NCBI GenBank assembly: GCA_947479085.1
Contig: CANJYB010000001.1
Location: 1-64,000, forward strand
Length of the DNA: 64,000 bases
Direction: 5' to 3'
From: Bacteroidota bacterium
Lineage (GTDB): Bacteria; Bacteroidota; Bacteroidia; 2-12-FULL-35-15
The first letter of the stretch is position 1. Each line of letters begins with the position of its first letter. Shown here in pieces: positions 1 to 64,000 of this stretch. The position numbers and the translations under genes are program-made. A model generated the notes under the pieces. It saw nothing but the letters and a program-made list of their open reading frames with translations, ran no database searches and was not told the origin of the DNA.

Positions 1-2
1 GT

Positions 3-89
3 TATTCCGATAAGACCAAAAAGGAGTTTTGAACGAAATACATCGAAGTATCGAAACCGAAAGAAACCTCCGTTAACAAAGAACTTTAA
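3..89 (+). other. Possible 3' end of a gene entering from the left
   Basis: Frame 3 reads YSDKTKKEF, then a TGA at 30-32, then a further 18 residues to a TAA at 87-89. The second part (ending SVNKEL) looks protein-like, so the TGA could be the true stop of the upstream gene or a recent nonsense change. Two hairpins follow at 122-178, which fits the end of a plus-strand transcript. Too little is visible to name the product. Confidence 0.25.
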
Positions 90-121
90 GCATGCTTTCT
101 AATTCCTTAACTTAATGACAT

Positions 122-178
122 TGGGCGCAGGCGTGTTTCGCCTGTGCCCATTATTCTGTGGCGTCCCGCCACATTTTT
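122..178 (+). terminator. Two consecutive hairpins, the second a T-tailed terminator
   Basis: An 11-of-12 bp inverted repeat (TGGGCGCAGGCG with CGCCTGTGCCCA) spans 122-150. Directly after it, TGTGGCG and CGCCACA (157-173) form a 7-bp perfect stem with a 3-nt loop, followed by five T. The second is a standard intrinsic terminator for a plus-strand gene entering from the left. The first lacks a T tract and may be a stabiliser or a second pause site. Confidence 0.6.
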
Positions 179-245
179 CCAATTAACTCTTCCATACTTT
201 TTCATAAACTCCTAACAAACATAAGCAAAATAAATTTAAACAATC

Positions 246-280
246 AAAAAAAAATCCCGCAACACTTGCAGGATTTTTTT
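246..280 (-). terminator. Bidirectional intrinsic terminator
   Basis: A stem AAAAATCC/GGATTTTT with an inner GCAA/TTGC pairing has an A run on the left and seven T on the right, so it can terminate transcription from either side. On the minus strand it lies about 55 bp after the stop of the 303-residue gene at 335-1246. It separates convergent transcripts. Confidence 0.6.
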
Positions 281-334
281 CGGTTGCTGAGCTTGCCGAA
301 GCATCATTCATAACTCATAATTCATAACTCATAA

Positions 335-1246
335 TTAACTAAGCACCATCCTCACCTCAATCTTATTCATCTTCCCCTCCTCACTCTTCACATTCGTCAT
401 CTCCACCGCCCTATACCTTGGCTTGCTGAACATATAGGAATAATTCCCGTTTCCGGTTTCCTCATACATAAATTTAATAACACCTCTTTTGCTGCTTTTC
501 TTTCTCAAACTCAAAGCCTCATTACTGCCATTCACTCCATCCAACCTCACACCAGTAACATCATCCACAAAAGTAAACCAGTTCGCAATATGCCTGTTCC
601 CGCTATCCATCACCTCAAACCCATCCAGCGCAGCATTATAAAAATTAGCCTGCGTAGCCGCCAGCGGTGCCATCAGGTCAAACAACAACTCCTCATTCAC
701 CTTCATCTTCCCAACCTCCTTTTTAATAGCCGTAGTAGCAGATTTCTTCTCGGCCTTACCCATCACAGGTTTTGGCTTCCAGTTTGTAAAAATATCAATA
801 AACCCTTGCAATGCTGTAACATCACCGGTAGTAATCAAATAACCACCACTTGTTAAAGCTGTCATATTACTGTCAGCCCTCGCTTTTACTAAGTCCCACA
901 TCCCCACCACAGTGCTATCCTTCCCCTTCCAATACTTCGTTTTCGGAAAATCAACCTCTCCCTTCAACACCGTATTTCCCGTTTCTACTGCAAAAGCCAC
1001 CAACACCCTCGCCATCCCGAAAGCCTTCTCACCCGCATCCTTCCTCGCATTCTCCTTCGAATCCTTCACCCCACCCCTGTATTTCTCCTGAATCGCCTGT
1101 TGCGCCTTCAGTACACCCTGATTAGCCTTAATAGCAGTCACCTTATTCGCTATCGAGGCAGTTCCGCTCCAAATGGAATTATTATAATCCATTACTCCCG
1201 TTCCGGCTAACGAAGCATTTAGCTCGCGGGTTTGTTTGTCATTCAT
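335..1246 (-). CDS. Hypothetical protein, 303 residues
   Basis: I do not recognise a family. The protein has no signal peptide or membrane segment, is rich in Ala, Lys and Gly, and is probably cytoplasmic. The reading frame is uninterrupted. A good Bacteroidota promoter (1274-1305) lies just upstream of the ATG and a terminator lies downstream, so it looks like a single-gene transcript. The coding strand is strongly purine-rich, more so than neighbouring genes, which may mark high expression or recent acquisition. The middle (about residues 165-215) is rich in Lys and then hydrophobic. No catalytic motif was seen. Confidence 0.75.
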   Translation of the reverse strand: MNDKQTRELNASLAGTGVMDYNNSIWSGTASIANKVTAIKANQGVLKAQQAIQEKYRGGVKDSKENARKDAGEKAFGMARVLVAFAVETGNTVLKGEVDFPKTKYWKGKDSTVVGMWDLVKARADSNMTALTSGGYLITTGDVTALQGFIDIFTNWKPKPVMGKAEKKSATTAIKKEVGKMKVNEELLFDLMAPLAATQANFYNAALDGFEVMDSGNRHIANWFTFVDDVTGVRLDGVNGSNEALSLRKKSSKRGVIKFMYEETGNGNYSYMFSKPRYRAVEMTNVKSEEGKMNKIEVRMVLS

Positions 1247-1273
1247 GGTTTAAAAATTAATTGGTTTATAAAT

Positions 1274-1305
1274 CAAATTTAGCTACATCACAAAATATAA
1301 ACAAA
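1274..1305 (-). promoter_or_regulatory. Bacteroidota-type promoter of the 303-residue gene
   Basis: Read on the minus strand, TTTG (1302-1305) is followed after exactly 20 nt by TAAATTTG (1274-1281), matching the known Bacteroidota -33 TTTG and -7 TAnnTTTG consensus. The start codon at 1246 follows about 28 nt later, leaving a leader of roughly 20 nt. Confidence 0.7.
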
Positions 1306-1540
1306 TAATAAATGTTAAAAAATGTTAAGTAGCTTAAATATCCAATTACAAACACTATATAAGTACATTAATTTTTTTCAGTAAATATGTTAAAAATCAA
1401 TAGGCAGATAATTAATAACTTACCACCTTTTTCATATCTAAAATACCAAAATCACAACAAAACTCAAAGCATCACCTCAAAATTACAATCAGCCCCAATT
1501 CCAATCTCACCACTTCCAACCTGAATATCATTAATGCCAA

Positions 1541-1792
1541 ACAATTTTCGAACGGTGTCACACAATTTTCGAACGATGCCAAACAATTTTCGATCATTGC
1601 CAACTTATTTTCGAACGATGCCAGACAATTTTCGAACGTTGCCAGACAATTTTCGATCATTGCCAACTTATTTTCGATCGTTGTCAGACAATTTTCGAAC
1701 GTTGCCAGACAATTTTCGATCGTTGCCAACTTATTTTCGAACGTTGTCAGACAATTTTCGATCGTTGTCAACTTATTTTCGATCGTTGTTTC
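1541..1792. repeat. 21-bp tandem array, 12 units
   Basis: The hexamer TTTTCG recurs at 1545, 1566, 1587 and so on to 1776, exactly every 21 bp, twelve times. Units mix two left halves (acaat or cttat before TTTTCG) with variable right halves (aacg or atcg/atca, then a tg and a cc/tc). Because 21 is a multiple of three, both strands stay open: the minus strand gives a heptad with the core IENCLAT, the plus strand a heptad with the core NFRTLPD. The surrounding 1247-1970 gap otherwise holds only the promoter at 1274-1305 and AT-rich sequence. The array ends about 180 bp before the Omp85 gene. Confidence 0.95.
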
Positions 1793-1970
1793 AAAATCTG
1801 CAAACAGCGTTTAACCATTAACAAACCATCTCAAAACACATTCAAATACCCCTTACCCTTCGACAGACCCTTCCCAAAAACACATCAATTTTCCATCATT
1901 TTCCATCCTCCATGCCTCTCCCACCAAAATTCCTTCCCCATCGTTTCCTCTAAATGAGTAATTTTATCCT

Positions 1971-3878
1971 ATGTTTTTCAGACCCTGTAGGTTTTATTAT
2001 TTTCTGTTAATCATTTTTGCCGCTGCGTTCATTCCATCGCATTCCTTTTCTCAGCAGGTAAACGATACCATTCATAATGCCAACACCATCACACTCGACA
2101 GTGCCAAAACAATGGCGCCCGCATCTAACGACAGCATCAAAGCAACAAGCACAGTTACAGATACCACCAAAAAAGCCATTACAGCTTTCATAAAACAACA
2201 TTGCACCTTGCTTATCCTCGCTGGCAAGGATGAATCCCTCCTGAAAAAAATAGCTTATAAAAAGGAATTCAATTCCCTTGCCGAACGCGATAAAGAACTG
2301 CAAACGGTTCTGTTTGCCTGCTTCGACAATGCTTACCTCACTGCGGCTTACGATTCATTGATAAAAGACACCACCCATTTAACAGCCCACCTTAATTTCG
2401 GGGCGCAATACAAATGGGCCAGGCTGAAAAAAGGAAATGTGGACGAAGGCGTGTTAAGTGAGATTGGTTTCCGCGAAAAATTATACAGCAACAAACCCAT
2501 TTATTTCAAAAATGTAAAACGCGTACAGGAAAAATTAATTACCTATTACGAAAACAATGGTTTTCCCTTTGCTTCCGTAAAGCTAGATAGTATTGTTATT
2601 GAGGAAGGAAAAATTTCAGCACAACTAAATCTCGAGAAAAATGTGGAAGAAAAAATAGACAGTGTCGTAATCAAGGGAAATGCAAAAATAGCCCCTGTCT
2701 ATATGTATAATTACCTGGGCATAAAACCCGGAAGCCGCTATAACGAAGCCCAGTTAAAAAAAGTAAACACCCGCATAGCGGAGTTATCCTTTGTTCGCGC
2801 CACCAAGCCAGCCACCGTAACATTTACCGATAAGTTTAATAAACTCATTTTAAACCTTGATAAAAAACGCTCCAGTCAGTTTGATGGCATCATAGGTATT
2901 TTGCCCGATGAAAAAACGGGTAAAATAGTCTTTACCGGTGATGTGCAATTAAAATTACAAAACGGCCTGGGCAGAGGCGAACTCATAGACATCAACTGGC
3001 GGAGATTACAAACCCAAACTCAGGATTTAAAATTAAGAGTCGTGTATCCCTTTATTCTACGATCCCCTTTCGGGATAGATTATACTTTTAAATTATATAA
3101 AAAGGACACGACATACCTGGAAATAAATCACAATGCCGGTGTGCAGTACCTGTTGATTGGAGGGAATTATCTGAAAATATTTTATACCAATAAAACTTCC
3201 TCTCTTTTATCCACCAAGGGATTGGAACACATCACCAAACTGCCTGTGTATGCTGATGTAAGTACCAACATGTACGGGTTGGGCTGGAGATACGAAAAGC
3301 TGGACTACAGGCTTAATCCGCGAAAAGGGTTTACCATAACCACCAATGCCAGTATAGGAACAAAAGTGATAAAACAGAATGCAAAGATAGATACAGCAGC
3401 TTACCGCAATGTGAAACTTAAATCTACCGTGGCCAACGGAGATTTTGAAGGAAGCATGTTTATTCCATTGTTCAGCCGTACCACTATTAAAGTAGGAGTA
3501 CAGGCAGCTTATTTATATGGAGAAAATACCTTTCAAAACGAACTGTTCAGAATTGGCGGATTAAAAACCCTCAGAGGTTTTGACGAGGAATCCATCTTCG
3601 CTTCGGCTTATTCTATTTTTACTCTCGAATATCGTTTTATACTGGAACAGAATTCTTACCTCTACATTTTTGGCGACCAAGCCTATTATGAATCGAACAT
3701 CAATACCATTAATCAACCCTTGCTTATTCACGACCATCCTTACGGTTTTGGAGCGGGCATCAGCTTCGAAACCAAGGCCGGAATTTTTTCAATCAGCTAT
3801 GCTTTAGGCCATCAGTTCGAAAACCCTTTTCAATTAAAGAGCGGCAAAATACACTTTGGTATAGTTAATTATTTTTAA
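1971..3878 (+). CDS. Omp85-superfamily outer membrane protein (BamA/TamA-like)
   Basis: A 635-residue outer-membrane protein. A signal peptide (about residues 1-27, ending HSFSQ) is followed by a periplasmic region with at least one recognisable POTRA-like segment (about 230-300, with KIDSVVIKGNAKI). The C-terminal half is a beta-barrel rich in alternating aromatic and polar strands. LRGF at about 534 matches the conserved (V/L)RGF loop-6 motif of Omp85 proteins, and the chain ends in Phe (IVNYF), the usual barrel insertion signal. It is shorter than a BamA with five POTRA domains, so a TamA-like or accessory insertase or two-partner-type transporter is more likely. The start was chosen for the signal peptide. 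It is followed by a lipoprotein gene that may be co-transcribed. Confidence 0.85.
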   Translation: MFFRPCRFYYFLLIIFAAAFIPSHSFSQQVNDTIHNANTITLDSAKTMAPASNDSIKATSTVTDTTKKAITAFIKQHCTLLILAGKDESLLKKIAYKKEFNSLAERDKELQTVLFACFDNAYLTAAYDSLIKDTTHLTAHLNFGAQYKWARLKKGNVDEGVLSEIGFREKLYSNKPIYFKNVKRVQEKLITYYENNGFPFASVKLDSIVIEEGKISAQLNLEKNVEEKIDSVVIKGNAKIAPVYMYNYLGIKPGSRYNEAQLKKVNTRIAELSFVRATKPATVTFTDKFNKLILNLDKKRSSQFDGIIGILPDEKTGKIVFTGDVQLKLQNGLGRGELIDINWRRLQTQTQDLKLRVVYPFILRSPFGIDYTFKLYKKDTTYLEINHNAGVQYLLIGGNYLKIFYTNKTSSLLSTKGLEHITKLPVYADVSTNMYGLGWRYEKLDYRLNPRKGFTITTNASIGTKVIKQNAKIDTAAYRNVKLKSTVANGDFEGSMFIPLFSRTTIKVGVQAAYLYGENTFQNELFRIGGLKTLRGFDEESIFASAYSIFTLEYRFILEQNSYLYIFGDQAYYESNINTINQPLLIHDHPYGFGAGISFETKAGIFSISYALGHQFENPFQLKSGKIHFGIVNYF

Positions 3879-3998
3879 CCGGGTCTGAGAAGTAAAAATA
3901 CAAAGGGAGTCAAGCAAATAAATTCTTAATTTAGCAATCGTTTTCTGACGAAAATTACCCTTTCCTTCTAAAGAAAGGAATGCAACCAAGAATTTAAA

Positions 3999-5264
3999 AT
4001 GAAAAGAATATTTTTTTATACGGTACTTGTTTTAATTATTATTTCCTGCGGAACTTCCAAAAAAATGGGAAACAAAACCGAGCCCGGAAGTTATAAGCAC
4101 GATGCAAATACCATTCACCCGGTATTCACTGTGTTTAACAGCAGCGATACCATTTCCGAACTTCATTTCAAAATTGCCAGTAAGGAATTGCTTTACACCC
4201 GCCCTGACGGAATTAAGTTTTCTTCCAATGTTTTAATTTCTTACCGTTTGCTTCCTTCTTACGATTCCAGAGATATCATTGATAGTGCTTCGGTTCGTTT
4301 AGTGGACGAGGATAATACCAATGCCGATAAATTTCTGCTTGGGATTATTAAGGTAAAAGCAAAAGCAAGAAATAGTTATTGTTTAAGAATAAATGTTACA
4401 GATTTGAATAAAAATATTTCGGCTTCCAGTGTTTTGAATATTAATAAAGAAAATGATTTAAACCGTCAGAACTTTATCATAAAGTCTAAGGCAAATAATG
4501 TTCCTCTGCTTTGCAATTATGCTAAAACAGGGGAAGAACTGGTTATACAATACAAAGCAAAAATAGCGGTTAACTTATATGTAAGATATTATAAAAGAGA
4601 TTTCCCCTTAGCTGCCCCGCCTTTCTCTCTTGCCGACCCGGAACCTTTTAAGTACAAAGCCGACAGTAGCTTTACGCTTCAGTTGTCGCAGGATGGAAAT
4701 GTGAATTTCAAAGCTACAAAAAGAGGTTTTTATCATTTTCAATTAGATACTTCCAAACATGACGGGATTACAATATTTAATTTTTCTGATGTTTTTCCTG
4801 AAATAAAAAAAGCAGATGACATGGTTCCTCCTCTTCGTTTTATTACCACAAAACAGGAGTTTGACGATTTGATTTTAAGCAACAATAAAAAAGTTTCAAT
4901 AGAGGCTTTTTGGACAAAATGTGCAGGCAACCAGGAAAAAGCAAGGGATGTGATTCGGAAATATTATAACCGAATGCAGGATGCTAATTTATATTTCACC
5001 TCATACCTGGAAGGTTGGAAAACCGACAGGGGAATGATTTATTTAATTTACGGAACACCCAATACCATTATTCGTAATGCCAATTCCGAAACATGGACTT
5101 ATGGTGAAGAAAACAATATCAACTCCCTGCAATATACTTTTTCAAGAGTGGATAATCCTTTTACTGACAATGATTTTACATTGGAACGTTCAGGAGTTTA
5201 CAAACAGTCCTGGTATGTGGCAGTGGATATCTGGAGACAGGGAAGAATTTATTTACAGGATTAA
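3999..5264 (+). CDS. GWxTD domain lipoprotein
   Basis: A 421-residue protein starting with a lipoprotein signal: a hydrophobic stretch ending IISC, with Cys17 as the probable lipidation site. Near the C-terminus (about 340-356) is GWKTDRGMIYLIYGTP, the signature of the GWxTD domain, a family of unknown function common in Bacteroidota and Acidobacteriota. The central part (about 40-260) is beta-rich. It lies 120 bp after the Omp85 gene, suggesting a paired envelope role, but this is inference. No catalytic residues can be named. Confidence 0.85.
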   Translation: MKRIFFYTVLVLIIISCGTSKKMGNKTEPGSYKHDANTIHPVFTVFNSSDTISELHFKIASKELLYTRPDGIKFSSNVLISYRLLPSYDSRDIIDSASVRLVDEDNTNADKFLLGIIKVKAKARNSYCLRINVTDLNKNISASSVLNINKENDLNRQNFIIKSKANNVPLLCNYAKTGEELVIQYKAKIAVNLYVRYYKRDFPLAAPPFSLADPEPFKYKADSSFTLQLSQDGNVNFKATKRGFYHFQLDTSKHDGITIFNFSDVFPEIKKADDMVPPLRFITTKQEFDDLILSNNKKVSIEAFWTKCAGNQEKARDVIRKYYNRMQDANLYFTSYLEGWKTDRGMIYLIYGTPNTIIRNANSETWTYGEENNINSLQYTFSRVDNPFTDNDFTLERSGVYKQSWYVAVDIWRQGRIYLQD

Positions 5265-5336
5265 TAATCGTTACCCCATACTTTTATCAATACAAACTAG
5301 ATACTTATTTATAATAAATTAATACTAACAATATAA

Positions 5337-6104
5337 ATGCAAACCAAAGAACAACAAAAAGAAAGTGAAAAAGATAATTTAATTTTCGGTTTGCGACCCT
5401 TAATAGAAGCGCTTCGTTCGGGGAAAGAAATAGATAAACTGCTTATTCAAAGCGGGCTAAAGGGCGAGTTGGTAAGCCAGTTGATGGGTTTGTTAAAACA
5501 GCATAATGTAGCTTTTCAATATGTTCCGGTTGAAAAATTAAATCGACTTACCTTAAAAAATCATCAGGGAGTGGTGGGTTATATTTCAACCATTACCTAT
5601 CAAAAGATACATGATATTTTACCTGCTATTTTTGAAGCAGGAAAAACCCCTCTTATTTTAGTTCTTGACAGGATAACAGATGTAAGGAACTTTGGTGCTA
5701 TTGTTCGTACTGCGGAATGTTCAGGTGTGGATGCAATTATTATTCCTGTAAAAGGAGGGGCACAAATAAATGCCGATTCCATAAAAACATCAGCTGGTGC
5801 GTTGCATACTGTTCCTGTTTGCAGAGAAAATAATTTAAAGGAGACGATTGAATTTTTGCGCGAAAGCGGATTGCAGGTAATTGCATGTACCGAAAAAACG
5901 GAAGATATGTATTATACACATGACTTCTCTTTACCTGTTGCTATTATTATGGGTTCGGAAGAAGATGGTGTTTCTAACGAATTGCTTAATCAATCAGATG
6001 CTCACGCTAAAATCCCTTTAATGGGAGAGATTGGTTCCCTCAATGTTTCTGTGGCTGCCGGAGTAATATTATATGAAGCTGTTCGCCAACGGATGGCAAA
6101 TTAA
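5337..6104 (+). CDS. rlmB: 23S rRNA (guanosine-2'-O)-methyltransferase RlmB (SpoU family)
   Basis: A 255-residue SpoU/TrmH-family methyltransferase that uses S-adenosylmethionine to 2'-O-methylate rRNA, most likely G2251 of 23S rRNA. The N-terminal substrate-binding domain (about 15-85) contains GVVGYIS. The three SPOUT knot motifs follow in order: DRITDVRNFGAIVRTAE (about 108-125), IIMGSEEDGVS (about 203) and SLNVSVAAGVILYE (about 233-246), with the motif 1 Asn and Arg intact. The length matches RlmB. The exact rRNA position is inferred from family; TrmH-like tRNA activity is the main alternative. Confidence 0.9.
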   Translation: MQTKEQQKESEKDNLIFGLRPLIEALRSGKEIDKLLIQSGLKGELVSQLMGLLKQHNVAFQYVPVEKLNRLTLKNHQGVVGYISTITYQKIHDILPAIFEAGKTPLILVLDRITDVRNFGAIVRTAECSGVDAIIIPVKGGAQINADSIKTSAGALHTVPVCRENNLKETIEFLRESGLQVIACTEKTEDMYYTHDFSLPVAIIMGSEEDGVSNELLNQSDAHAKIPLMGEIGSLNVSVAAGVILYEAVRQRMAN

Positions 6105-6105
6105 T

Positions 6106-7521
6106 ATGAATTTCTTTGAGAAGAAATACGTACCATTTTTTTTACTTTTTATTATTGTTTTTCTTTCCAGGCTCCCCTTTTTAACTGCGGGATATGGAAT
6201 AGAAGAAGACTCTTGGGGAATTGCGTTAGCAGCTTTTCATACAAAATTCTCCGGTGTATATGAGCCATCAAGGTTTCCGGGTCATCCGGTACAGGAACTC
6301 ATTTATTCAGCACTATGGGGATATGGCCCAATAGTATTTAACGGGCTCAGTGCTTTATTCAGTGCTGCCGGTGTAGTGTGTTTTTCGCTTATATTAAAGC
6401 AACTCCAATTCAAACATTTTTTTCTTGCTGCATTGGCATTTGCATTTATCCCGGTATATTTTATTAGTAGCACTTATACCATTGATTTTGTTTGGACAGA
6501 AACATTTGTACTCATTGGTTTTTATTGTCTTCTTAAAGACAAATTAATACTGAGCGGAATATTTCTTGGATTAGCAATTGGTTGCAGAATTACAAGCGGG
6601 GCTATGTTAATTCCATTCATTTTAATTATCTGGCAACAAAATAACCTCAAGAATAACTTTATTAATTTTATTAAATTGTCTATCCCTTTGTTATTAGTTG
6701 CTTTGATTTCATTCATGCCATTAATACTGCAGTTTGGTTGTTCTTTCTTTATTTATTATGACCAATTTCAATACCCTCCAATTACAAAAGTTTTATATAA
6801 AATGACAATTGGGGTATTTGGAATAATTGGAGTTTTGGGAATATTCATGAGTTTAATAGTGATATTAATAAAAAGAAAACAACAAAAAACATTCGAATTG
6901 TTTCAGAGCAAACTGGATAAAAAAATATTAATTGCTTGTTTTCTAATTCTCATTTTATACACTATCTCTTATTTCAAACTGCCCCAAAAGTCAGGTTATA
7001 TGATCCCCATTCTTCCATTTGTAATCATTTTATTCGGATACTATTTGGAATCAACTTATTTTAAATTCCTTTGCGCAACCTTCCTTATTTCTTCTTTCAT
7101 TTGCAGCATCAATCTGACCGATAAAATCAGAGGTGCGGAATATTCTGAATATTCTGTTCTGTTTTCAGTTTCCGGACAGGAAATATTCTTTGATCCATTC
7201 TCAGGCCCTGTGTTTTCAGATTATTCAAAAAGAAAACAAAAAATAAATTATACTCAAAGTATAATTGAAACAACTAAAAAAATAACATCAAAGACCGTTA
7301 TTATTTCAGGCTGGTGGTGGAATGAAATAATGGTAACAATGATACCGATTGAACAAAAAAAAATGGTAGTATTTGAACCTTATATTGATGATAAAAGAAT
7401 AAATCAATACCTTGCAGACGATTATAAAATATTTTATTTGCCGGAACAAAACATTTACAATGACCAGATGTTTAAGATGGCGGTAACCGACAGTGTTTCT
7501 AAACCTTTTAACTTATATTAA
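6106..7521 (+). CDS. Polytopic membrane protein, GT39/ArnT-like glycosyltransferase
   Basis: About 471 residues with roughly ten hydrophobic segments and a short extracytoplasmic C-terminal part. The overall plan (TM1, then a loop with EEDSWG, then closely spaced TM helices) resembles dolichyl- or undecaprenyl-phosphate-sugar dependent transferases of the GT-C fold; acidic residues in that first loop (about residues 30-40) are where the family keeps its catalytic Asp or Glu. I chose ATG 6106, directly after the rlmB stop, instead of the upstream ATG at 6073, because it places the basic cap (MNFFEKK) right before TM1. The next gene starts on the base after its stop, so the two are probably translationally coupled. 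The substrate is unknown. Confidence 0.7.
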   Translation: MNFFEKKYVPFFLLFIIVFLSRLPFLTAGYGIEEDSWGIALAAFHTKFSGVYEPSRFPGHPVQELIYSALWGYGPIVFNGLSALFSAAGVVCFSLILKQLQFKHFFLAALAFAFIPVYFISSTYTIDFVWTETFVLIGFYCLLKDKLILSGIFLGLAIGCRITSGAMLIPFILIIWQQNNLKNNFINFIKLSIPLLLVALISFMPLILQFGCSFFIYYDQFQYPPITKVLYKMTIGVFGIIGVLGIFMSLIVILIKRKQQKTFELFQSKLDKKILIACFLILILYTISYFKLPQKSGYMIPILPFVIILFGYYLESTYFKFLCATFLISSFICSINLTDKIRGAEYSEYSVLFSVSGQEIFFDPFSGPVFSDYSKRKQKINYTQSIIETTKKITSKTVIISGWWWNEIMVTMIPIEQKKMVVFEPYIDDKRINQYLADDYKIFYLPEQNIYNDQMFKMAVTDSVSKPFNLY

Positions 7522-7911
7522 ATGCCAACTATAAAACAAACCTACGAAATGAATGCCTCAGCAGAAGAAGTTTTTGATGCTTTGGTAAACCCCGAAGTAA
7601 TTCAAGACTGGAGTGGAGATGAAGCTAAAATGAACGACCAGGTAGGAGGGAAATTTTCACTTTGGGGCGGACAGATGTTCGGTATCAACACAGAAGTAGT
7701 AAAGAATAAAAAATTGGTTCAGGAATGGGGGTATGATAAGTGGGATACACTATCTAAAGTTACTTTCTTAATTAAGCCCAAAGGGGAAAAAACCGTTGTT
7801 GAATTAATTCACGAAGAGGTTCCTGAAAAATCTTTGAAGAGCATTACGGAAGGATGGAACACTTATTACCTGGGTGCAATGCAGGAAATGTTTGAAGAAA
7901 AAAACAGTTAA
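7522..7911 (+). CDS. SRPBCC / AHSA1-like domain protein
   Basis: A 129-residue single-domain protein beginning MPTIKQTYEMNASAEEVFDALVNP, typical of the START/Bet v1-like AHSA1 (activator of Hsp90 ATPase homologue) family. The core shows W(D)TLSKVTFLIKP and a C-terminal helix GWNTYYLGAMQEMF; the GW near the end is the usual mark. Such proteins bind hydrophobic ligands or act as co-chaperones; this one cannot be assigned further. It begins immediately after the stop of the membrane protein. Confidence 0.85.
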   Translation: MPTIKQTYEMNASAEEVFDALVNPEVIQDWSGDEAKMNDQVGGKFSLWGGQMFGINTEVVKNKKLVQEWGYDKWDTLSKVTFLIKPKGEKTVVELIHEEVPEKSLKSITEGWNTYYLGAMQEMFEEKNS

Positions 7912-7933
7912 AACCTTTTTTCTGTTTTAATTT

Positions 7934-9769
7934 ATGGGTTATAAAAGTACACAGGAATGCGTTGACGATTTAGAAAAGCACGGAAAATTAATTCGTGTAA
8001 AGGAAGAGGTTAGTCCTGATTTGGAAATGGCAGCCATTCATCTTCGCGTTTTTGAAAATAATGGTCCCGCCATCCTTTTTGAAAATATTAAAGGTTGTAA
8101 ATTTAAGGCAGTGTCTAATTTATACGGAGATGTAAACAGGAGCAGGTTTATTTTCCGGGATACATTGGATAAAATAAAAACACTGATTGACTTAAAGGAT
8201 AATCCAATGGAGGCCCTTAAGCACCCATTTAAATACCTCAACTTATTAAATACTGCACTTTCAGCACGACCGAAAAAATCGAATTACAATCCTGTTCTGC
8301 AAAATGAGACAACCGTTTCCTCCTTACCACTTATTAAATGCTGGCCAAACGATGGCGGTGCATTTGTAACCCTTCCACTTGTATATACTGAAGACATTAA
8401 CAATCCGGGAGTAATGAGTTCCAATCTTGGAATGTATCGTGTGCAGCTTAATGGAAACGATTATATAACAGATAAGGAGGTTGGATTACATTATCAGTTG
8501 CATAGAGGTATTGGTGTACATCAAACAAATTCAAATGCAAAAAAACAACCGCTTAAAGTTAGTGTATTTGTGGGTGGACCGCCTTCGCTTACATTTGCAG
8601 CTGTAATGCCATTGCCAGAGGGAATGAGTGAGCTGACATTTGCTGGGGCTCTTGGAAATAGGAGAATTCACTATTCTTACCGTGATGGGTTTGGTATTGC
8701 TTCGGATGCAGACTTTGTAATTACGGGACAAGTATTTCCAAATGAAAATAAACCGGAAGGGCCATTTGGAGATCACTTGGGATACTACAGTTTAAAACAC
8801 AATTTCCCCTTGATGAAAATTCATAAAGTATATCATAGAAATAATGCCATTTGGCCTTTTACTGTGGTCGGACGCCCTCCACAGGAAGATACCAGCTTTG
8901 GTGCATTGATTCATGAAATCACAGGAAATGCTATTCCAAAAGAAATTCCCGGGTTAAAAGATGTGCATGCGGTTGATGCTTCTGGAGTGCACCCTTTGTT
9001 ATTGGCGATTGGCAGTGAACGGTATACCCCTTATTCAAATGAAAGGAAACCACAGGAAATATTAACCATTGCTAATCATATCTTAGGTAAAGGACAACTA
9101 AGCCTTGCAAAGTATTTATTTATCATTGCAGGAGAAGATAATCCAAAGTTAACCACTCATGATGTTGTTGATTATTTTAAACATGTTTTGGAACGGGTGG
9201 ACTGGACAAGAGATTTGCATTTTTATACCCGAACTACAATTGACACATTAGATTATAGTGGAACTGATTTGAACAGCGGAAGCAAGGTGGTTATTGCCGC
9301 TGCCGGAAATAAGATTAGAGAATTGGGTACAACTATTTCTGAATTAAATCTTTCAGATAATTTCAGAAATCCTAAAGTTGTAATGCCTGGAATTATTGCC
9401 ATACAGGGAAATAAATATGCTGATGCACAAACTACAGAAAAGGAAATTCATGAACTTAATAAACTGCAATCCTCCATTAACGAACTAAACAATTCATTTC
9501 CATTATTAGTAATTTGCGATGATAGTGATTTTGTTTCACATACTTCAAACAATTTTTTATGGGTTACTTTTACCCGTAGTAATCCATCGCATGATATTTA
9601 TGGTTTAAATAGTTTTATTGAAAACAAACATTGGGGCTGCAATGGTTCTTTAATAATTGATGCTCGCATCAAGTCTCATCATGCTCCACCATTAATAAAA
9701 AATCCGGAAATAGAAAAAAGGGTGGATGCATTAGGAGTTAAGGGGAAATCCTTATTCGGAATAATCTGA
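7934..9769 (+). CDS. UbiD family decarboxylase
   Basis: A 611-residue member of the UbiD family of prenylated-FMN dependent (de)carboxylases. Recognisable stretches are SSNLGMYRVQLNG, GGPPSLTFAA, GPFGDHLGYYS and the FxVVGRPPQED segment, all in the usual order along the chain. The length fits the group annotated as menaquinone biosynthesis decarboxylases (SCO4490-like), where the substrate is an aromatic acid intermediate. No UbiX-like flavin prenyltransferase or other quinone gene is visible nearby, so the substrate is not settled. It ends 16 bp before the convergent meaB. Confidence 0.85.
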   Translation: MGYKSTQECVDDLEKHGKLIRVKEEVSPDLEMAAIHLRVFENNGPAILFENIKGCKFKAVSNLYGDVNRSRFIFRDTLDKIKTLIDLKDNPMEALKHPFKYLNLLNTALSARPKKSNYNPVLQNETTVSSLPLIKCWPNDGGAFVTLPLVYTEDINNPGVMSSNLGMYRVQLNGNDYITDKEVGLHYQLHRGIGVHQTNSNAKKQPLKVSVFVGGPPSLTFAAVMPLPEGMSELTFAGALGNRRIHYSYRDGFGIASDADFVITGQVFPNENKPEGPFGDHLGYYSLKHNFPLMKIHKVYHRNNAIWPFTVVGRPPQEDTSFGALIHEITGNAIPKEIPGLKDVHAVDASGVHPLLLAIGSERYTPYSNERKPQEILTIANHILGKGQLSLAKYLFIIAGEDNPKLTTHDVVDYFKHVLERVDWTRDLHFYTRTTIDTLDYSGTDLNSGSKVVIAAAGNKIRELGTTISELNLSDNFRNPKVVMPGIIAIQGNKYADAQTTEKEIHELNKLQSSINELNNSFPLLVICDDSDFVSHTSNNFLWVTFTRSNPSHDIYGLNSFIENKHWGCNGSLIIDARIKSHHAPPLIKNPEIEKRVDALGVKGKSLFGII

Positions 9770-9785
9770 TACTAAAAATAAAAAA

Positions 9786-10694
9786 TTATTTCTTGTTTAT
9801 TCTTTTAACAAAGCGGTATAAATTAAAATCTTTCTTTTTCATTTCTTCCTGAATTTGCGTTTGAATCATTTGTTTTGAAATATCTTTCATACGCAAATTC
9901 TGTATCAATCGAAATGCTTTTTCGGCCATCAAAAATGGTCGTTTAGAGTTTTCGCCTTTGTTATGATGTTTTTGAATGGCTGCAATTAATTCTTCAATTC
10001 CTTCCTGCTTTGTTGCTATTGCTTTAATAACAGGAATATCCCAATCACTCGGTTCCTTTGAGTGAACTAATTGAATGATATTCTTTATGAACGTATTTGC
10101 CCCGTCTCGGTCTGATTTATTTACTACAAAAATATCAGCAATTTCCATAACTCCTGATTTCATTGCCTGTACATCGTCCCCGGATTCCGGCACCAAAACC
10201 AACACTGTTGTATCAGCAAGACCTACTACTTCCACTTCACTTTGTCCTACCCCTACCGTTTCAACAAAAATATAATCAAATGGAAAAGTTCTCATCAAAT
10301 CCACCACCTCTATTGTCTTTGCTGACAAACCTCCCAATGAACCTCTTGTGGCCAGGGAACGGATAAAAACATTTTCATTTGTAAAATGTTCAGCCATTCT
10401 TAATCTATCTCCTAATAAGGAACCATAATTAAAAGGAGAGGTTGGGTCAATAGCAATTACTCCGATTGATTTTTTTTCGTCTGTAAGTTTCTTTATTACT
10501 GAACTTATTAAAGTGCTTTTACCTGCACCAGGAGGACCTGTAATGCCAATTACCGGAATAGCCTGATTTATATTAACAGAAGTCAGAATTTCTTCATAGC
10601 CTTCCAACTCATTTTCAACAACGGAAATGCAGCGGGCAAGCGCCTTTTTATCTCCGTGTTCTAATTGTTGTATAAGTGTTTCTGCCTTCGTCAT
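9786..10694 (-). CDS. meaB: Methylmalonyl-CoA mutase-associated GTPase MeaB
   Basis: A G3E-type P-loop GTPase that protects and reloads methylmalonyl-CoA mutase with adenosylcobalamin. The Walker A motif is GITGPPGAGKST; further GTPase elements are DPTSPF, ETVGVGQSE and NKSD. An in-frame ATG exists at 10760, but a TATATTTG promoter element at 10702-10709 (minus strand) lies inside that extension and the family normally begins with a short helix like TKAETLIQQLEHG, so the start at 10694 (302 residues) is preferred. The mutase genes are not in this window. Confidence 0.88.
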   Translation of the reverse strand: MTKAETLIQQLEHGDKKALARCISVVENELEGYEEILTSVNINQAIPVIGITGPPGAGKSTLISSVIKKLTDEKKSIGVIAIDPTSPFNYGSLLGDRLRMAEHFTNENVFIRSLATRGSLGGLSAKTIEVVDLMRTFPFDYIFVETVGVGQSEVEVVGLADTTVLVLVPESGDDVQAMKSGVMEIADIFVVNKSDRDGANTFIKNIIQLVHSKEPSDWDIPVIKAIATKQEGIEELIAAIQKHHNKGENSKRPFLMAEKAFRLIQNLRMKDISKQMIQTQIQEEMKKKDFNLYRFVKRINKK

Positions 10695-10701
10695 AGAATC
10701 A

Positions 10702-10731
10702 CAAATATAGGGGATAATTTTAGTACTTTTG
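10702..10731. promoter_or_regulatory. Back-to-back promoter -7 elements for meaB and the GT2 gene
   Basis: Two elements of the TAnnTTTG form face away from each other. TATATTTG on the minus strand (10702-10709) points to meaB; TACTTTTG on the plus strand (10724-10731) points to the glycosyltransferase at 10764. Neither has a clean TTTG 20 nt upstream. The meaB element would give an almost leaderless message beginning just before ATG 10694. Confidence 0.5.
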
Positions 10732-10763
10732 TGACTTAAAAAATTAATTTCATTTTTCAAAAA

Positions 10764-11516
10764 ATGCCGGAAATTTCTGTAGTTATTATCACCTATAACG
10801 AAGAAAAAAATATTGCCAGATGTCTTGATTCTGTAAAAGAAATTGCTGATGATATAGTGGTGGTCGATTCTTTTTCTACTGATAAAACTCAGGAAATATG
10901 CAAATCAAAAGGAGCCCGATTCGTTCAACATAAATTTGAAGGGCATATAGAGCAGAAAAACTGGGCCATTACCCAGGCAAAGCATCCACATGTTTTGTCG
11001 TTAGACGCAGATGAAGCCCTTGATGAGAAACTAAGAAAATCGATCTTATCAATAAAGAACAACTGGAAGCATGATGGATATTATATGAACCGGCTAACGA
11101 ATTACTGTGGGAAATGGATCTATCATTGCGGCTGGTACCCGGACAGAAAATTACGTTTATGGGATTCAAGAAAAGGGAATTGGGGAGGAGTAAATCCACA
11201 TGATAAGTATGAATTGAAAGAAGGAGATAAAAATTCCGGTTACCTGGAAGGTGATATTTTGCACTATAGTTATTACTCTATTGAAGGCCATAAACTACAA
11301 ACCGAAAAGTTTTCTACAATTTCAGCAAATGCATTATTTGCAAAAGACACCAGGGCAAACTGGGTTAAATTGTATTTAAGTCCGGTTGTTAAGTTTGTTC
11401 AAAGCTATTTTTTAAAGCTTGGTATCCTCGATGGTTATTATGGTTTCCAGATTTGTAAAATATCCGCTTACTCCACATATTTAAAATATTCGAAACTTAA
11501 AAAATTGACTAAATGA
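10764..11516 (+). CDS. Glycosyltransferase family 2 (WaaE-like)
   Basis: A 250-residue GT-A fold transferase. It starts PEISVVIITYNEEKNI, the classic GT2 nucleotide-sugar binding strand, has VVDSFSTDKT (about 32-41) and the metal-binding DAD in LSLDADEALDE (about 77). The C-terminal half (KLRLWDSRKGNWGG...HDKYEL) resembles lipopolysaccharide core beta-glucosyltransferases of the WaaE/KdtX group. It overlaps the next glycosyltransferase gene by 4 bp (ATGA type), so the two work in one transcript, probably on a cell-surface glycan or LPS core. Donor and acceptor are unknown. Confidence 0.88.
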   Translation: MPEISVVIITYNEEKNIARCLDSVKEIADDIVVVDSFSTDKTQEICKSKGARFVQHKFEGHIEQKNWAITQAKHPHVLSLDADEALDEKLRKSILSIKNNWKHDGYYMNRLTNYCGKWIYHCGWYPDRKLRLWDSRKGNWGGVNPHDKYELKEGDKNSGYLEGDILHYSYYSIEGHKLQTEKFSTISANALFAKDTRANWVKLYLSPVVKFVQSYFLKLGILDGYYGFQICKISAYSTYLKYSKLKKLTK

Positions 11517-12553
11517 AAAGAGTGTTGGTGGAGATGGAAAAACTTAAAAATCCAAATAGCGGATTAGGTCAGTTTTGTATTAATATCGGAGAGCAATTTC
11601 AAAAATTAGAACGCGATAACCTGGAATTAGATTTTTATTTGCCGGCTCTTCAAAAAAGTACTTTTGGGGAGAACATTAATTTTGTTAAACATACACCCCT
11701 TCACAAGTTATTTCCTTTAAACAGTTCGGAATATGATGTCTGGCATTGTTTGCAACAAGATTCCCATTATTTGCCCCGAAATAAAAAAACAAAACTTATT
11801 CTCACTATTCATGATTTGAATTTTCTGGAAAAGTACAAAGGTTCTAAACAAAAAAGCAAATTAAAAAGTCTTCAAAAAAGGGTAGATAGAGCATCCGCAA
11901 TTACAGTAATCTCAAAATTTACAGAAATGATAGTTCGTGAAAACCTAGAACTAAATAATAAGCCTGTTCATGTGATTACAAACGGAAATTCACTAAAAGT
12001 TATAGAAGATTCCACAAAGCCTTCTTTTGTTGATTTCCCGAAATTTATTTTTTCCATTGGAATAATTTCTCCAAAAAAGAATTTCCATACTTTATTATCT
12101 CTTTTGCAAGATGATAAAGAATTACATTTAATTATTGCCGGCAATAATAATTCTGACTATGCTCATCAGCTGGTTAAAACTGCCGGCCAAATGAATGTTT
12201 CACAACAATTGCATTTGCCGGGAATAATAAATAACAATGATAAATACTGGCTCTATCAAAATTGCAAAGCATTTGTATTGCCATCATTAACTGAAGGATT
12301 TGGACTTCCTGTGGTAGAAGCAATGAGTCTTGGAAAGCCTGTTTTTTTATCCAATCTTAGCAGCTTGCCTGAAATAGGTGGTCAGGAAGCTTACTATTGG
12401 AAGCATTTTGAACCTCAACACATGATCGATGTTTTTATAAATGGAATAAAGGATTTTAATTCAGAGAAAGCTAAGCGTTCTATAGAATGGGCAAGTCAAT
12501 TCTCTTGGGAAAACGCAGCGAAAGCTTATTTGAAATTATATACAGAGGTTTAA
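11513..12553 (+). CDS. Glycosyltransferase family 4 (GT-B)
   Basis: A 346-residue GT-B fold enzyme. The C-terminal Rossmann half carries FIFSIGIISPKKNFHTLL (about 180-197) and the EX7E-type signature EGFGLPVVEAM (about 262-272), which binds the nucleotide-sugar donor. The N-terminal half contains TIHDLNFLEKY. It starts within the stop codon of the GT2 gene and ends 30 bp before a convergent O-antigen ligase-like gene. Likely role is adding a sugar to an LPS or exopolysaccharide intermediate at the cytoplasmic face. Confidence 0.88.
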   Translation: MKRVLVEMEKLKNPNSGLGQFCINIGEQFQKLERDNLELDFYLPALQKSTFGENINFVKHTPLHKLFPLNSSEYDVWHCLQQDSHYLPRNKKTKLILTIHDLNFLEKYKGSKQKSKLKSLQKRVDRASAITVISKFTEMIVRENLELNNKPVHVITNGNSLKVIEDSTKPSFVDFPKFIFSIGIISPKKNFHTLLSLLQDDKELHLIIAGNNNSDYAHQLVKTAGQMNVSQQLHLPGIINNNDKYWLYQNCKAFVLPSLTEGFGLPVVEAMSLGKPVFLSNLSSLPEIGGQEAYYWKHFEPQHMIDVFINGIKDFNSEKAKRSIEWASQFSWENAAKAYLKLYTEV

Positions 12554-12583
12554 GTGGGTATGTTTTCTTTTTCAAATTAAGAA

Positions 12584-14149
12584 TTAACTATTTCTTCTCG
12601 AAAACAAAAATAAAGAATTAAAGAAAACATAAAAAGATACACCGGCCTGTGTTTCCAGGGTATCCTCTGTAAAGAACGAGATTGTTGAAACAATAAAAAA
12701 TGTAATAAAAAGATAATCGAAAGTCATATTAAGTTTAAACATTGGGTAAATCAATGTAAGTAAAAACCAAAGAAGTCCAAACAAACCAAATGCAACTGTA
12801 ATGGACAAAAACTGGTTATGAGAGTGTAGCCTCCATTCCATTGCCAGTTTAGAATTCATATTTACATAAGCTTCATCAAACGATTTCTGGACATCACCGG
12901 TACCAACTCCCAATAATAAGTTTTCATTAATAATGTTCAAAGCTACTTTCCAGTATTCAAACCTTTGAGTTAAAGAATGGCCATTGGCATCTCCTGTATT
13001 TTTATAAAGTTCTATTTCCCATAAGGTCTCATATAATCTCTTTTTAAAAGAACTAAAACTCTGGTAGTTTACATTAGGCACTCCTCTTTCAATAGCAACA
13101 ATCTCTTCATTTGTTAATGCAGCCACAGCATCACCATCTTTTCGTAATCCTTTTGATGCCAGGAATCGAATTAAAGTAAATCGTAATGAATTTCCTTTTT
13201 TGTCCTTCTCCTCAAACTTAATAGTGCTTCTTTTGTCCCATTCTTCCTTTAACTCTTTGTCACAAAAATAAATCCAGATTAAATGGCCATTCTCTATTAA
13301 CTTACTTTCCGGAAAAAAGGTATATGGATTGCCTTTTGAGGTAAACCTGTCAACCTTATCAAAATCTATCCGGTCTACATTTTCATTTCTTTGCTGTATT
13401 ATTCCTGCAGTATATATGTAAGAAGAAATAAACAATCCTATAATGAAAGTCAGTATGGCTATCTTAATAATGCGCTTTTCAATTTTTAGTATTCTATAGC
13501 ATAATAAAATAAAAACGGTAATACATAAAATAACTATTCCTGTTAGCGACTCCATTAAAACCAAAGAAGTAACAAACCAACAAATAATCAATAACCAAAC
13601 TAATTTACTCCATTTCTTTTTTGCCAGCCATGCGAAATAAGATGAAATAAAAACTCCTACACATATCAGTAAAGCAAATCGAATATGTGAAATAAAAATA
13701 GAGATTCCCCTTATATCAACAATTGGACGATGAATAAAACCAAACAAAATTAAAGTACTTACTATTGTCCCGAAAATAACGGAGGCAACAAAAAGTTTAA
13801 GAATGCCATTAAACAATTTTTCAGGCAATGAATCAGAAGTCGAGATAATTAATGGTAATATAAATAAGGGCAACTTAACTCTTATATCAAGAAAGGCATC
13901 TGCATAATTGGAAGTATAAAGGAGCCCTATAAAGTGTAAAACTAATATTGAACTGACAACTAGAGCAGGTTTGTTCTTCCAAAAGTCAATTATTTTATTT
14001 CTTAAATTTCCTTCCAAAAGCCAATTTCCCAGCAAAATTAATTGGGAAATACTCATTAAAAATTTTGATACGGGCAAGCCTATTGCCAAAATAGTCAAGG
14101 CGAAATAGTAAATGTAGGTATGATATTTTTGCGGAAATAGTGACTTCAT
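12584..14149 (-). CDS. O-antigen ligase / polymerase (WaaL/Wzy-like) membrane protein
   Basis: A 521-residue polytopic protein with about ten to twelve hydrophobic segments interrupted by one large hydrophilic loop (about 265-400). The loop end and following helix show RFEYWKVALNIINENLLLGVGTGD and then RLHSHNQFLSITVAFGLFG, the Wzy_C signature (paired Arg/Glu and the H-x-HN motif) found in O-antigen ligases and related polymerases. The periplasmic loop is longer than usual. It probably joins glycan to lipid A core or to another acceptor. It is downstream of ctpA, with a terminator between them, and converges on two glycosyltransferases. Confidence 0.82.
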   Translation of the reverse strand: MKSLFPQKYHTYIYYFALTILAIGLPVSKFLMSISQLILLGNWLLEGNLRNKIIDFWKNKPALVVSSILVLHFIGLLYTSNYADAFLDIRVKLPLFILPLIISTSDSLPEKLFNGILKLFVASVIFGTIVSTLILFGFIHRPIVDIRGISIFISHIRFALLICVGVFISSYFAWLAKKKWSKLVWLLIICWFVTSLVLMESLTGIVILCITVFILLCYRILKIEKRIIKIAILTFIIGLFISSYIYTAGIIQQRNENVDRIDFDKVDRFTSKGNPYTFFPESKLIENGHLIWIYFCDKELKEEWDKRSTIKFEEKDKKGNSLRFTLIRFLASKGLRKDGDAVAALTNEEIVAIERGVPNVNYQSFSSFKKRLYETLWEIELYKNTGDANGHSLTQRFEYWKVALNIINENLLLGVGTGDVQKSFDEAYVNMNSKLAMEWRLHSHNQFLSITVAFGLFGLLWFLLTLIYPMFKLNMTFDYLFITFFIVSTISFFTEDTLETQAGVSFYVFFNSLFLFSRRNS

Positions 14150-14201
14150 ATGATGCTATCGCATTCCATTCGTAATTTTGATTTGTTAGAAAACCGGTAA
14201 T

Positions 14202-14235
14202 AAAAAAGACATCAATTATAATAAATCGATGCCTT
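14202..14235 (-). terminator. Terminator after the S41 protease gene
   Basis: On the minus strand a 10-of-12 bp stem (arms at 14206-14217 and 14224-14235) is followed by six T. It lies 17 bp after the stop of the protease gene and separates it from the O-antigen ligase-like gene. Confidence 0.5.
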
Positions 14236-14252
14236 CTTAAATTTCAGGAAAA

Positions 14253-15992
14253 TTAATTTTCAGAAGATTTTGATTTTTTCTGGTCCTTCAACTTTGTTTT
14301 ATCCGGATTGTACATTGGTTTTTCTGCTTTAACTATTGTAGTTAAAACTTTACTATACCTGTCTTTATCGTTTAAAACAGTTATAGCTTCTTTTAATTCC
14401 GGATCATCCTTCATTGCAGCTTCCAAACGACCACTTTGAAAATAATAACGGGAAGCTATTTCTTCTTCCAGGAATTGTTTTATTTCCGGTTTATATTTTT
14501 TAAAATCATCCTTTTTATTATTGGTAATTTTTGTTTTTAAAGCCTCTATATCCGGGTTTATTTCATCAATAGATTTATCAGCTTTTGCATCATCTTTCAA
14601 ATCTTCAAGTGCTTTTTCCGTTTTGGTACTATATTCAAATTTTTGGGAACCAACGTAAGTAACAAATTCGTCATATTCAGCATCGGACAATCTGAAATCT
14701 TTTGCAGGTGAAATAGAAGCATGTGCAACACGGTATTTGGTAGAATAATTAAATATTAAATTTTTGGAAACCAAATTACCCAGTACGGTGCTGAATTTCT
14801 GAGCCTCAATAGCAATGTCCGGTGCAATTCCCCCTCCGTCATAAACTATTCTACCGTTCTTTGTTTTAAATGCTGAAATTAATGAATCAGGAACTTTTTG
14901 AACGCTGCCATCTTCATTTCTATGTGTATAATCCAAGGCCTGGATGCAACGACCACTTGGGGTATAATATTTTGCCACAGTAACTTTCAACAAAGCATTG
15001 TAGCTAAGTTTTCTCTGAGCCTGAACCAATCCTTTTCCGTAAGAACGCTGCCCGATGATAACTCCGCGGTCTAAATCCTGTAAACTTCCCGAAACAATTT
15101 CTGATGCCGATGCTGATCCTCTATCGACCAGTACCGTAATAGGAATTGTCAAATCAACCGGATTATTCATAGCTTTATTAACTGCATCCCATTCTTTTAC
15201 TTTTCCTCTTGTGCTAACCACATCTGTTCCCTTTTCATTAAATATATTTACAATGTCCACCGCTTCTTTCAGCAATCCACCTGGATTTCCACGGAGGTCC
15301 AAAACGAGCGAATTTAAATTAGGATTCTTTTTCAGGTTCAACAAAGCATCCTTTACTTCATTGGCTGCATTTTCTATAAAGCCGGTTAATTTAATATATC
15401 CAACATTATTGGAAACCATTCCTGAATAGGAAACACTTTTAATTTTTATTTCTTCACGGTTAATGTTCTTTTCTATCGGTGCTTTTTCTCCTTCACGGTC
15501 TATCACCAACTTAATAACTGTACTGGCCTGACCTTTTAAGAATTTGCTTATATCATCCGTTTTTTTTCCTACTGCATCAGTATTATTTATTTTCAGAATT
15601 TTATCTCCTGCCCTTAAATCGGCCTTTTGAGCAGGGAAGCCATCATATACTTCTGAAATGACTACATGATCACCATCCTGGTGAATCAGCGCACCTATGC
15701 CGCCATATTGACCAGTTGTCATATAACGGTAATCCTCAATCTCCGATTCAGGATAGTAATTTGTATAAGGATCCAGTGACAACAGCATGTTATCAATTCC
15801 TTTTTTCATCAGTTCACCGGGATTCGTTTCATCTACATAATAAATATTCAGCTCACGAAACAGAGTAGCGAAAATATCAAGGTTCTTGGATATTTCAAAA
15901 TAATTATCCACAAAACTATAAGAGATAAATGCATATCCACCTATCAGGGACATAACGATTAATAGCTTAAATTTTTTGATTATCTTTTTCAT
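14253..15992 (-). CDS. Carboxy-terminal processing protease (S41 family)
   Basis: A 579-residue exported serine protease. Residues 1-28 form a signal peptide or N-terminal anchor. A PDZ domain lies at about 90-170 (GGIGALI, then AGDKILKIN). The S41 core has RGNPGGLL and the catalytic dyad: Ser295 in GSASASEI and Lys320 in RSYGKGLVQ, 25 residues apart as in Prc/CtpB. A charged C-terminal extension (about 430-579, Lys/Asp-rich) is unusually long compared with CtpA and may tether or regulate the enzyme. It acts in the periplasm, trimming or degrading envelope proteins. It is placed next to yidD-rnpA as often in this phylum. Confidence 0.92.
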   Translation of the reverse strand: MKKIIKKFKLLIVMSLIGGYAFISYSFVDNYFEISKNLDIFATLFRELNIYYVDETNPGELMKKGIDNMLLSLDPYTNYYPESEIEDYRYMTTGQYGGIGALIHQDGDHVVISEVYDGFPAQKADLRAGDKILKINNTDAVGKKTDDISKFLKGQASTVIKLVIDREGEKAPIEKNINREEIKIKSVSYSGMVSNNVGYIKLTGFIENAANEVKDALLNLKKNPNLNSLVLDLRGNPGGLLKEAVDIVNIFNEKGTDVVSTRGKVKEWDAVNKAMNNPVDLTIPITVLVDRGSASASEIVSGSLQDLDRGVIIGQRSYGKGLVQAQRKLSYNALLKVTVAKYYTPSGRCIQALDYTHRNEDGSVQKVPDSLISAFKTKNGRIVYDGGGIAPDIAIEAQKFSTVLGNLVSKNLIFNYSTKYRVAHASISPAKDFRLSDAEYDEFVTYVGSQKFEYSTKTEKALEDLKDDAKADKSIDEINPDIEALKTKITNNKKDDFKKYKPEIKQFLEEEIASRYYFQSGRLEAAMKDDPELKEAITVLNDKDRYSKVLTTIVKAEKPMYNPDKTKLKDQKKSKSSEN

Positions 15993-16120
15993 TAATTTTT
16001 ATTTTTCTAAATTCATTTATTCCTAATCACAAACCAATACAAATTTACAAATGTCTGTTATACTTTTAATTTGATTTATTATCAAGTTGTTCACTTTGCC
16101 TACCTGATAATTATATTTTC

Positions 16121-16351
16121 TCAGGGTACCGGGTCATGCCCATGCCCACCCCATGGATGACATTTTGAAAAGCGCTTTACTGTTAAATACATTCCTTTAA
16201 ATACACCATGTTTCTTAAATGCTTCTATCCCATATTGAGAGCAGGAAGGCTCGAACCTGCATGAAGGGCCTAGCAATGGTGAAATAGTATATTGATATAC
16301 CTTTATTAAGCCAATAAATAAGTAACTAATCGGGTTTGCCACTTGTTTCAA
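16121..16351 (-). CDS. yidD: Membrane protein insertion efficiency factor YidD
   Basis: A 76-residue protein with the YidD signature [20 protein letters not shown] followed by [10 protein letters not shown] and a terminal [13 protein letters not shown], including the conserved Cys residues. It assists YidC-dependent insertion of inner-membrane proteins. Its start lies inside the 3' end of rnpA (26-bp overlap), the usual rnpA-yidD arrangement; translation is probably coupled. Confidence 0.95.
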
Positions 16352-16727
16352 TTCTGTCAGTTTTTATTTTTTTTACAAGTAATCGCAATGCTTCAATAAT
16401 ATTACCTTCCAACAGTTTACTTTCTAATTTAGTTTTTGAAGTATAAATAACTAACAAATGAATTGTTTTATCCTCTACTTCTGAATACAATATTTCTTTG
16501 TTCTTTCTATACCCTTCCCGAATTATCCTTTTTAACCTGTTTCTATCTACTGCCCTTTTGAACAAACGTTTTGGAACACTTATTACTACCTGACCTTTTG
16601 CTTTTTTTTCAGGTGTCTGCAACCAAACTATTCTGAATGGAAAGCAATTAAACGATTTACCTTTTTGAACTAATTTATCAATAAAAATTTTTCCGGATAA
16701 GCGTTCTTCTTTTGTAAAAGTATTCAT
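16326..16727 (-). CDS. rnpA: Ribonuclease P protein component
   Basis: A 133-residue basic protein that binds the RNase P RNA and helps cleave the 5' leaders of tRNA precursors. It starts [18 protein letters not shown] and carries the RNR-type motif in [19 protein letters not shown], the family signature. The length fits. rpmH is not adjacent here. The downstream yidD overlaps its 3' end. Confidence 0.95.
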
Positions 16728-16819
16728 TTCAAATATAAAAGTAGAAATTATATGTTAGATATCACTGCAAAATGTGATGAACGAACAATTGTGAATTTGA
16801 GTGGTTAAAATTAAGTTTA

Positions 16820-17569
16820 TTATTTGCCTTTATTGACTTCCAAAATGTATTGTTCCAAAGCCATGGTCATTGAGGGTGCTTTGGTATTGGGAGCATGAAT
16901 GTCAAGTTTTAATCCCGCTTTTTTTACTGCATCTGCTGTAGTAGGCCCAAAACAGGCAATGCGGGTTTTATTTTGTTTAAACTTAGGAAAGTTTTTTAAT
17001 AATGATTTTATTCCGGAAGGGCTGAAAAACACAAGAACATCATAGTTAACGTTTTCCAAATCTTTCAGATTAGCTGCCACTGTTCTGTACATTACTGCTT
17101 TGGTATATTTTATTTCCTGTACTTCCAAACGTTCCGCTATTTCTTCCTTATGAATATCTGAACAAGGCAAAATGAAATTTTCTGTGCGATGTTTCTTAAT
17201 AATATCCATTAAGGCACTTACCGTTTGTTTACCATGAAAAATTTTACGTTTACGGTATTGCACATATTTTTGCAGATAGAAAGCTGTTGATTCTGAAATG
17301 CAGAAAAATTTCATATCCTCAGGCACAATAACACGCATTTCTTTGCACATTCTGAAATAATGATCAATAGAACTTCTGCTGGTTATTATTACTGCGGTAT
17401 GGTCCGCAATATTAATCTTATCTTTTCTGAATTCCTGTCCGGGTATACCTTCTATTTGAATAAAAGGGCGGAAATCAATTTTAACATTGCATTTTTTTGC
17501 AAGGTCAAAATAAGGTGATTTATCCCCTTCTGGTTGTGGCTGTGTAACTAGTATTGTTTTTACTTTCAA
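16820..17569 (-). CDS. hemD: Uroporphyrinogen-III synthase
   Basis: A 249-residue enzyme that closes hydroxymethylbilane to uroporphyrinogen III in haem and cobalamin synthesis. The sequence family is weakly conserved; the two-domain pattern is visible in AVIITSRSSIDHYFRM (about 58-73) and the C-terminal VLVFFSPSGIKSLL plus IACFGPTTADAVKKAGL segments, which are the most diagnostic. It precedes a DUF4271 gene in reading direction reversed (DUF4271 first, hemD second), an arrangement I know from other Bacteroidota. Confidence 0.9.
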   Translation of the reverse strand: MKVKTILVTQPQPEGDKSPYFDLAKKCNVKIDFRPFIQIEGIPGQEFRKDKINIADHTAVIITSRSSIDHYFRMCKEMRVIVPEDMKFFCISESTAFYLQKYVQYRKRKIFHGKQTVSALMDIIKKHRTENFILPCSDIHKEEIAERLEVQEIKYTKAVMYRTVAANLKDLENVNYDVLVFFSPSGIKSLLKNFPKFKQNKTRIACFGPTTADAVKKAGLKLDIHAPNTKAPSMTMALEQYILEVNKGK

Positions 17570-17636
17570 TTTTGTTGAGTTTTAGTTAAACAGAAACAAA
17601 ACGTTTTAAAATTCATACTTAAATAGTACGAATATT

Positions 17637-18401
17637 TTATTTTGTTATCAATGTTACGCATTTTACCATAACAACAAAAGGTAAAATTTCAAGGGTGCAA
17701 AGATACAAAAATAAATAGAATCCCGAAGCGCGTAACCCGTTTACCCAAATAATTAGTCCCTTAATAATTCGGGTAAGAATAAAAAGTGCTATGATAGATT
17801 CCCCAATATAAATGAATACAAGTGGCGAAATTTGTCTTACAAAGGAAATACAAAGTACAACAGGAAGAAGAAACAATCCCAAAGTATTACAAAACAGAAA
17901 AATGGTAAGAATGTATTCTGACGCTGCCTTTGGTGCCTGAAAAACAATTCCTGTAAATTTTATGGTAATAAATTTCAGCAGATAAATGGCTAAAACAGCA
18001 AGGGCAATTACAAAATTTAAGAATGTAAAGCTGCCGCTTTCAGCACCCAGTCCAAAATATCTGAATGTCTGAGAAAAGAACAAAGTAATGGTTAATACAA
18101 ACAAGACAGATAAAAATACTGTTACACGGTTTCCAAACGAAAACTCTTCCCTTGCCAATTGATTGGCGAACCGGTTTATAAAAAAACCCTTTATGGTAGT
18201 ATTTAGTCGTTTGAAATAGGAAACATATAACCAAACAAATACGATAAAGGAAATAAACAGAATTACAAAAGGTAAGTAATCGTAATGAGTATAATGAAAT
18301 TTATAATCCTGATTTTTTGAAGCAAGTAAATGATCCTTAAATAAAGATGTTGTTTTTAGTGAATCGGCAATAACACTATTGTTAGGAACTACACGAGCCA
18401 T
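17637..18401 (-). CDS. DUF4271 membrane protein
   Basis: A 254-residue protein with about seven hydrophobic segments beginning near residue 46 (FVILFISFIVFVWLYV). It fits the Bacteroidota-specific DUF4271 family, whose function is unknown and which is often encoded beside hemD. It lies between alaS (24 bp upstream) and hemD, all on the minus strand, so the three may be one operon. The family call rests on context and topology more than on a motif. Confidence 0.78.
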   Translation of the reverse strand: MARVVPNNSVIADSLKTTSLFKDHLLASKNQDYKFHYTHYDYLPFVILFISFIVFVWLYVSYFKRLNTTIKGFFINRFANQLAREEFSFGNRVTVFLSVLFVLTITLFFSQTFRYFGLGAESGSFTFLNFVIALAVLAIYLLKFITIKFTGIVFQAPKAASEYILTIFLFCNTLGLFLLPVVLCISFVRQISPLVFIYIGESIIALFILTRIIKGLIIWVNGLRASGFYLFLYLCTLEILPFVVMVKCVTLITK

Positions 18402-18425
18402 CTTCCAATTTTTTTTAAAAACTCA

Positions 18426-21086
18426 TTAAAAGTTCAAATAAGTTATTGCTTTTTCAAGAGCTTTACCCATTCCATTCGAATTGGTTCCACCAGCAGTAGC
18501 GTAAAAAGGTTGCCCTCCACCGCCACCTTGTATTTCCTTTGCTATTTCACGAATAATGTTTCCTGCATTCAGATTTTTTTCTTTCACCAGGTTGTCAGAA
18601 ATAATAACCGATAAGCTCGGTTTGCCTTTTACTTCAGCTGCAAGCACCATAAACAGGTTATCTACCTGCGAACGAATTTCGAATGATAAATCCTTTATTG
18701 CATCAGCGGAGTCGAGTTCTATTTTTTCAGCTATAAAATTAACTCCATTTACAGATTGCTTTTTATTGATTAACTCGGCTTTCAAAACTTTTGATTTATC
18801 ACGAAGCATTTGGTCAATTTGCTTTTGAAGTTCTGTATTGTGTTCCATTAACCCTTGTAAACTCTTTACAACATCTTTTGGGTTTTTAAGCAATGCTTTT
18901 ACCTGGTTTACCAATGCAGTCTGTTGAATAAAAAATTCTTCAGCCTTATCCGAAGTGATTGCTTCTATTCTTCGTATACCTGCGGCCACAGCACTTTCTG
19001 AGGTTATTTTAAATAAGCCTATTTGTCCGGTAGCAGGCACATGCGTGCCGCCACATAACTCAATGGAATAGTCTTTATCGAAAGTAACTACACGAACCAC
19101 ATCACCGTATTTTTCTCCGAACAAAGCCATAGCACCTAACTTGCGAGCTGCATCTATAGACATTTCCTTAATATCTGACGGAATATTCTGGCGGATTTTA
19201 TGATTTACTATTGCTTCAATCTCTGCAATTTCTTCCTCTGTAACTTTCGAAAAATGGGAAAAATCGAAACGCAAATACTCCTCGTTTACCAAGGAACCTT
19301 TTTGTTCAACGTGAGTTCCCAATACCTTTCTTAATACTGCATGAAGTAGATGTGTAGAACTATGATTATCTTCTGTTAATTGCCTTTTTTCTATATCCAC
19401 CTTAGCTATGAAAGGTGAAGCAAAATTCTCAGGTAATTTTTCTGCAAAATGAATAATTATTCCGTTCTCTTTTTTTGTATCAGTAATGTTGATTTTTTCA
19501 TTCGCTGATACAAGTAAACCTGTATCACCAACCTGTCCACCGCTCTCAGCATAAAAAGGAGTTTTATCAAGAACCAGTTGAAATTGCTCTTTGCCTTTTG
19601 CTTTTACTTTTCGGTATTGAATAATATTCGATTCGCATTCCAGTTGCTTGTAACCAAGAAACGTTCTCCCTCCTTCTTCCGGTTTTCTTCCTTCCACTAT
19701 TATCCAGTCTCCGGTATCCACAGCAGTAGCGGCACGTGAGCGAACTTTTTGCTTTTCAAGTTCTATATTAAATCCATCTTCATCAATACTTAAACCATAC
19801 CCCCGGGTAATTAACGAAGTAAGATCAAGTGGAAAACCATAGGTGTCATATAATTCAAAAACAGTGGGGCCATCCACAATTTGTTTCTTTTCGTTCGAAA
19901 CATTAATACAAACCTGGTCAATCCGTTTCAATCCGTTTTCAAGCGTACGGAAAAAAGAAGTTTCTTCTTCTTTAATTACTTTTTCAATTAATAATTTCTG
20001 AGCAGAAAGTTCAGGGAATGCCTGCCCCATCTGGTGCGCTAAAACAGGAACCAGGCGAAACATAAACGGTTCTTTTAAATTTAAAGATTGGTATCCGTAA
20101 CGAATAGCCCTTCTTAAAATTCTTCTGATTACATATCCTGCACCTGTATTTGAAGGTAACTGACCATCGGCAATGCTGAATGAAATAGCACGGATATGAT
20201 CGGCAATTACACGCATCGCTATATTCACAATAAGTTGTTTCTGGTGCTTGTTCTCCTCCTGTGGTTTGTATCTTAGCCCTGATAAATCTTCAATCTTATC
20301 AAGCAATGGTTTAAAAACATCCGTATCGTAATTGGATTGTTTGCCCTGCAAAACAACGCATAACCGTTCAAATCCCATACCTGTATCCACATGTTGTGCA
20401 GGTAGTTTTTCCAAACTTCCGTCTGCCTTGCGGTTGAATTCCATAAACACATTGTTCCAGATTTCGATAACCTGTGGATGGCCTGCGTTTACTAATGTTT
20501 TGCCATCAATCTTATTACGTTCTTCATCCGTACGAATATCGCAATGAATTTCCGAACAAGGTCCGCAAGGACCCATTTCACCCATTTCCCAGAAATTATC
20601 CTTCTTATTTCCTTTCAGAATCCGGTCTTCGGCAATGTATTGTTTCCATAAATCAAAAGCTTCCTGGTCAAACCCCAAACCATCGTCTGCACTGCCCTCG
20701 AACACGGTAACATATAATCGTGATTTATCTATTTTATAAACTTCAGTAAGTAATTCCCATGCCCAGTTAATGGCATCTTTTTTAAAATAATCGCCAAAAC
20801 TCCAGTTGCCAAGCATTTCGAACATGGTATGGTGATAAGTATCCACTCCCACTTCTTCCAGGTCGTTATGTTTACCGCTTACACGCAAACACTTTTGAGT
20901 ATCTGCCACACGGGGATATTTAACAGGTGCATTGCCCAGAAACAAATCTTTGAATGGCGCCATTCCTGAATTGTTGAACATCAGTGTAGGGTCGTTCTTT
21001 ACTACCATGGGTGCCGAAGGGACTATTTCATGCCCTTTCGACTTAAAAAAATCTAAAAATGTTTGCCTTACTTTACTCGATTCCAT
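18426..21086 (-). CDS. alaS: Alanine--tRNA ligase
   Basis: An 886-residue class II aminoacyl-tRNA synthetase that charges tRNA-Ala. The catalytic domain begins [21 protein letters not shown] and includes [19 protein letters not shown] and GCGPCSEIH-like [10 protein letters not shown]. The editing domain has the zinc ligands in [10 protein letters not shown] and [12 protein letters not shown]. The C-terminal C-Ala domain ends in [14 protein letters not shown]. The length matches full-length AlaS. A TACTTTTG promoter element lies about 55 bp upstream. Confidence 0.97.
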
Positions 21087-21139
21087 CTTATATATTCCGA
21101 TTCCGGATTGTTGTTTCTGTATATGTAAAAATAATTCTG

Positions 21140-21147
21140 CAAAAGTA
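21140..21147 (-). promoter_or_regulatory. alaS promoter -7 element
   Basis: TACTTTTG on the minus strand fits the TAnnTTTG consensus and leaves a leader of about 50 nt before the alaS ATG. No clear TTTG was found 20 nt upstream. Confidence 0.45.
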
Positions 21148-21201
21148 ATTTAATTCTTTTATCTGTGGGAGGAAAAGTATTAAGGTGCTGTGGTTTCACG
21201 T

Positions 21202-21230
21202 AAAAAAAGTTTCCCTCCTGTTTGGGATAC
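21202..21230 (-). terminator. Terminator after the small secreted protein gene
   Basis: On the minus strand, GTATCCC and GGGAAAC pair with one mismatch around an 8-nt loop, followed by seven T. It lies about 26 bp after the stop of the gene at 21256-21444. Confidence 0.5.
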
Positions 21231-21255
21231 CTTTCTTTACTTTTTAAGGCATAAG

Positions 21256-21444
21256 TTAATAAATATTAGGGCAGGCACTGCCACTCATACTTGCCCAACT
21301 CCCCCAGTTGGGGATAGTTTCTGAAACAGAATCTATCTGATTTACTTTACTGGTTCTTGCAAGATTTTTAGAACCTAAAGTTACTTGCCCTTTTATAAGC
21401 AGAGCATTAATAAGTAGCACAATACAAATGAAAATCCTTTTCAT
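21256..21444 (-). CDS. Small secreted protein, 62 residues
   Basis: A short frame with a clear signal peptide (MKRIFICIVLLINALLIKGQ) followed by a mature part of about 42 residues containing SVSETIPNWGSWASM and a single Cys. It starts 6 bp after the stop of the T9SS-cargo gene and ends before a terminator, so it is probably translated from the same message. I do not recognise the family. Its mature part might be a peptide or a small partner of the cargo protein. Confidence 0.6.
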   Translation of the reverse strand: MKRIFICIVLLINALLIKGQVTLGSKNLARTSKVNQIDSVSETIPNWGSWASMSGSACPNIY

Positions 21445-21450
21445 TTGCTC

Positions 21451-22392
21451 TTATTGTTTAACCACCTTTTTAGTAGTTATTCCCTTGTCAGTTTCCACTT
21501 TAACAAAGTAAATCCCATTTGGCTCGCTGGTTAGGTTTACAGTTGGGTTAGTGGTTGTTATTATTTCCTGGCCTAATAAGTTGGTTACTTTTATTTCCTT
21601 TATTTTATTTCCTTCTGCACTTATACTAAAAACTCCACTTGTTGGATTAGGTGAAATCAAAACATTATTATTGCATAATTCATCCACGCCTAACCCACTA
21701 CCTGTACAATCCAATACACTCACATCATCTATATAGTAATAAGAAGTAAAACTTCCATTTACTGTTAAAGTATCTGTAGTAGCCACAGAATTAAAATTGC
21801 CAATTATAATAAATTTTTCCCCGCCAATTGCAATGTATTCACCAGATACTAAAGTCCAATTTGTCGTATCACTTATTATATTAGTATCAATAATCTGAGG
21901 CTGCAAAAAGGAAAGATTAGTAGCAGATGTGTCAGTATGAGTGTTAGAAAAATATAAAGCAACATTGTTTGTGGCAAAAGCATGACTATCAGATAAACTC
22001 ACATAAAAATTCACACAATATTTATGTTGAGATATTAATATACTGTCTAATTGCACCTGAATATATTCTCTACCACTTGTAAAGGAAGCAAAAAATACTT
22101 CACCAACGTAACCATTACCTGTATGGGCATTTTGAAATCCAATCCAATTTGAAGGAACATTGCAATCAGGATAAACTGAACAGCTATTATATAAATCGGA
22201 ACTTCCTGAGGTTGGAGCATCCCAAGGTGGAACTAACCCGTGATTAACACCTGACAAGCAGTTAGAAGAAATATAGAAATTGCAAGTATTCACAATTTCA
22301 AAACTCCAATTAGGTACAAGGTTTTGAGCAAGGCAAATATGCTGACTCGACAGGTCTATTAGAATGAGAAATACGAATAAATATTTTTTCAA
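21451..22392 (-). CDS. T9SS cargo protein with type A sorting domain
   Basis: A secreted protein of about 313 residues. A signal peptide (KKYLFVFLILIDLSS...CLAQ) is followed by NLVPNWSFE, a beginning common in Bacteroidota carbohydrate-binding-like modules, and a beta-sandwich region. The C-terminal 70 residues are a type A T9SS sorting domain: ISPNPTSGVFSI, LLGQEI and GIYFVKVETDKG...KKVVKQ. The only upstream ATG (22458) would add 22 polar residues before the signal peptide; the TTG at 22390-22392 directly precedes KKYLF and is preferred, though not proven. Function unknown beyond export to the surface or medium. Confidence 0.8.
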   Translation of the reverse strand: MKKYLFVFLILIDLSSQHICLAQNLVPNWSFEIVNTCNFYISSNCLSGVNHGLVPPWDAPTSGSSDLYNSCSVYPDCNVPSNWIGFQNAHTGNGYVGEVFFASFTSGREYIQVQLDSILISQHKYCVNFYVSLSDSHAFATNNVALYFSNTHTDTSATNLSFLQPQIIDTNIISDTTNWTLVSGEYIAIGGEKFIIIGNFNSVATTDTLTVNGSFTSYYYIDDVSVLDCTGSGLGVDELCNNNVLISPNPTSGVFSISAEGNKIKEIKVTNLLGQEIITTTNPTVNLTSEPNGIYFVKVETDKGITTKKVVKQ

Positions 22393-22521
22393 GTCCTGTT
22401 TTTGTTTAGAAGGTAAATGTAAAAAATATACGTTTCCACTTGAATATTCTTTAACCAAAACCTTCCATTTGCTTCTTAAATTCTTTTTTCGTCTGTTTCA
22501 ATCGTTTTAGTGAACCGAACG

Positions 22522-22836
22522 ATGGTAACATGCACCAAATAAATGCTGTTGGTGTATATTACCATCGAAATGGTGACAATTAGAATGCTGATGGTGTAAG
22601 TTACAATGGAAATGACGACAGTAAGAATGCTTTTGTTTACTGTTACCATCGAAACAGTAACAATAAGTATACTGATGGTGTATGTTGCAATCGAAATGGT
22701 GACAATAACAATGCTTTTGGTGTATGTTATAATGGTAATGGTGACAATATAAATGCTAATGGCGAACATTACAAGTGAAAGTGTTACCATTTCGATTGTT
22801 TGTGTTACTGTTTCGATTGTAATCTGCTTTTTTCTG
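22522..22836. repeat. 21-bp tandem array, about 15 units
   Basis: Units begin every 21 bp at 22522, 22543, 22564, 22585 and on to 22816. Two unit types alternate, giving a 42-bp super-period: one with atcgaaatggtgacaat and one with atgctgatggtgta. The minus strand is open throughout with a hydrophobic heptad (Ile, Val and Thr). The array ends about 65 bp upstream of the T9SS-cargo gene's longer start, in the 22459-23280 gap that holds no other recognisable gene. Confidence 0.92.
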
Positions 22837-22934
22837 GTTTTTGTAGCAAACTACCCGATAAAGAGTGAAGTAATGAACATGAAATTTTAAAGAAAAAGCA
22901 GAAAAAAGTAAAAATATCAATCCTTCTAATAAGG

Positions 22935-23018
22935 ATAATCAGTATTCGGATGAGATGAATGATTGTCTGAATAGGAATAATGATTGGTCGGATGGGATGA
23001 ACTATTATCACGGGCATT
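22935..23018. repeat. Short 21-bp array, four units
   Basis: Four units start at 22935, 22956, 22977 and 22998, with alternating beginnings ataat and tgaa and a shared ggatggga/gaatagga right part. The period equals that of the neighbouring larger array, but the sequence differs. It is separated from it by about 100 bp of AT-rich DNA. Confidence 0.75.
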
Positions 23019-23280
23019 TTCGGGGTTTCCATTGATAATTGTTTTAATTTTTAATTGAAGTTCAGGATAAATTATTCATCCTTTCCTAATTTCAAAAAAC
23101 TGAATCAACAACAGTGAGGGATCAATGGCAGAGGGGGTACACATGAAACAATCAGCTAAACATGTTAATTCTAAAGCAAATTTAGGAATATAAATTATGA
23201 ATAACAAGAAAAAAGGCTGAAATGTGACTTTATCCTTTGGTTAGAATTAATGCGAAAAGAAAATTTCCTGATAGATGTTT

Positions 23281-23530
23281 CTATAAATAAACATTCCCCA
23301 CCGGGGCAGCGTATAATTTAATAAAGAGGTTAAACAGCACATCCTTTTCACCATCTATAGTAGAAGTTTTGGAGGAAATATAGTGAAGGAAATTTTCTTT
23401 TTCCTCATTGGTGTAATCTGTAGCGTAAGCAGTATTATTATTCAGAATATCAGCAGCAATAAAATTTACCGGCCAGAGTTTATACCCTTTGTAAATTTGC
23501 TTGTCTACCAATGCGGTCAGCAGTTTTATT
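23281..23530 (-). pseudogene. Duplicated 3' fragment of the acyltransferase gene
   Basis: About 80 codons reading VDKQIYKGYKLWPVNFIAAD and onward to AAPVGNVYL, closely similar (roughly four residues in five) to the last part of the acyltransferase at 25684-26820. Similarity starts at an AAAAAATAAAAC stretch that also contains the stop codon of the gene at 23526-24191, and it ends at the stop. It has no start of its own. Together with the full gene it brackets three secreted-protein genes as direct repeats. Confidence 0.85.
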
Positions 23531-24191
23531 TTTTATCAGAATATTTTTTTTCCAGGTTCCGGTACTCTGATTTTCTTATTTGTTCCAGCATATTTAATAT
23601 TGTAAAAGAAGAATGAGGTTTTACACTTCCTCCATGAAACGGTGCATCAATATAAAAAGAAAATAATTCTTTTTTGTTACTGTTATCAAACACGGTAACA
23701 TAATAGGAAGTGTGATTTTCAATTTTATTTATTGTCTCCGTAAACACAATAATTCCGAAAGTGTTTTCCACCAAAGGGATTGGATAATTCTGAAGGGATT
23801 CCTGAATTTTTGATTTTTCAATATGATGTTCTATATTATCGTATGTCTGAAAATTTTTCACATCCATGCCCCTATTGATATATGCTATCAGGGAGGTATC
23901 AATCTTTATGTATGCTTTTGAGAAAGTTTTTTCAAGATTGTATTTACCATGTTCTTTTATCACCAACCCATTTAAGAAAGGGACAACAAGGTTTTTGAAT
24001 TCACCAGGCTCCATCAGTCCAGGCATGGCTCCACTAAACATACCACCTATGTATTTGGCATGTGTATAATCTATACCATACCAAATAACCTTTGCCTCCG
24101 GCTCAAAGAAGCCTGAAACTTTTTGCTGTGCAAAAAGAAAAGAAGATGTAAGTAACCCGAAAGTTAATAAAACAGAATGCTTAAAGGGCAT
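23526..24191 (-). CDS. Secreted protein of unknown function, 221 residues
   Basis: A signal peptide (about 1-22, ending SFLFAQ) precedes a mature part with no recognised family. Visible features are AKVIWYGIDYTHAKYIGGM near the start, a central hydrophobic strand FGIIVFTETINKI and a charged C-terminal helix. It abuts the upstream gene (its ATG directly follows that gene's stop) and its own stop overlaps the duplicated acyltransferase fragment. Probably periplasmic. Confidence 0.75.
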   Translation of the reverse strand: MPFKHSVLLTFGLLTSSFLFAQQKVSGFFEPEAKVIWYGIDYTHAKYIGGMFSGAMPGLMEPGEFKNLVVPFLNGLVIKEHGKYNLEKTFSKAYIKIDTSLIAYINRGMDVKNFQTYDNIEHHIEKSKIQESLQNYPIPLVENTFGIIVFTETINKIENHTSYYVTVFDNSNKKELFSFYIDAPFHGGSVKPHSSFTILNMLEQIRKSEYRNLEKKYSDKK

Positions 24192-24827
24192 TTATTTACC
24201 TTTGTATATCTTTATCATTTCCCTTCCAAGTGTTATTCCGCCAAACCAGAAACAATTTTTAAACCGGCCAATAAAACTAAAATCTAAATCATTGCCTACC
24301 AATGTACCCATTACCTGATAAAGAAATACGCTACCTGCTACTTTATTAGGATTAGCGGCTTCCACAAACTCAATTCTGAAATCGGAATAAGCGGGGGCTC
24401 CTCTCACAACAATGCCAGCTTTTCCGGTGGTTACGGTCAAGGGATAAACTTTTAGAATGTATTTTGCCCCCTCCACTTTTGGACCTGCTTTTATATGCAT
24501 TTTTTTCATGCTACCGGTAAAGTCTTTCATCCATCGGTCAATAAATACACCACCATCCATCATCTTTTCTCTTTCCCATCTTTCCAGGTATTTATCACCT
24601 TTGCCTGGTACTTCTGCATTGTAAGCTTTTGCCACTTCACTTTGGTATTCCATTTCCTTTTTCCCATTATCAAAAGTCATCGAATCGTAAAGAATAACCA
24701 CTTTGAGTAGTTTTTCTCCCTTAAGAAATTCAAGATCTTTTCCTTTTGACCATCTGATGGTTTGGCTGTAACCACCAATTATGTTGATTGAAATTGCGAA
24801 TACAATTACTGCTATTACTTTTTTCAT
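24192..24827 (-). CDS. Secreted protein, family shared with 24947-25567 (paralogue)
   Basis: 211 residues with a signal peptide (about 1-21). The mature part shares an ordered set of features with the next gene upstream: FLKGEKLLKVV near the start, PGKGDKYLERWEREK in the middle, AKYILKVYPL, TGKAG and FRIEFVEA. This suggests a common beta-rich fold of unknown function. It is directly followed by the gene at 24191. A frameshifted third copy is at 41210-41901. Confidence 0.75.
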   Translation of the reverse strand: MKKVIAVIVFAISINIIGGYSQTIRWSKGKDLEFLKGEKLLKVVILYDSMTFDNGKKEMEYQSEVAKAYNAEVPGKGDKYLERWEREKMMDGGVFIDRWMKDFTGSMKKMHIKAGPKVEGAKYILKVYPLTVTTGKAGIVVRGAPAYSDFRIEFVEAANPNKVAGSVFLYQVMGTLVGNDLDFSFIGRFKNCFWFGGITLGREMIKIYKGK

Positions 24828-24946
24828 AATTATTTTTTGTTGTTTTGGTTTAATACTTTTTAATATTTGTTATGTATGGTCTTCGTAATGGTAATTCGCC
24901 AAAGTGAAAAAAATTGGGAGTTGAAAAATTTAATTATAATTTATTG

Positions 24947-25567
24947 CTATAATTTTTTTAATATTTCAGTTGCCACCAGTTTTCCTGCTTTTGCAAATGC
25001 CTGGTTTATCCATGGATAAAAATTGTCATCGTTTCTTGGAGTAATCATTACATTCATATTATTCATTTGAAATGATGCGAGGACTTTTTGTGAACTATCT
25101 AAAATATCTATCCGGAAATTACCCCCAGCTGGAACCTGTCCTATCATAGTAGAAATCTTGTTGTCCTTACCGGTTCTTAAGGCTTTAATATGAACTTCCA
25201 TTTTATACTGACAGTTTTGACAAGCATCATTTAAACTCAACTTGCCTTTTGTTTTCCTGTTAAACTCGCCAGAAAATGAAGGATTAAATAAAAAAGAACG
25301 GTTTTGAATCCATTCCTTTTCCCATTTATCTCCCATTCCAGGGTTTTTAATATTTCTGTTCTTTTTTTGATCAGCCACAAAATCTATTTCTGTTTGGTTA
25401 CCATTTATGGTTTCTATTTCGTATATAAATTCCACTTTGATATCTATAACACCTTTTAAAAAACTTAAACTTGGAGTATCTGTTTTGCATACTATGTCCT
25501 GACTTTGGATTGTTCTTGAAACGAAAAAAAAAGAAAGAAGTATAAATAAAGAAAGGGTTTGTTTCAT
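24947..25567 (-). CDS. Secreted protein, paralogue of 24192-24827
   Basis: About 206 residues. The ATG at 25567 starts a signal peptide (MKQTLSLFILLSFFFVSRTI, ending QSQ); the upstream frame to 25591 is rejected because a TATTTTTG promoter element (25589-25596) would cut it. The mature part shows SLSFLKGVIDIKVEFIYE, NPGMGDKWEKEWIQNR, a CQNC pair, TGK and FRIDILDSSQKVLAS, matching its neighbour in order and spacing. Function unknown. Confidence 0.75.
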   Translation of the reverse strand: MKQTLSLFILLSFFFVSRTIQSQDIVCKTDTPSLSFLKGVIDIKVEFIYEIETINGNQTEIDFVADQKKNRNIKNPGMGDKWEKEWIQNRSFLFNPSFSGEFNRKTKGKLSLNDACQNCQYKMEVHIKALRTGKDNKISTMIGQVPAGGNFRIDILDSSQKVLASFQMNNMNVMITPRNDDNFYPWINQAFAKAGKLVATEILKKL

Positions 25568-25588
25568 TAAAATAACTTTTGGTGGATG

Positions 25589-25596
25589 CAAAAATA
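25589..25596 (-). promoter_or_regulatory. Promoter -7 element for the secreted-protein islet
   Basis: TATTTTTG on the minus strand fits TAnnTTTG and lies 22 bp before the ATG at 25567. It may drive the three islet genes as one unit. No good -33 element was seen. Confidence 0.4.
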
Positions 25597-25683
25597 GAAA
25601 ATAAAATAGAATGGCAGTAAATGAGTTGATTCTTCTTCTGTTTTGGTAGAAAGTAATGGCTTGTATTAATAAAACAAGAATAC

Positions 25684-26820
25684 TCAGTTTTTAAAAACAT
25701 TCCCCACTGGAGCAGCATATAATTTAATAAAGAGGTTAAACAGGACATCCTGTTCGCCATCAATGGAAGCAGTTTTGGAGGAAATATAGTTAAGGAAATT
25801 TTCTTTTTCCTCAGAGGTATAATGCGCGGAGAAAGTAATGTTGTTATTCAGAATATCAGCAGCAATAAAATTTACAGGCCAGAGTTTATAGCCTTTGTAA
25901 ATTTGCTTGTCTACCAATGTAGTCAGTAGTTTTATTTTTTCATTTTCATTGGCAGCCGTGTCTATTTCGTTCAGTTCATTTAATATTGGGGTACCCACCT
26001 TCATGTGAATCCTGCCTTTTGGCTGAATAATACCGGTAATGATACTGTTCAGGTCTTCTCCTTCAGCTTTTATATATTTGGTAAGCAAGCCCGAAAGGTA
26101 TAATTCCTGCACTTTAAACACATCGCAGGGCTCATATTCGTATGAAATAGTAAGCGGAACAATTTTTAATTCAGCAAAGTTTTCTGCAAAACTGCCCGTT
26201 CCGCTAATGTTTAACATTTTCAGCAAACCCGTTTGGGTCTGGTCGTTTCCATCCTTGGTTCTCCCGTTTCGCTGGGCTATCCATACAGAAGTATTTTTAT
26301 CAACCAAGGTATGGCGTATGTAGGCAGAAAGTTTTTTGGAAATATCATAGAGTTCGCGGCTAGTACCTTCGCGCATTACTGCAAACATCCTGTTCAGCCT
26401 GCCAAAGTCGGTTATAAAACCTTCTTCCATCAGGTTTTTGCCAAAGGTAATTTCGGAAGTGGCAAAGCCATTTTCTACTAACAAAATTTGCAGTATAGCC
26501 GAATCCAATAAAATATCGCGATGATTGGCAACAAAAAGGTAAGCTTCATTTTTGTCAAGATGCTCAAAACCAGAACAGGTTAGCTCTTTTGCAGAGCGGG
26601 CAACGATGGTTCGAATAGCAGGATGCATAAACTCCACCTGGAATTCCAGATTGGAATTTACTTTTTCGGCCTTGGCCTGCACCTCTTCATAACTCATGGA
26701 CGGCCATAAATTATTAACCAGTTTCATGAACAAAGGGTCTTTTATAATCTTTTGCAATACATCATGAGCCTCATTGTCGCAATAGGGGCGAATGTCATCG
26801 AAATGGAAAGGAGTGCTCAT
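25684..26820 (-). CDS. 1-acyl-sn-glycerol-3-phosphate acyltransferase-like protein
   Basis: 378 residues. The catalytic motif is FVANHRDILLDSAIL (about 92-106), with the His and Asp expected of glycerolipid acyltransferases, and later conserved segments are FAVMREGTSRE and WIAQRNGRTKDG (about 180-191). It is longer than PlsC, closer to the Bacteroidota group annotated as glycerol acyltransferases. The enzyme would act at the inner membrane in phospholipid or ornithine-lipid synthesis. Its 3' end is duplicated at 23281-23530. Confidence 0.85.
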   Translation of the reverse strand: MSTPFHFDDIRPYCDNEAHDVLQKIIKDPLFMKLVNNLWPSMSYEEVQAKAEKVNSNLEFQVEFMHPAIRTIVARSAKELTCSGFEHLDKNEAYLFVANHRDILLDSAILQILLVENGFATSEITFGKNLMEEGFITDFGRLNRMFAVMREGTSRELYDISKKLSAYIRHTLVDKNTSVWIAQRNGRTKDGNDQTQTGLLKMLNISGTGSFAENFAELKIVPLTISYEYEPCDVFKVQELYLSGLLTKYIKAEGEDLNSIITGIIQPKGRIHMKVGTPILNELNEIDTAANENEKIKLLTTLVDKQIYKGYKLWPVNFIAADILNNNITFSAHYTSEEKENFLNYISSKTASIDGEQDVLFNLFIKLYAAPVGNVFKN

Positions 26821-26967
26821 TAAAGTTTTACCGGGTTACTGTTTTTTAACAGCATGCGAAGGTACAATTTTTTGCGAAATGACGAACTAAAGGGGTACAA
26901 TTAAGGAAACAGAAACTTGTTTCCATAGCGGGTGCATAAAGGGGATAGGATATTGAATACTTGAAAG

Positions 26968-27309
26968 TTAAACGGCCATAACGGGAGCTAAACCCACACT
27001 GCGTATTTTGTTATGGTTAAGTAATACTGCCTTTCCGGCTTTCAGGGTCGATTTTTTTAGGTCAAATACTTCATATTCAATAGTCACCATGAAATAATAA
27101 GTTTTTGCCAAAACTTCAAAAATCTTTATTTCCATATTCAGCAGCAGGCAATTGCTTTTGTTTTGTTTGGGTTCATTAATAAAGTCTTTCCAGATATCTT
27201 TATTAATAAGATAGAATTCGATGGCTTCTTCTTTGTCTTGCATGATATTAGGTTTTAATTTGTTTTTAAATTCAGTTTTTGGTGCTTTTTTTCCTTTACC
27301 GGTACTCAT
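26968..27309 (-). CDS. Hypothetical protein, 113 residues
   Basis: An open frame with a basic N-terminus (MSTGKGKKAPKTEFKNKLKP) and a beta-rich body (LLLNMEIKIFEVLAKTYYFM, then EYEVFDLKK), ending VGLAPVMAV. No signal peptide or membrane helix. I do not recognise it. The amino-acid composition is protein-like and no competing frame exists, so I think it is real. It stands alone between a gene-free 147 bp and a gene-free 212 bp. Confidence 0.6.
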   Translation of the reverse strand: MSTGKGKKAPKTEFKNKLKPNIMQDKEEAIEFYLINKDIWKDFINEPKQNKSNCLLLNMEIKIFEVLAKTYYFMVTIEYEVFDLKKSTLKAGKAVLLNHNKIRSVGLAPVMAV

Positions 27310-27521
27310 TTAAAAAATATTTTCATTTTGGAGGCAACCTTTTTACTCCCCCTACGTCCTAATAGACGTTTGGAACTCTGAAATGGTTGCATCAAAAAAT
27401 CAGATTATTTTATTTATTTTCTAAAATAATGCTATTTCCATTGCCAGTGGCTGTTTTTAAGGGTATTAAAAAATATAAAAAATTAGAAATAATTTGAAAC
27501 CAGGGAAAAAACGAAGATTTT

Positions 27522-28268
27522 TTATAAAGAAGGCTCCTTTTCCAGTTTTTTTTCAAAATCTACAATACTTAATGCATTTTCCAGCTTATATTCACCTATT
27601 CTGGTCCGGCAAAGTGCCGTAAGATGCGCACCACTGTTCAAAGCAAGGCCAAAATCTCTTGCCAGAGAGCGTATATACGTTCCTTTACTGCAAATAACTT
27701 TAAAATCTACGTAGGGTAATTCTATCCGGGTGATGGAAAATTCGGTAATGGTAATGGTTTTTGGTTTTATTTCGGCAGTTCCACCAGCACGGGCTATGTC
27801 ATAGGCTCTTTTTCCATCTATTTTAATGGCAGAAAAAAGGGGAGGTGTTTGTTCAATGGTTCCGGTAAACTTCCTGGTGGTTTCGTAAATCAATTCGTTG
27901 GTAATATGTTCGGTAGGATAATGAAAATCGATGGCTTTTTCCAGGTCATAACAGGGAGTAGTCGCACCAATAAAAAAAGTACCCGTATATTCCTTTTCCT
28001 GTGCCTGGTAACTTTCTATGTTCTTGGTTTGTTTTCCGGTACATACTATTAATAATCCGGTGGCAAGGGGGTCTAATGTACCTGCATGGCCTATTTTTAA
28101 TTTCGGATTTTTAATTTCGGATTTCGGATTACTTACTTCATCATCCGACCTCCGACCTCGAACCTCTGACTGTTTTATAAGGTACTTCATTTTATTCACC
28201 AACTGAAAAGAAGTCCAGGTAAGTGGTTTATTGATGAGAAGAACTTCTCCTTTTTGGAAATCGAACAT
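27522..28268 (-). CDS. truB: tRNA pseudouridine-55 synthase with a repeat-derived insert
   Basis: 248 residues; makes pseudouridine 55 in the T loop of tRNA. The catalytic segment is IGHAGTLDPLATG with Asp66 as the nucleophile; further family motifs are KEYTGTFFIGATT, KIDGKRAYDIAR and CSKGTYIRSLARDFG. Residues 34-57 are a 24-residue insert not expected in the family: it contains NPKSEIKNPK and is encoded by AATCCGAAAT-type intergenic repeat words. It sits just before the catalytic strand. The start codon overlaps the stop of uppP by one base. Confidence 0.93.
   Translation of the reverse strand: MFDFQKGEVLLINKPLTWTSFQLVNKMKYLIKQSEVRGRRSDDEVSNPKSEIKNPKLKIGHAGTLDPLATGLLIVCTGKQTKNIESYQAQEKEYTGTFFIGATTPCYDLEKAIDFHYPTEHITNELIYETTRKFTGTIEQTPPLFSAIKIDGKRAYDIARAGGTAEIKPKTITITEFSITRIELPYVDFKVICSKGTYIRSLARDFGLALNSGAHLTALCRTRIGEYKLENALSIVDFEKKLEKEPSL
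28098..28169 (-). repeat. Intergenic-type repeat inserted in frame within truB
   Basis: About 72 bp made of two word types, GGTCGGA-like repeats and repeated AATCCGAAAT, the latter also seen upstream of uppP (near 29082-29100) and inside the cyclase gene at 58556-58600. It keeps the reading frame (24 codons). Confidence 0.7.
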
Positions 28269-29062
28269 TAATGAGGAAGGGTGTACAAATAAACAAGAAA
28301 AGAAACCCCGAGAATAATACGGTACCAGCCAAATAACCGGAAACCATATTTGGTAACATAATTTATGAAAAACTTAATGGCCAGTAAGGCCACCACAAAA
28401 GAGACAACTCCTCCCAATGCAAGCATGGCCATATTGTCTTTTGCTATCACTTCCGGATTATCTTTATACACATCCCAGAAACTTTTTACCGAAGCGGCAA
28501 ACATGGTAGGCACGGCCAGGAAAAAAGAAAACTCTGCCGCCAATTTCCTTGTCAGTTTTTGGCTCATTCCGCCAATAATGGTAGCAGCGCTCCTGCTCAA
28601 GCCTGGTAAAACGATGGATAAAGACTGAAATACACCTATTATAAATGCTTTAGGATAAGAAATGTTCTTTTCCTCTTCCATGTTATTATTGGTAAATAGT
28701 TTATCAATAAACAGGAGAATAATTCCGCCACCTATCATTACACAGGAAATAAACATTAGATTACTTAATGCAGCATCAATATGCTTTTTTAATAAAGCAC
28801 CAATAATTAAGGCGGGAATCATGGCAACCACCAGCTTAATATAAAAAGTAATGTTTTTAAAGTCAACAAATTTTTTCCAATAAACCACTACCACCGAAAG
28901 AATGGCGGCCAGTTGAATAACCACTTCGAACAAGTTGGTAAAAGCCGACTCATTAACGTGCAATAATGGATTGGCCAGTTTCATGTGAGCCGTGCTGGAA
29001 ATAGGCAAAAATTCGGTAATGCCTTCTATAATGGCAATAATTAACGCTTGAAGATAAGACAT
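28268..29062 (-). CDS. uppP: Undecaprenyl-diphosphate phosphatase
   Basis: 264 residues with about eight membrane segments. It removes a phosphate from undecaprenyl diphosphate, recycling the lipid carrier for peptidoglycan and surface glycans. Both family motifs are present: EGITEFLPISSTAHM (about 14-28) and PGLSRSAATIIGG (about 155-167). It is followed with a one-base overlap by truB and preceded by a DUF3098 gene. Confidence 0.96.
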   Translation of the reverse strand: MSYLQALIIAIIEGITEFLPISSTAHMKLANPLLHVNESAFTNLFEVVIQLAAILSVVVVYWKKFVDFKNITFYIKLVVAMIPALIIGALLKKHIDAALSNLMFISCVMIGGGIILLFIDKLFTNNNMEEEKNISYPKAFIIGVFQSLSIVLPGLSRSAATIIGGMSQKLTRKLAAEFSFFLAVPTMFAASVKSFWDVYKDNPEVIAKDNMAMLALGGVVSFVVALLAIKFFINYVTKYGFRLFGWYRIILGVSFLVYLYTLPH

Positions 29063-29075
29063 ACTTTAATTTTGG

Positions 29076-29135
29076 AATTTTGATTTCGGATTTCGGATGG
29101 ATGTTACATTAAATCCGCAATCGAAAATCCGCAAT
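29076..29135. repeat. AATCCGAAAT-type spacer repeat upstream of uppP
   Basis: The 79-bp spacer between uppP and the DUF3098 gene carries repeated TTTCGGAT words (about 29088-29100) and two AATCCGCAAT words near 29113-29132. The first type recurs inside truB and inside one adenylate cyclase gene. It forms no clear terminator. Confidence 0.6.
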
Positions 29136-29141
29136 GAATAA

Positions 29142-29384
29142 TTACTCTTTCGATTTTTTCATGATGCCCAACAGCACCACCACAAAACCGGCTAAAATTA
29201 AAATAGGTGAAAGGGTAATACGTCTGAAACTGAAAATTTCATTAGCATCAAATTTAGTGGGATCATCAGAGCCTCCGCCAACCATCAGCATATAACCGAT
29301 AATAACAATTACGACTCCTATTATTAGCATACGGTAGTTTTCTTTACCGAAAGCAAAACTTGTTTTTTTAATTTCTTTAGCCAT
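29142..29384 (-). CDS. DUF3098 membrane protein
   Basis: An 80-residue protein with two membrane segments (about 19-36 and 57-73) and the family-typical middle DDPTKFDANEIFSFRRITLSP. DUF3098 is a small Bacteroidota family of unknown role usually encoded beside uppP and the cell-division gene ftsX; ftsX is not seen here. A TACATTTG promoter element lies 24 bp upstream, so transcription of DUF3098, uppP and truB may start there. Confidence 0.85.
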   Translation of the reverse strand: MAKEIKKTSFAFGKENYRMLIIGVVIVIIGYMLMVGGGSDDPTKFDANEIFSFRRITLSPILILAGFVVVLLGIMKKSKE

Positions 29385-29407
29385 TGATGATTTTTATTTT
29401 GAAGAAA

Positions 29408-29415
29408 CAAATGTA
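29408..29415 (-). promoter_or_regulatory. Promoter -7 element for DUF3098-uppP-truB
   Basis: TACATTTG on the minus strand, 24 bp before the DUF3098 start codon, matches TAnnTTTG. No convincing -33 TTTG was found. Confidence 0.4.
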
Positions 29416-29466
29416 ATAAATTTGTTTAATTGACGGTTGTTAAAAAAAGTAAACTGCTTTTTGTCC

Positions 29467-30294
29467 TTATATATCTTCGTGAATGGTCAATAAAGGAATA
29501 TGAGTGTGAAAAGCCATTTTCTTGGTATGGCGTTCTGTTATTATTTCTGAAAATATAGCATGTTTTCTTGGAATCATTACCAGCAAATCTGCTTTTTGTT
29601 CATCCACCACTTTATTGATTCCATCCGCCAAATCTCCTTCCGGTAAATGAATGGAATGATCTGTTTTATCAAAAATAGAATCCAGTAACATTCCCGATAG
29701 TGACTTATCATAGCTCAAAACCTGGTGAGGGTGAACCACATTCACAATTCTTAATTTCGAATTAAATGTCTCGCAAATGTTTTTGATTTCTTTAACGGCA
29801 GTACTGTTTTCAATATTTTCAAAATCAGTAGCAAAAGCAATGGTATGAATTGGTTTAAAAGCTGCTTCTGTAGGAACTACAAGTGTGGAACAATTAACAT
29901 GCTTTATAATCACGGTGGCATTGCTGCCTATTAACCTTTCGGTGATAGCACCGGCACCGGTTATCCCCATTATTATTAAATCAATTGATTTTTCTTTAAC
30001 CACTTCTTTAACAGTTTCAAGCAAATAACCCGGACCAACAAGACATTCTATGGGCGAAGTATAATTTAGTTTAGCGCGAAGCTCCTCTGCCATTTGTTTT
30101 AAAAGATTCAAACTATCATGTTCTATCTCATCGTAAGAAGATAAAAGCACGGGCATTTCAGTAGCAACTGTTGGCATTGGGTACACATGCAGAAAAGTCA
30201 CTTTTGCTGAAGTTTGTTTTGCAAATTCAAGGGCATAAGTGGCTGCATTTCTTGCAGGTTCAGAGAAATCAATAGGAACCAGAATGTTATTCAT
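29467..30294 (-). CDS. Universal stress protein, two UspA domains
   Basis: 275 residues forming two tandem UspA folds. Domain 1 (about 1-140) starts NNILVPIDFSEPARNAATYAL and ends with the ATP-binding signature GITGAGAITERLIGSNATVI. Domain 2 (about 148-275) has ITFATDF-like HTIAFATDFENIEN but its terminal glycine motif is degenerate (PRKHAIFSEIITERH), so only the first domain is likely to bind nucleotide. Cytoplasmic stress or energy-state protein. Confidence 0.9.
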   Translation of the reverse strand: MNNILVPIDFSEPARNAATYALEFAKQTSAKVTFLHVYPMPTVATEMPVLLSSYDEIEHDSLNLLKQMAEELRAKLNYTSPIECLVGPGYLLETVKEVVKEKSIDLIIMGITGAGAITERLIGSNATVIIKHVNCSTLVVPTEAAFKPIHTIAFATDFENIENSTAVKEIKNICETFNSKLRIVNVVHPHQVLSYDKSLSGMLLDSIFDKTDHSIHLPEGDLADGINKVVDEQKADLLVMIPRKHAIFSEIITERHTKKMAFHTHIPLLTIHEDI

Positions 30295-30468
30295 AGACAG
30301 ATAATATTAATTAAGGCTATAAAAGTAATATAAAATTCTCTTTTTGTCGGTAATATTATAATGATTAATTTCGCTGACTTTGAAATAATCAATCGCTTTT
30401 GTTTGTCGGGGTTTTTGAGTAAGAAATAATCCGACATTAAAAGATAAATATATTTAACAGACAACCAA

Positions 30469-32904
30469 ATGTGGGCAGCCATATCACGATTTATTTTACG
30501 TAACCGGATAGCAATAATTATAGTTCTTGGGGCTATTACTATTGTCTTTGGTTACTTTGCCCGTACAGCCGAAATAAGTTACGAAGCCCCTAAATTACTT
30601 CCCGACCATGATACCACTGCAGTAGAATACAAAGCTTTTAAGAAAAGATTTGGACAGGATGGTAGCGTTATGGTAATTGGTATTAATGATGATGGTCTTT
30701 ACAAACTGGAACGTTTTAATCAATGGTTCGACCTAGGAAACCGACTCAAAGATGTGGCAGGTGTCAAGGCTGTAGTATCTGTTGCCCGACTTCATAATGT
30801 TATTAAAAATGATAGCCTTGGTACTTTTGAGGATAAACCTATTGTTACCCAACGACCGAAAACGCAGGAAGAAATAGACAGCCTGAAAAAAGTAATTGCC
30901 AGTCTTCCTTTTTATAAGGATATGATTTATAACGATTCGGCACATGCAACCTTAATGGCCATTACGTTTGATAATAAAAAACTGAATACCAAGAACAGGC
31001 TGGACATTGTGGATGCCATAAAAGTGGAGGTGGATAAATTTGTTGCTCAATCGCATCTCGAAATACACTATTCAGGTATGCCATACATCCGAACTGCAGT
31101 GGCAAGGAAAATAAAAGACGAGATGACGTTGTTTATGGTTCTTGCCCTAATTGTTACTGGCATTATTCTTTTTGTTTTCTTTAAATCATTCCTTCCTGTT
31201 ATTTTTTCACTAGGTGTTGTATTTGTAGGTGTAATATGGTCGGTAGGCTTTTTGGTTGTATTTGGTTACCAGATTTCTGTACTTACCGGGTTAATTCCTC
31301 CTCTCCTCATCGTTATTGGTGTTCCAAACTGTATCATGTTACTTAATAAGTATCACCATGAATATAAAATACATGGCAACCAGATAAAAGCAATGGCCCG
31401 CTCTATAGAAAAAGTGGGTGTTTCCTTGTTTCTTGCCAATGTAACCACCTCAATCGGCTTTGCTGTGTTTTGTTCTACAGACAGTACTTTACTTTTCGAA
31501 TTCGGATTGATTTCTTCCATCAGTGTAATGTTTACTTACATTATCTCGATGATGTTGATACCTATAGTATTTAGTTTTTTACCTCCTCCATCTTTAAAAC
31601 ATGTAAAACACCTGCAATCAAAACTGATAACTAAACTGCTTGAGAAAATAAATTACATGGTTCATAATCACCGTAAAACGATTTATGTTACTGTAATTAT
31701 TATTCTGGCTGTATCCATTTTCGGAGTAACCAAAATATTGCCTCTTGGTTATGTGGTGGATGATTTGCCAAAGAAAGACCCGGTATTACTCGATTTAAAA
31801 TATTTCGAAAAAGATTACCATGGTGTATTGCCTTTTGAAATAAGCATTGATTCGAAAAAGCCGAACGGTATTTTTTCTGACGGAGGGCGCACGTTATATA
31901 AGATAAACAAATTGCAAAAACTGTTTTTGCAGTATCCTGAGTTTTCAAGAGCAACATCAGTGGTCGAAGGAATTAAATTTGCAAACCAGGCTTATAATGA
32001 AGGTAACCCGAAATCCTACCGTTTGCCGGGGGCAATGGAATTGCAAAAACTTTCGGACTTTGTAGGGACTAATATGAAAGGCAAAGGAAATCTTTTTGCA
32101 GCATTTATTGACAGTACCAAACAATATACCCGTATCAGTATCCAGATGAAGGATATTGGTTCCATTCGCATGGCAAGTTTAATTGATACTTTAAAACCGA
32201 GAGTGGACAGTGTATTTAATTTTGATTATGAAACCAATACCTGGCTGACTGCGGATAAAAACTATAAGGTGGTTATAACGGGTAACAGCCTGATGTTCCT
32301 GAAAGGAAATACATTCCTTGTGGAGAATTTACTGGAAAGTGTTTTACTGGCCATTATTTTAATTGCCATTGTAATGTTTACCTTATTCATGTCTCCACGA
32401 ATGGTTTTAATTTCAGTTATACCAAGTCTTGTTCCTTTAATTATTACAGCTGGATTGATGGGCTTTTTCAACATCCATTTAAAACCATCTACTATATTAA
32501 TTTTTAGTATTGCCTTCGGAATTTCATCTGATGGTACCATGTATTTCCTGACCAAATATCGCCAGGAGTTAAAATTGCATAATGGTAATATTTCCAAAAC
32601 AGTATCTTTAGCTATCAGGGAAACAGGTGTAAGTATGATATATACTGCTATTATATTATTCTGTGGCTTTGGTATTTTTTCTGCTTCCAATTTTGGAGGA
32701 ACACAGGCATTGGGAGTATTAATATCGGTTACCTTATTATTAGCCTATTGTTCCAACCTTATACTATTACCATGTTTTTTATTATCATTGGAAAAAAGAT
32801 TGACTACCAAAGCATTTTTATCAGAACCATTAATTCAAGTTTTTGATGAAGAAGAAGATATTGACTTGGATGAACTGGAAATTAAAGATGATTCGGATAA
32901 ATAA
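30469..32904 (+). CDS. MMPL/RND-family exporter
   Basis: 811 residues with the duplicated RND plan: one N-terminal membrane helix (about 7-27), a large extracytoplasmic domain (about 30-215), a block of about five helices (215-370), then the same order again with the second block at about 625-785. The first block has GVPNCIMLLNKYHHEYK and the second FGISSDGTMYFLTKYR, where acidic residues used for proton relay are expected. It probably exports a lipid or hydrophobic substrate to the periplasm or outer membrane. It ends with an acidic cytoplasmic tail (DEEEDIDLDELE). Confidence 0.88.
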   Translation: MWAAISRFILRNRIAIIIVLGAITIVFGYFARTAEISYEAPKLLPDHDTTAVEYKAFKKRFGQDGSVMVIGINDDGLYKLERFNQWFDLGNRLKDVAGVKAVVSVARLHNVIKNDSLGTFEDKPIVTQRPKTQEEIDSLKKVIASLPFYKDMIYNDSAHATLMAITFDNKKLNTKNRLDIVDAIKVEVDKFVAQSHLEIHYSGMPYIRTAVARKIKDEMTLFMVLALIVTGIILFVFFKSFLPVIFSLGVVFVGVIWSVGFLVVFGYQISVLTGLIPPLLIVIGVPNCIMLLNKYHHEYKIHGNQIKAMARSIEKVGVSLFLANVTTSIGFAVFCSTDSTLLFEFGLISSISVMFTYIISMMLIPIVFSFLPPPSLKHVKHLQSKLITKLLEKINYMVHNHRKTIYVTVIIILAVSIFGVTKILPLGYVVDDLPKKDPVLLDLKYFEKDYHGVLPFEISIDSKKPNGIFSDGGRTLYKINKLQKLFLQYPEFSRATSVVEGIKFANQAYNEGNPKSYRLPGAMELQKLSDFVGTNMKGKGNLFAAFIDSTKQYTRISIQMKDIGSIRMASLIDTLKPRVDSVFNFDYETNTWLTADKNYKVVITGNSLMFLKGNTFLVENLLESVLLAIILIAIVMFTLFMSPRMVLISVIPSLVPLIITAGLMGFFNIHLKPSTILIFSIAFGISSDGTMYFLTKYRQELKLHNGNISKTVSLAIRETGVSMIYTAIILFCGFGIFSASNFGGTQALGVLISVTLLLAYCSNLILLPCFLLSLEKRLTTKAFLSEPLIQVFDEEEDIDLDELEIKDDSDK

Positions 32905-32954
32905 AAGAGAAATCGCTGAATGCTTTGTACTAAAAACTCTATACTTTTAAAAAG

Positions 32955-33821
32955 ATGAAAGGAATTATTTTGGCCGGAGGCTCCGGCACCCGCTTACATC
33001 CGTTAACACTTGCTGTCAGCAAGCAGCTAATGCCTGTTTATGATAAGCCAATGATTTATTACCCATTGTCAGTATTAATGATGGCTGGAATTTCTGAAAT
33101 ATTAATTATTTCTACACCTCATGATTTGCCAAATTTTGAGCGGTTGCTTGGTGACGGAAAATCATTAGGCTGCAAGTTCAGTTATGCAGTCCAGGAAATT
33201 CCGAGCGGACTTGCCCAGGCATTTGTAATTGGTGAAAAATTTATTGGTAATGATAAAGTGGCCCTTGTTCTTGGCGACAACATTTTTTATGGTGCCGGGT
33301 TGGGAAGACTTTTGCAGCAGCATCAGAATCCGGAAGGGGGAGTGGTGTTTGCCTATCACGTATCAGACCCGGAGAGATATGGAGTAGTGGAGTTTGATAA
33401 AGATGAAAAAGCAATTTCAATTGAAGAAAAACCAACAAATCCGAAATCAAATTACGCGGTTCCGGGATTATATTTTTACGATAATAGTGTGGTGCAGGTA
33501 GCTAAGACATTAAAACCAAGCCCGAGAGGCGAATACGAAATTACCGATGTAAATAAATATTACCTGCAACAAGGTAAGTTAAAGGTAGCTATCCTGGATA
33601 GAGGAACTGCTTGGTTGGATACCGGAACTTTTGCGTCTCTTACACAGGCAGGCCAGTTTGTACAGGTTATTGAGGAGCGTCAGGGATTAAGAATAGGTTG
33701 CATAGAAGAGGTTGCTTATCGAATGGGTTACATTGATAAAGAACAATTGCTTATACTTGCAACCCCATTATTAAAAAGTGGATATGGTGTATATTTACAA
33801 AATTTAGCAAATCACCAGTAA
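32955..33821 (+). CDS. rfbA: Glucose-1-phosphate thymidylyltransferase
   Basis: 288 residues; makes dTDP-glucose from dTTP and glucose 1-phosphate, the first step to dTDP-rhamnose and related sugars. It begins [17 protein letters not shown] and has [24 protein letters not shown] and [14 protein letters not shown], all diagnostic. rfbB, rfbC and rfbD in standard form are absent; an epimerase/dehydratase follows 60 bp downstream. Confidence 0.96.
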
Positions 33822-33880
33822 ATAAGAAATAGAAAACCTTTAAAACAATTTAGAAATAAAACAATAAAACAATTTAACAC

Positions 33881-34816
33881 ATGAAAATTTTAATCACAGG
33901 CGGTGCAGGATTCATACCGTCTTATCTTGCAGAAAAATTAGCAGAGAAAGCCGAACACAGTATTGTGTTGGTGGATAATTTCCTTACCGGAAGGGCGGAG
34001 AAAATTCCTACATCCAAACATAATAACATCAAGTTTATTAAATGCGATGTAAATGATTTTAAAGATATTTCGGGCGTGTTTTATGCCTATTCTTTTGATT
34101 ATGTGTTTCATTATGCGGCCATGGTTGGTGTTACCCGTACACAGGAAAACCCTGTAAGTGTGCTGGAGGATATTTACGGAATAAAAAACGTTTTGAACCT
34201 TTCTAAAAATACCGGTGTTAAGCGTGTGTATTTCTCTTCTTCATCTGAAGTGTATGGTGAACCGGTTGAATTTCCGCAAAACGAACACACCACTCCGTTG
34301 AATTCCCGCTTGCCTTATGCCATCGTGAAGAACGTGGGTGAATCGTATTTGAAATCATACAAACAGGAATTTGATTTGGATTATACTATTTTCCGTTTTT
34401 TCAATACTTATGGACCTAAACAAAGCAAGGATTTTGTCGTTTCCAAATTCATTTCCGGAGCATTGGCCAACAGGGACATAACCATTTATGGTGATGGTTC
34501 ACAAACCCGTACCTTCTGTTTTATTGACGATAATATTACCGCTACCACCAATGCGTTTTATGAAAATAAATTCATTAATGATGTGGTAAACATAGGTGGA
34601 GACATCGAAATTTCTATTCTTGAACTTGCTAAACTTATAATAAAATTAACCGGTTCAAGTTCTAAAATTGTTCACCTTCCGGCTCTTAAAGAAGGCGATA
34701 TGACCCGCAGAAAGCCTGATGTTACCAAGATGAAACAATTGCTGAATAACAAAGAATCCATCACCCTGGAAGAAGGATTAAAAAGAGTATTGCAAAATAC
34801 TACCTATATTATATAG
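33881..34816 (+). CDS. NAD-dependent epimerase/dehydratase (extended SDR)
   Basis: 311 residues, an extended short-chain dehydrogenase acting on a nucleotide sugar. The Rossmann motif is GGAGFIPSYLAEKL, where the usual GFIGSHL is changed to FIPS. The catalytic Tyr and Lys are in PYAIVKNVGES, with SSSSEVYG upstream. The NDP-sugar binding region shows TRTFCFIDD. It is shorter than typical RmlB, and resembles the UDP-glucose 4-epimerase/UDP-glucuronate decarboxylase set. Position after rfbA suggests a nucleotide-sugar substrate, but which one is not clear. Confidence 0.85.
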   Translation: MKILITGGAGFIPSYLAEKLAEKAEHSIVLVDNFLTGRAEKIPTSKHNNIKFIKCDVNDFKDISGVFYAYSFDYVFHYAAMVGVTRTQENPVSVLEDIYGIKNVLNLSKNTGVKRVYFSSSSEVYGEPVEFPQNEHTTPLNSRLPYAIVKNVGESYLKSYKQEFDLDYTIFRFFNTYGPKQSKDFVVSKFISGALANRDITIYGDGSQTRTFCFIDDNITATTNAFYENKFINDVVNIGGDIEISILELAKLIIKLTGSSSKIVHLPALKEGDMTRRKPDVTKMKQLLNNKESITLEEGLKRVLQNTTYII

Positions 34817-34819
34817 TCG

Positions 34820-35803
34820 TTGGTTAATAAAAGCAGCACATATCAGCGGGAAATAGAAGAGGCTCTGAAAGGGAAGATATACGGCTCTAATCCGAAAGAA
34901 CTTTACGACCCTATAACCTATATCATGTCGTTGGGCGGTAAACGCCTGAGGCCTGTATTGGTTATGCTGGCCTGCGATTTTTTTGATGGCGATGCTTCCA
35001 AAGCCATTCATCCTGCATTGGCAGTGGAGTTGTTTCACAACTTTACATTGGTGCATGATGACATTATGGATAAAGCGCCATTGCGAAGAAACCAGCCAAC
35101 TGTTCACGAAAAATGGAACGACAATACCGCTATTTTATCAGCAGATGCAATGATGGTGAAAGCTTACCAGGAACTTTGCAAAGTGGATGTAGCATTGTTA
35201 CCTCAGTTGCTTGATATTTTCAGCGATACAGCAGTAAAGGTGTGCGAAGGACAGCAACTGGACATGAATTACGAGAAACTTCCGAAGGTACCCATTCTTC
35301 ATTATCTTAAAATGATTGAATTGAAAACAGCTGTTTTGCTGGCTGGAAGTTTAAAGATGGGTGCGATCATTGGCGGAGCGAGAGAAGAAGATGCACAATC
35401 GTTATACAATTTTGGAAAACACATTGGTATCGCATTTCAATTGCAGGATGATATATTGGATGTTTTTGCGGATGCTGAAAAATTCGGGAAACAAAAAGGC
35501 GGAGACATCATTGCAAATAAGAAAACTTATCTTCTTTTGAAAGCGATGGAAATAGCGGAAGGTAACCGTTACATGAAAGAAGAATTGCAACAATGGATAA
35601 ATGCTCCCGAGTTTAATCCGCAGGAAAAAGTGGAAGCCGTGACGAGCATTTACAATTTTTTAAATGTAAAAGAACTGGCCAACCAGGAAATGAAAAAACA
35701 ATACGATATAGCATTGACCCATTTGAAGCCAATTCCGGTGGATGAAACAAAAAAACAAGAACTGATTACTTTTGCAGATAGTTTAATGGTCCGTCAAATA
35801 TGA
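34820..35803 (+). CDS. All-trans polyprenyl diphosphate synthase
   Basis: 327 residues of the isoprenyl diphosphate synthase family, condensing isopentenyl diphosphate to a C30-C45 chain for quinones. Both aspartate-rich motifs are intact: LVHDDIMDKAPLRR (about 88-101) and LQDDILDVFAD (about 208-218); SLGGKRLRPVL is the IPP-binding site. The start is a TTG (34820), 4 bp after the previous stop; the first in-frame ATG would delete the conserved N-terminal helix. It most resembles the octaprenyl/heptaprenyl synthases. Confidence 0.9.
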   Translation: MVNKSSTYQREIEEALKGKIYGSNPKELYDPITYIMSLGGKRLRPVLVMLACDFFDGDASKAIHPALAVELFHNFTLVHDDIMDKAPLRRNQPTVHEKWNDNTAILSADAMMVKAYQELCKVDVALLPQLLDIFSDTAVKVCEGQQLDMNYEKLPKVPILHYLKMIELKTAVLLAGSLKMGAIIGGAREEDAQSLYNFGKHIGIAFQLQDDILDVFADAEKFGKQKGGDIIANKKTYLLLKAMEIAEGNRYMKEELQQWINAPEFNPQEKVEAVTSIYNFLNVKELANQEMKKQYDIALTHLKPIPVDETKKQELITFADSLMVRQI

Positions 35804-35812
35804 TTTTACTTT

Positions 35813-35889
35813 CAGTAATCAATCTCAATACTCAAATCTAAAATCTCTATACTTAATACTCAAATCTCAATACTCAATACTTAATACTG
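35813..35889. repeat. AT-rich quasi-repeat spacer
   Basis: The spacer between two operon genes is made almost entirely of near-copies of aatactcaaatctcaatactc-like words of roughly 13-14 nt. Similar low-complexity spacers made of other words occur at 301-335, 33822-33880 and 39341-39373. Confidence 0.6.
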
Positions 35890-35891
35890 AT

Positions 35892-36647
35892 TTGAACTAT
35901 CTACTAATAATACCACGAACCATCTGGAAGACTATTTTTCTTGCCAATTTCATTCTTGGATTAATAGTACTTTATCCTTTCTTTTTTGTTTTATTATCTA
36001 CCCGTAAATGGTATCCTGCGGCTTTTAAACTAAAAAAATTCTGGGCACACTGGATAATGATTGTTCCACTTTTGTTTTATAAAATTACCTGGAAAACAAA
36101 AAAAGAAGAACTGCCGCAACCTTGTGTGTATTGCGCCAACCATGCTTCTTACTTGGATATTGTATTGAGTTATTTGGTAGTACCCAACTTTTTTGTTTTT
36201 ATGGGGAAACAGGAATTGGGCAAGGCTCCGCTGTTCCGTATTTTTTTCAGGGACATGAATATTCTTGTAAAGCGCGATAATAACAAATCGTCTCACCGTG
36301 CATTCCTCCGGGCAGCCAAGGACATTAGCAGAGGACAAGCTGTTTTTATTTTTCCGGAAGCAGGAATTTCAAGTAATGGAAAGTTAAGAGGATTTAAAAA
36401 CGGGGCTTTTAAACTGGCCATCGAAAAGCAGGTGCCCATTGTTCCTATAACTTATCTGAACAACTGGAAACTTTTGCAAAACGGGGGGTACTTTAAAACA
36501 TTTGGGAAATGTGGTGTTTCAAAGGTAGTGGTGCATCCGCCAATTCCTACCAAAGGAATGGATCAAAATGATTTAATATCTTTGCGCACCAAAGTGTACG
36601 ACACTATTCAAAACGAACTTAATATTTATAACAATGAAGATAGATAA
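35892..36647 (+). CDS. 1-acyl-sn-glycerol-3-phosphate acyltransferase (PlsC family)
   Basis: 251 residues. Two N-terminal membrane segments (about 13-33 and 50-70) precede the catalytic NHASYLD motif (His and Asp, about 83-89), FPEAGISSNGKLRGFKNGA and VPIVPITY, matching PlsC. It acylates lysophosphatidic acid at the cytoplasmic face of the inner membrane. The start is a TTG (35892) after an AT-rich repeat spacer; no ATG is available in the first 50 codons. The end overlaps gatC by 14 bp. Confidence 0.88.
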   Translation: MNYLLIIPRTIWKTIFLANFILGLIVLYPFFFVLLSTRKWYPAAFKLKKFWAHWIMIVPLLFYKITWKTKKEELPQPCVYCANHASYLDIVLSYLVVPNFFVFMGKQELGKAPLFRIFFRDMNILVKRDNNKSSHRAFLRAAKDISRGQAVFIFPEAGISSNGKLRGFKNGAFKLAIEKQVPIVPITYLNNWKLLQNGGYFKTFGKCGVSKVVVHPPIPTKGMDQNDLISLRTKVYDTIQNELNIYNNEDR

Positions 36648-36924
36648 CACCACCGTTGATAAAATTGCTCACCTGGCGAGACTGGAATTTGAAAATGAAG
36701 CAAAAGAGCAAATTGTGAAGGATATGAACAACATGCTTTCGTTTATCGAAAAGCTAAACGAGTTGGATACTTCCAATGTGGTGCCCCTTATTTACATGAG
36801 CGATGAGGTGAACAACATGCGCGAGGATGAGGTGAAAAATGAAATTACACAACACGAAGGTTTAAAAAATGCACCAAAACACGATTCCGATTACATCAAA
36901 GTACCAAAAGTCATTAATAAATAA
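36634..36924 (+). CDS. gatC: Asp/Glu-tRNA amidotransferase subunit GatC
   Basis: 96 residues, the small subunit that stabilises GatA in the tRNA-dependent amidotransferase converting mischarged Glu-tRNA(Gln) and/or Asp-tRNA(Asn). It has TVDKIAHLARLEF near the start and MNNMLSFIEKLNELDTSNV in the middle, which are diagnostic. gatA and gatB are elsewhere. A TATCTTTG element at 36577-36584 inside the previous gene might give it its own promoter. Confidence 0.93.
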   Translation: MKIDNTTVDKIAHLARLEFENEAKEQIVKDMNNMLSFIEKLNELDTSNVVPLIYMSDEVNNMREDEVKNEITQHEGLKNAPKHDSDYIKVPKVINK

Positions 36925-36953
36925 CTAACCAATTGTTTTAAGCCCATTTTTTA

Positions 36954-37022
36954 TTAGGGCGGGCATATTACCACTTCGTAGTTCACTGTCTTCCTGCCCA
37001 CACGCGGTATCTTTTTTTTCAT
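36954..37022 (-). CDS. Possible 22-codon ORF behind an unusually strong ribosome-binding site
   Basis: On the minus strand GGAGGAGGTG sits directly before an ATG (37020-37022), a textbook Shine-Dalgarno rarely seen in this phylum, followed by 22 codons MKKKIPRVGRKTVNYEVVIC plus two prolines and a TAA. Just past the stop, GCCC and GGGC pair around an AT-rich loop. The rest of the 36925-37194 stretch shows an AATCCGG/CCGGATT hairpin near 37038-37056 and no other gene. It could equally be chance in a purine-rich region. Confidence 0.3.
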   Translation of the reverse strand: MKKKIPRVGRKTVNYEVVICPP

Positions 37023-37194
37023 CACCTCCTCCCTCCGAATCCGGTCCTTTCCGGATTTGGAGGTTAACACTTCTTAATAACTGTCCAATCAAAAAAAAGG
37101 ATACTTCGCGCGGGTCAGGCGCAGCCTGATAGCCTACCACTTTTAATAACCTTTTAGCCAATACCCGCAAAAAAATAAAATTACTCTCTTATTC

Positions 37195-37570
37195 AGAAAC
37201 CTCCCAGCAATTTCAGAAATCAACCTGTAGTTTCAGCCACCACCCAAAAGTTTCAAATAACACCCCAAACAGGTGAAATCACCTCAAAATAGTATAAAAT
37301 CACTAGCGAGCGGCAAGAAATTACTCGCGAGAGCGAAGAAATCACTCTCGAGAAAGAAAAAATCACTCGTGAGCACGAAGAAATCGCTCGTGAGCCCAAA
37401 GAAATGACCCTCGAGAACGAAGAAATCACTCGTGAGCGCGAAGAAATTAACTTTTTTGGCAATAAATCACCCATGAGTGCGAAGAAATCACTCGTGAGCG
37501 AGAAGAAATCACCCCGCAGTTTCAGAAATTACTCCACAGTTTCAGAAATCACCTCTCAGTTTCAAAAAAC
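37195..37570. repeat. 21-bp tandem array, about 17 units, with palindromic cores
   Basis: Eight core units start at 37281, 37302, 37323, 37344, 37365, 37386, 37407 and 37428, each exactly 21 bp apart, most carrying CTCGCGAG, CTCGAG or CTCGTGAG followed by gaagaaatcac. On both sides the array continues with a cagtttcagaaatcac word at 20-21 bp spacing. Three units (37449, 37511 and 37531) are 20 bp long and break any reading frame, which argues against coding. It ends about 90 bp before the C45 gene. Confidence 0.9.
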
Positions 37571-37633
37571 CTCTTTTTTAAAAACCTCATAAAAAGCTAA
37601 ACAACTTTGATTCCCCATCCTTTCAATATTTCC

Positions 37634-37641
37634 TATCTTTG
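37634..37641 (+). promoter_or_regulatory. Promoter -7 element of the C45 gene
   Basis: TATCTTTG fits TAnnTTTG and lies 18 bp before ATG 37660. A TTTG at 37606-37609 is 24 nt upstream, longer than the usual 20, so the match is only partial. Confidence 0.5.
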
Positions 37642-37659
37642 CACCCCTTTTAAAACCTG

Positions 37660-39342
37660 ATGACACGATTAAAAAAGATTTTCCGCTGGCTGTTTTACTC
37701 CTTTTTTGTATTCACCGATTTTGTATTCCTGTTTTTAGTCTGGTTTATAATAGCAGTAACCATAAAAATACCTTCACCAAAGGATACAAGCGTTTTGAAA
37801 TTGAACATAACAGAAGTAGCTCCCGATTTTTATACCATCAATAATAACTGGATTAAAAAAAGTGATTCCGGTTTATGGGAAATATATGTGGAAGGCGATG
37901 GTTTCGAACGAGGGGTAATAGAAGGTAAACTGAATAAAGAACTTGCCGAAAAGCAGGAAATAGCTTTTGTAAATCAATTGAAAAAAATGATTCCTTCTCA
38001 GGGAATGCTCAATTACCTTAAGTTTTTTATTGCCTTTTTTAATCGCCATCTCGACCAATATGTGATAGATGAATACAAGGAAGAAATTTACGGAGAATCT
38101 CTTTTTGCCTCCGATAAGTTTGATTTCATTGCACCAAAATATTACCGGATGCTAAATTATCATGCTGCACACGATATAGGTCATGCACTTCAAGACAAGA
38201 ACATGGTGGTGGGTTGCACTGCCTTTGGTGCCTGGGCCGACAAGACAGATGATGGTAGTTTACTGATTGGAAGAAACTTCGATTTTTTTGTTGGTGATGA
38301 ATTTGCAGAAGATAAACTCATCAATTTTGTAAAGCCAAAAGAAGGTTATAAGTTGATGATGATTTCATGGGCCGGCATGATAGGCACTGTTTCCGGGATG
38401 AACGAGAAAGGATTAACAGTTACCATTAATGCTTCCAAGTCGGAAATACCTGCCGGTGCAGCAACACCTATTTCTATTGTGGCAAGAGAAATATTGCAGT
38501 ATGCTAAAAACATTGATGAAGCTTATGCCATAGCACAAAAGAGAAAGACTTTTGTTTCGGAATCCATTATGATAGGTTCGCTGGCAGATAACCGCACCGC
38601 AACAATTGAAAAGACACCATCCAAAACAGAGCTTTTTAATTCTCCAAATACAGATTACATAGTATGTGCTAATCACTACCAGGGAAAGGCTTTTGAAAAT
38701 GATAAAGTAAATTTATTAAATATCGAAAAGAGTTCATCCAATTATCGTTTTAAACATTTGAATCAATTGATTAATCAATATCCGAAAATTAGTGTTGCAG
38801 ATGCTGCTGCTATATTGCGCAACAGGAAAGGATTGGATGGAAGAGATATAGGCATGGGGAATGAAAAATCCCTGAACCAGTTAATCGCTCATCATTCCGT
38901 CATATTCAAACCATCCATGTTGCAGGTTTGGGTTTCTACTAATCCGTTTCAATTAGGGCAATTCATTTGCTATGATTTGAATAAGGTGTTTGCAGAATCG
39001 CCAGCATTAAAGGAAAAGCGGGAGTTGTATGAAAAGCCGTTAAATATTCCTGCTGATAGTTTTTTATTTTCAAAAGAATACAAGGAATTTGTTTCTTATA
39101 AAAAATTCAGGGAGGCTTTTAAATTTGCACACAAACATAAAATCCATTTTGATTTGGATTCAAAAACTATTGCTACTTTCATCAGCTCAAATCCTGAATA
39201 TTATGAAACGTATTTTCTGTTAGGAAATTATTTTAAAGATGAAAATAAAAAGGAAGAAGCAAATAAATATTATAACATTGCCTTGACAAAAGAAATAACA
39301 ACGGTGCAGGATAAGGAAGCAATTCAAAATTCAATTAAATAA
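37660..39342 (+). CDS. C45 family autoproteolytic acyltransferase/hydrolase
   Basis: 560 residues. A single membrane segment (about 14-35) anchors a large domain of the Ntn-hydrolase superfamily. Cys186 in VVGCTAFGAWADK is the likely N-terminal nucleophile after self-cleavage, followed by LLIGRNFDF and SWAGMIGTVSGMNEKGLTV, typical of the acyl-CoA:6-aminopenicillanate acyltransferase (C45) group. The C-terminal 60 residues look like a TPR-type helical pair. Substrate unknown; it may form or cleave an amide or ester. It is followed by acpS after 31 bp, which suggests work on ACP-derived acyl groups. Confidence 0.85.
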   Translation: MTRLKKIFRWLFYSFFVFTDFVFLFLVWFIIAVTIKIPSPKDTSVLKLNITEVAPDFYTINNNWIKKSDSGLWEIYVEGDGFERGVIEGKLNKELAEKQEIAFVNQLKKMIPSQGMLNYLKFFIAFFNRHLDQYVIDEYKEEIYGESLFASDKFDFIAPKYYRMLNYHAAHDIGHALQDKNMVVGCTAFGAWADKTDDGSLLIGRNFDFFVGDEFAEDKLINFVKPKEGYKLMMISWAGMIGTVSGMNEKGLTVTINASKSEIPAGAATPISIVAREILQYAKNIDEAYAIAQKRKTFVSESIMIGSLADNRTATIEKTPSKTELFNSPNTDYIVCANHYQGKAFENDKVNLLNIEKSSSNYRFKHLNQLINQYPKISVADAAAILRNRKGLDGRDIGMGNEKSLNQLIAHHSVIFKPSMLQVWVSTNPFQLGQFICYDLNKVFAESPALKEKRELYEKPLNIPADSFLFSKEYKEFVSYKKFREAFKFAHKHKIHFDLDSKTIATFISSNPEYYETYFLLGNYFKDENKKEEANKYYNIALTKEITTVQDKEAIQNSIK

Positions 39343-39373
39343 TTTAGCAATTAAACAATACAGCAATTTAAAA

Positions 39374-39745
39374 GTGATAATCGGTTTAGGAACAGACATA
39401 GCAGAAGTAGGGCGTATTGCTAAAAGTATTGAAAATAGTGCTTTTAGAGACAAAGTGTTTTCGAAAACGGAAATTGATTATTGTGAAACCAAAACCAATA
39501 AAGCAGAAAATTATGCTGCACGATTTGCCGCCAAGGAAGCTTTTTTTAAAGCATTAGGTACGGGTTGGCGTGGATTAATGGCGTTCAATGAAGTGGAAGT
39601 AGTGAACGATGAATTGGGAAAACCAACTATCAATTTATTAGGCAAGGCAATAGACATTTTAACAGAAAGGAAAATTAAAACCATTCACATCTCTCTTTCG
39701 CATACCAGGGAAATGGCAATGGCTACAGTTATCCTGGAGGATTAA
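39374..39745 (+). CDS. acpS: Holo-[acyl-carrier-protein] synthase
   Basis: 123 residues; transfers 4'-phosphopantetheine from CoA to acyl carrier protein. It starts IIGLGTDIAEVGRI with the metal-ligand Asp in GTDIAEV, and has FAAKEAFFKALGTGWRG, the second signature. The start is a GTG at 39374, placed where the family normally begins. A 33-nt perfect palindrome lies 11 bp after the stop. Confidence 0.95.
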   Translation: MIIGLGTDIAEVGRIAKSIENSAFRDKVFSKTEIDYCETKTNKAENYAARFAAKEAFFKALGTGWRGLMAFNEVEVVNDELGKPTINLLGKAIDILTERKIKTIHISLSHTREMAMATVILED

Positions 39746-39755
39746 ATATTAACTA

Positions 39756-39788
39756 ACCCCTGTCAGGGTTTCAAACCCTGACAGGGGT
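39756..39788. repeat. 33-nt perfect palindrome (dispersed repeat)
   Basis: The left arm ACCCCTGTCAGGGTTT and right arm AAACCCTGACAGGGGT are exact reverse complements around a single C. A decayed copy lies at 47371-47409. It lies 11 bp after acpS and lacks a T tract, so a palindromic intergenic element is likelier than a terminator, although it could stabilise the mRNA end. Confidence 0.85.
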
Positions 39789-39845
39789 ATTATACACTTT
39801 AATAAATAATTTATAAAGTTATATTCGTAATTCGCAGTAGAAAGC

Positions 39846-41132
39846 ATGATACCGGAAATAGAGACAAAATCATTTGCAGAACAAAAACAATTCCAGGAAA
39901 CAAAGTTGCCGGAATTACTAAACTATGTAAACAAACATTCAAAATTTTATTCCGATTTATTTAAGAAAAATAATATTGATATTTCCAGCATCAAAACACT
40001 GGAAGACCTGCAACAAATTCCGGTAACCACCAAGGACGATATTCAAAAACGAAACGATGATTTTGTTTGTGTTTCTCAAAATAAAATCATTGATTATATC
40101 ACTACTTCCGGCACACTTGGCGATCCTGTATTGTTTCCAATGACAGATAAAGACCTCGACAGGTTGGCTTATAATGAATGTATTTCTTTTCAATGTGCCG
40201 ATTCTACAGGCGATGATATATTCCAGTTAATGACCACATTAGACAAACGGTTTATGGCGGGGCTGGCATACTTTCTTGGAATCAGAAAACTGGGAGCAGG
40301 TGTGGTGAGGGTAGGAGGAGGGATTCCCGAACTGCAATGGGATACCATCAAAAGAATTAATCCTACAGCATTTGTTACAGTTCCTTCTTTTCTTTTAAAA
40401 CTGATAGAATACGCGGAAGCAAACAATATAGATTATAAAAACACCAGTATTACCAAGGCCATTTGTATCGGAGAATCTTTACGTAACCAGGATTTCTCGC
40501 TCTCCACACTAGGGCAGCGCATACAGGATAAATGGAATATTAAACTTTATTCCACGTACGCTTCCACGGAGATGAGTGCAGCATTTACTGAGTGCAGTGC
40601 TGGTTTGGGAGGTCATCATCATCCTGAACTTGTTATTGTTGAATTTCTTGACGAAGAAAATCAACCGGTAAAAGAAGGGGATGCCGGGGAGGTAACTATT
40701 ACCACATTAGGTGTGGAAGGCATGCCATTGCTACGATTTAAAACCGGTGATTTATGCCATCATTATACAGAAGCATGCAGTTGCGGAAGAACAACCATTC
40801 GCCTTGGACCTATAGTGGGCAGAAGAAAACAAATGATAAAATACAAAGGCACTACTTTATACCCGCCTGCATTGTATGATATTTTAAATAATATAGAGGG
40901 AGTAAAAAACTACGTAGTAGAAGTATTTACTAACGAAATTGGGACCGATGAAATATTGATTCGGATAGGTTGCGATGCAATTCCTGAACATTTTGAAAAA
41001 GATATAAAGGACCACTTTCGGGCTAAACTTCGTGTGGCCCCGCAAATAAAATTTGAAGAAGTAGATGTAATAAATAAAATTCAATTTCCCGAATTAAGCA
41101 GAAAACCAGTTGTGTTTTTCGATAAGCGATAA
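39846..41132 (+). CDS. Phenylacetate-CoA ligase family (PaaK-like) adenylating enzyme
   Basis: 428 residues of the adenylate-forming superfamily. The phosphate-binding loop is DYITTSGTLGDPVLFPMT (about 80-97), YSTYASTEMSAAFTEC corresponds to the A5 motif, and LLRFKTGDLCHH and GRRKQMIKYKG to A7-A8. A CSCGRTTIRLG segment gives possible zinc-binding Cys residues typical of this group. It activates an aromatic or acyl carboxylate to an adenylate and CoA or ACP thioester. Placement after acpS favours a pigment or lipid pathway over phenylacetate catabolism, whose other genes are absent. Confidence 0.85.
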   Translation: MIPEIETKSFAEQKQFQETKLPELLNYVNKHSKFYSDLFKKNNIDISSIKTLEDLQQIPVTTKDDIQKRNDDFVCVSQNKIIDYITTSGTLGDPVLFPMTDKDLDRLAYNECISFQCADSTGDDIFQLMTTLDKRFMAGLAYFLGIRKLGAGVVRVGGGIPELQWDTIKRINPTAFVTVPSFLLKLIEYAEANNIDYKNTSITKAICIGESLRNQDFSLSTLGQRIQDKWNIKLYSTYASTEMSAAFTECSAGLGGHHHPELVIVEFLDEENQPVKEGDAGEVTITTLGVEGMPLLRFKTGDLCHHYTEACSCGRTTIRLGPIVGRRKQMIKYKGTTLYPPALYDILNNIEGVKNYVVEVFTNEIGTDEILIRIGCDAIPEHFEKDIKDHFRAKLRVAPQIKFEEVDVINKIQFPELSRKPVVFFDKR

Positions 41133-41209
41133 ACGGAGTTTGTCATTTCAATTATTATTCTGCTTTTGTAATAGCTAAATAAAGTATTGATAATTTTAAT
41201 CAAACTAAA

Positions 41210-41901
41210 ATGAAAATACTAAAATTGCTGGCATTTCCTTTACTTTTTTACATTTACATTAAACTCAGCCAACTCCCAAGACATCAAACAATTCGACAAA
41301 ACTCTTTCCTTTTTATCAAGACAAATCAAATTGAACATCACCTATATTTATGTTGGAATGATGGTGGGTAAAAAGAAGAGGGTGATTATAAAAAGAGAAG
41401 ATAGATTATTACAATAAAAAGAAAGCAGGACACGGTAAAGTGTTGGGAAAAAATGGATTAACAATCGTTCGAAAATTTAGGAACCAAAGTTCGAAGAGAT
41501 GATAAATCGGATGTTAGTTAAAGGGAAAGGAACAGCTTTAAGAGATGTCACAAATGCAAAATACACTATCCAGCTAAAATCAGTTGTGATAGAGCCTGGT
41601 GTAAATCCTTTAGCCATGCAGTTAAGTTCATATTTCAATATTTAAATAGCCTATATTGAAACTTCTACTGGAAAGATAATTTCAAAAAGGTTTAATGGAG
41701 GTTGTGGAAGGAATAAAGGTAAATGATGATGAATATGACTTTAATGCTTCAGGCAGGGGAGGTGAGTGTTATGCTAAAACCGGAAAAACAGTTGGAGAAT
41801 CTATTGTGGAGGCAAATAGAAAATTATTTTCAGGTCAAAATATTGTTTTTTTATACCCTTTGGGAAAAAAGGATGGGAAGGAACTTTTTTCCCTTCTGTA
41901 A
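41210..41901 (+). pseudogene. Decayed copy of the secreted-protein family at 24.2-25.6 kb
   Basis: No frame is open across it, but pieces in shifted frames align in order with the genes at 24192-24827 and 24947-25567. ATG 41210 begins a signal-peptide-like stretch; after a frameshift comes SQDIKQFDKTLSFLSRQIKL and NITYIYVGMMVGK; after another comes DYYNKKKAGHGKV; then EPKFEEMINRML and VTNAKYTIQLKSVVIEPG; then IAYIETSTGK. At least three frameshifts or stops are needed. It fills the 41133-41967 gap. Confidence 0.8.
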
Positions 41902-41915
41902 TGGAATTAATTAAA

Positions 41916-41923
41916 TATATTTG
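41916..41923 (+). promoter_or_regulatory. Promoter -7 element of the 542-residue secreted protein gene
   Basis: TATATTTG, a perfect TAnnTTTG, lies 45 bp before ATG 41968. No TTTG occurs 20 nt upstream. Confidence 0.45.
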
Positions 41924-41967
41924 CACTTTAAAGTTAAAAATTAAAATAATTCTTAAAACTGACAAAA

Positions 41968-43596
41968 ATGAAAATTAAATTTCTATTTATTTGTTTTGTT
42001 GCAATTTATTTTTCAGCAAATGCTCAAAAAGTGACAAATGGTCCTGAATTGGATAATGATCGCGACTGTAAAATGAATCGTATGTTGACGGGAGAAGGTG
42101 ATAGCTTTTATACCTATCGTATCCGTTCAAAAGGAAAAGGAACTTCTTACTTTGTTGAAAAGTATGACAAGGCGTCACTGAAACCAACCTTTTCCAAAGA
42201 GGTGGAAATAGAAGAAGACAGACTTACCAAAGTGGAGGATGTGGAGTATGCTTCTGATAATGTATATATTTTTATACGGGAATATGATAAAAAGGCTCAA
42301 AAGATGACCTTGTATTACCGCACTGTTTCTTCAAAAGGAGCAGTATCCCCTAAATTTGTAGAGATGTTGAACGTGAAAACAGATCATTACGAGTTTGTTG
42401 ATTTCGACATTTATGTCAGCCCTAATAAATCTAAATTTCTTGTAAAAGCCTGTTATAAATCTAGTAAGGACGAAGATTACAAAACTGATTTTATTTCATT
42501 TGACAGTAAATCAATGAAAAAAGGATTTTCCAAAACTGTTGATCAGAAATTATTTACTTCCCAGTCTGTCGTGTTAAGTTTTTTCTTTGGAGCAACATTC
42601 AATTTCAGAGCAAGTAGTGAGTTCATTGGATTAATGTTTGATGATGCAGATAATATTTATTACGGTTATAGTTATATGGATAAAGCATCAAACGAAAAAA
42701 ATAAGATTTACAAACTGGCAGTAGGAATTTTGGCAGCCAAAGACAATGCCGTTAAAACAGTGGAGTTGGTTTTTGATGATAATTACTATGTGGGAGATGT
42801 TGAATTTTCGAAATCAAATGAAAATCAAATTGTAGTTGGAGGCTTTTTAAAAGACGTAATCGAACGTAAAGGAAGAGATTTGGTAAAAGTTGGCATTTTC
42901 AGTTTCACTGTTGACCTTGCAAAAAATGCAGTTGCATCTAAAACTGTTAAATTGTTTGATGATAAAATTTTATATGCTTTAGAATCAAATCCCAAAAGAG
43001 CACAATACTTTAAATACAAGTTGGACTATATGATGCCAATTGGTCCGGATATTTATTATGTTGGAGAGCAATACAGAGAACAACAGGTTACCACTTATAA
43101 TTCAAATGGAGGTTCTTCAACGCATTGGGATTATGAATACATGGATGTAATTATCGCAAAACTTAATACGAAAGGGGAATTTGAATGGGTTAAAAACACC
43201 CCTTTGCGTATTGAAATGACGCTTAGTTCTCCACATGTTTTTAAGCAGTACATTGCAGTGGCAAGCGGTCAGAATATTAACATTTTAAATGATGAGCATC
43301 CAAAGAACATGGAACGATATGCGAAAACTGATTTCGAACCAAAGGATTTGAAAGGAATGAATGGTATTCATGGAACTAATTTTGTTTGTTCTTCTGTTCC
43401 AATTGGTAATGGTCAAATTAAACACAAACTTATTTTTGAAAACGATACCTATTGTTTTGCCCCAATTCAGGAAAAAAATATAGCCTTTATGCCTCCTGCT
43501 GATACAGAGAATTTTGTAAAAGGAACGGATAATGAAATATACATATATACCGAGGACAGAGGACGAGATAGATTTTCAAAGATTACTTTTGAGTAG
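41968..43596 (+). CDS. Secreted protein of unknown function, 542 residues
   Basis: A signal peptide (MKIKFLFICFVAIYFSANAQ) precedes a long beta-rich protein with repeated blade-like strands such as NVYIFIREYDKKAQKMTLYYR, NENQIVVGGFLKDVI and PDIYYVGEQYREQQ, compatible with a beta-propeller. It has a late VIIAKLNTKGEFEWVKNTPL segment often seen in Bacteroidota propeller-like secreted proteins. No T9SS sorting domain. It has its own promoter element and a strong terminator, so it is a single transcript. Function unknown. Confidence 0.8.
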   Translation: MKIKFLFICFVAIYFSANAQKVTNGPELDNDRDCKMNRMLTGEGDSFYTYRIRSKGKGTSYFVEKYDKASLKPTFSKEVEIEEDRLTKVEDVEYASDNVYIFIREYDKKAQKMTLYYRTVSSKGAVSPKFVEMLNVKTDHYEFVDFDIYVSPNKSKFLVKACYKSSKDEDYKTDFISFDSKSMKKGFSKTVDQKLFTSQSVVLSFFFGATFNFRASSEFIGLMFDDADNIYYGYSYMDKASNEKNKIYKLAVGILAAKDNAVKTVELVFDDNYYVGDVEFSKSNENQIVVGGFLKDVIERKGRDLVKVGIFSFTVDLAKNAVASKTVKLFDDKILYALESNPKRAQYFKYKLDYMMPIGPDIYYVGEQYREQQVTTYNSNGGSSTHWDYEYMDVIIAKLNTKGEFEWVKNTPLRIEMTLSSPHVFKQYIAVASGQNINILNDEHPKNMERYAKTDFEPKDLKGMNGIHGTNFVCSSVPIGNGQIKHKLIFENDTYCFAPIQEKNIAFMPPADTENFVKGTDNEIYIYTEDRGRDRFSKITFE

Positions 43597-43612
43597 ATTT
43601 TTTTCATGAAAT

Positions 43613-43654
43613 AAAAACTCCCGAACTACTTATTGGTTTGGGAGTTTTTATTTT
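43613..43654 (+). terminator. Intrinsic terminator
   Basis: AAAAACTCCC (43613-43622) pairs perfectly with GGGAGTTTTT (43640-43649), the inner GAAC/GTTT extending it, followed by TTTTT-A-TTTT. It lies 17 bp after the stop of the secreted-protein gene. Confidence 0.9.
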
Positions 43655-43688
43655 AAAAAACTTAATAACAGGTACAAATTTTAATTAG

Positions 43689-44138
43689 GCAAAAAAATCA
43701 ATTATTGCCGGAGGGATTAAACTTTTTAGTAAAGGATGCGTTGCTCCTTTTGGTACTTATGTAAAATTAGAGTTAACTGTTTTCAGAGAAACTGTTACAT
43801 ACGATAACAAGAATTTTTACGTAAATGATTATTATAATACTACTGGTTCAAATTCTGCTGAAGTAAAAGTGGAAGAGGGTGCAGGAGTTTACAGGTACCA
43901 AAATTTTTCGTTGGCCTTTACTAAGGGGACAGAAAGAGTGTTTTTCGATAAGCTGGTTATTGATTAAGGACTGCGTATCGCATTTGCCCCAATGGCTTTC
44001 GGTATGGGAGTAATTAATTTTGGTGATGGGAATGAGACAACATCAATGGTTCAGGATTATAGAGTACGTTCTAATTACCGCTTATTTCGGGAACAGCTTA
44101 TTAATTTCCATTTTGGAATAGGCTTTTTGGCATTTTAA
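43689..44138 (+). pseudogene. Beta-barrel-like gene remnant with an in-frame stop
   Basis: A single 150-codon frame without a start, interrupted by one TAA after KLVID. Before it are alternating strands such as TYVKLELTVFRETVTYDN and YRYQNFSLAFTKGTE; after it GLRIAFAPMAFGMGVINFGD and YRLFREQLINFHFGIGFLAF to the true stop. The pattern and the terminal Phe suggest an outer-membrane beta-barrel or a conserved secreted protein that lost its 5' end. The frame is otherwise intact, so the decay is recent or the TAA is a single error. Confidence 0.65.
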
Positions 44139-45731
44139 TTATTTAGGTAATTTATAATTACTTATAGTCGACAAAACATTTCTTTTCAGTATACTTACGC
44201 TGGTGATAACCCCTGAAAACATGGCTGCCCCCAAACCGACACAAACAATATCCTGCCCGGTTAAAAATAGGTTTTTATAATTTGTTTTTGCTCTTAATTG
44301 AAGCAAATCGAAACGTTCTGGTGTATGTTCTAATCCGTAAATTTCTCCATGCTCATAATTGCAAAAATGTTTTGTGGATAATGGAGTAGATAATTCACAT
44401 ACTTCTACTTTGCCTCTTATCTGGGGTAAAATCACATATAATTTTTCAAGCAGGATATTCTTTATTTCTTCTTTTTTCATCTCGTATTCATCTCCCCGGT
44501 GCTGCCATTTGTCATTTTCCCATTTTTTCATCCAATCGAAAGGATAGGAACCAATAACTTGTATGGTTGCAGTTCCAGGATGTTTAACTTGGTAATTCGG
44601 GTCTTTCGAAGAAGGGAAAGAAACGTAAGAAAGAGGTGACGTGCTGTCAACTGTTGCCAGATGTGTGTTCTGAAATACATCTAATTCATAACTATCATAC
44701 AACCATATATTATGCTTAGGTAAATTTAATGCTTTGTCTGTTGCATTCAATCCAACATAAATACAAACATGAGAAATGGATGGTTTTATTTTATTGAGTT
44801 CAATCGTGTTTTCCTTTTTTTGGAATTCTTTCGGAATTAATTTATTAAATGTATTATGTGCCCCTGCATTGCTTACTATATTGGTTGCATGAAGCTTGTC
44901 CCCGTTTTCAAGTTCTACACCTGTGGCCTTATTGTTTTCAATTATAATTTTTTTGACCGCAGCCTTAACAGCAATCTTTCCACCATTACTTTCTATTACT
45001 TCTGTCAGACAATTATGAATAGAAGATGCCCCACCAACCGGATAATTCCCTCCTTCCAGGAAATGTTCTACAATCATTCCATGAACAGCAAAGCTGCTTT
45101 TCTTTGGAGATAATCCATAATTTCCACATTGGGCGCATAATACAGCCATTAACTTTTCGTTGGAAGTAAGTTTGCGAATTACATCGTAAGTGGTTTGCCT
45201 TGAATAAACATAAAATTTCTTTCTCAGGAAATAACCCAACGTTTTACTTAACCAGAAGGGCATCGTGCGCTCTGCAAAAAACATGGTATAATTCCTGCCG
45301 ATTTCTTTAATGAGATCATAATAAATCCGGATGGCTTTTTCTTCTTCAGGAAAATAAGCAATCATTTGGTTGATTTGGTTTTCCCTTCCTTTCAAAAAAT
45401 TGTAAGTATCACCTTCTATTATAGCCTGGTCGTAAACATCACCCATGTCGTTCCATTTGAGTTTACCATCAGAGATGTAATCAAACGATTTTTTTAAAAG
45501 ACTGTCTTCTACATTTACCTGACCCACATAATGCACCCCTACATCCCATTCAAATTTTTTACGTTTGAATGTGTGCGTGAACCCGCCAATGACGTAGTGT
45601 TTTTCAAGAACAAGTACCTTTTTTTTTGCTTTAGAAAGGATAGCTGCGGTAGTTAATCCACCAATTCCTGAGCCAATGATGATTGCATCATAAGTGGTCT
45701 TAGTAAGTTCGGGAGAATAGAGATTCTTCAA
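44139..45731 (-). CDS. FAD-dependent oxidoreductase, RetSat/CrtI-like
   Basis: 530 residues. The dinucleotide-binding motif YDAIIIGSGIGGLTTAAIL (about 14-32) is followed by VLEKHYVIGGFTHTFKRKKF and WDVGVHYVGQV, a pattern close to all-trans-retinol 13,14-reductases and carotenoid desaturases. The C-terminal FAD-binding segment contains LFLTGQDIVCVGLGAAMFSG. The enzyme would desaturate or saturate a polyene or isoprenoid chain. It lies 30 bp downstream of a second CrtI-like gene, so both are probably in one message. Confidence 0.85.
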   Translation of the reverse strand: MKNLYSPELTKTTYDAIIIGSGIGGLTTAAILSKAKKKVLVLEKHYVIGGFTHTFKRKKFEWDVGVHYVGQVNVEDSLLKKSFDYISDGKLKWNDMGDVYDQAIIEGDTYNFLKGRENQINQMIAYFPEEEKAIRIYYDLIKEIGRNYTMFFAERTMPFWLSKTLGYFLRKKFYVYSRQTTYDVIRKLTSNEKLMAVLCAQCGNYGLSPKKSSFAVHGMIVEHFLEGGNYPVGGASSIHNCLTEVIESNGGKIAVKAAVKKIIIENNKATGVELENGDKLHATNIVSNAGAHNTFNKLIPKEFQKKENTIELNKIKPSISHVCIYVGLNATDKALNLPKHNIWLYDSYELDVFQNTHLATVDSTSPLSYVSFPSSKDPNYQVKHPGTATIQVIGSYPFDWMKKWENDKWQHRGDEYEMKKEEIKNILLEKLYVILPQIRGKVEVCELSTPLSTKHFCNYEHGEIYGLEHTPERFDLLQLRAKTNYKNLFLTGQDIVCVGLGAAMFSGVITSVSILKRNVLSTISNYKLPK

Positions 45732-45761
45732 TTAGGTTTTATTTGCACTCATTACAACAAA

Positions 45762-47309
45762 TTATTTTATCGATTGTTTATCTTCTATTGATTTTACTTG
45801 AAATTTAATATTGTATGCCTTACATATTTCCTTTGCCACATCCCTTCCTGTTTTAATAGCAATAGGTAATCCTCCTCCGGGCTGATTCCAGTGACTTGAA
45901 TAATAAAAGTTCTTTAATCCTGGCAGATAAAAATTGACAGGAGATTTGGCCAAAAGGTTTTTTCCCGGCAGCCAGCCTTGTGTACTTCCTTTCCAGTTGC
46001 CAGTGTATCGCTGGAAGGTAGCAGGGGTGGCTACATCTATCATTTCTATTTTATCCTTTATTCCGCCAAGGCGTTTGTCTAATAAATCAATAATTTTATT
46101 AGTGAATTCTGTTTTAGCAGCCCTGTATTTGGGTCTGTCATTTTTTCTGGAATCTATCCAGAATTCCCTTTCGGTGGTGTAAAAGCTTACCGTTACGGCT
46201 GTTTTTCCTTTTGGAGCTAATGTGTCATCGTAATTATAAACATGTACTTCAAATCGATGATAAGAGGTGCCATCGGGAGATACCAGAGGTTCATCCAACG
46301 GAATCCTTGAAAAGTGTGGAAAATCAGAAAGGTCTTTTGCTATTCCAAAAGAGAACTGCATAACGGAATAAAATACCTCCAACTTTTTTAAATCTCTCAA
46401 ATCAATCATTTCCTGATTAACGAATTTTCCATCTAATGCGTCAAACACCGTAAAATTCCAATCCGCTGCGGACAGAGTAATGTCCGAATAATGTTCTACA
46501 TTGTTTCTTACCAGCAAACCCTTTGCAACTCCATCTTCTGTTATTATTTTTTTTACGGGTGTAGTGTAATGAACTTTACCACCAAGAGAAGTATACGTTT
46601 GTTCTATCTTTTGGGCAAATGCCATTGAGCCTCCTATTGGGTAACCCGCACTCTTTTTATCAAATACCGAAAGTGGCATGGTAAGCACCATCATGTTTAC
46701 CTCATCTCCATCATACAGCAATTCAAAACTCTCTCTTAAAAAGGGATTTTTGAATTTTTTCGCATAAGTATAATTTGTATGGTTCTTTATTTTTAAAAAT
46801 AAAAATAGAAACTCCAGGTATCGGGTCATTTTAATTCCTCTTATCATGGATTGAAAAAAAGGAAGGTTATCCATAATTGGTGGGAGGTCATACTTCTGCA
46901 TAATACGCATCGGTTTGATAAATTCCTTAATGGCTTTGGTATCTTCCGGTGCAAGGTCTATTAAATACGCTTCCAGCTTCGATAAATTCGTGTACAGGTA
47001 AAATGTTTTTTCTCCGTATTTATTTACATTATCTTTAAGCCCTACTTCCACACGCACATCATGATTATGAAATTTAATTTTTTTCATATCAAGTATTTCA
47101 TTCCATATTTTATAGAAAGAAGAGCCTTTGTCACTTCCCAATATCCAATGTGCACAACTATCAAAAGTATATTCTCCTTTTTTCCAGCTGGTACATAATC
47201 CTCCTGGAATAGAATGTTTCTCGAAAATATGTGTTTCAAATCCGTTCATCTGCAAATAGATGCCTGCAGTTAAACCGGAAATTCCACCACCTATTATATT
47301 AACTTTCAT
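45762..47309 (-). CDS. FAD-dependent oxidoreductase, phytoene desaturase-like
   Basis: 515 residues beginning MKVNIIGGGISGLTAGIYLQ, with GGLCTSWKKGEYTFDSCAHW (about 36-55), the second conserved element of the CrtI/amine oxidase family. Later conserved parts are YPIGGSMAFAQKIEQ and the C-terminal YYSSHWNQPGGGLPIAIKTG, the FAD-binding end. Likely acts on a membrane-associated polyene or isoprenoid. Distinct in sequence from the RetSat-like neighbour; the two may catalyse successive steps. Confidence 0.85.
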   Translation of the reverse strand: MKVNIIGGGISGLTAGIYLQMNGFETHIFEKHSIPGGLCTSWKKGEYTFDSCAHWILGSDKGSSFYKIWNEILDMKKIKFHNHDVRVEVGLKDNVNKYGEKTFYLYTNLSKLEAYLIDLAPEDTKAIKEFIKPMRIMQKYDLPPIMDNLPFFQSMIRGIKMTRYLEFLFLFLKIKNHTNYTYAKKFKNPFLRESFELLYDGDEVNMMVLTMPLSVFDKKSAGYPIGGSMAFAQKIEQTYTSLGGKVHYTTPVKKIITEDGVAKGLLVRNNVEHYSDITLSAADWNFTVFDALDGKFVNQEMIDLRDLKKLEVFYSVMQFSFGIAKDLSDFPHFSRIPLDEPLVSPDGTSYHRFEVHVYNYDDTLAPKGKTAVTVSFYTTEREFWIDSRKNDRPKYRAAKTEFTNKIIDLLDKRLGGIKDKIEMIDVATPATFQRYTGNWKGSTQGWLPGKNLLAKSPVNFYLPGLKNFYYSSHWNQPGGGLPIAIKTGRDVAKEICKAYNIKFQVKSIEDKQSIK

Positions 47310-47370
47310 CTTTTATTTAAACTGTTTTATCCATCCATTCACCATTTCAAAGGAATGGAGCAAGAAATAC

Positions 47371-47409
47371 AATACCCCTGTCAGGGCTATGATCCCGGAC
47401 AAGGGTATT
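47371..47409. repeat. Decayed copy of the 33-nt palindrome
   Basis: The left arm AATACCCCTGTCAGGG pairs with the right arm CCCGGACAAGGGTATT except for two positions. The core word CCCCTGTCAGGG is the same as in the perfect palindrome at 39756-39788. It lies between two minus-strand flavoprotein genes. Confidence 0.75.
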
Positions 47410-47434
47410 GTGTTAACACGATATTAAATTTTTT

Positions 47435-48682
47435 TTAACTCTCCACTTCTGCGTTTTCAATACGCAAAAGATTAGCCAGGGAACTTACTGCCCTCGAATG
47501 TTTTTTAACAAACGGATTTTCCATATCCCAAACATAACCGGCAAGTACCGAACAGATTTGGCGTTTCACACCCATGTTTGGTTTTTTTGCAAAAAATATT
47601 TCATGCAGGTCGCCATTATACCAGGTGGAAACATAAGTACGGAAAGTATTAATACCTGCCATCATATAATCCACATATTCTTTTTCAAAATCAACTTCTT
47701 CCCCTTTTAATTTTCTGCTTACTAATTTTGCTGCCACAGAACCTGACTCCATAGCAAAGGTAACTCCGGAAGAAAATACAGGGTCAAGAAATTCTGTAGC
47801 ATTACCTACCGTTACATATCCTTTATCAAAAAACTTGGTGGATGAAATAGCATAACCTTCAATTGTTCTCGGGGAAAGCACCATTTCTGCATCTTTAAAG
47901 CGGTCTTTTAATGAATCTACATCGTTTACCAAAGCTCTCATCCGTTCACTAAAGTCTTCAGGGAAATCCTTAAAAAAGGAAGGGTCGCCAACAAAACCAA
48001 CAGATGTATTGCCATTTGAAAATGGAATTACCCATATCCAGATTTGAGCACGGTGTACTATAATAGTAATACGGTTTCCATCTATCCCTTCCGGGCGTTT
48101 CAAATCTTTAAAATGAGTAAAATGTGTTTTTCTAGGGTCAAAACTGGAAACTTTATTTAAATCAAGCATGTTTGGAATTACACGTCCGTAACCGGAAGCG
48201 TCAATAATAAACCGTGCTGAAATTTCTTTTTTGTTTCCATTGGTATCTTCCACAGTTGTTACAGATGAACCATCTTCATTAAAACTTACTGCGGTTACTC
48301 CTGTTTCAAATTCAACCGGGATGCCTTTTTTTGCAACCCCTTTAGCCAATATTGTATCAAATTCCGAACGTGGAACCTGCCAGGTCCAGGTCCAGCCTTT
48401 TGTAAACTGATCTTCAAAATTAAAATCACAAACCTTATCACCCATCACAAACTTTGCCCCGAATTTTTTCTGAAATCCTGCTGCTTTCACATCTTCCAGT
48501 AACCCGGCTTCGTCCAGGTGGTCCATTACTCTTGGCAATAGACTTTCGCCAATTACAAAACGTGGAAACTTTGTTTTTTCCACCACTCTTACTGTTAATC
48601 CATTTTTGTGAATAAGAGACGCAGCTATACAACCTGCCGGTCCTGCTCCAATCACTAATACATCTATCTTTTCGGTATTCAT
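47435..48682 (-). CDS. FAD-dependent halogenase-like oxidoreductase
   Basis: 415 residues. GAGPAGCIAASLI (about 12-24) is the FAD-binding GxGxxG. GESLLPRVMDHLDEAGL (about 46-62) and the WxWxIP motif IWIWVIPFSNG (about 221-231) are features of flavin-dependent halogenases; VTVGNATEFLDPVFSSGV is the second FAD site. A lysine equivalent to the active-site Lys of tryptophan halogenases could not be confirmed by eye, so hydroxylase or reductase activity remains possible. A TACCTTTG element lies about 20 bp upstream. Confidence 0.82.
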   Translation of the reverse strand: MNTEKIDVLVIGAGPAGCIAASLIHKNGLTVRVVEKTKFPRFVIGESLLPRVMDHLDEAGLLEDVKAAGFQKKFGAKFVMGDKVCDFNFEDQFTKGWTWTWQVPRSEFDTILAKGVAKKGIPVEFETGVTAVSFNEDGSSVTTVEDTNGNKKEISARFIIDASGYGRVIPNMLDLNKVSSFDPRKTHFTHFKDLKRPEGIDGNRITIIVHRAQIWIWVIPFSNGNTSVGFVGDPSFFKDFPEDFSERMRALVNDVDSLKDRFKDAEMVLSPRTIEGYAISSTKFFDKGYVTVGNATEFLDPVFSSGVTFAMESGSVAAKLVSRKLKGEEVDFEKEYVDYMMAGINTFRTYVSTWYNGDLHEIFFAKKPNMGVKRQICSVLAGYVWDMENPFVKKHSRAVSSLANLLRIENAEVES

Positions 48683-48702
48683 ACTGTTAATAAATTAGAA
48701 TG

Positions 48703-48710
48703 CAAAGGTA
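48703..48710 (-). promoter_or_regulatory. Promoter -7 element of the halogenase-like gene
   Basis: TACCTTTG on the minus strand fits TAnnTTTG, 21 bp before the ATG. No TTTG is at the proper 20-nt distance. Confidence 0.4.
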
Positions 48711-48854
48711 ATTAATATTTTACTTCAATAATTGGCAAGTTATTTTCTTCTCGTACCCTTAAAAATAGACTTTACCATGCTTTAATACAATTAACTTTTC
48801 AAAAGGTTTTGAGTTTTAAAAGTTTTTTAAAACATTAAATATGGGGTGTTTTTG

Positions 48855-49340
48855 TTATTTCAGCCCGATAATGTCATCCATAATAGCGAGATGGTGCCCC
48901 GTATGGATAGCAAGGAACTTAATGGTTTGTTTTTTGTTTAATTTACCAAAATAAGGGTGTACAAAATAACTTCCAGGGTTCATTTTACTTAAGTCGACTA
49001 ATCCGACTCTTGCTTTTTCAAGGTGCTTTTTCAATGTTCCAGTATCAAATTCTTTCGGTACAACCACTTTAGGGGCTTTTGCTCTTCCTCTGGGTATTTT
49101 ATTAAAGGTAAAAACATACATCCGGGAAAGATTAAACTTCCATTTGTAATCTCTAGGGTTAGATATTCTAAGTCCTTCAATAATCAGGTTGATGGTAAGC
49201 AAACTATGTTCTATATGCCATCCAACAGATGATTGGGAAATGTCAGGATTTAGCTTTTCCTGCATGGGAATTACCGATTCAATTCTTTTTAGAAGCACCT
49301 CCATCTTTTTCATTTTCGATAGTTTAGAAAGTATATGCAA
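48855..49340 (-). CDS. DinB-superfamily protein (DUF1569-like)
   Basis: 161 residues, all-helical. The metal-binding His pattern of the DinB/YfiT fold is visible: VGWHIEHSLL (about 40-49) and LAIHTGHHLAIMDDI near the end, giving three or four His ligands. These proteins often act as thiol-dependent transferases, but the substrate is unknown. Its 5' end overlaps the end of the next gene upstream (17 bp); an internal ATG at 49313 is an alternative start without overlap. Confidence 0.75.
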   Translation of the reverse strand: MHILSKLSKMKKMEVLLKRIESVIPMQEKLNPDISQSSVGWHIEHSLLTINLIIEGLRISNPRDYKWKFNLSRMYVFTFNKIPRGRAKAPKVVVPKEFDTGTLKKHLEKARVGLVDLSKMNPGSYFVHPYFGKLNKKQTIKFLAIHTGHHLAIMDDIIGLK

Positions 49341-49959
49341 GGTAAATAGAACCCGGAGAAATAAGAAAAGCTGTTCTTTTTCGCTTTTGTTTATTCAGTT
49401 TTAATTGTCCGAACACAATCATGGTGGTTCCTCCAAGCACCGCCACTGTGCCTCCAACTCTTCCCAATGCCCCGAATGCCCCTTCCTGTGAACCTGTGGT
49501 TGTTGTTTGGCCATTCACCGTTTGTGAACTGTACGATGTAACCCCGTTGGCATTGTTGACCATGGAAGTACCAATGGCAATAAAACCTATTCCAACTGCC
49601 GCCAGGCCAATTCCTGCATTACGCAAAAATGGGGTCACGGGTCTTATAATTTTTTCTTTCCTGGGCTTGGTAATTTGTGCGGGCTGTTCCGGTCTTACAT
49701 AATCATTACCGGCAGATACTGGTGGTATTGTTTCCATTTTGTCAACCATACCATTCCTGTACTTAATACAATTTATTTTAGATTTCTGTTCCGAGTAATC
49801 CGGTCCATTTTGCATTTCCCAACGTTTGTACTTTACTTCGTCCTGGTTTATTTCAATAATTTTTGCCAGTACGGTCAGTTTGTTTCGCATCACAATAGTA
49901 TCCTGCGAAAAGCTAAATTGAGAAACAAGGAGAAAAATAAAAAACAGAATGGATTTCAT
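49324..49959 (-). CDS. Exported protein with glycine-rich membrane segments, 211 residues
   Basis: A signal peptide (MKSILFFIFLLVSQFSFSQ) is followed by a short beta domain (KLTVLAKIIEINQDEVKYKR, then KINCIKYRNGMVDKME), a linker rich in Pro and Lys, and two Gly/Ala-rich hydrophobic segments (AGIGLAAVGIGFIAIGTSMV and TVAVLGGTTMIVFG). The first domain type is common in Bacteroidota proteins of unknown function. Probably anchored in the envelope. Confidence 0.7.
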   Translation of the reverse strand: MKSILFFIFLLVSQFSFSQDTIVMRNKLTVLAKIIEINQDEVKYKRWEMQNGPDYSEQKSKINCIKYRNGMVDKMETIPPVSAGNDYVRPEQPAQITKPRKEKIIRPVTPFLRNAGIGLAAVGIGFIAIGTSMVNNANGVTSYSSQTVNGQTTTTGSQEGAFGALGRVGGTVAVLGGTTMIVFGQLKLNKQKRKRTAFLISPGSIYLAYTF

Positions 49960-50128
49960 ATAAGTGATTGTTTAAATTATAATGTAAATGTCTTATTTAT
50001 TTGGTTTTCATTGTAATTTTTAAAGAAAAATTTATTTCATAAAAATCAGGAAGCTCAAATGTTTAAATCCAATTGAGACAGTAATGACTTTTTTTGATGT
50101 ATGAATTATTATCTATTTCTGAGAACAA

Positions 50129-50160
50129 TTTGCCTTCAATCAATAAAATACATAAGTTTG
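50129..50160 (+). promoter_or_regulatory. Bacteroidota-type promoter of the T9SS-cargo gene
   Basis: TTTG (50129-50132) followed after exactly 20 nt by TAAGTTTG (50153-50160), a full match to the phylum's -33/-7 consensus. The ATG at 50239 leaves a leader of about 70 nt. Confidence 0.75.
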
Positions 50161-50238
50161 CATTGCGTAAAAGTATTGCAATTTGTTTTGTTTGCAAAAG
50201 AGTAAAGTAAATTCAATCAAATATTAAAATCTTATATT

Positions 50239-51498
50239 ATGAAACAATCTCTTCTCCTGCTGATTTTTAATTTTTACTTTTTTTCTGTTTCCAATAGCCA
50301 GTCAGACACGCCATGCGGAGCACCTTTACTTACTGTAAATTCAGTAAACTGTTCCTATACTAACGGCACCACTGCAGGGGCTCTATATCAAAACAATGCT
50401 GCTAACGGAGGTACGCCCACTTGTGGATTTCCCGGTTCGGCAGATGTTTGGTTTGCTTTTGTTGTACCTTCCTCGGGAGCTGTAAGTGTAGCCACTTCTG
50501 CCGGTACTATCACCGATGGAGCTATGGCAGTGTATAGCGGACCATGTAATAATTTGCAATTGATTGAATGCAGTGATGATGCGGGTGCGAGTTTTATGCC
50601 CATAATCGACCGCACCACTTTTATTCCGGGAGATACTATTCACATTCGTTTTTGGAATGCAAATGGAAATTCTACCGGAACCTTTCACATTTGCCTCGTT
50701 CAGGCACATTCCGATTGCCATGCCGCTTCGTTTATCTGCAGTCAGATGGAAGTCTTTCCTCAAAATGCATTTGGAAATGGTACCACTACCGAACTTATGG
50801 GGCAAAGTAGCATTTGCGGAAGCCCTGAATTTCAAAGTCATTGGCTGAAGTTTAAAATTGCAAATCCGGGTACCCTTGTTTTTATGATTTATCCGGATAC
50901 TAAAGCCAATGGTTTTTATCCCGATTACGATTGGGTATTGTTCCACGATAATAACCCTGCTTTCTGCACCAATTTTGATACTGTAAATCCACCTGCCCCG
51001 ATTGCCTGCAATGCCAGTAGTTCCATGGGTGCAAATGGAACTACCGGAATTGATGCCTCAGGTGTTTCTTATTTTACTCAGCCTGGCCCCGGAAACCCCA
51101 TTTGCCCTGCCATTAATGTAAATTCTGGTGAAGTTTATTACATGGTGCTAAACAATGCAAATGCTACGCAAAGTGGTTTTCAGATACATTTTACAGGAAC
51201 AGCTACCCTCGATTGCAACCAGGCTGTTGGAGTAGAGGAAGAGGTTAGTTTTAGGGAAATGGACAATTACTTTACTCCAAACCCAGCCTCTGACCAACTT
51301 ACCATTACTTTTAATGAACCGGGAAAAAGGAATGTGATTCTGAACATTTATAATCCTTTGGGAGAACTTGTACTTAGCCAACAGATAAATCAAAACAAGC
51401 AACAGGTGGATATAAGCCACCTTGGCAATGGGATTTATTTTACAGAATTGAAATCAGAGGAAAGAACCATAAACAGCAAATTGATTATTTGGAAATAA
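50239..51498 (+). CDS. T9SS cargo protein with type A sorting domain, 419 residues
   Basis: A signal peptide (about 1-20, ending SVSNSQ) is followed by two beta-sandwich modules with paired Cys residues: the first with SADVWFAFVVPSSGAVSVAT and YSGPCNNLQLIECSDD, the second with HWLKFKIANPGTLVFMIYP and DYDWVLFHDN. The C-terminal 80 residues are a T9SS type A sorting domain (NYFTPNPASDQLTITF, LGELVLSQQ, GNGIYFTELKSEERT). Probably a surface or secreted adhesin-like protein. A strong promoter lies upstream. Confidence 0.88.
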   Translation: MKQSLLLLIFNFYFFSVSNSQSDTPCGAPLLTVNSVNCSYTNGTTAGALYQNNAANGGTPTCGFPGSADVWFAFVVPSSGAVSVATSAGTITDGAMAVYSGPCNNLQLIECSDDAGASFMPIIDRTTFIPGDTIHIRFWNANGNSTGTFHICLVQAHSDCHAASFICSQMEVFPQNAFGNGTTTELMGQSSICGSPEFQSHWLKFKIANPGTLVFMIYPDTKANGFYPDYDWVLFHDNNPAFCTNFDTVNPPAPIACNASSSMGANGTTGIDASGVSYFTQPGPGNPICPAINVNSGEVYYMVLNNANATQSGFQIHFTGTATLDCNQAVGVEEEVSFREMDNYFTPNPASDQLTITFNEPGKRNVILNIYNPLGELVLSQQINQNKQQVDISHLGNGIYFTELKSEERTINSKLIIWK

Positions 51499-51534
51499 TA
51501 CGTGCATCGTTATAGGGCTGTTGCAAAGGTTGTA

Positions 51535-51879
51535 CTATTTATTCCCTAAAAAATCTCCATCCACTATCAATAGCTTAACTCCGTTTTCTGAAAAAGTTCG
51601 GTGAGAACTCAGGTTGTCCGATACCACATAAGTCATTCCTTTTGTATGCTTAAAATGTTCACCGGTTTTTAATTCGGTAATAAATTCTCCTTCCAGGCAA
51701 TGTACAATATGCCCTTTTTCGCACCAGTGGTCGGCAAGGTAACCGGCACTGTATTCTACCATACGTATTCTTAATCCCGGAAATTGTGAGGTTCTCCAGG
51801 TGGCCATGCCTGTTTCACCTGTATGTTCTTCCTTTGTAACAGAAGACCAGTCGATAGATTGAAATGATAAATTGCTCAT
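51535..51879 (-). CDS. DHCW-motif cupin protein
   Basis: 114 residues forming a single cupin barrel. DHWCEKGHIVHCLEGEF (about 49-65) resembles the DHCW-motif cupin family and holds possible metal ligands (His, Cys, His); THRTFSENGVKLLIVDG near the C-terminus closes the barrel. Cytoplasmic; function in this family is unknown, perhaps a small-molecule binding or isomerase role. Confidence 0.85.
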   Translation of the reverse strand: MSNLSFQSIDWSSVTKEEHTGETGMATWRTSQFPGLRIRMVEYSAGYLADHWCEKGHIVHCLEGEFITELKTGEHFKHTKGMTYVVSDNLSSHRTFSENGVKLLIVDGDFLGNK

Positions 51880-51921
51880 AATTCTTTAGTTTTAGTTTAA
51901 TTCTTCATCCAATACCTGCCA

Positions 51922-52236
51922 TTAATTTAATGCTTTGTATTGTTTCTTTTGAAAACGTTCCAACTCTTTTTCTGAAATGTATTTTTCTTTCAATTGCCCT
52001 GCAATAGCAATAAGATAAGTAGAACCTGTCATTCTATCATACCTTAAGCCAATATGTTTATCAAATTCATCAATCATTTTATACAGCTTGTGATAAGCTG
52101 CTTTGTTATCCATTTCCTTGTTTTTCCATTCCGTCAATATAGCATCTGCTTCCGATAATCCTTGTGCAAGTTCTCTTTGCAACCCGATTTCTATTATCTC
52201 CCGGGCTATTTTTTTCTCCTGTTTCGATAGGTCCAT
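51922..52236 (-). CDS. Hypothetical helical protein, 104 residues
   Basis: A highly charged, apparently all-helical small protein (KKIAREIIEIGLQRELAQG, then EKYISEKELERFQKKQ) without a signal peptide. I do not recognise the family. It has protein-like composition and no rival frame. It lies 42 bp from the cupin gene and may share its message. Confidence 0.65.
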   Translation of the reverse strand: MDLSKQEKKIAREIIEIGLQRELAQGLSEADAILTEWKNKEMDNKAAYHKLYKMIDEFDKHIGLRYDRMTGSTYLIAIAGQLKEKYISEKELERFQKKQYKALN

Positions 52237-52333
52237 TTTGTTTATTATTTAGGGGACAATGATTAAATAAGAATAGAATTAATAAAAAAATTGTTTCATT
52301 TCTTCAAAGCAATTTTTGAATTCTATGAACTAT

Positions 52334-54316
52334 TTACTCCACAAAATACATATCAACTTCTCCTTTTCCTTTTGCAGTTATTTTCCCTCTATGAATACAG
52401 TTAAATTCATTTTTTACCATTTCATAGGTACTGCCGCTTATGTTTACCTTCCCCACTTCTCCGCTGCTTTCCATGCGTGATGCCGTATTTACCGTATCAC
52501 CCCAGATGTCATAAGCGAATTTTTTAACACCTACTATACCTGCCACCACAGGGCCGGAATGAACACCAATGCGGATTTCGAAAAACAACTCCCCCGCTTT
52601 TTCTTTTTTTACCCGGTGTTCGTGCATAAATTTCTGTATTTCCAGAGCTGCTTTTACCACATCGCCCGCATGCGTTTTATTAGGTGTTGGCAATCCTCCG
52701 GCTGCCATATACGCATCACCAATGGTTTTAATTTTTTCAATACCATATTTAAGTGTAATGTGGTCGAAGGCTGAGAAACATTCGTTTATCTCTGCAACTA
52801 ATTGTTTCGGACTTAGCTTTTCGGATAGTTGAGTAAACCCTTTAAAATCGGTAAACAACACAGTTACTTCATCTATCAGCTGTGCTTCGGCACTTCCTTT
52901 TTCTTTCAGTTCTTCAGCCACTTTAGCCGGGAGGATGTTTAATAATAGTTCATCGCTGCGATGTTTTTCCATTGTAATAATTTTTTTCTGTTTATTGGTT
53001 ACTCTGAAACGGTTGTACATAAACCCTCCAAACACTACCATTAATGCCAATCCGCCATACAATGCATAACTTTTTGTTTGTTCCTGTTTTAGTTCCGAAG
53101 TAATTACTTTCTTTTCTTCTATTGATTTAATACTATCCGCCAGCTGTTTCTTCCCAAAATCATATGTCATTTGCAGCGCTATTGTTTTCTTAGTATTTTC
53201 ATTATTAACCATACTATCCAGAAAATTTTTGTACAGCTTGTAATGCTCCAAAGCCATTGCAAAATTGCCTTGCGCACTATCCAGTTGCGACAACGAATAA
53301 TAACTGTCTTTAAGATCCTCAAAACTTCCAATTTCCTTTGAAAGCACACTTGCTTTATTCAGGTACTCAGAAGCCTTTTTAAATTTCTTCTCAATAAAAA
53401 ATATATTCCCGATGTTGTAATAAGAGGTAGCAATGGCAAATTTATCTCCTATTTCTTCATCTATTTCTAAAGCTGAAAAATAACTCTTCTCTGCTTCAGC
53501 ATACATGCCTTGCCCTTTATAAATAAGTCCGATATTGTTATAAGAAGTAGCAATCCCAATCTTGTCCCCGGTTTCTTTTCTTATTTTTAAAGCAGCCAGA
53601 CTATTTGTAAGTGCTTCAGGATAATTATCCTGACCAATACAAATAAGTGACATATTATTATAACAGCTGGCAATACCAAATTTATTGCCCAGACGATTCA
53701 TTAATTTTACGCAAACTGCATAATTTTTTAAGGCTTCAGTATAATTGCCAAGGATAGTATAAACAAGTCCGATATTGTTATAACTGCCTGCTATGCCTTG
53801 TTCATCTTTTAATTCTGTTCTGATTTTTAGCGCAGCAAAATAATTGGTTAAAGCTTCCGGATAGTTGCCCTGCATTCTGAATGCTTCACCTATCAGATTG
53901 TAAGAAGCTGCAATACCTTTTTTGTATCCTATTTCTTTTGTTATTTTCAATGCCTTTAAATGAAATTCAAGAGCAGCAGAATAATCTCCACTGTCAATAT
54001 TTACAGCACCAATGCTGTTATAAGCATTGCCTGTTCCCTTTTTATAACCTATTTTTTCTGAAACTTCGAGGCTTTGTCTTGCGTATTTCATTGATTTATC
54101 AAGGTTATTACCCCACAATAGTTTAGATATACTATACAGAATGTCTGCCTCTGCAGTATCATTAATACTTGCCACATTGTGTCGTAGTTTTACTTTTTCA
54201 TCCTGCAAAGTTTTTAGCTTTGTTTCAAGAGAATCGACCAGGTGTTGGTCTTGCGCTGTTGCAATGAATAGTGAACAATGAATAGTGAAGATCAAAAGGA
54301 AGAGAACTTTTTTCAT
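52334..54316 (-). CDS. TPR-linked adenylate cyclase, copy 1 (660 residues)
   Basis: A signal peptide (about 1-22), about seven or eight TPR units (about 50-370; recurring NIGLIY and YPEAL), a coiled-coil, one membrane helix (SYALYGGLALMVVFGGFMY), then a class III cyclase domain (about 450-660). Both metal Asp are present (LFTDFKGFT and TIGDAYMA). Lys in EKIKTIGD and Asp in YDIWGD specify ATP rather than GTP; the transition-state Asn and Arg are in DTVNTASRM. The TPRs would be periplasmic and the catalytic domain cytoplasmic. The signal peptide contains a perfect 14-bp tandem duplication (IHCSLFIA region). Last gene of a four-copy tandem. Confidence 0.92.
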   Translation of the reverse strand: MKKVLFLLIFTIHCSLFIATAQDQHLVDSLETKLKTLQDEKVKLRHNVASINDTAEADILYSISKLLWGNNLDKSMKYARQSLEVSEKIGYKKGTGNAYNSIGAVNIDSGDYSAALEFHLKALKITKEIGYKKGIAASYNLIGEAFRMQGNYPEALTNYFAALKIRTELKDEQGIAGSYNNIGLVYTILGNYTEALKNYAVCVKLMNRLGNKFGIASCYNNMSLICIGQDNYPEALTNSLAALKIRKETGDKIGIATSYNNIGLIYKGQGMYAEAEKSYFSALEIDEEIGDKFAIATSYYNIGNIFFIEKKFKKASEYLNKASVLSKEIGSFEDLKDSYYSLSQLDSAQGNFAMALEHYKLYKNFLDSMVNNENTKKTIALQMTYDFGKKQLADSIKSIEEKKVITSELKQEQTKSYALYGGLALMVVFGGFMYNRFRVTNKQKKIITMEKHRSDELLLNILPAKVAEELKEKGSAEAQLIDEVTVLFTDFKGFTQLSEKLSPKQLVAEINECFSAFDHITLKYGIEKIKTIGDAYMAAGGLPTPNKTHAGDVVKAALEIQKFMHEHRVKKEKAGELFFEIRIGVHSGPVVAGIVGVKKFAYDIWGDTVNTASRMESSGEVGKVNISGSTYEMVKNEFNCIHRGKITAKGKGEVDMYFVE

Positions 54317-54350
54317 TTGTTTTTTTTAATCGTTAACTGTTTACTATTAG

Positions 54351-56297
54351 TTATTCACTGACGAAATACATATCCACCTCCCCTTTATTTTTCGCTTCTA
54401 TTTTTCCTCTGTGCTCGCATTTAAAATCATTCTTTACCAATTCATAAGTAGAACCCGAAATATTTATTTTCCCATTCACACTGTGCTGTTCCATACGTGC
54501 TGCTGTGTTTACGGTGTCTCCCCAGATATCATAGGCAAACTTTTTTACTCCTACTATGCCTGCCACCACCGGTCCGGAGTTTATTCCAATTCTAATATTA
54601 AATTTTCCTCCTTCTACAATCCGTTTATTTATGAAATCCATTATTTCAATAGCAGCTTTCACAGTTTTTTTTGCATGGTCTTTATCTTCATTAGGCATGC
54701 CGCACACAGCAAGGTAAGCATCGCCTATTGTTTTTATTTTTTCCAACCCATTGCGTTCTATTATTTCATCAAAAGCAGTGAAGCACTGGTGTATTTCTCT
54801 TACCAGTTCTTTCGGACTAAGTTTTTCGCTGATGGAGGTAAACCCTACAAAATCGGTAAACAAAACCGATACATTATCAAAATGTTTGGCTTCTGCACCC
54901 CCCGTTGCTTTCAGTTCTTCTGCTACTTCGGCAGGCAATATATTTAATAATAAATCATCACTTCGCTTTTTTTCTTTTCCTATTTTATTTCGTTGTCTAA
55001 AAAACACAGAAGCCACCAGCACCATTAATGCCAACCCACCATACAAGGCATAACTCTTGGTTTGTTCCTGTTTTAGTTCAGCTGTTATAACTTTCTTTTC
55101 TTCAGCTGATTTTATACTATCTGCTGTTTGCTTTTTATTAAAATCATAAGTCATTTGAATAGCCAATGTCTTTTTTGTGTTTTCGGTGTTTACCAAACTA
55201 TCACGGTAAATAATGTAGAGTTTGTAATGTTCAAGTGCTTTATTAAAGTTACCTTGTTTGTTATCCAATGTTGCCAGGAGATCATAGCTTGATTTAATCC
55301 TTTCCAAACTACCAATCTCTTTTGCAAGAGACAGTCCTTTATTTAAATATTCAAAAGCTTCATTGTATTTTTTCTGATTTGTATAAAGTTCACCAACGTT
55401 AGTAAGACCGAGTGAAATATTGTTTTTATCTCCAATTTCTTCATATATTTTTAATGAAGCAAAATAATTATTCAAAGCATCAGGATAATTGCCCTGAGAA
55501 TAATAAATATTTCCAATGGTATTGTAACAATTACCAATACCATTCAAGTCTTTTATTTCTTCCATCATCTTTAAACAGGTGAAAAGATTCTTTAATGCCT
55601 CCTCGAATTTTGATTCGTTTTTGTAGGCACGCCCAATATTGCCATAAGAATTAGCTATCCCTCTCTTATCCCCAAGTTTCAATCCTAATTTTAAAGCAGA
55701 TAAATGATTCTTTAATGCTTCCGAATAATTTCCCAGATTGGTATAAATAATTCCGATATTGTTATGATTCTTTGCTTGCAATGATATATTTCCTGATTCT
55801 TCATTAATTTTTAAAGCTTCAAAATATAACTTTAATGCTTCAGGATAATTGCCATGCACCCTATAAACTTCTCCCATATTGTTGTAAGTACCGGCAATGT
55901 CATTTTTGTCGCCTATTTCCAATCTAATCTTCAATGCTTTTTTATGAAATTCAATGGCTGATAAATAATCGCCCATGTAATTTTTGCCAATACCCAAACT
56001 ATTATAAGCATTACCTATTCCTTTTTTATAATTTATTTGTTCTGATAAAGCCAGACATTGCATTGCATAATCCATTGACTTGTCAGGATTATTGCTCCAA
56101 TAGGCTTTCGAAATGGAATATAATATTTTGGCGGAAGCAGTATCATACTTACCCGCAATATTATGGCGCAGTTCTTTTTTTTCGGATTCAAGGGTTTTTA
56201 GTTTTGCTGTAAGGGAATCGACCAGATGCTGATCTTGCGCAAAAGCAGTGAAAAGCAAACAGTGGATGATGAACAGTAAGAGGATTAAATATTTCAT
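54351..56297 (-). CDS. TPR-linked adenylate cyclase, copy 2 (648 residues)
   Basis: Same architecture as the first copy: signal peptide (ending TAFAQ), TPRs (about 50-370), membrane helix YALYGGLALMVLVASVFF and a class III cyclase (LFTDFVGFTSISE, EKIKTIGDAYLA, DIWGDTVNTAARM). Catalytic and ATP-selecting residues are intact. The TPR part differs from the other copies while the cyclase part is near identical to copies 3 and 4, so the copies may sense different partners but give the same cAMP signal. It ends 34 bp before the start of copy 1. Confidence 0.92.
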   Translation of the reverse strand: MKYLILLLFIIHCLLFTAFAQDQHLVDSLTAKLKTLESEKKELRHNIAGKYDTASAKILYSISKAYWSNNPDKSMDYAMQCLALSEQINYKKGIGNAYNSLGIGKNYMGDYLSAIEFHKKALKIRLEIGDKNDIAGTYNNMGEVYRVHGNYPEALKLYFEALKINEESGNISLQAKNHNNIGIIYTNLGNYSEALKNHLSALKLGLKLGDKRGIANSYGNIGRAYKNESKFEEALKNLFTCLKMMEEIKDLNGIGNCYNTIGNIYYSQGNYPDALNNYFASLKIYEEIGDKNNISLGLTNVGELYTNQKKYNEAFEYLNKGLSLAKEIGSLERIKSSYDLLATLDNKQGNFNKALEHYKLYIIYRDSLVNTENTKKTLAIQMTYDFNKKQTADSIKSAEEKKVITAELKQEQTKSYALYGGLALMVLVASVFFRQRNKIGKEKKRSDDLLLNILPAEVAEELKATGGAEAKHFDNVSVLFTDFVGFTSISEKLSPKELVREIHQCFTAFDEIIERNGLEKIKTIGDAYLAVCGMPNEDKDHAKKTVKAAIEIMDFINKRIVEGGKFNIRIGINSGPVVAGIVGVKKFAYDIWGDTVNTAARMEQHSVNGKINISGSTYELVKNDFKCEHRGKIEAKNKGEVDMYFVSE

Positions 56298-56309
56298 TTT
56301 TTTTAATTG

Positions 56310-58280
56310 TTAACTGTTCACTGATAGTTGTTCACTGACGAAATACATATCCACTTCTCCTTTATTCTTCGCTTCTATCTTCCCTCTTTGTTCACACTTG
56401 AAATCATTTTTTACTAATTCATAAGTACTGCCACTTATATTTATTTTCCCATTTTGGCTGTGCTGTTCCATACGTGCTGCTGTGTTTACGGTGTCTCCCC
56501 AAATATCATAGGCAAACTTTTTTACTCCTACTATACCTGCTACTAAGGGACCAGAATTAATACCAATTCTAATATTAAATTTCCCCCCTTCTACCATCCG
56601 TTTATTTATGAAATCCATTATTTCTATGGCTGCTTTCACCGCTTTTTTTGCATGGTCTTTATCTTCCATTGGCATACCGCATACCGCAAGATACGCATCG
56701 CCAATAGTTTTTATTTTTTCCAACCCATTACGTTCAATAATTTCATCAAAAGCAGTGAAGCATTGGTGTATTTCTTTTACTAATTCTTTCGGACTAAGTC
56801 TTTCGCTGATGGAGGTAAACCCTACAAAATCGGTAAAAAGCACAGATACATTATCAAATTGTTTTGCTTCAGCTGCTCCTGTTGCTTTCAGTTCTTCGGC
56901 TACTTCGGCAGGCAATATGTTTAACAACAAATCATCACTGCGTTTTTTCTCAATTCCTATTTTATTTCTTTGTTTAAAAAACACAAAAGCCACCAGCACC
57001 ATTAAAGCCAAACCACCATACAAAGCGTAACTTTTGGTTTGTTCCTGTTTCAGTTCTGCTTTTATTACTTTTTTTTCTTCCGTTGATTTAATGCTATCTG
57101 CAGCCTGTTTTTTATTAAACTCATAATTCATTTGCAGAGCTACTGTTTTTTTAGTGTTTTCATTATTATTTAAACTGTCGCGCATGGCTATAAACAGTTT
57201 GTAATGCTCCAATGCTTTATTAAAGTTACCTTGTGCGCTGTCCAGTTTTGTTAAATTATTGTAGATTTCTACAATATTATCCAAACCTCCCATCTCTTTA
57301 CTAAGTAACAGTCCTTTATTCAAATATTCAGATGCTTCTTTGAATTTTTTCTCTTTCAAATAAACTTCTCCAATGTTTGTATAACAAATGGTAATGCCAT
57401 CTTTTTGCCCAATTTCTTCAAATGTTTTTAATCCGGCTAAGTTATACTTCATTGCTTCGGGATAATTGCCTTGTTTATAATAAATACTTCCAAGGTTAGT
57501 GTAACAGGCACCGATGGTCCGCTTAAACCCGATTTCTTTACTTATTTTTAAAGAAGCAAAATAACTCTTCAATGCTTCGGGATAATTGCCTTGGTTTTCA
57601 TAAACAATTCCAATATTGTTGTAGGAATTAGCTAGGCCATTTTTATTGCCGCGTTCTTCACATATTTTTAAAGAAGCAGAATAATTCTTCAATGCTTCGG
57701 GATAATTACCTTGATGCTGATAAACAAGTGCCATGTTGTTGTAACACATTGCCATGCCTGCTTTATCTCCATTTTCTTCAACTTCTTTTAAAGAAACAAA
57801 ATAATTCTTCAATGCTTCAAGATAATTGCCCTGGTTGTAATTAACAGTCCCGATTCCGATGTAAGAATCGACAATACCTTTTTTGTCCGCTATTTCTTCT
57901 CTTATCGTTAATGATTTTTTGAAAAATTCCAATGCAAGTAAATTATCTCCTTTATAAATATTAATATTACCCATACTGTTATAAGCATTGCTTATTCCTT
58001 TCTTATAACCTATCTGTTCTGATAAACTTAGGCATTGATTGGCGTATTCCATTGCCTTGTCAGGGTTGTTACTCGAATAGGATTGTGCTAGTTTATTTAA
58101 AATGTTTGCTTCTGTTGTATCATTCATACTGGGATTATCATTTCGCAGTTCCTTTTTTTCTGCTTGCAAGGTTTTTATTTTGGCAGTAAGGGAATCGACA
58201 ATATGCTGGTTTTGCGCAAAGCAGGGGACATGGAACAGAGTATATGGAACAGCAAATAGTAGGAATATTAATTTTTTTAT
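56310..58280 (-). CDS. TPR-linked adenylate cyclase, copy 3, apparent ATA start
   Basis: Full-length homology extends 37 codons upstream of the first usual start (a TTG at 58167-58169) to position 58280, giving 656 residues, exactly as long as copy 4. The first 25 or so residues read as a signal peptide (KKLIFLLFAVPYTLF, ending CFAQ) like the paralogues, but the codon expected to be ATG is ATA (58278-58280), and an in-frame TAA lies three codons further upstream. So the gene has lost its normal start, uses a weak ATA start, or starts at the TTG without an export signal. Catalytic residues are intact. Its cyclase domain is a mosaic of copies 2 and 4. Confidence 0.85.
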   Translation of the reverse strand: MKKLIFLLFAVPYTLFHVPCFAQNQHIVDSLTAKIKTLQAEKKELRNDNPSMNDTTEANILNKLAQSYSSNNPDKAMEYANQCLSLSEQIGYKKGISNAYNSMGNINIYKGDNLLALEFFKKSLTIREEIADKKGIVDSYIGIGTVNYNQGNYLEALKNYFVSLKEVEENGDKAGMAMCYNNMALVYQHQGNYPEALKNYSASLKICEERGNKNGLANSYNNIGIVYENQGNYPEALKSYFASLKISKEIGFKRTIGACYTNLGSIYYKQGNYPEAMKYNLAGLKTFEEIGQKDGITICYTNIGEVYLKEKKFKEASEYLNKGLLLSKEMGGLDNIVEIYNNLTKLDSAQGNFNKALEHYKLFIAMRDSLNNNENTKKTVALQMNYEFNKKQAADSIKSTEEKKVIKAELKQEQTKSYALYGGLALMVLVAFVFFKQRNKIGIEKKRSDDLLLNILPAEVAEELKATGAAEAKQFDNVSVLFTDFVGFTSISERLSPKELVKEIHQCFTAFDEIIERNGLEKIKTIGDAYLAVCGMPMEDKDHAKKAVKAAIEIMDFINKRMVEGGKFNIRIGINSGPLVAGIVGVKKFAYDIWGDTVNTAARMEQHSQNGKINISGSTYELVKNDFKCEQRGKIEAKNKGEVDMYFVSEQLSVNS

Positions 58281-58303
58281 TTTTTTTTATGTTAACTGTT
58301 CAC

Positions 58304-60274
58304 TTATATTTGTTCACTCACAAAATACATATCCACTTCTCCTTTATTCTTCGCTTCTATCTTCCCTCTTTGTTCACACTTGAAATCATTTTTTACTAAT
58401 TCATAAGTACTGCCACTTATATTTATTTTCCCATTTTGGCTGTGCTGTTCCATTCTGGCAGCAGTGTTCACGGTATCGCCCCAAATATCATAAGCAAACT
58501 TTTTTACTCCTACTATTCCTGCCACTACTGGACCCGAGTTTATTCCAATACGAATATGCAGAATTTCGGATTTCGAATTTGTGATTTCAGATTTGCGAGA
58601 ATTCATAAATGCCATTATTTCAATTGCTGTTTTCACTGTATTCTTTGCATGGTCTTTGTCTTCCATCGGCATACCGCATACAGCAAGGTAAGCATCACCT
58701 ATGGTTTTTATTTTTTCCAAACCATTGCGTTCTATTATTTCATCAAAGGCAGTGAAACAAAGATGTATTTCTTTAACCAATTCTTTTGGGCTTAGTCTTT
58801 CGCTGATATTAGTAAACCCAACAAAATCGGTAAAAAGCACAGATACATTATCAAATTGTTTTGCTTCAGCTGCTCCTGTTGCTTTCAGTTCTTCGGCTAC
58901 TTCGGCAGGCAATATGTTTAATAACAAATCATCACTGCGCTTTTTTTCTTTCCCTATTTTATTTCTTTGTTTAAAAAACACAGAAGCCACTAATATCATT
59001 AACGCCAAACCACCATACAAAGCGTAACTTTTGGTTTGTTCCTGTTTCAGTTCTGCTTTTATTACTTTTTTTTCTTCTGTTGATTTAATACTGTCTGCAA
59101 CTTGTTTTTTATTAAACTCATAATTCATTTGCAGTGCTACTGTTTTCTTCGTGTTTTCATTATTATTTAAACTGTCACGCATTATTATAAACAGTTTATA
59201 ATGCTCCAAGGCCTTATTAAAGTTACCCTGGGTACTATCTAATATTGCTAAATGATTATAATTCGATTTAATCATTTCCAAACTGCCAATTTCTTTTGCA
59301 AGCGTCAATCCTTTTTTAAAATATTCAGAAGCCTCCTTATATTTTTTCTCTCTTGTATAAGTTACTCCTATATTGCCATAAGAAGTAGCGATGCCATTCT
59401 TATCACCAATTTCTTCTCTTATTTTTAAGGAAGCGAAAAAATTCTTCAACGCTTCGGGATATTTACTTAGATTATCACAATAAATGGCTCCAATGTTATT
59501 GTATGAAGATGCAACACCTTGTTTATCTCCTATTTCTTCTTTTATTTTTAAAGAAGCGAAATTATTCTTTAAAGCTTCGGGATAATTCCCTTGGTGCCAA
59601 TAAATAAGTCCTATATTGTTGTAAGAAGCAGAGATACCCTCTTTATCCCCTATTTCTTCACTTATTTTTAAAGAAGAGAAGTGATTCTTCATTGCATCAG
59701 GATAATTTTCCTGGGAAGTGTAAACAAGTCCTATGTTGTTGTAAGAAGCGGAGATGCCCTGTTTATCACCTATTGCTTCTCTGATTTTCAATGAAGCAAT
59801 ATGATTCTTCAATGCTTCGGGATATTTGCCTTGGTTTTGATAAATATTTCCGATAGTATTGTATGAGTCAGAAATGCCTTTTTTGTCATTAATTTCTTCT
59901 TTTATCTTCAAGGCTTTTTTTTGAAATTCCAAGCCAATTGAGTAATTTCCTTTAGTATTATTGACGGCACCCATACTGTTATAGGCATTGCCTATTCCTT
60001 TCTTATAACCTATCTGTTCTGATAAAGTAAGGCATTGATTGGCATAGTCCATTGCCTTATCCGGATTATTGCCCCAATAAGCTTTGGAGAGAGCATATAA
60101 AATGTTGGCTGTTATACTGTCATTGATACTAGCATTATCATTTCGCAGTTCTTTTTTTTCTGCTTGCAGTGCATTAAATTTTGTGATGAGAGAATCGACC
60201 AAGTGCTGGTCCTGAGAAAAAGCAGTGAACAGCGAACTCTGAATAATGAATAGTAAGAGGAGGCGTTTTTTCAT
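58304..60274 (-). CDS. TPR-linked adenylate cyclase, copy 4 (656 residues)
   Basis: First gene of the tandem. Signal peptide (ending TAFSQ), about eight TPR units, membrane helix and class III cyclase with all catalytic residues (LFTDFVGFTNISE, EKIKTIGDAYLA, DIWGDTVNTAARM). Between the dimerisation helix and the strand HIRIGINSGP an extra segment NSRKSEITNSKSEILH replaces the KRMVEGGKFN of copies 2 and 3; it is encoded by AATCCGAAAT-like repeat words. A TATATTTG element lies about 63 bp upstream of the ATG and may drive all four copies. Confidence 0.92.
   Translation of the reverse strand: MKKRLLLLFIIQSSLFTAFSQDQHLVDSLITKFNALQAEKKELRNDNASINDSITANILYALSKAYWGNNPDKAMDYANQCLTLSEQIGYKKGIGNAYNSMGAVNNTKGNYSIGLEFQKKALKIKEEINDKKGISDSYNTIGNIYQNQGKYPEALKNHIASLKIREAIGDKQGISASYNNIGLVYTSQENYPDAMKNHFSSLKISEEIGDKEGISASYNNIGLIYWHQGNYPEALKNNFASLKIKEEIGDKQGVASSYNNIGAIYCDNLSKYPEALKNFFASLKIREEIGDKNGIATSYGNIGVTYTREKKYKEASEYFKKGLTLAKEIGSLEMIKSNYNHLAILDSTQGNFNKALEHYKLFIIMRDSLNNNENTKKTVALQMNYEFNKKQVADSIKSTEEKKVIKAELKQEQTKSYALYGGLALMILVASVFFKQRNKIGKEKKRSDDLLLNILPAEVAEELKATGAAEAKQFDNVSVLFTDFVGFTNISERLSPKELVKEIHLCFTAFDEIIERNGLEKIKTIGDAYLAVCGMPMEDKDHAKNTVKTAIEIMAFMNSRKSEITNSKSEILHIRIGINSGPVVAGIVGVKKFAYDIWGDTVNTAARMEQHSQNGKINISGSTYELVKNDFKCEQRGKIEAKNKGEVDMYFVSEQI
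58556..58600 (-). repeat. Intergenic-type repeat inserted in frame in cyclase copy 4
   Basis: About 45 bp containing AAATTCGAAATCCGAAATTC and encoding KSEITNSKSEILH, the same words as in the truB insert at 28098-28169. The frame is kept and the catalytic residues are unaffected. Confidence 0.7.
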
Positions 60275-60336
60275 AACACTTTTTTAGTAATTCAGGAGGT
60301 TAATTTAGCAATTTAAGTTTTTCGTTTTTTATTATA

Positions 60337-60344
60337 CAAATATA
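60337..60344 (-). promoter_or_regulatory. Promoter -7 element of the cyclase cluster
   Basis: TATATTTG on the minus strand, about 63 bp before ATG 60274. No -33 TTTG at 20 nt. Likely start of the four-gene transcript. Confidence 0.45.
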
Positions 60345-60456
60345 TAATTTATTTACATCACTGGGGTAAGTGCTGTTTTCGGCAGGATGCCGAGTTAAAC
60401 AGGACGTTGCGGGACGCTGCGCCCAACTAGGGGAATAAACTAGTAATAAATAGTTT

Positions 60457-60834
60457 TTAAACTTTTTTAAGTATCAAACATTTATCAACTGCAATCAGCA
60501 ATTGTTCTTCTGTAAATGGCTTACTTAAGTATTGATATCCTTCAGTAAGTATACTCTGATGAGTTTTGGTTGGAATGGCTGCACCGGACATAAATATGAG
60601 TGGAATATCCTTGGTAGTATTTTCTTTTTTTAGCAATTTTAAAAACATTACACCATTTGTATCAGGCATCATAATATCAGAAATAATAACATCAGGAAGG
60701 AATTGAACAGCTTTGTCAAACCCTTCTCTTCCGTTAACGGCAGTCATAACTCCATGCCCCGTTAATGATAGTATTTCAGAAATATTTTCTCTGAGGTCCT
60801 TATCGTCATCAATCACTAAAATGTCTAGTCTCAT
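60457..60834 (-). CDS. Stand-alone response regulator (CheY-like receiver)
   Basis: 125 residues consisting only of a receiver domain. Acidic pair in VIDDDKDLRE (about 7-16), phosphate-accepting Asp in VIISDIMMPDTNG (about 52-54), Ser in IFMSGAA and the conserved Lys in YLSKPFTEEQ. No output domain, so it probably acts by protein-protein contact or phosphorelay. It is encoded 183 bp upstream of the cyclase cluster on the same strand; a functional link is only inferred. Confidence 0.9.
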   Translation of the reverse strand: MRLDILVIDDDKDLRENISEILSLTGHGVMTAVNGREGFDKAVQFLPDVIISDIMMPDTNGVMFLKLLKKENTTKDIPLIFMSGAAIPTKTHQSILTEGYQYLSKPFTEEQLLIAVDKCLILKKV

Positions 60835-61276
60835 TTCCAGCTTTTTTTAATTAATTATAAGGTAAAGATAGTATGGGCTTATTTAATAACCTATGATCGT
60901 TATCATAATAAGAAAAGGGCAGGTATGGTGGCTTGATGTAACAAAATCTTTTTTGTAATGGCGCAAAAGGAGGGAGGCTTGAAACTGATATTTTTTTTTA
61001 ATTATTCAATTATAAAGTATTTATTGGCTTTTTAGTTTTGCTCTTTCCTGTTATTGGTGTACTTTCAATTTAGGTTGTATCGGGGATTTCTAATTCAAAC
61101 TTTACAAATCTTTACTACGCCCAACCGGGGCTTGAAACTTCGTACTGGCAGGTCGCCCCCCTTTTTTTTATTTATTCACTTTTGTTTATTTTATTTGTGT
61201 TCATGATAACGCTACGCTAAGTTAATAAATCTTATGTTGTTGGATGTTTTTCACTCGTGTCGTGCGTTTCAAGTGA
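60835..61276. other. 442-bp region without a recognised gene
   Basis: AT-rich sequence apart from a GC-rich stretch at about 61111-61160 with CGCCCAACCGGGGC, a near-copy of CGCCCAACTAGGGG at 60420-60433 on the other side of the response regulator gene. A GGGGC/GCCCC pairing (61127-61159) with eight T after it could be a plus-strand terminator, but both neighbours are minus-strand genes. No coding frame of note. Confidence 0.6.
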
Positions 61277-62767
61277 CTATTGTATTATTATTTTTTTGTT
61301 CGTTACGTTCTTTCTTTCGTCTGTTGTCTGTACAAAGTAAATACCAGAGTTCAATTCGCCTTTATCTATTACAAGTTGTCTGCCTGTAAAGTTTATTGTT
61401 TTTATTTCTTCGCCTAATATGTTAACTATTTTTATGCTTGTGTTTCTTTGTTCTTCACCAAAAGTAATTATTGTTTGAGATGAAAAAGGATTTGGGGAAA
61501 TAGTTATGTTGCTAATTTCTTCAATATCTTGAATCCCTGTAGGAGCACACATATATAATAAGTTCGCCACTCCTGTATCTGTAGTACAATTTGGTAATTT
61601 CATATTGACAATGAAACTATCAATACCGTTTTGCATTTCTAAAGGAGTTACGATTGGCGAATTATAAGTTACCCACAACATTGTATTGTTCCAATCTGTC
61701 GGATTATTTACGTTAAGACTATGAGGATTCTGAAAGCCTACTGTTACGGTTTTCCATGTCCAGAATGCTTGTCCACTAATTTTATTGGTAGGATTCCTTA
61801 TAATGTTAGTTAATTTATTCTGCATTCCCCCTAACGTATCTTCGCCCCATTCGCCACACCAAATTGGAACATTTAAAGAGTTAGAAAGTGCCGTCCATGC
61901 TGGGATATCAGGAGCGCTGAAAAAGAAAGTGTAATAATGAAATTGAAAACAGATATTGGGATCAGGCAACGAAGTAAACATGGAAAAATCCTGAGCGTAA
62001 TTATTCCCTTCAAGCATTATCATGTGGTTGTTGTCAACCTTTCGAATGGTGTCAATTATATTATCATATAAATTAACTAAATCAGGCCACCACCAAATAT
62101 TTGGTTCGTTTAATAAATCGTAAGCGGCAACAATTCCTCTGTTTTGATATCTGTTGGCAATTGCCTTCCAGAGTTGTATGGTTCTGTTCTTATTCAAGGG
62201 TGAGTTCCATAAATCAACAGAATCCGGGTCCGCTATAAAATGTGTTGCCTGCCCACCCGGTGCAGCATGCATATCTAAAACCGCATAAACATTGTAATCT
62301 TCGCACCATTTCAAAGCACTGTCAAGAATTGCCCATCCTTCAGGTTTGTAAACAAATGGATTTGCATCGTCTTCTAACAAATTATGATTAAACGGAATGC
62401 GGACAACGTTATAACATTCATTTGAAATTCGTTGAATGTCTGCTCGAGTAATATAGTTTTTGTAAACAGAGTCTCTGAAATTGTTAAATGCTACAGGGCC
62501 AATAACTGATGTCATTTTATTGGTAATATCTTTTTCAGAAATTAGTCCACCACCCCACATCAATCCTTCCCACATCAACCATGAACCAATGTTTACTCCA
62601 TCTAAATTGATGGCATTGTTTTGTCCATTATGTATTTCTTGTCCGTTGCGATGAACGAAAGAAGTATTGTCCCAAATAGCTTGTGCTTGTATGTTATTTG
62701 CTAAAATTAAAAATCCAAATACTTTAAATAGATTTCTTGTCGGGCGGAAAATTTGTCTTTTTACCAT
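61277..62767 (-). CDS. GH5 family glycoside hydrolase with T9SS sorting domain
   Basis: 496 residues. After an N-terminal signal (about 1-28, ending NIQAQ) comes a GH5 (cellulase-type) barrel: GVNIGSWLMWEGLMWGGG, VVRIPFNHNLL, LDMHAAPGGQATH, acid/base Glu in YDLLNEPNIWWW (about 222) and the nucleophile Glu in IWCGEWGEDT (about 308). The last 75 residues are a T9SS type A sorting domain (ISPNPFSSQTIITFG, ILGEEI, SGIYFVQTTDE). It hydrolyses a beta-1,4 or beta-1,3 linked glucan or mannan outside the cell; the substrate cannot be fixed from motifs alone. Confidence 0.93.
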   Translation of the reverse strand: MVKRQIFRPTRNLFKVFGFLILANNIQAQAIWDNTSFVHRNGQEIHNGQNNAINLDGVNIGSWLMWEGLMWGGGLISEKDITNKMTSVIGPVAFNNFRDSVYKNYITRADIQRISNECYNVVRIPFNHNLLEDDANPFVYKPEGWAILDSALKWCEDYNVYAVLDMHAAPGGQATHFIADPDSVDLWNSPLNKNRTIQLWKAIANRYQNRGIVAAYDLLNEPNIWWWPDLVNLYDNIIDTIRKVDNNHMIMLEGNNYAQDFSMFTSLPDPNICFQFHYYTFFFSAPDIPAWTALSNSLNVPIWCGEWGEDTLGGMQNKLTNIIRNPTNKISGQAFWTWKTVTVGFQNPHSLNVNNPTDWNNTMLWVTYNSPIVTPLEMQNGIDSFIVNMKLPNCTTDTGVANLLYMCAPTGIQDIEEISNITISPNPFSSQTIITFGEEQRNTSIKIVNILGEEIKTINFTGRQLVIDKGELNSGIYFVQTTDERKNVTNKKIIIQ

Positions 62768-63244
62768 TGTTTGTTTTATTGTCTGTTGTCTTTAAAGGTT
62801 GCCGGTAACATATAAATATATGAAGCTTTAAAAATACTAATTAATTCATTATTAGTATACCTTAAAAATATACGGAGTTTTGTGTAAAGATAAATGAAGT
62901 TTTTAAAAGTTCAATATGAACCTTAATTCGTTTTAAAGGAACAATTATAAGCTTTCATTATTTTCTTAGAAGTTAACCAACCTTTCCTAATCCTTAAATA
63001 GTAAATTCTCCAAGCCCCCCAAAAAAACCTCCATTCCTTCCTCCCATTTGATTCAATCTTCCAAAACCAAGTGATGACTTTATGGGGGTGTTTTGTGGTC
63101 GTATAAATTTTTCTGCATTGCTATTTGGTATTTCGGGAAAATGTCCTAACTTTGTGAGAGCTAATGTATGGCATGGTGGAAAGTGAACAAATAAAACTGG
63201 AAACCGAACAAAAAAAGGTAGTTGTCGTGACATTGTTATGCCAC

Positions 63245-63538
63245 GTATTGGAACTAAAAGGCGAATACTTGGCAGAGAAATGGCAAGACTTTTCCAAACT
63301 AGGACATGTCGTGCCCAAGTTTGGAAAATGCATGGCGTAGTTTAGAAAAGTAATGGAATAGTTAGGGCAATACTTAGCATATAGAAGGTAAGTATTGGAA
63401 CAGATAAGGTACTACTTACCATAAATGGTGGAATACATGACATAATGATGGCATGTATTGCCATAAAGGTGCGAAGTAGTAGCATAGTTGAGCCGCGTAT
63501 TGGCATATAAATGGCGAGTAGTGGCATTAAAGTGGCAA
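63245..63538. repeat. 21-bp tandem array, 14 exact-length units
   Basis: Fourteen consecutive units of exactly 21 bp (294 bp in total), each beginning gta or tac-like and most containing tggcat..aaatggc. Copies are degenerate but the spacing is perfect; weaker copies extend to about 63160. The array ends 99 bp before the ATG at 63638. The rest of the 62768-63637 gap is AT-rich and holds no recognisable gene. Confidence 0.92.
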
Positions 63539-63637
63539 GGAAAGAAGGGGTTTTTGAGAGGCAAATAAGTTTATAAGGATGAACGGAATGAACCAATTAT
63601 AAATCAATACTAACACTTAACCAATACCTATATTACC

Positions 63638-64000
63638 ATGAACTACAAAAAGCAATTTTTATCCATCCATCTTGAAGGGGAACAATGGAACCCCTTCATT
63701 ATTCAGCACAATCAGCAAAGCAGGTTTATTATCCTTACAGTAGGGATGATGTATTATAAAGGCAAGCTGGGCTTTACTACTAAAACTCCCGATAGCGATT
63801 TCTATTTTGATTCCGAGGCAATAGCCAGGGCGCTTCGGGCAAATGTTGGTGACTACTATGACCCCCAGTTTGAGGAGTTGGATGACCTGGATGATGCCAA
63901 TCAAAAGTTTTATGATTACATGAAAAAAGTAGATAACAAAGTGCTGGGGGCCGTAGCGGGAAAAAACGCACAGAAACAGGCAGTGAAAGATATACTGGAC
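63638..64000 (+). CDS. 5' part of an unrecognised gene (runs off the window)
   Basis: From ATG 63638 an open frame continues for 121 codons to the window edge. It begins MNYKKQFLSIHLEGEQWNPF and later has DSEAIARALRANVGDYYD and LDDLDDANQKFYDYMKKV; no signal peptide, strongly charged. I do not recognise the family. It is preceded by the 21-bp array and has no visible promoter consensus. Confidence 0.7.
   Translation, partial: MNYKKQFLSIHLEGEQWNPFIIQHNQQSRFIILTVGMMYYKGKLGFTTKTPDSDFYFDSEAIARALRANVGDYYDPQFEELDDLDDANQKFYDYMKKVDNKVLGAVAGKNAQKQAVKDILD

Follow-up and report, generated by a model that had tools for sequence, protein, structure and literature searches.

The closest described counterpart of the locus analysed here is the e14 prophage at icd in Escherichia coli K-12, which is accompanied by a 163-bp displaced 3' end (PMC6379469). 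As in that case, a displaced 3' gene end lies here behind a set of intervening genes while the gene itself carries an alternative, functional 3' end; in contrast to e14, a prophage that integrates site-specifically, the present locus has no integrase, and relatives of its intervening genes are native neighbours both of that gene and of alaS. A second comparison is with microhomology-mediated deletion and duplication, including homology-facilitated illegitimate recombination, with which the locus shares an A/T-rich junction of 9-12 nt, the lack of a recombinase and a truncated gene copy left behind, and from which it differs in nothing of principle, the origin of the partner copy aside. The gene concerned may also correspond to one with a known setting, the phospholipid/glycerol acyltransferase that belongs to flexirubin (flx) clusters together with FlxY (PMC3992019). 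In many genus members the acyltransferase and one of the protein families described below (the B family) adjoin FlxY and a C45-type gene, whereas here the acyltransferase and its neighbours A, B and C lie apart from that cluster, with truB on one side and alaS on the other. Comparing the locus with these systems and with its relatives, we conclude that the duplicated acyltransferase tail is real and most likely an ordinary scar of genome rearrangement, not the footprint of a mobile element.

The window analysed, a stretch of 64,000 nucleotides, lies on a 325-kb contig (C1) of a Bacteroidota genome of 4.28 Mb in 50 contigs. On its minus strand it carries an intact acyltransferase gene (acyl, 25684..26820) encoding a PF01553-like protein of 378 aa, whose match to the Pfam Acyltransferase family (E 1.3e-4) falls just under the gathering score. 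The 3' end of this gene (25695..25940) recurs at 23289..23534 on the same strand, forming an ungapped direct repeat of 246 nt with 88% DNA identity, and a genome-wide copy search found exactly two copies of it. The initial annotation had seen the acyltransferase end (25684-25940) recur in the same orientation at 23281-23530 with about four residues in five alike, which needs only these sharper boundaries and is close to the identity we measured for the encoded protein ends (about 83-85%). The two copies are in frame with each other over 81 aligned codons, and the detached copy has no internal stop; it terminates two codons past the aligned part at its own TAG (APVGNVYL-stop, against APVGNVFKN-stop in the intact gene) and has no upstream gene body, codons 1-293 being missing. 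An in-frame repeat of this length and identity cannot be chance. No exact match between the copies exceeds 32 nt, and past the stop codons there is no alignable DNA behind either of them. Between the copies are three genes whose N-termini resemble signal peptides, matching the three secreted-protein genes annotated initially, and we refer to them as the islet.

The detached end begins exactly at the stop of gene A, the islet gene next to it. Both copies open with AAAAAATAAAAC (23523-23534 and 25929-25940), a junction sequence in common that had already been noticed, and the first nine bases of the detached copy's version double as the KK-stop end of gene A. These nine bases, AAAAAATAA (23526..23534, minus strand), open the detached end, and identity with the acyltransferase gene runs on to 23523 and beyond. 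The 9-nt match is native to both partners: in a relative, G005, gene A has AAGAAGTAA as its end at this position, and GAAAAAATAAAA is native to the region of codons 294-297 of the acyltransferase gene in several relatives. Among random joins of gene A and the acyltransferase gene, a shared sequence of at least 9 nt has a frequency of about 1e-4. A short junction sequence native to both partners, a partner truncated by the loss of its first 293 codons and a contig lacking tyrosine integrases together correspond to microhomology-mediated rearrangement, of which the AAAAAATAA junction is a signature; an att core of equal length would look alike. Joining the islet flanks in silico restores an intact acyltransferase frame of 377 aa. 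Another 9-nt sequence, CAGATAAAA, which lies just upstream of alaS and resembles the end of gene A (TCTGATAAAA), was spotted by eye and set aside as too weak to use.

Both ends appear to have evolved under constraint. Pairwise dS between them is 0.38 and dN 0.072, with dN/dS (omega) about 0.19. Nonsynonymous differences number 13, whereas about 35 would be expected, assuming equal rates, had selection ceased to act on the detached end at the split (P about 1e-5). On the same assumption, this count rejects a copy that became a pseudogene immediately after duplication. Moreover, the 12 residue changes between the ends all fall at positions that vary in the family, none of them on columns invariant in 15 relatives. 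The small number of nonsynonymous changes and their restriction to variable positions suggest that, for most of the time since they separated, both ends were part of functional genes, and such purifying selection during the divergence of two copies is the mark of a once functional second gene. In codon maximum likelihood with free branch lengths, omega = 1 on the detached branch is not rejected by itself, and the constraint argument therefore needs roughly equal rates. Given such rates, and leaning on the clock to this extent, the sequence comparison indicates that both 3' ends may have served in functional genes until recently.

The islet genes, all on the minus strand, encode putative exported proteins of two families, one comprising gene A (23526..24191) and the other the paralogues B (24192..24827) and C (24947..25567), a kinship not mentioned in the initial annotation. 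None of the three has a credible family in Pfam or NCBIfam. AlphaFold models of A (mean pLDDT 90) and B (mean pLDDT 85) show a weak likeness in fold, with TM of about 0.3-0.5, to small envelope proteins, those of the CsgG, GNA1162 and LpoB type for A and PelC for B. Both families have a habitual place in relatives. In three Bacteroidota metagenome-assembled genomes (MAGs) outside the genus (L183, L184 and L185), A, B and the acyltransferase follow one another in this order on one strand, with spacings between a few dozen and about 110 bases, in an operon-like arrangement, while here the order is B-A. Within the genus, an A-family gene lies directly behind the acyltransferase in six members (G017, G011, G003, G006, G013 and G031), and one or two B-family genes lie behind FlxY of the flexirubin cluster in several members. 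The window itself retains a decayed B-family gene directly behind FlxY (41238..41814, plus strand), a position at which the gene is intact in several genus members. No A or B genes were found in the more distant acyltransferase loci examined (L187-L233). Gene B has no match among plasmid records, and gene C has only a 24% match to one unannotated phage record of 5.9 kb. The best explanation of these distributions is that the islet genes are not cargo and would instead represent two families habitually found beside this acyltransferase and the flexirubin cluster, which in this genome have been retained beside alaS. As a separate observation in the window, four adjacent paralogous genes at 52334-60274 encode proteins of about 620-660 aa that are TPR-like by eye, with 120-bp tandem repeats in at least two of them, and relatives of these proteins also occur near the acyltransferase in some genus members.

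Comparison across the genus places the two sides of the locus separately. Of the 58 other genomes searched, about half have an acyltransferase orthologue. The genus sample comprises 36 genomes, all at species-level distance, in which the nearest acyltransferase (G015) is 81% identical; the relatives named here are MAGs of uncultured Bacteroidetes or Bacteroidia. In the species tree G000, G015, G005, G012, G004 and G034 form one clade, its deepest order left unresolved. G015 and G004 share the left flank of the acyltransferase (a gene at 26968-27309, truB and uppP), and the acyltransferase gene therefore stands in its inherited place on the truB side. The sequence behind its 3' end varies among the close relatives G015, G004, G005 and G034; the relatives compared, including the nearest species, G015, have one acyltransferase end each with unrelated genes downstream. 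No second acyltransferase tail was found in any other genome where the gene occurs. Among the 36 genomes of the genus the duplicated tail is unique to this species, and no full second copy was found in that sample, which includes no other genome of the same species.

On the other side, alaS (18426..21086, minus strand) connects the islet with G005. In that genome (L066:4532-5207, contig C129) the start of C is deletion-fused to the end of A directly upstream of alaS, in the order and strand seen here, with B gone and with the C and A parts 61% and 53% identical to the window proteins; about 70 bp of DNA upstream of alaS also aligns between G000 and G005. The deletion-fused remnant indicates that the cluster erodes by deletion in G005 too. 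No acyltransferase sequence is present at the alaS locus of G005, whose acyltransferase lies on another contig. Because the C and A remnant adjoins alaS there without an acyltransferase end, the linkage of islet and alaS is probably older than the junction of islet and acyltransferase and, as far as sequence comparison goes, probably predates the arrival of the acyltransferase ends. Compared with the relatives' loci, the segment between alaS and the detached end (21087-23288) has no match besides its own repeats and the DNA upstream of alaS. It contains a gene for a T9SS-sorted secreted protein (21451..22392, minus strand), with 61 matches in this genome, many in small clusters and the closest 60% identical; this gene belongs to an expanded, dispersed family of about 60 members and cannot be placed. 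The window also has degenerate arrays between genes, repeating with a strict period of 21 bp, at 1430-1895, 22519-22870, 37189-37584 and 63177-63590, in which lags of 21 and 42 are strong and lags of 20 and 22 absent, while the unit sequence differs from array to array; arrays of similar look were seen by eye in relatives at L066 and L156. A length of 21 bp is about two helical turns.

Taken together, the detached 3' end is probably what remains of a second acyltransferase copy, diverged from the first, that was fused behind gene A by microhomology-mediated recombination. Two diverged, functional versions of the acyltransferase would have come to flank C-B-A, through duplication or import from a sister lineage, and the second copy would have drifted apart from the resident gene at a time when both were functional. 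A join across 9-12 nt of A/T-rich microhomology would have linked A's stop codon to codon 294 of the second copy, and the DNA between the joined points would have been lost, leaving that copy without its first 293 codons. A formerly complete second copy is an inference, as are the choice between its possible origins and the order of events. Several points count against this account: no genome with a complete second copy was found; the repeat ends at the stop codons, rather abruptly for a simple duplication at a dS of 0.38, an ending that also fits a replacement end; codon maximum likelihood by itself does not reject a neutral detached branch; and the order of A and B differs from that outside the genus. 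A simple tandem duplication of the acyltransferase 3' end with C, B and A was rejected, as behind the detached end there are neither remnants of these genes nor homology beyond the stop. The old single-crossover insertion proposed initially thus survives only in modified form, as one illegitimate join across 9 nt of microhomology between two acyltransferase versions that had diverged as working genes.

The main rival, which we consider unlikely, leads to the same end product by homology-facilitated illegitimate insertion. In this scenario, a stretch with the order truB-acyl-C-B-A from a sister lineage would have entered by a homologous crossover on the truB and acyltransferase side and by a microhomology join of A's stop to the resident acyltransferase, whose 3' end would have been left behind the islet. 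It accounts for 12% divergence under selection, the exact junction at A's stop, the missing integrase, the intact gene now present and the 377-aa frame from the joined flanks, but no donor genome was found, and the C and A remnant beside alaS in G005 stays unexplained unless donor and recipient had that arrangement in common. Quite improbable, in our judgement, is the e14-like reading, in which an integrative element would have used the acyltransferase 3' end as its target, supplied a replacement for it as e14 does for icd, and survived as a remnant without an integrase. Its bare anatomy, put forward in the initial annotation, does fit: the homology opens at a short identical core, AAAAAATAAAAC, at both ends and closes at the stop codon, the gene end is displaced behind the islet, protein-level constraint acts on both ends and the joined flanks give an intact gene. 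Its context lends it no support. The absence of an integrase from the islet, already recorded, extends to the whole contig: in a genome-wide search that covered tyrosine integrases (PF00589), none of the nine matches lies on C1, the islet has no unexplained open reading frame of integrase size, no site-specific recombinase was recognised in or beside it, and no tRNA or tmRNA target occurs within the window. The islet families are native to the locus, gene B is not seen on plasmids and gene C has only the one 24% phage match, G005 has the C and A remnant with no acyltransferase end, and no reuse of the site was seen in the relatives compared, none of which offers a second example. A version in which a small element without its own integrase uses the 3' end of this flexirubin-associated acyltransferase as its site, supplies a replacement end and moves the A and B envelope-protein families with the help of a recombinase elsewhere in the genome is highly improbable. 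We give still less credence to a chimeric assembly, with two strains merged at the repeat; the genome is in many contigs and, like its relatives, probably a MAG, but an exact match of at most 32 nt between the copies speaks against this, as does the agreement of the alaS side with G005 and of the truB side with G015 and G004.

A useful by-product of this comparison is a conserved link, of which we found no earlier description, between this acyltransferase and two exported-protein families in the vicinity of flexirubin genes. For the locus itself, the case shows that the anatomy of a displaced tail, a replacement tail and apparent cargo can be explained by the joining of two diverged copies of a gene across microhomology, and it indicates which comparisons separate such a join from the anatomy of an integrative element.
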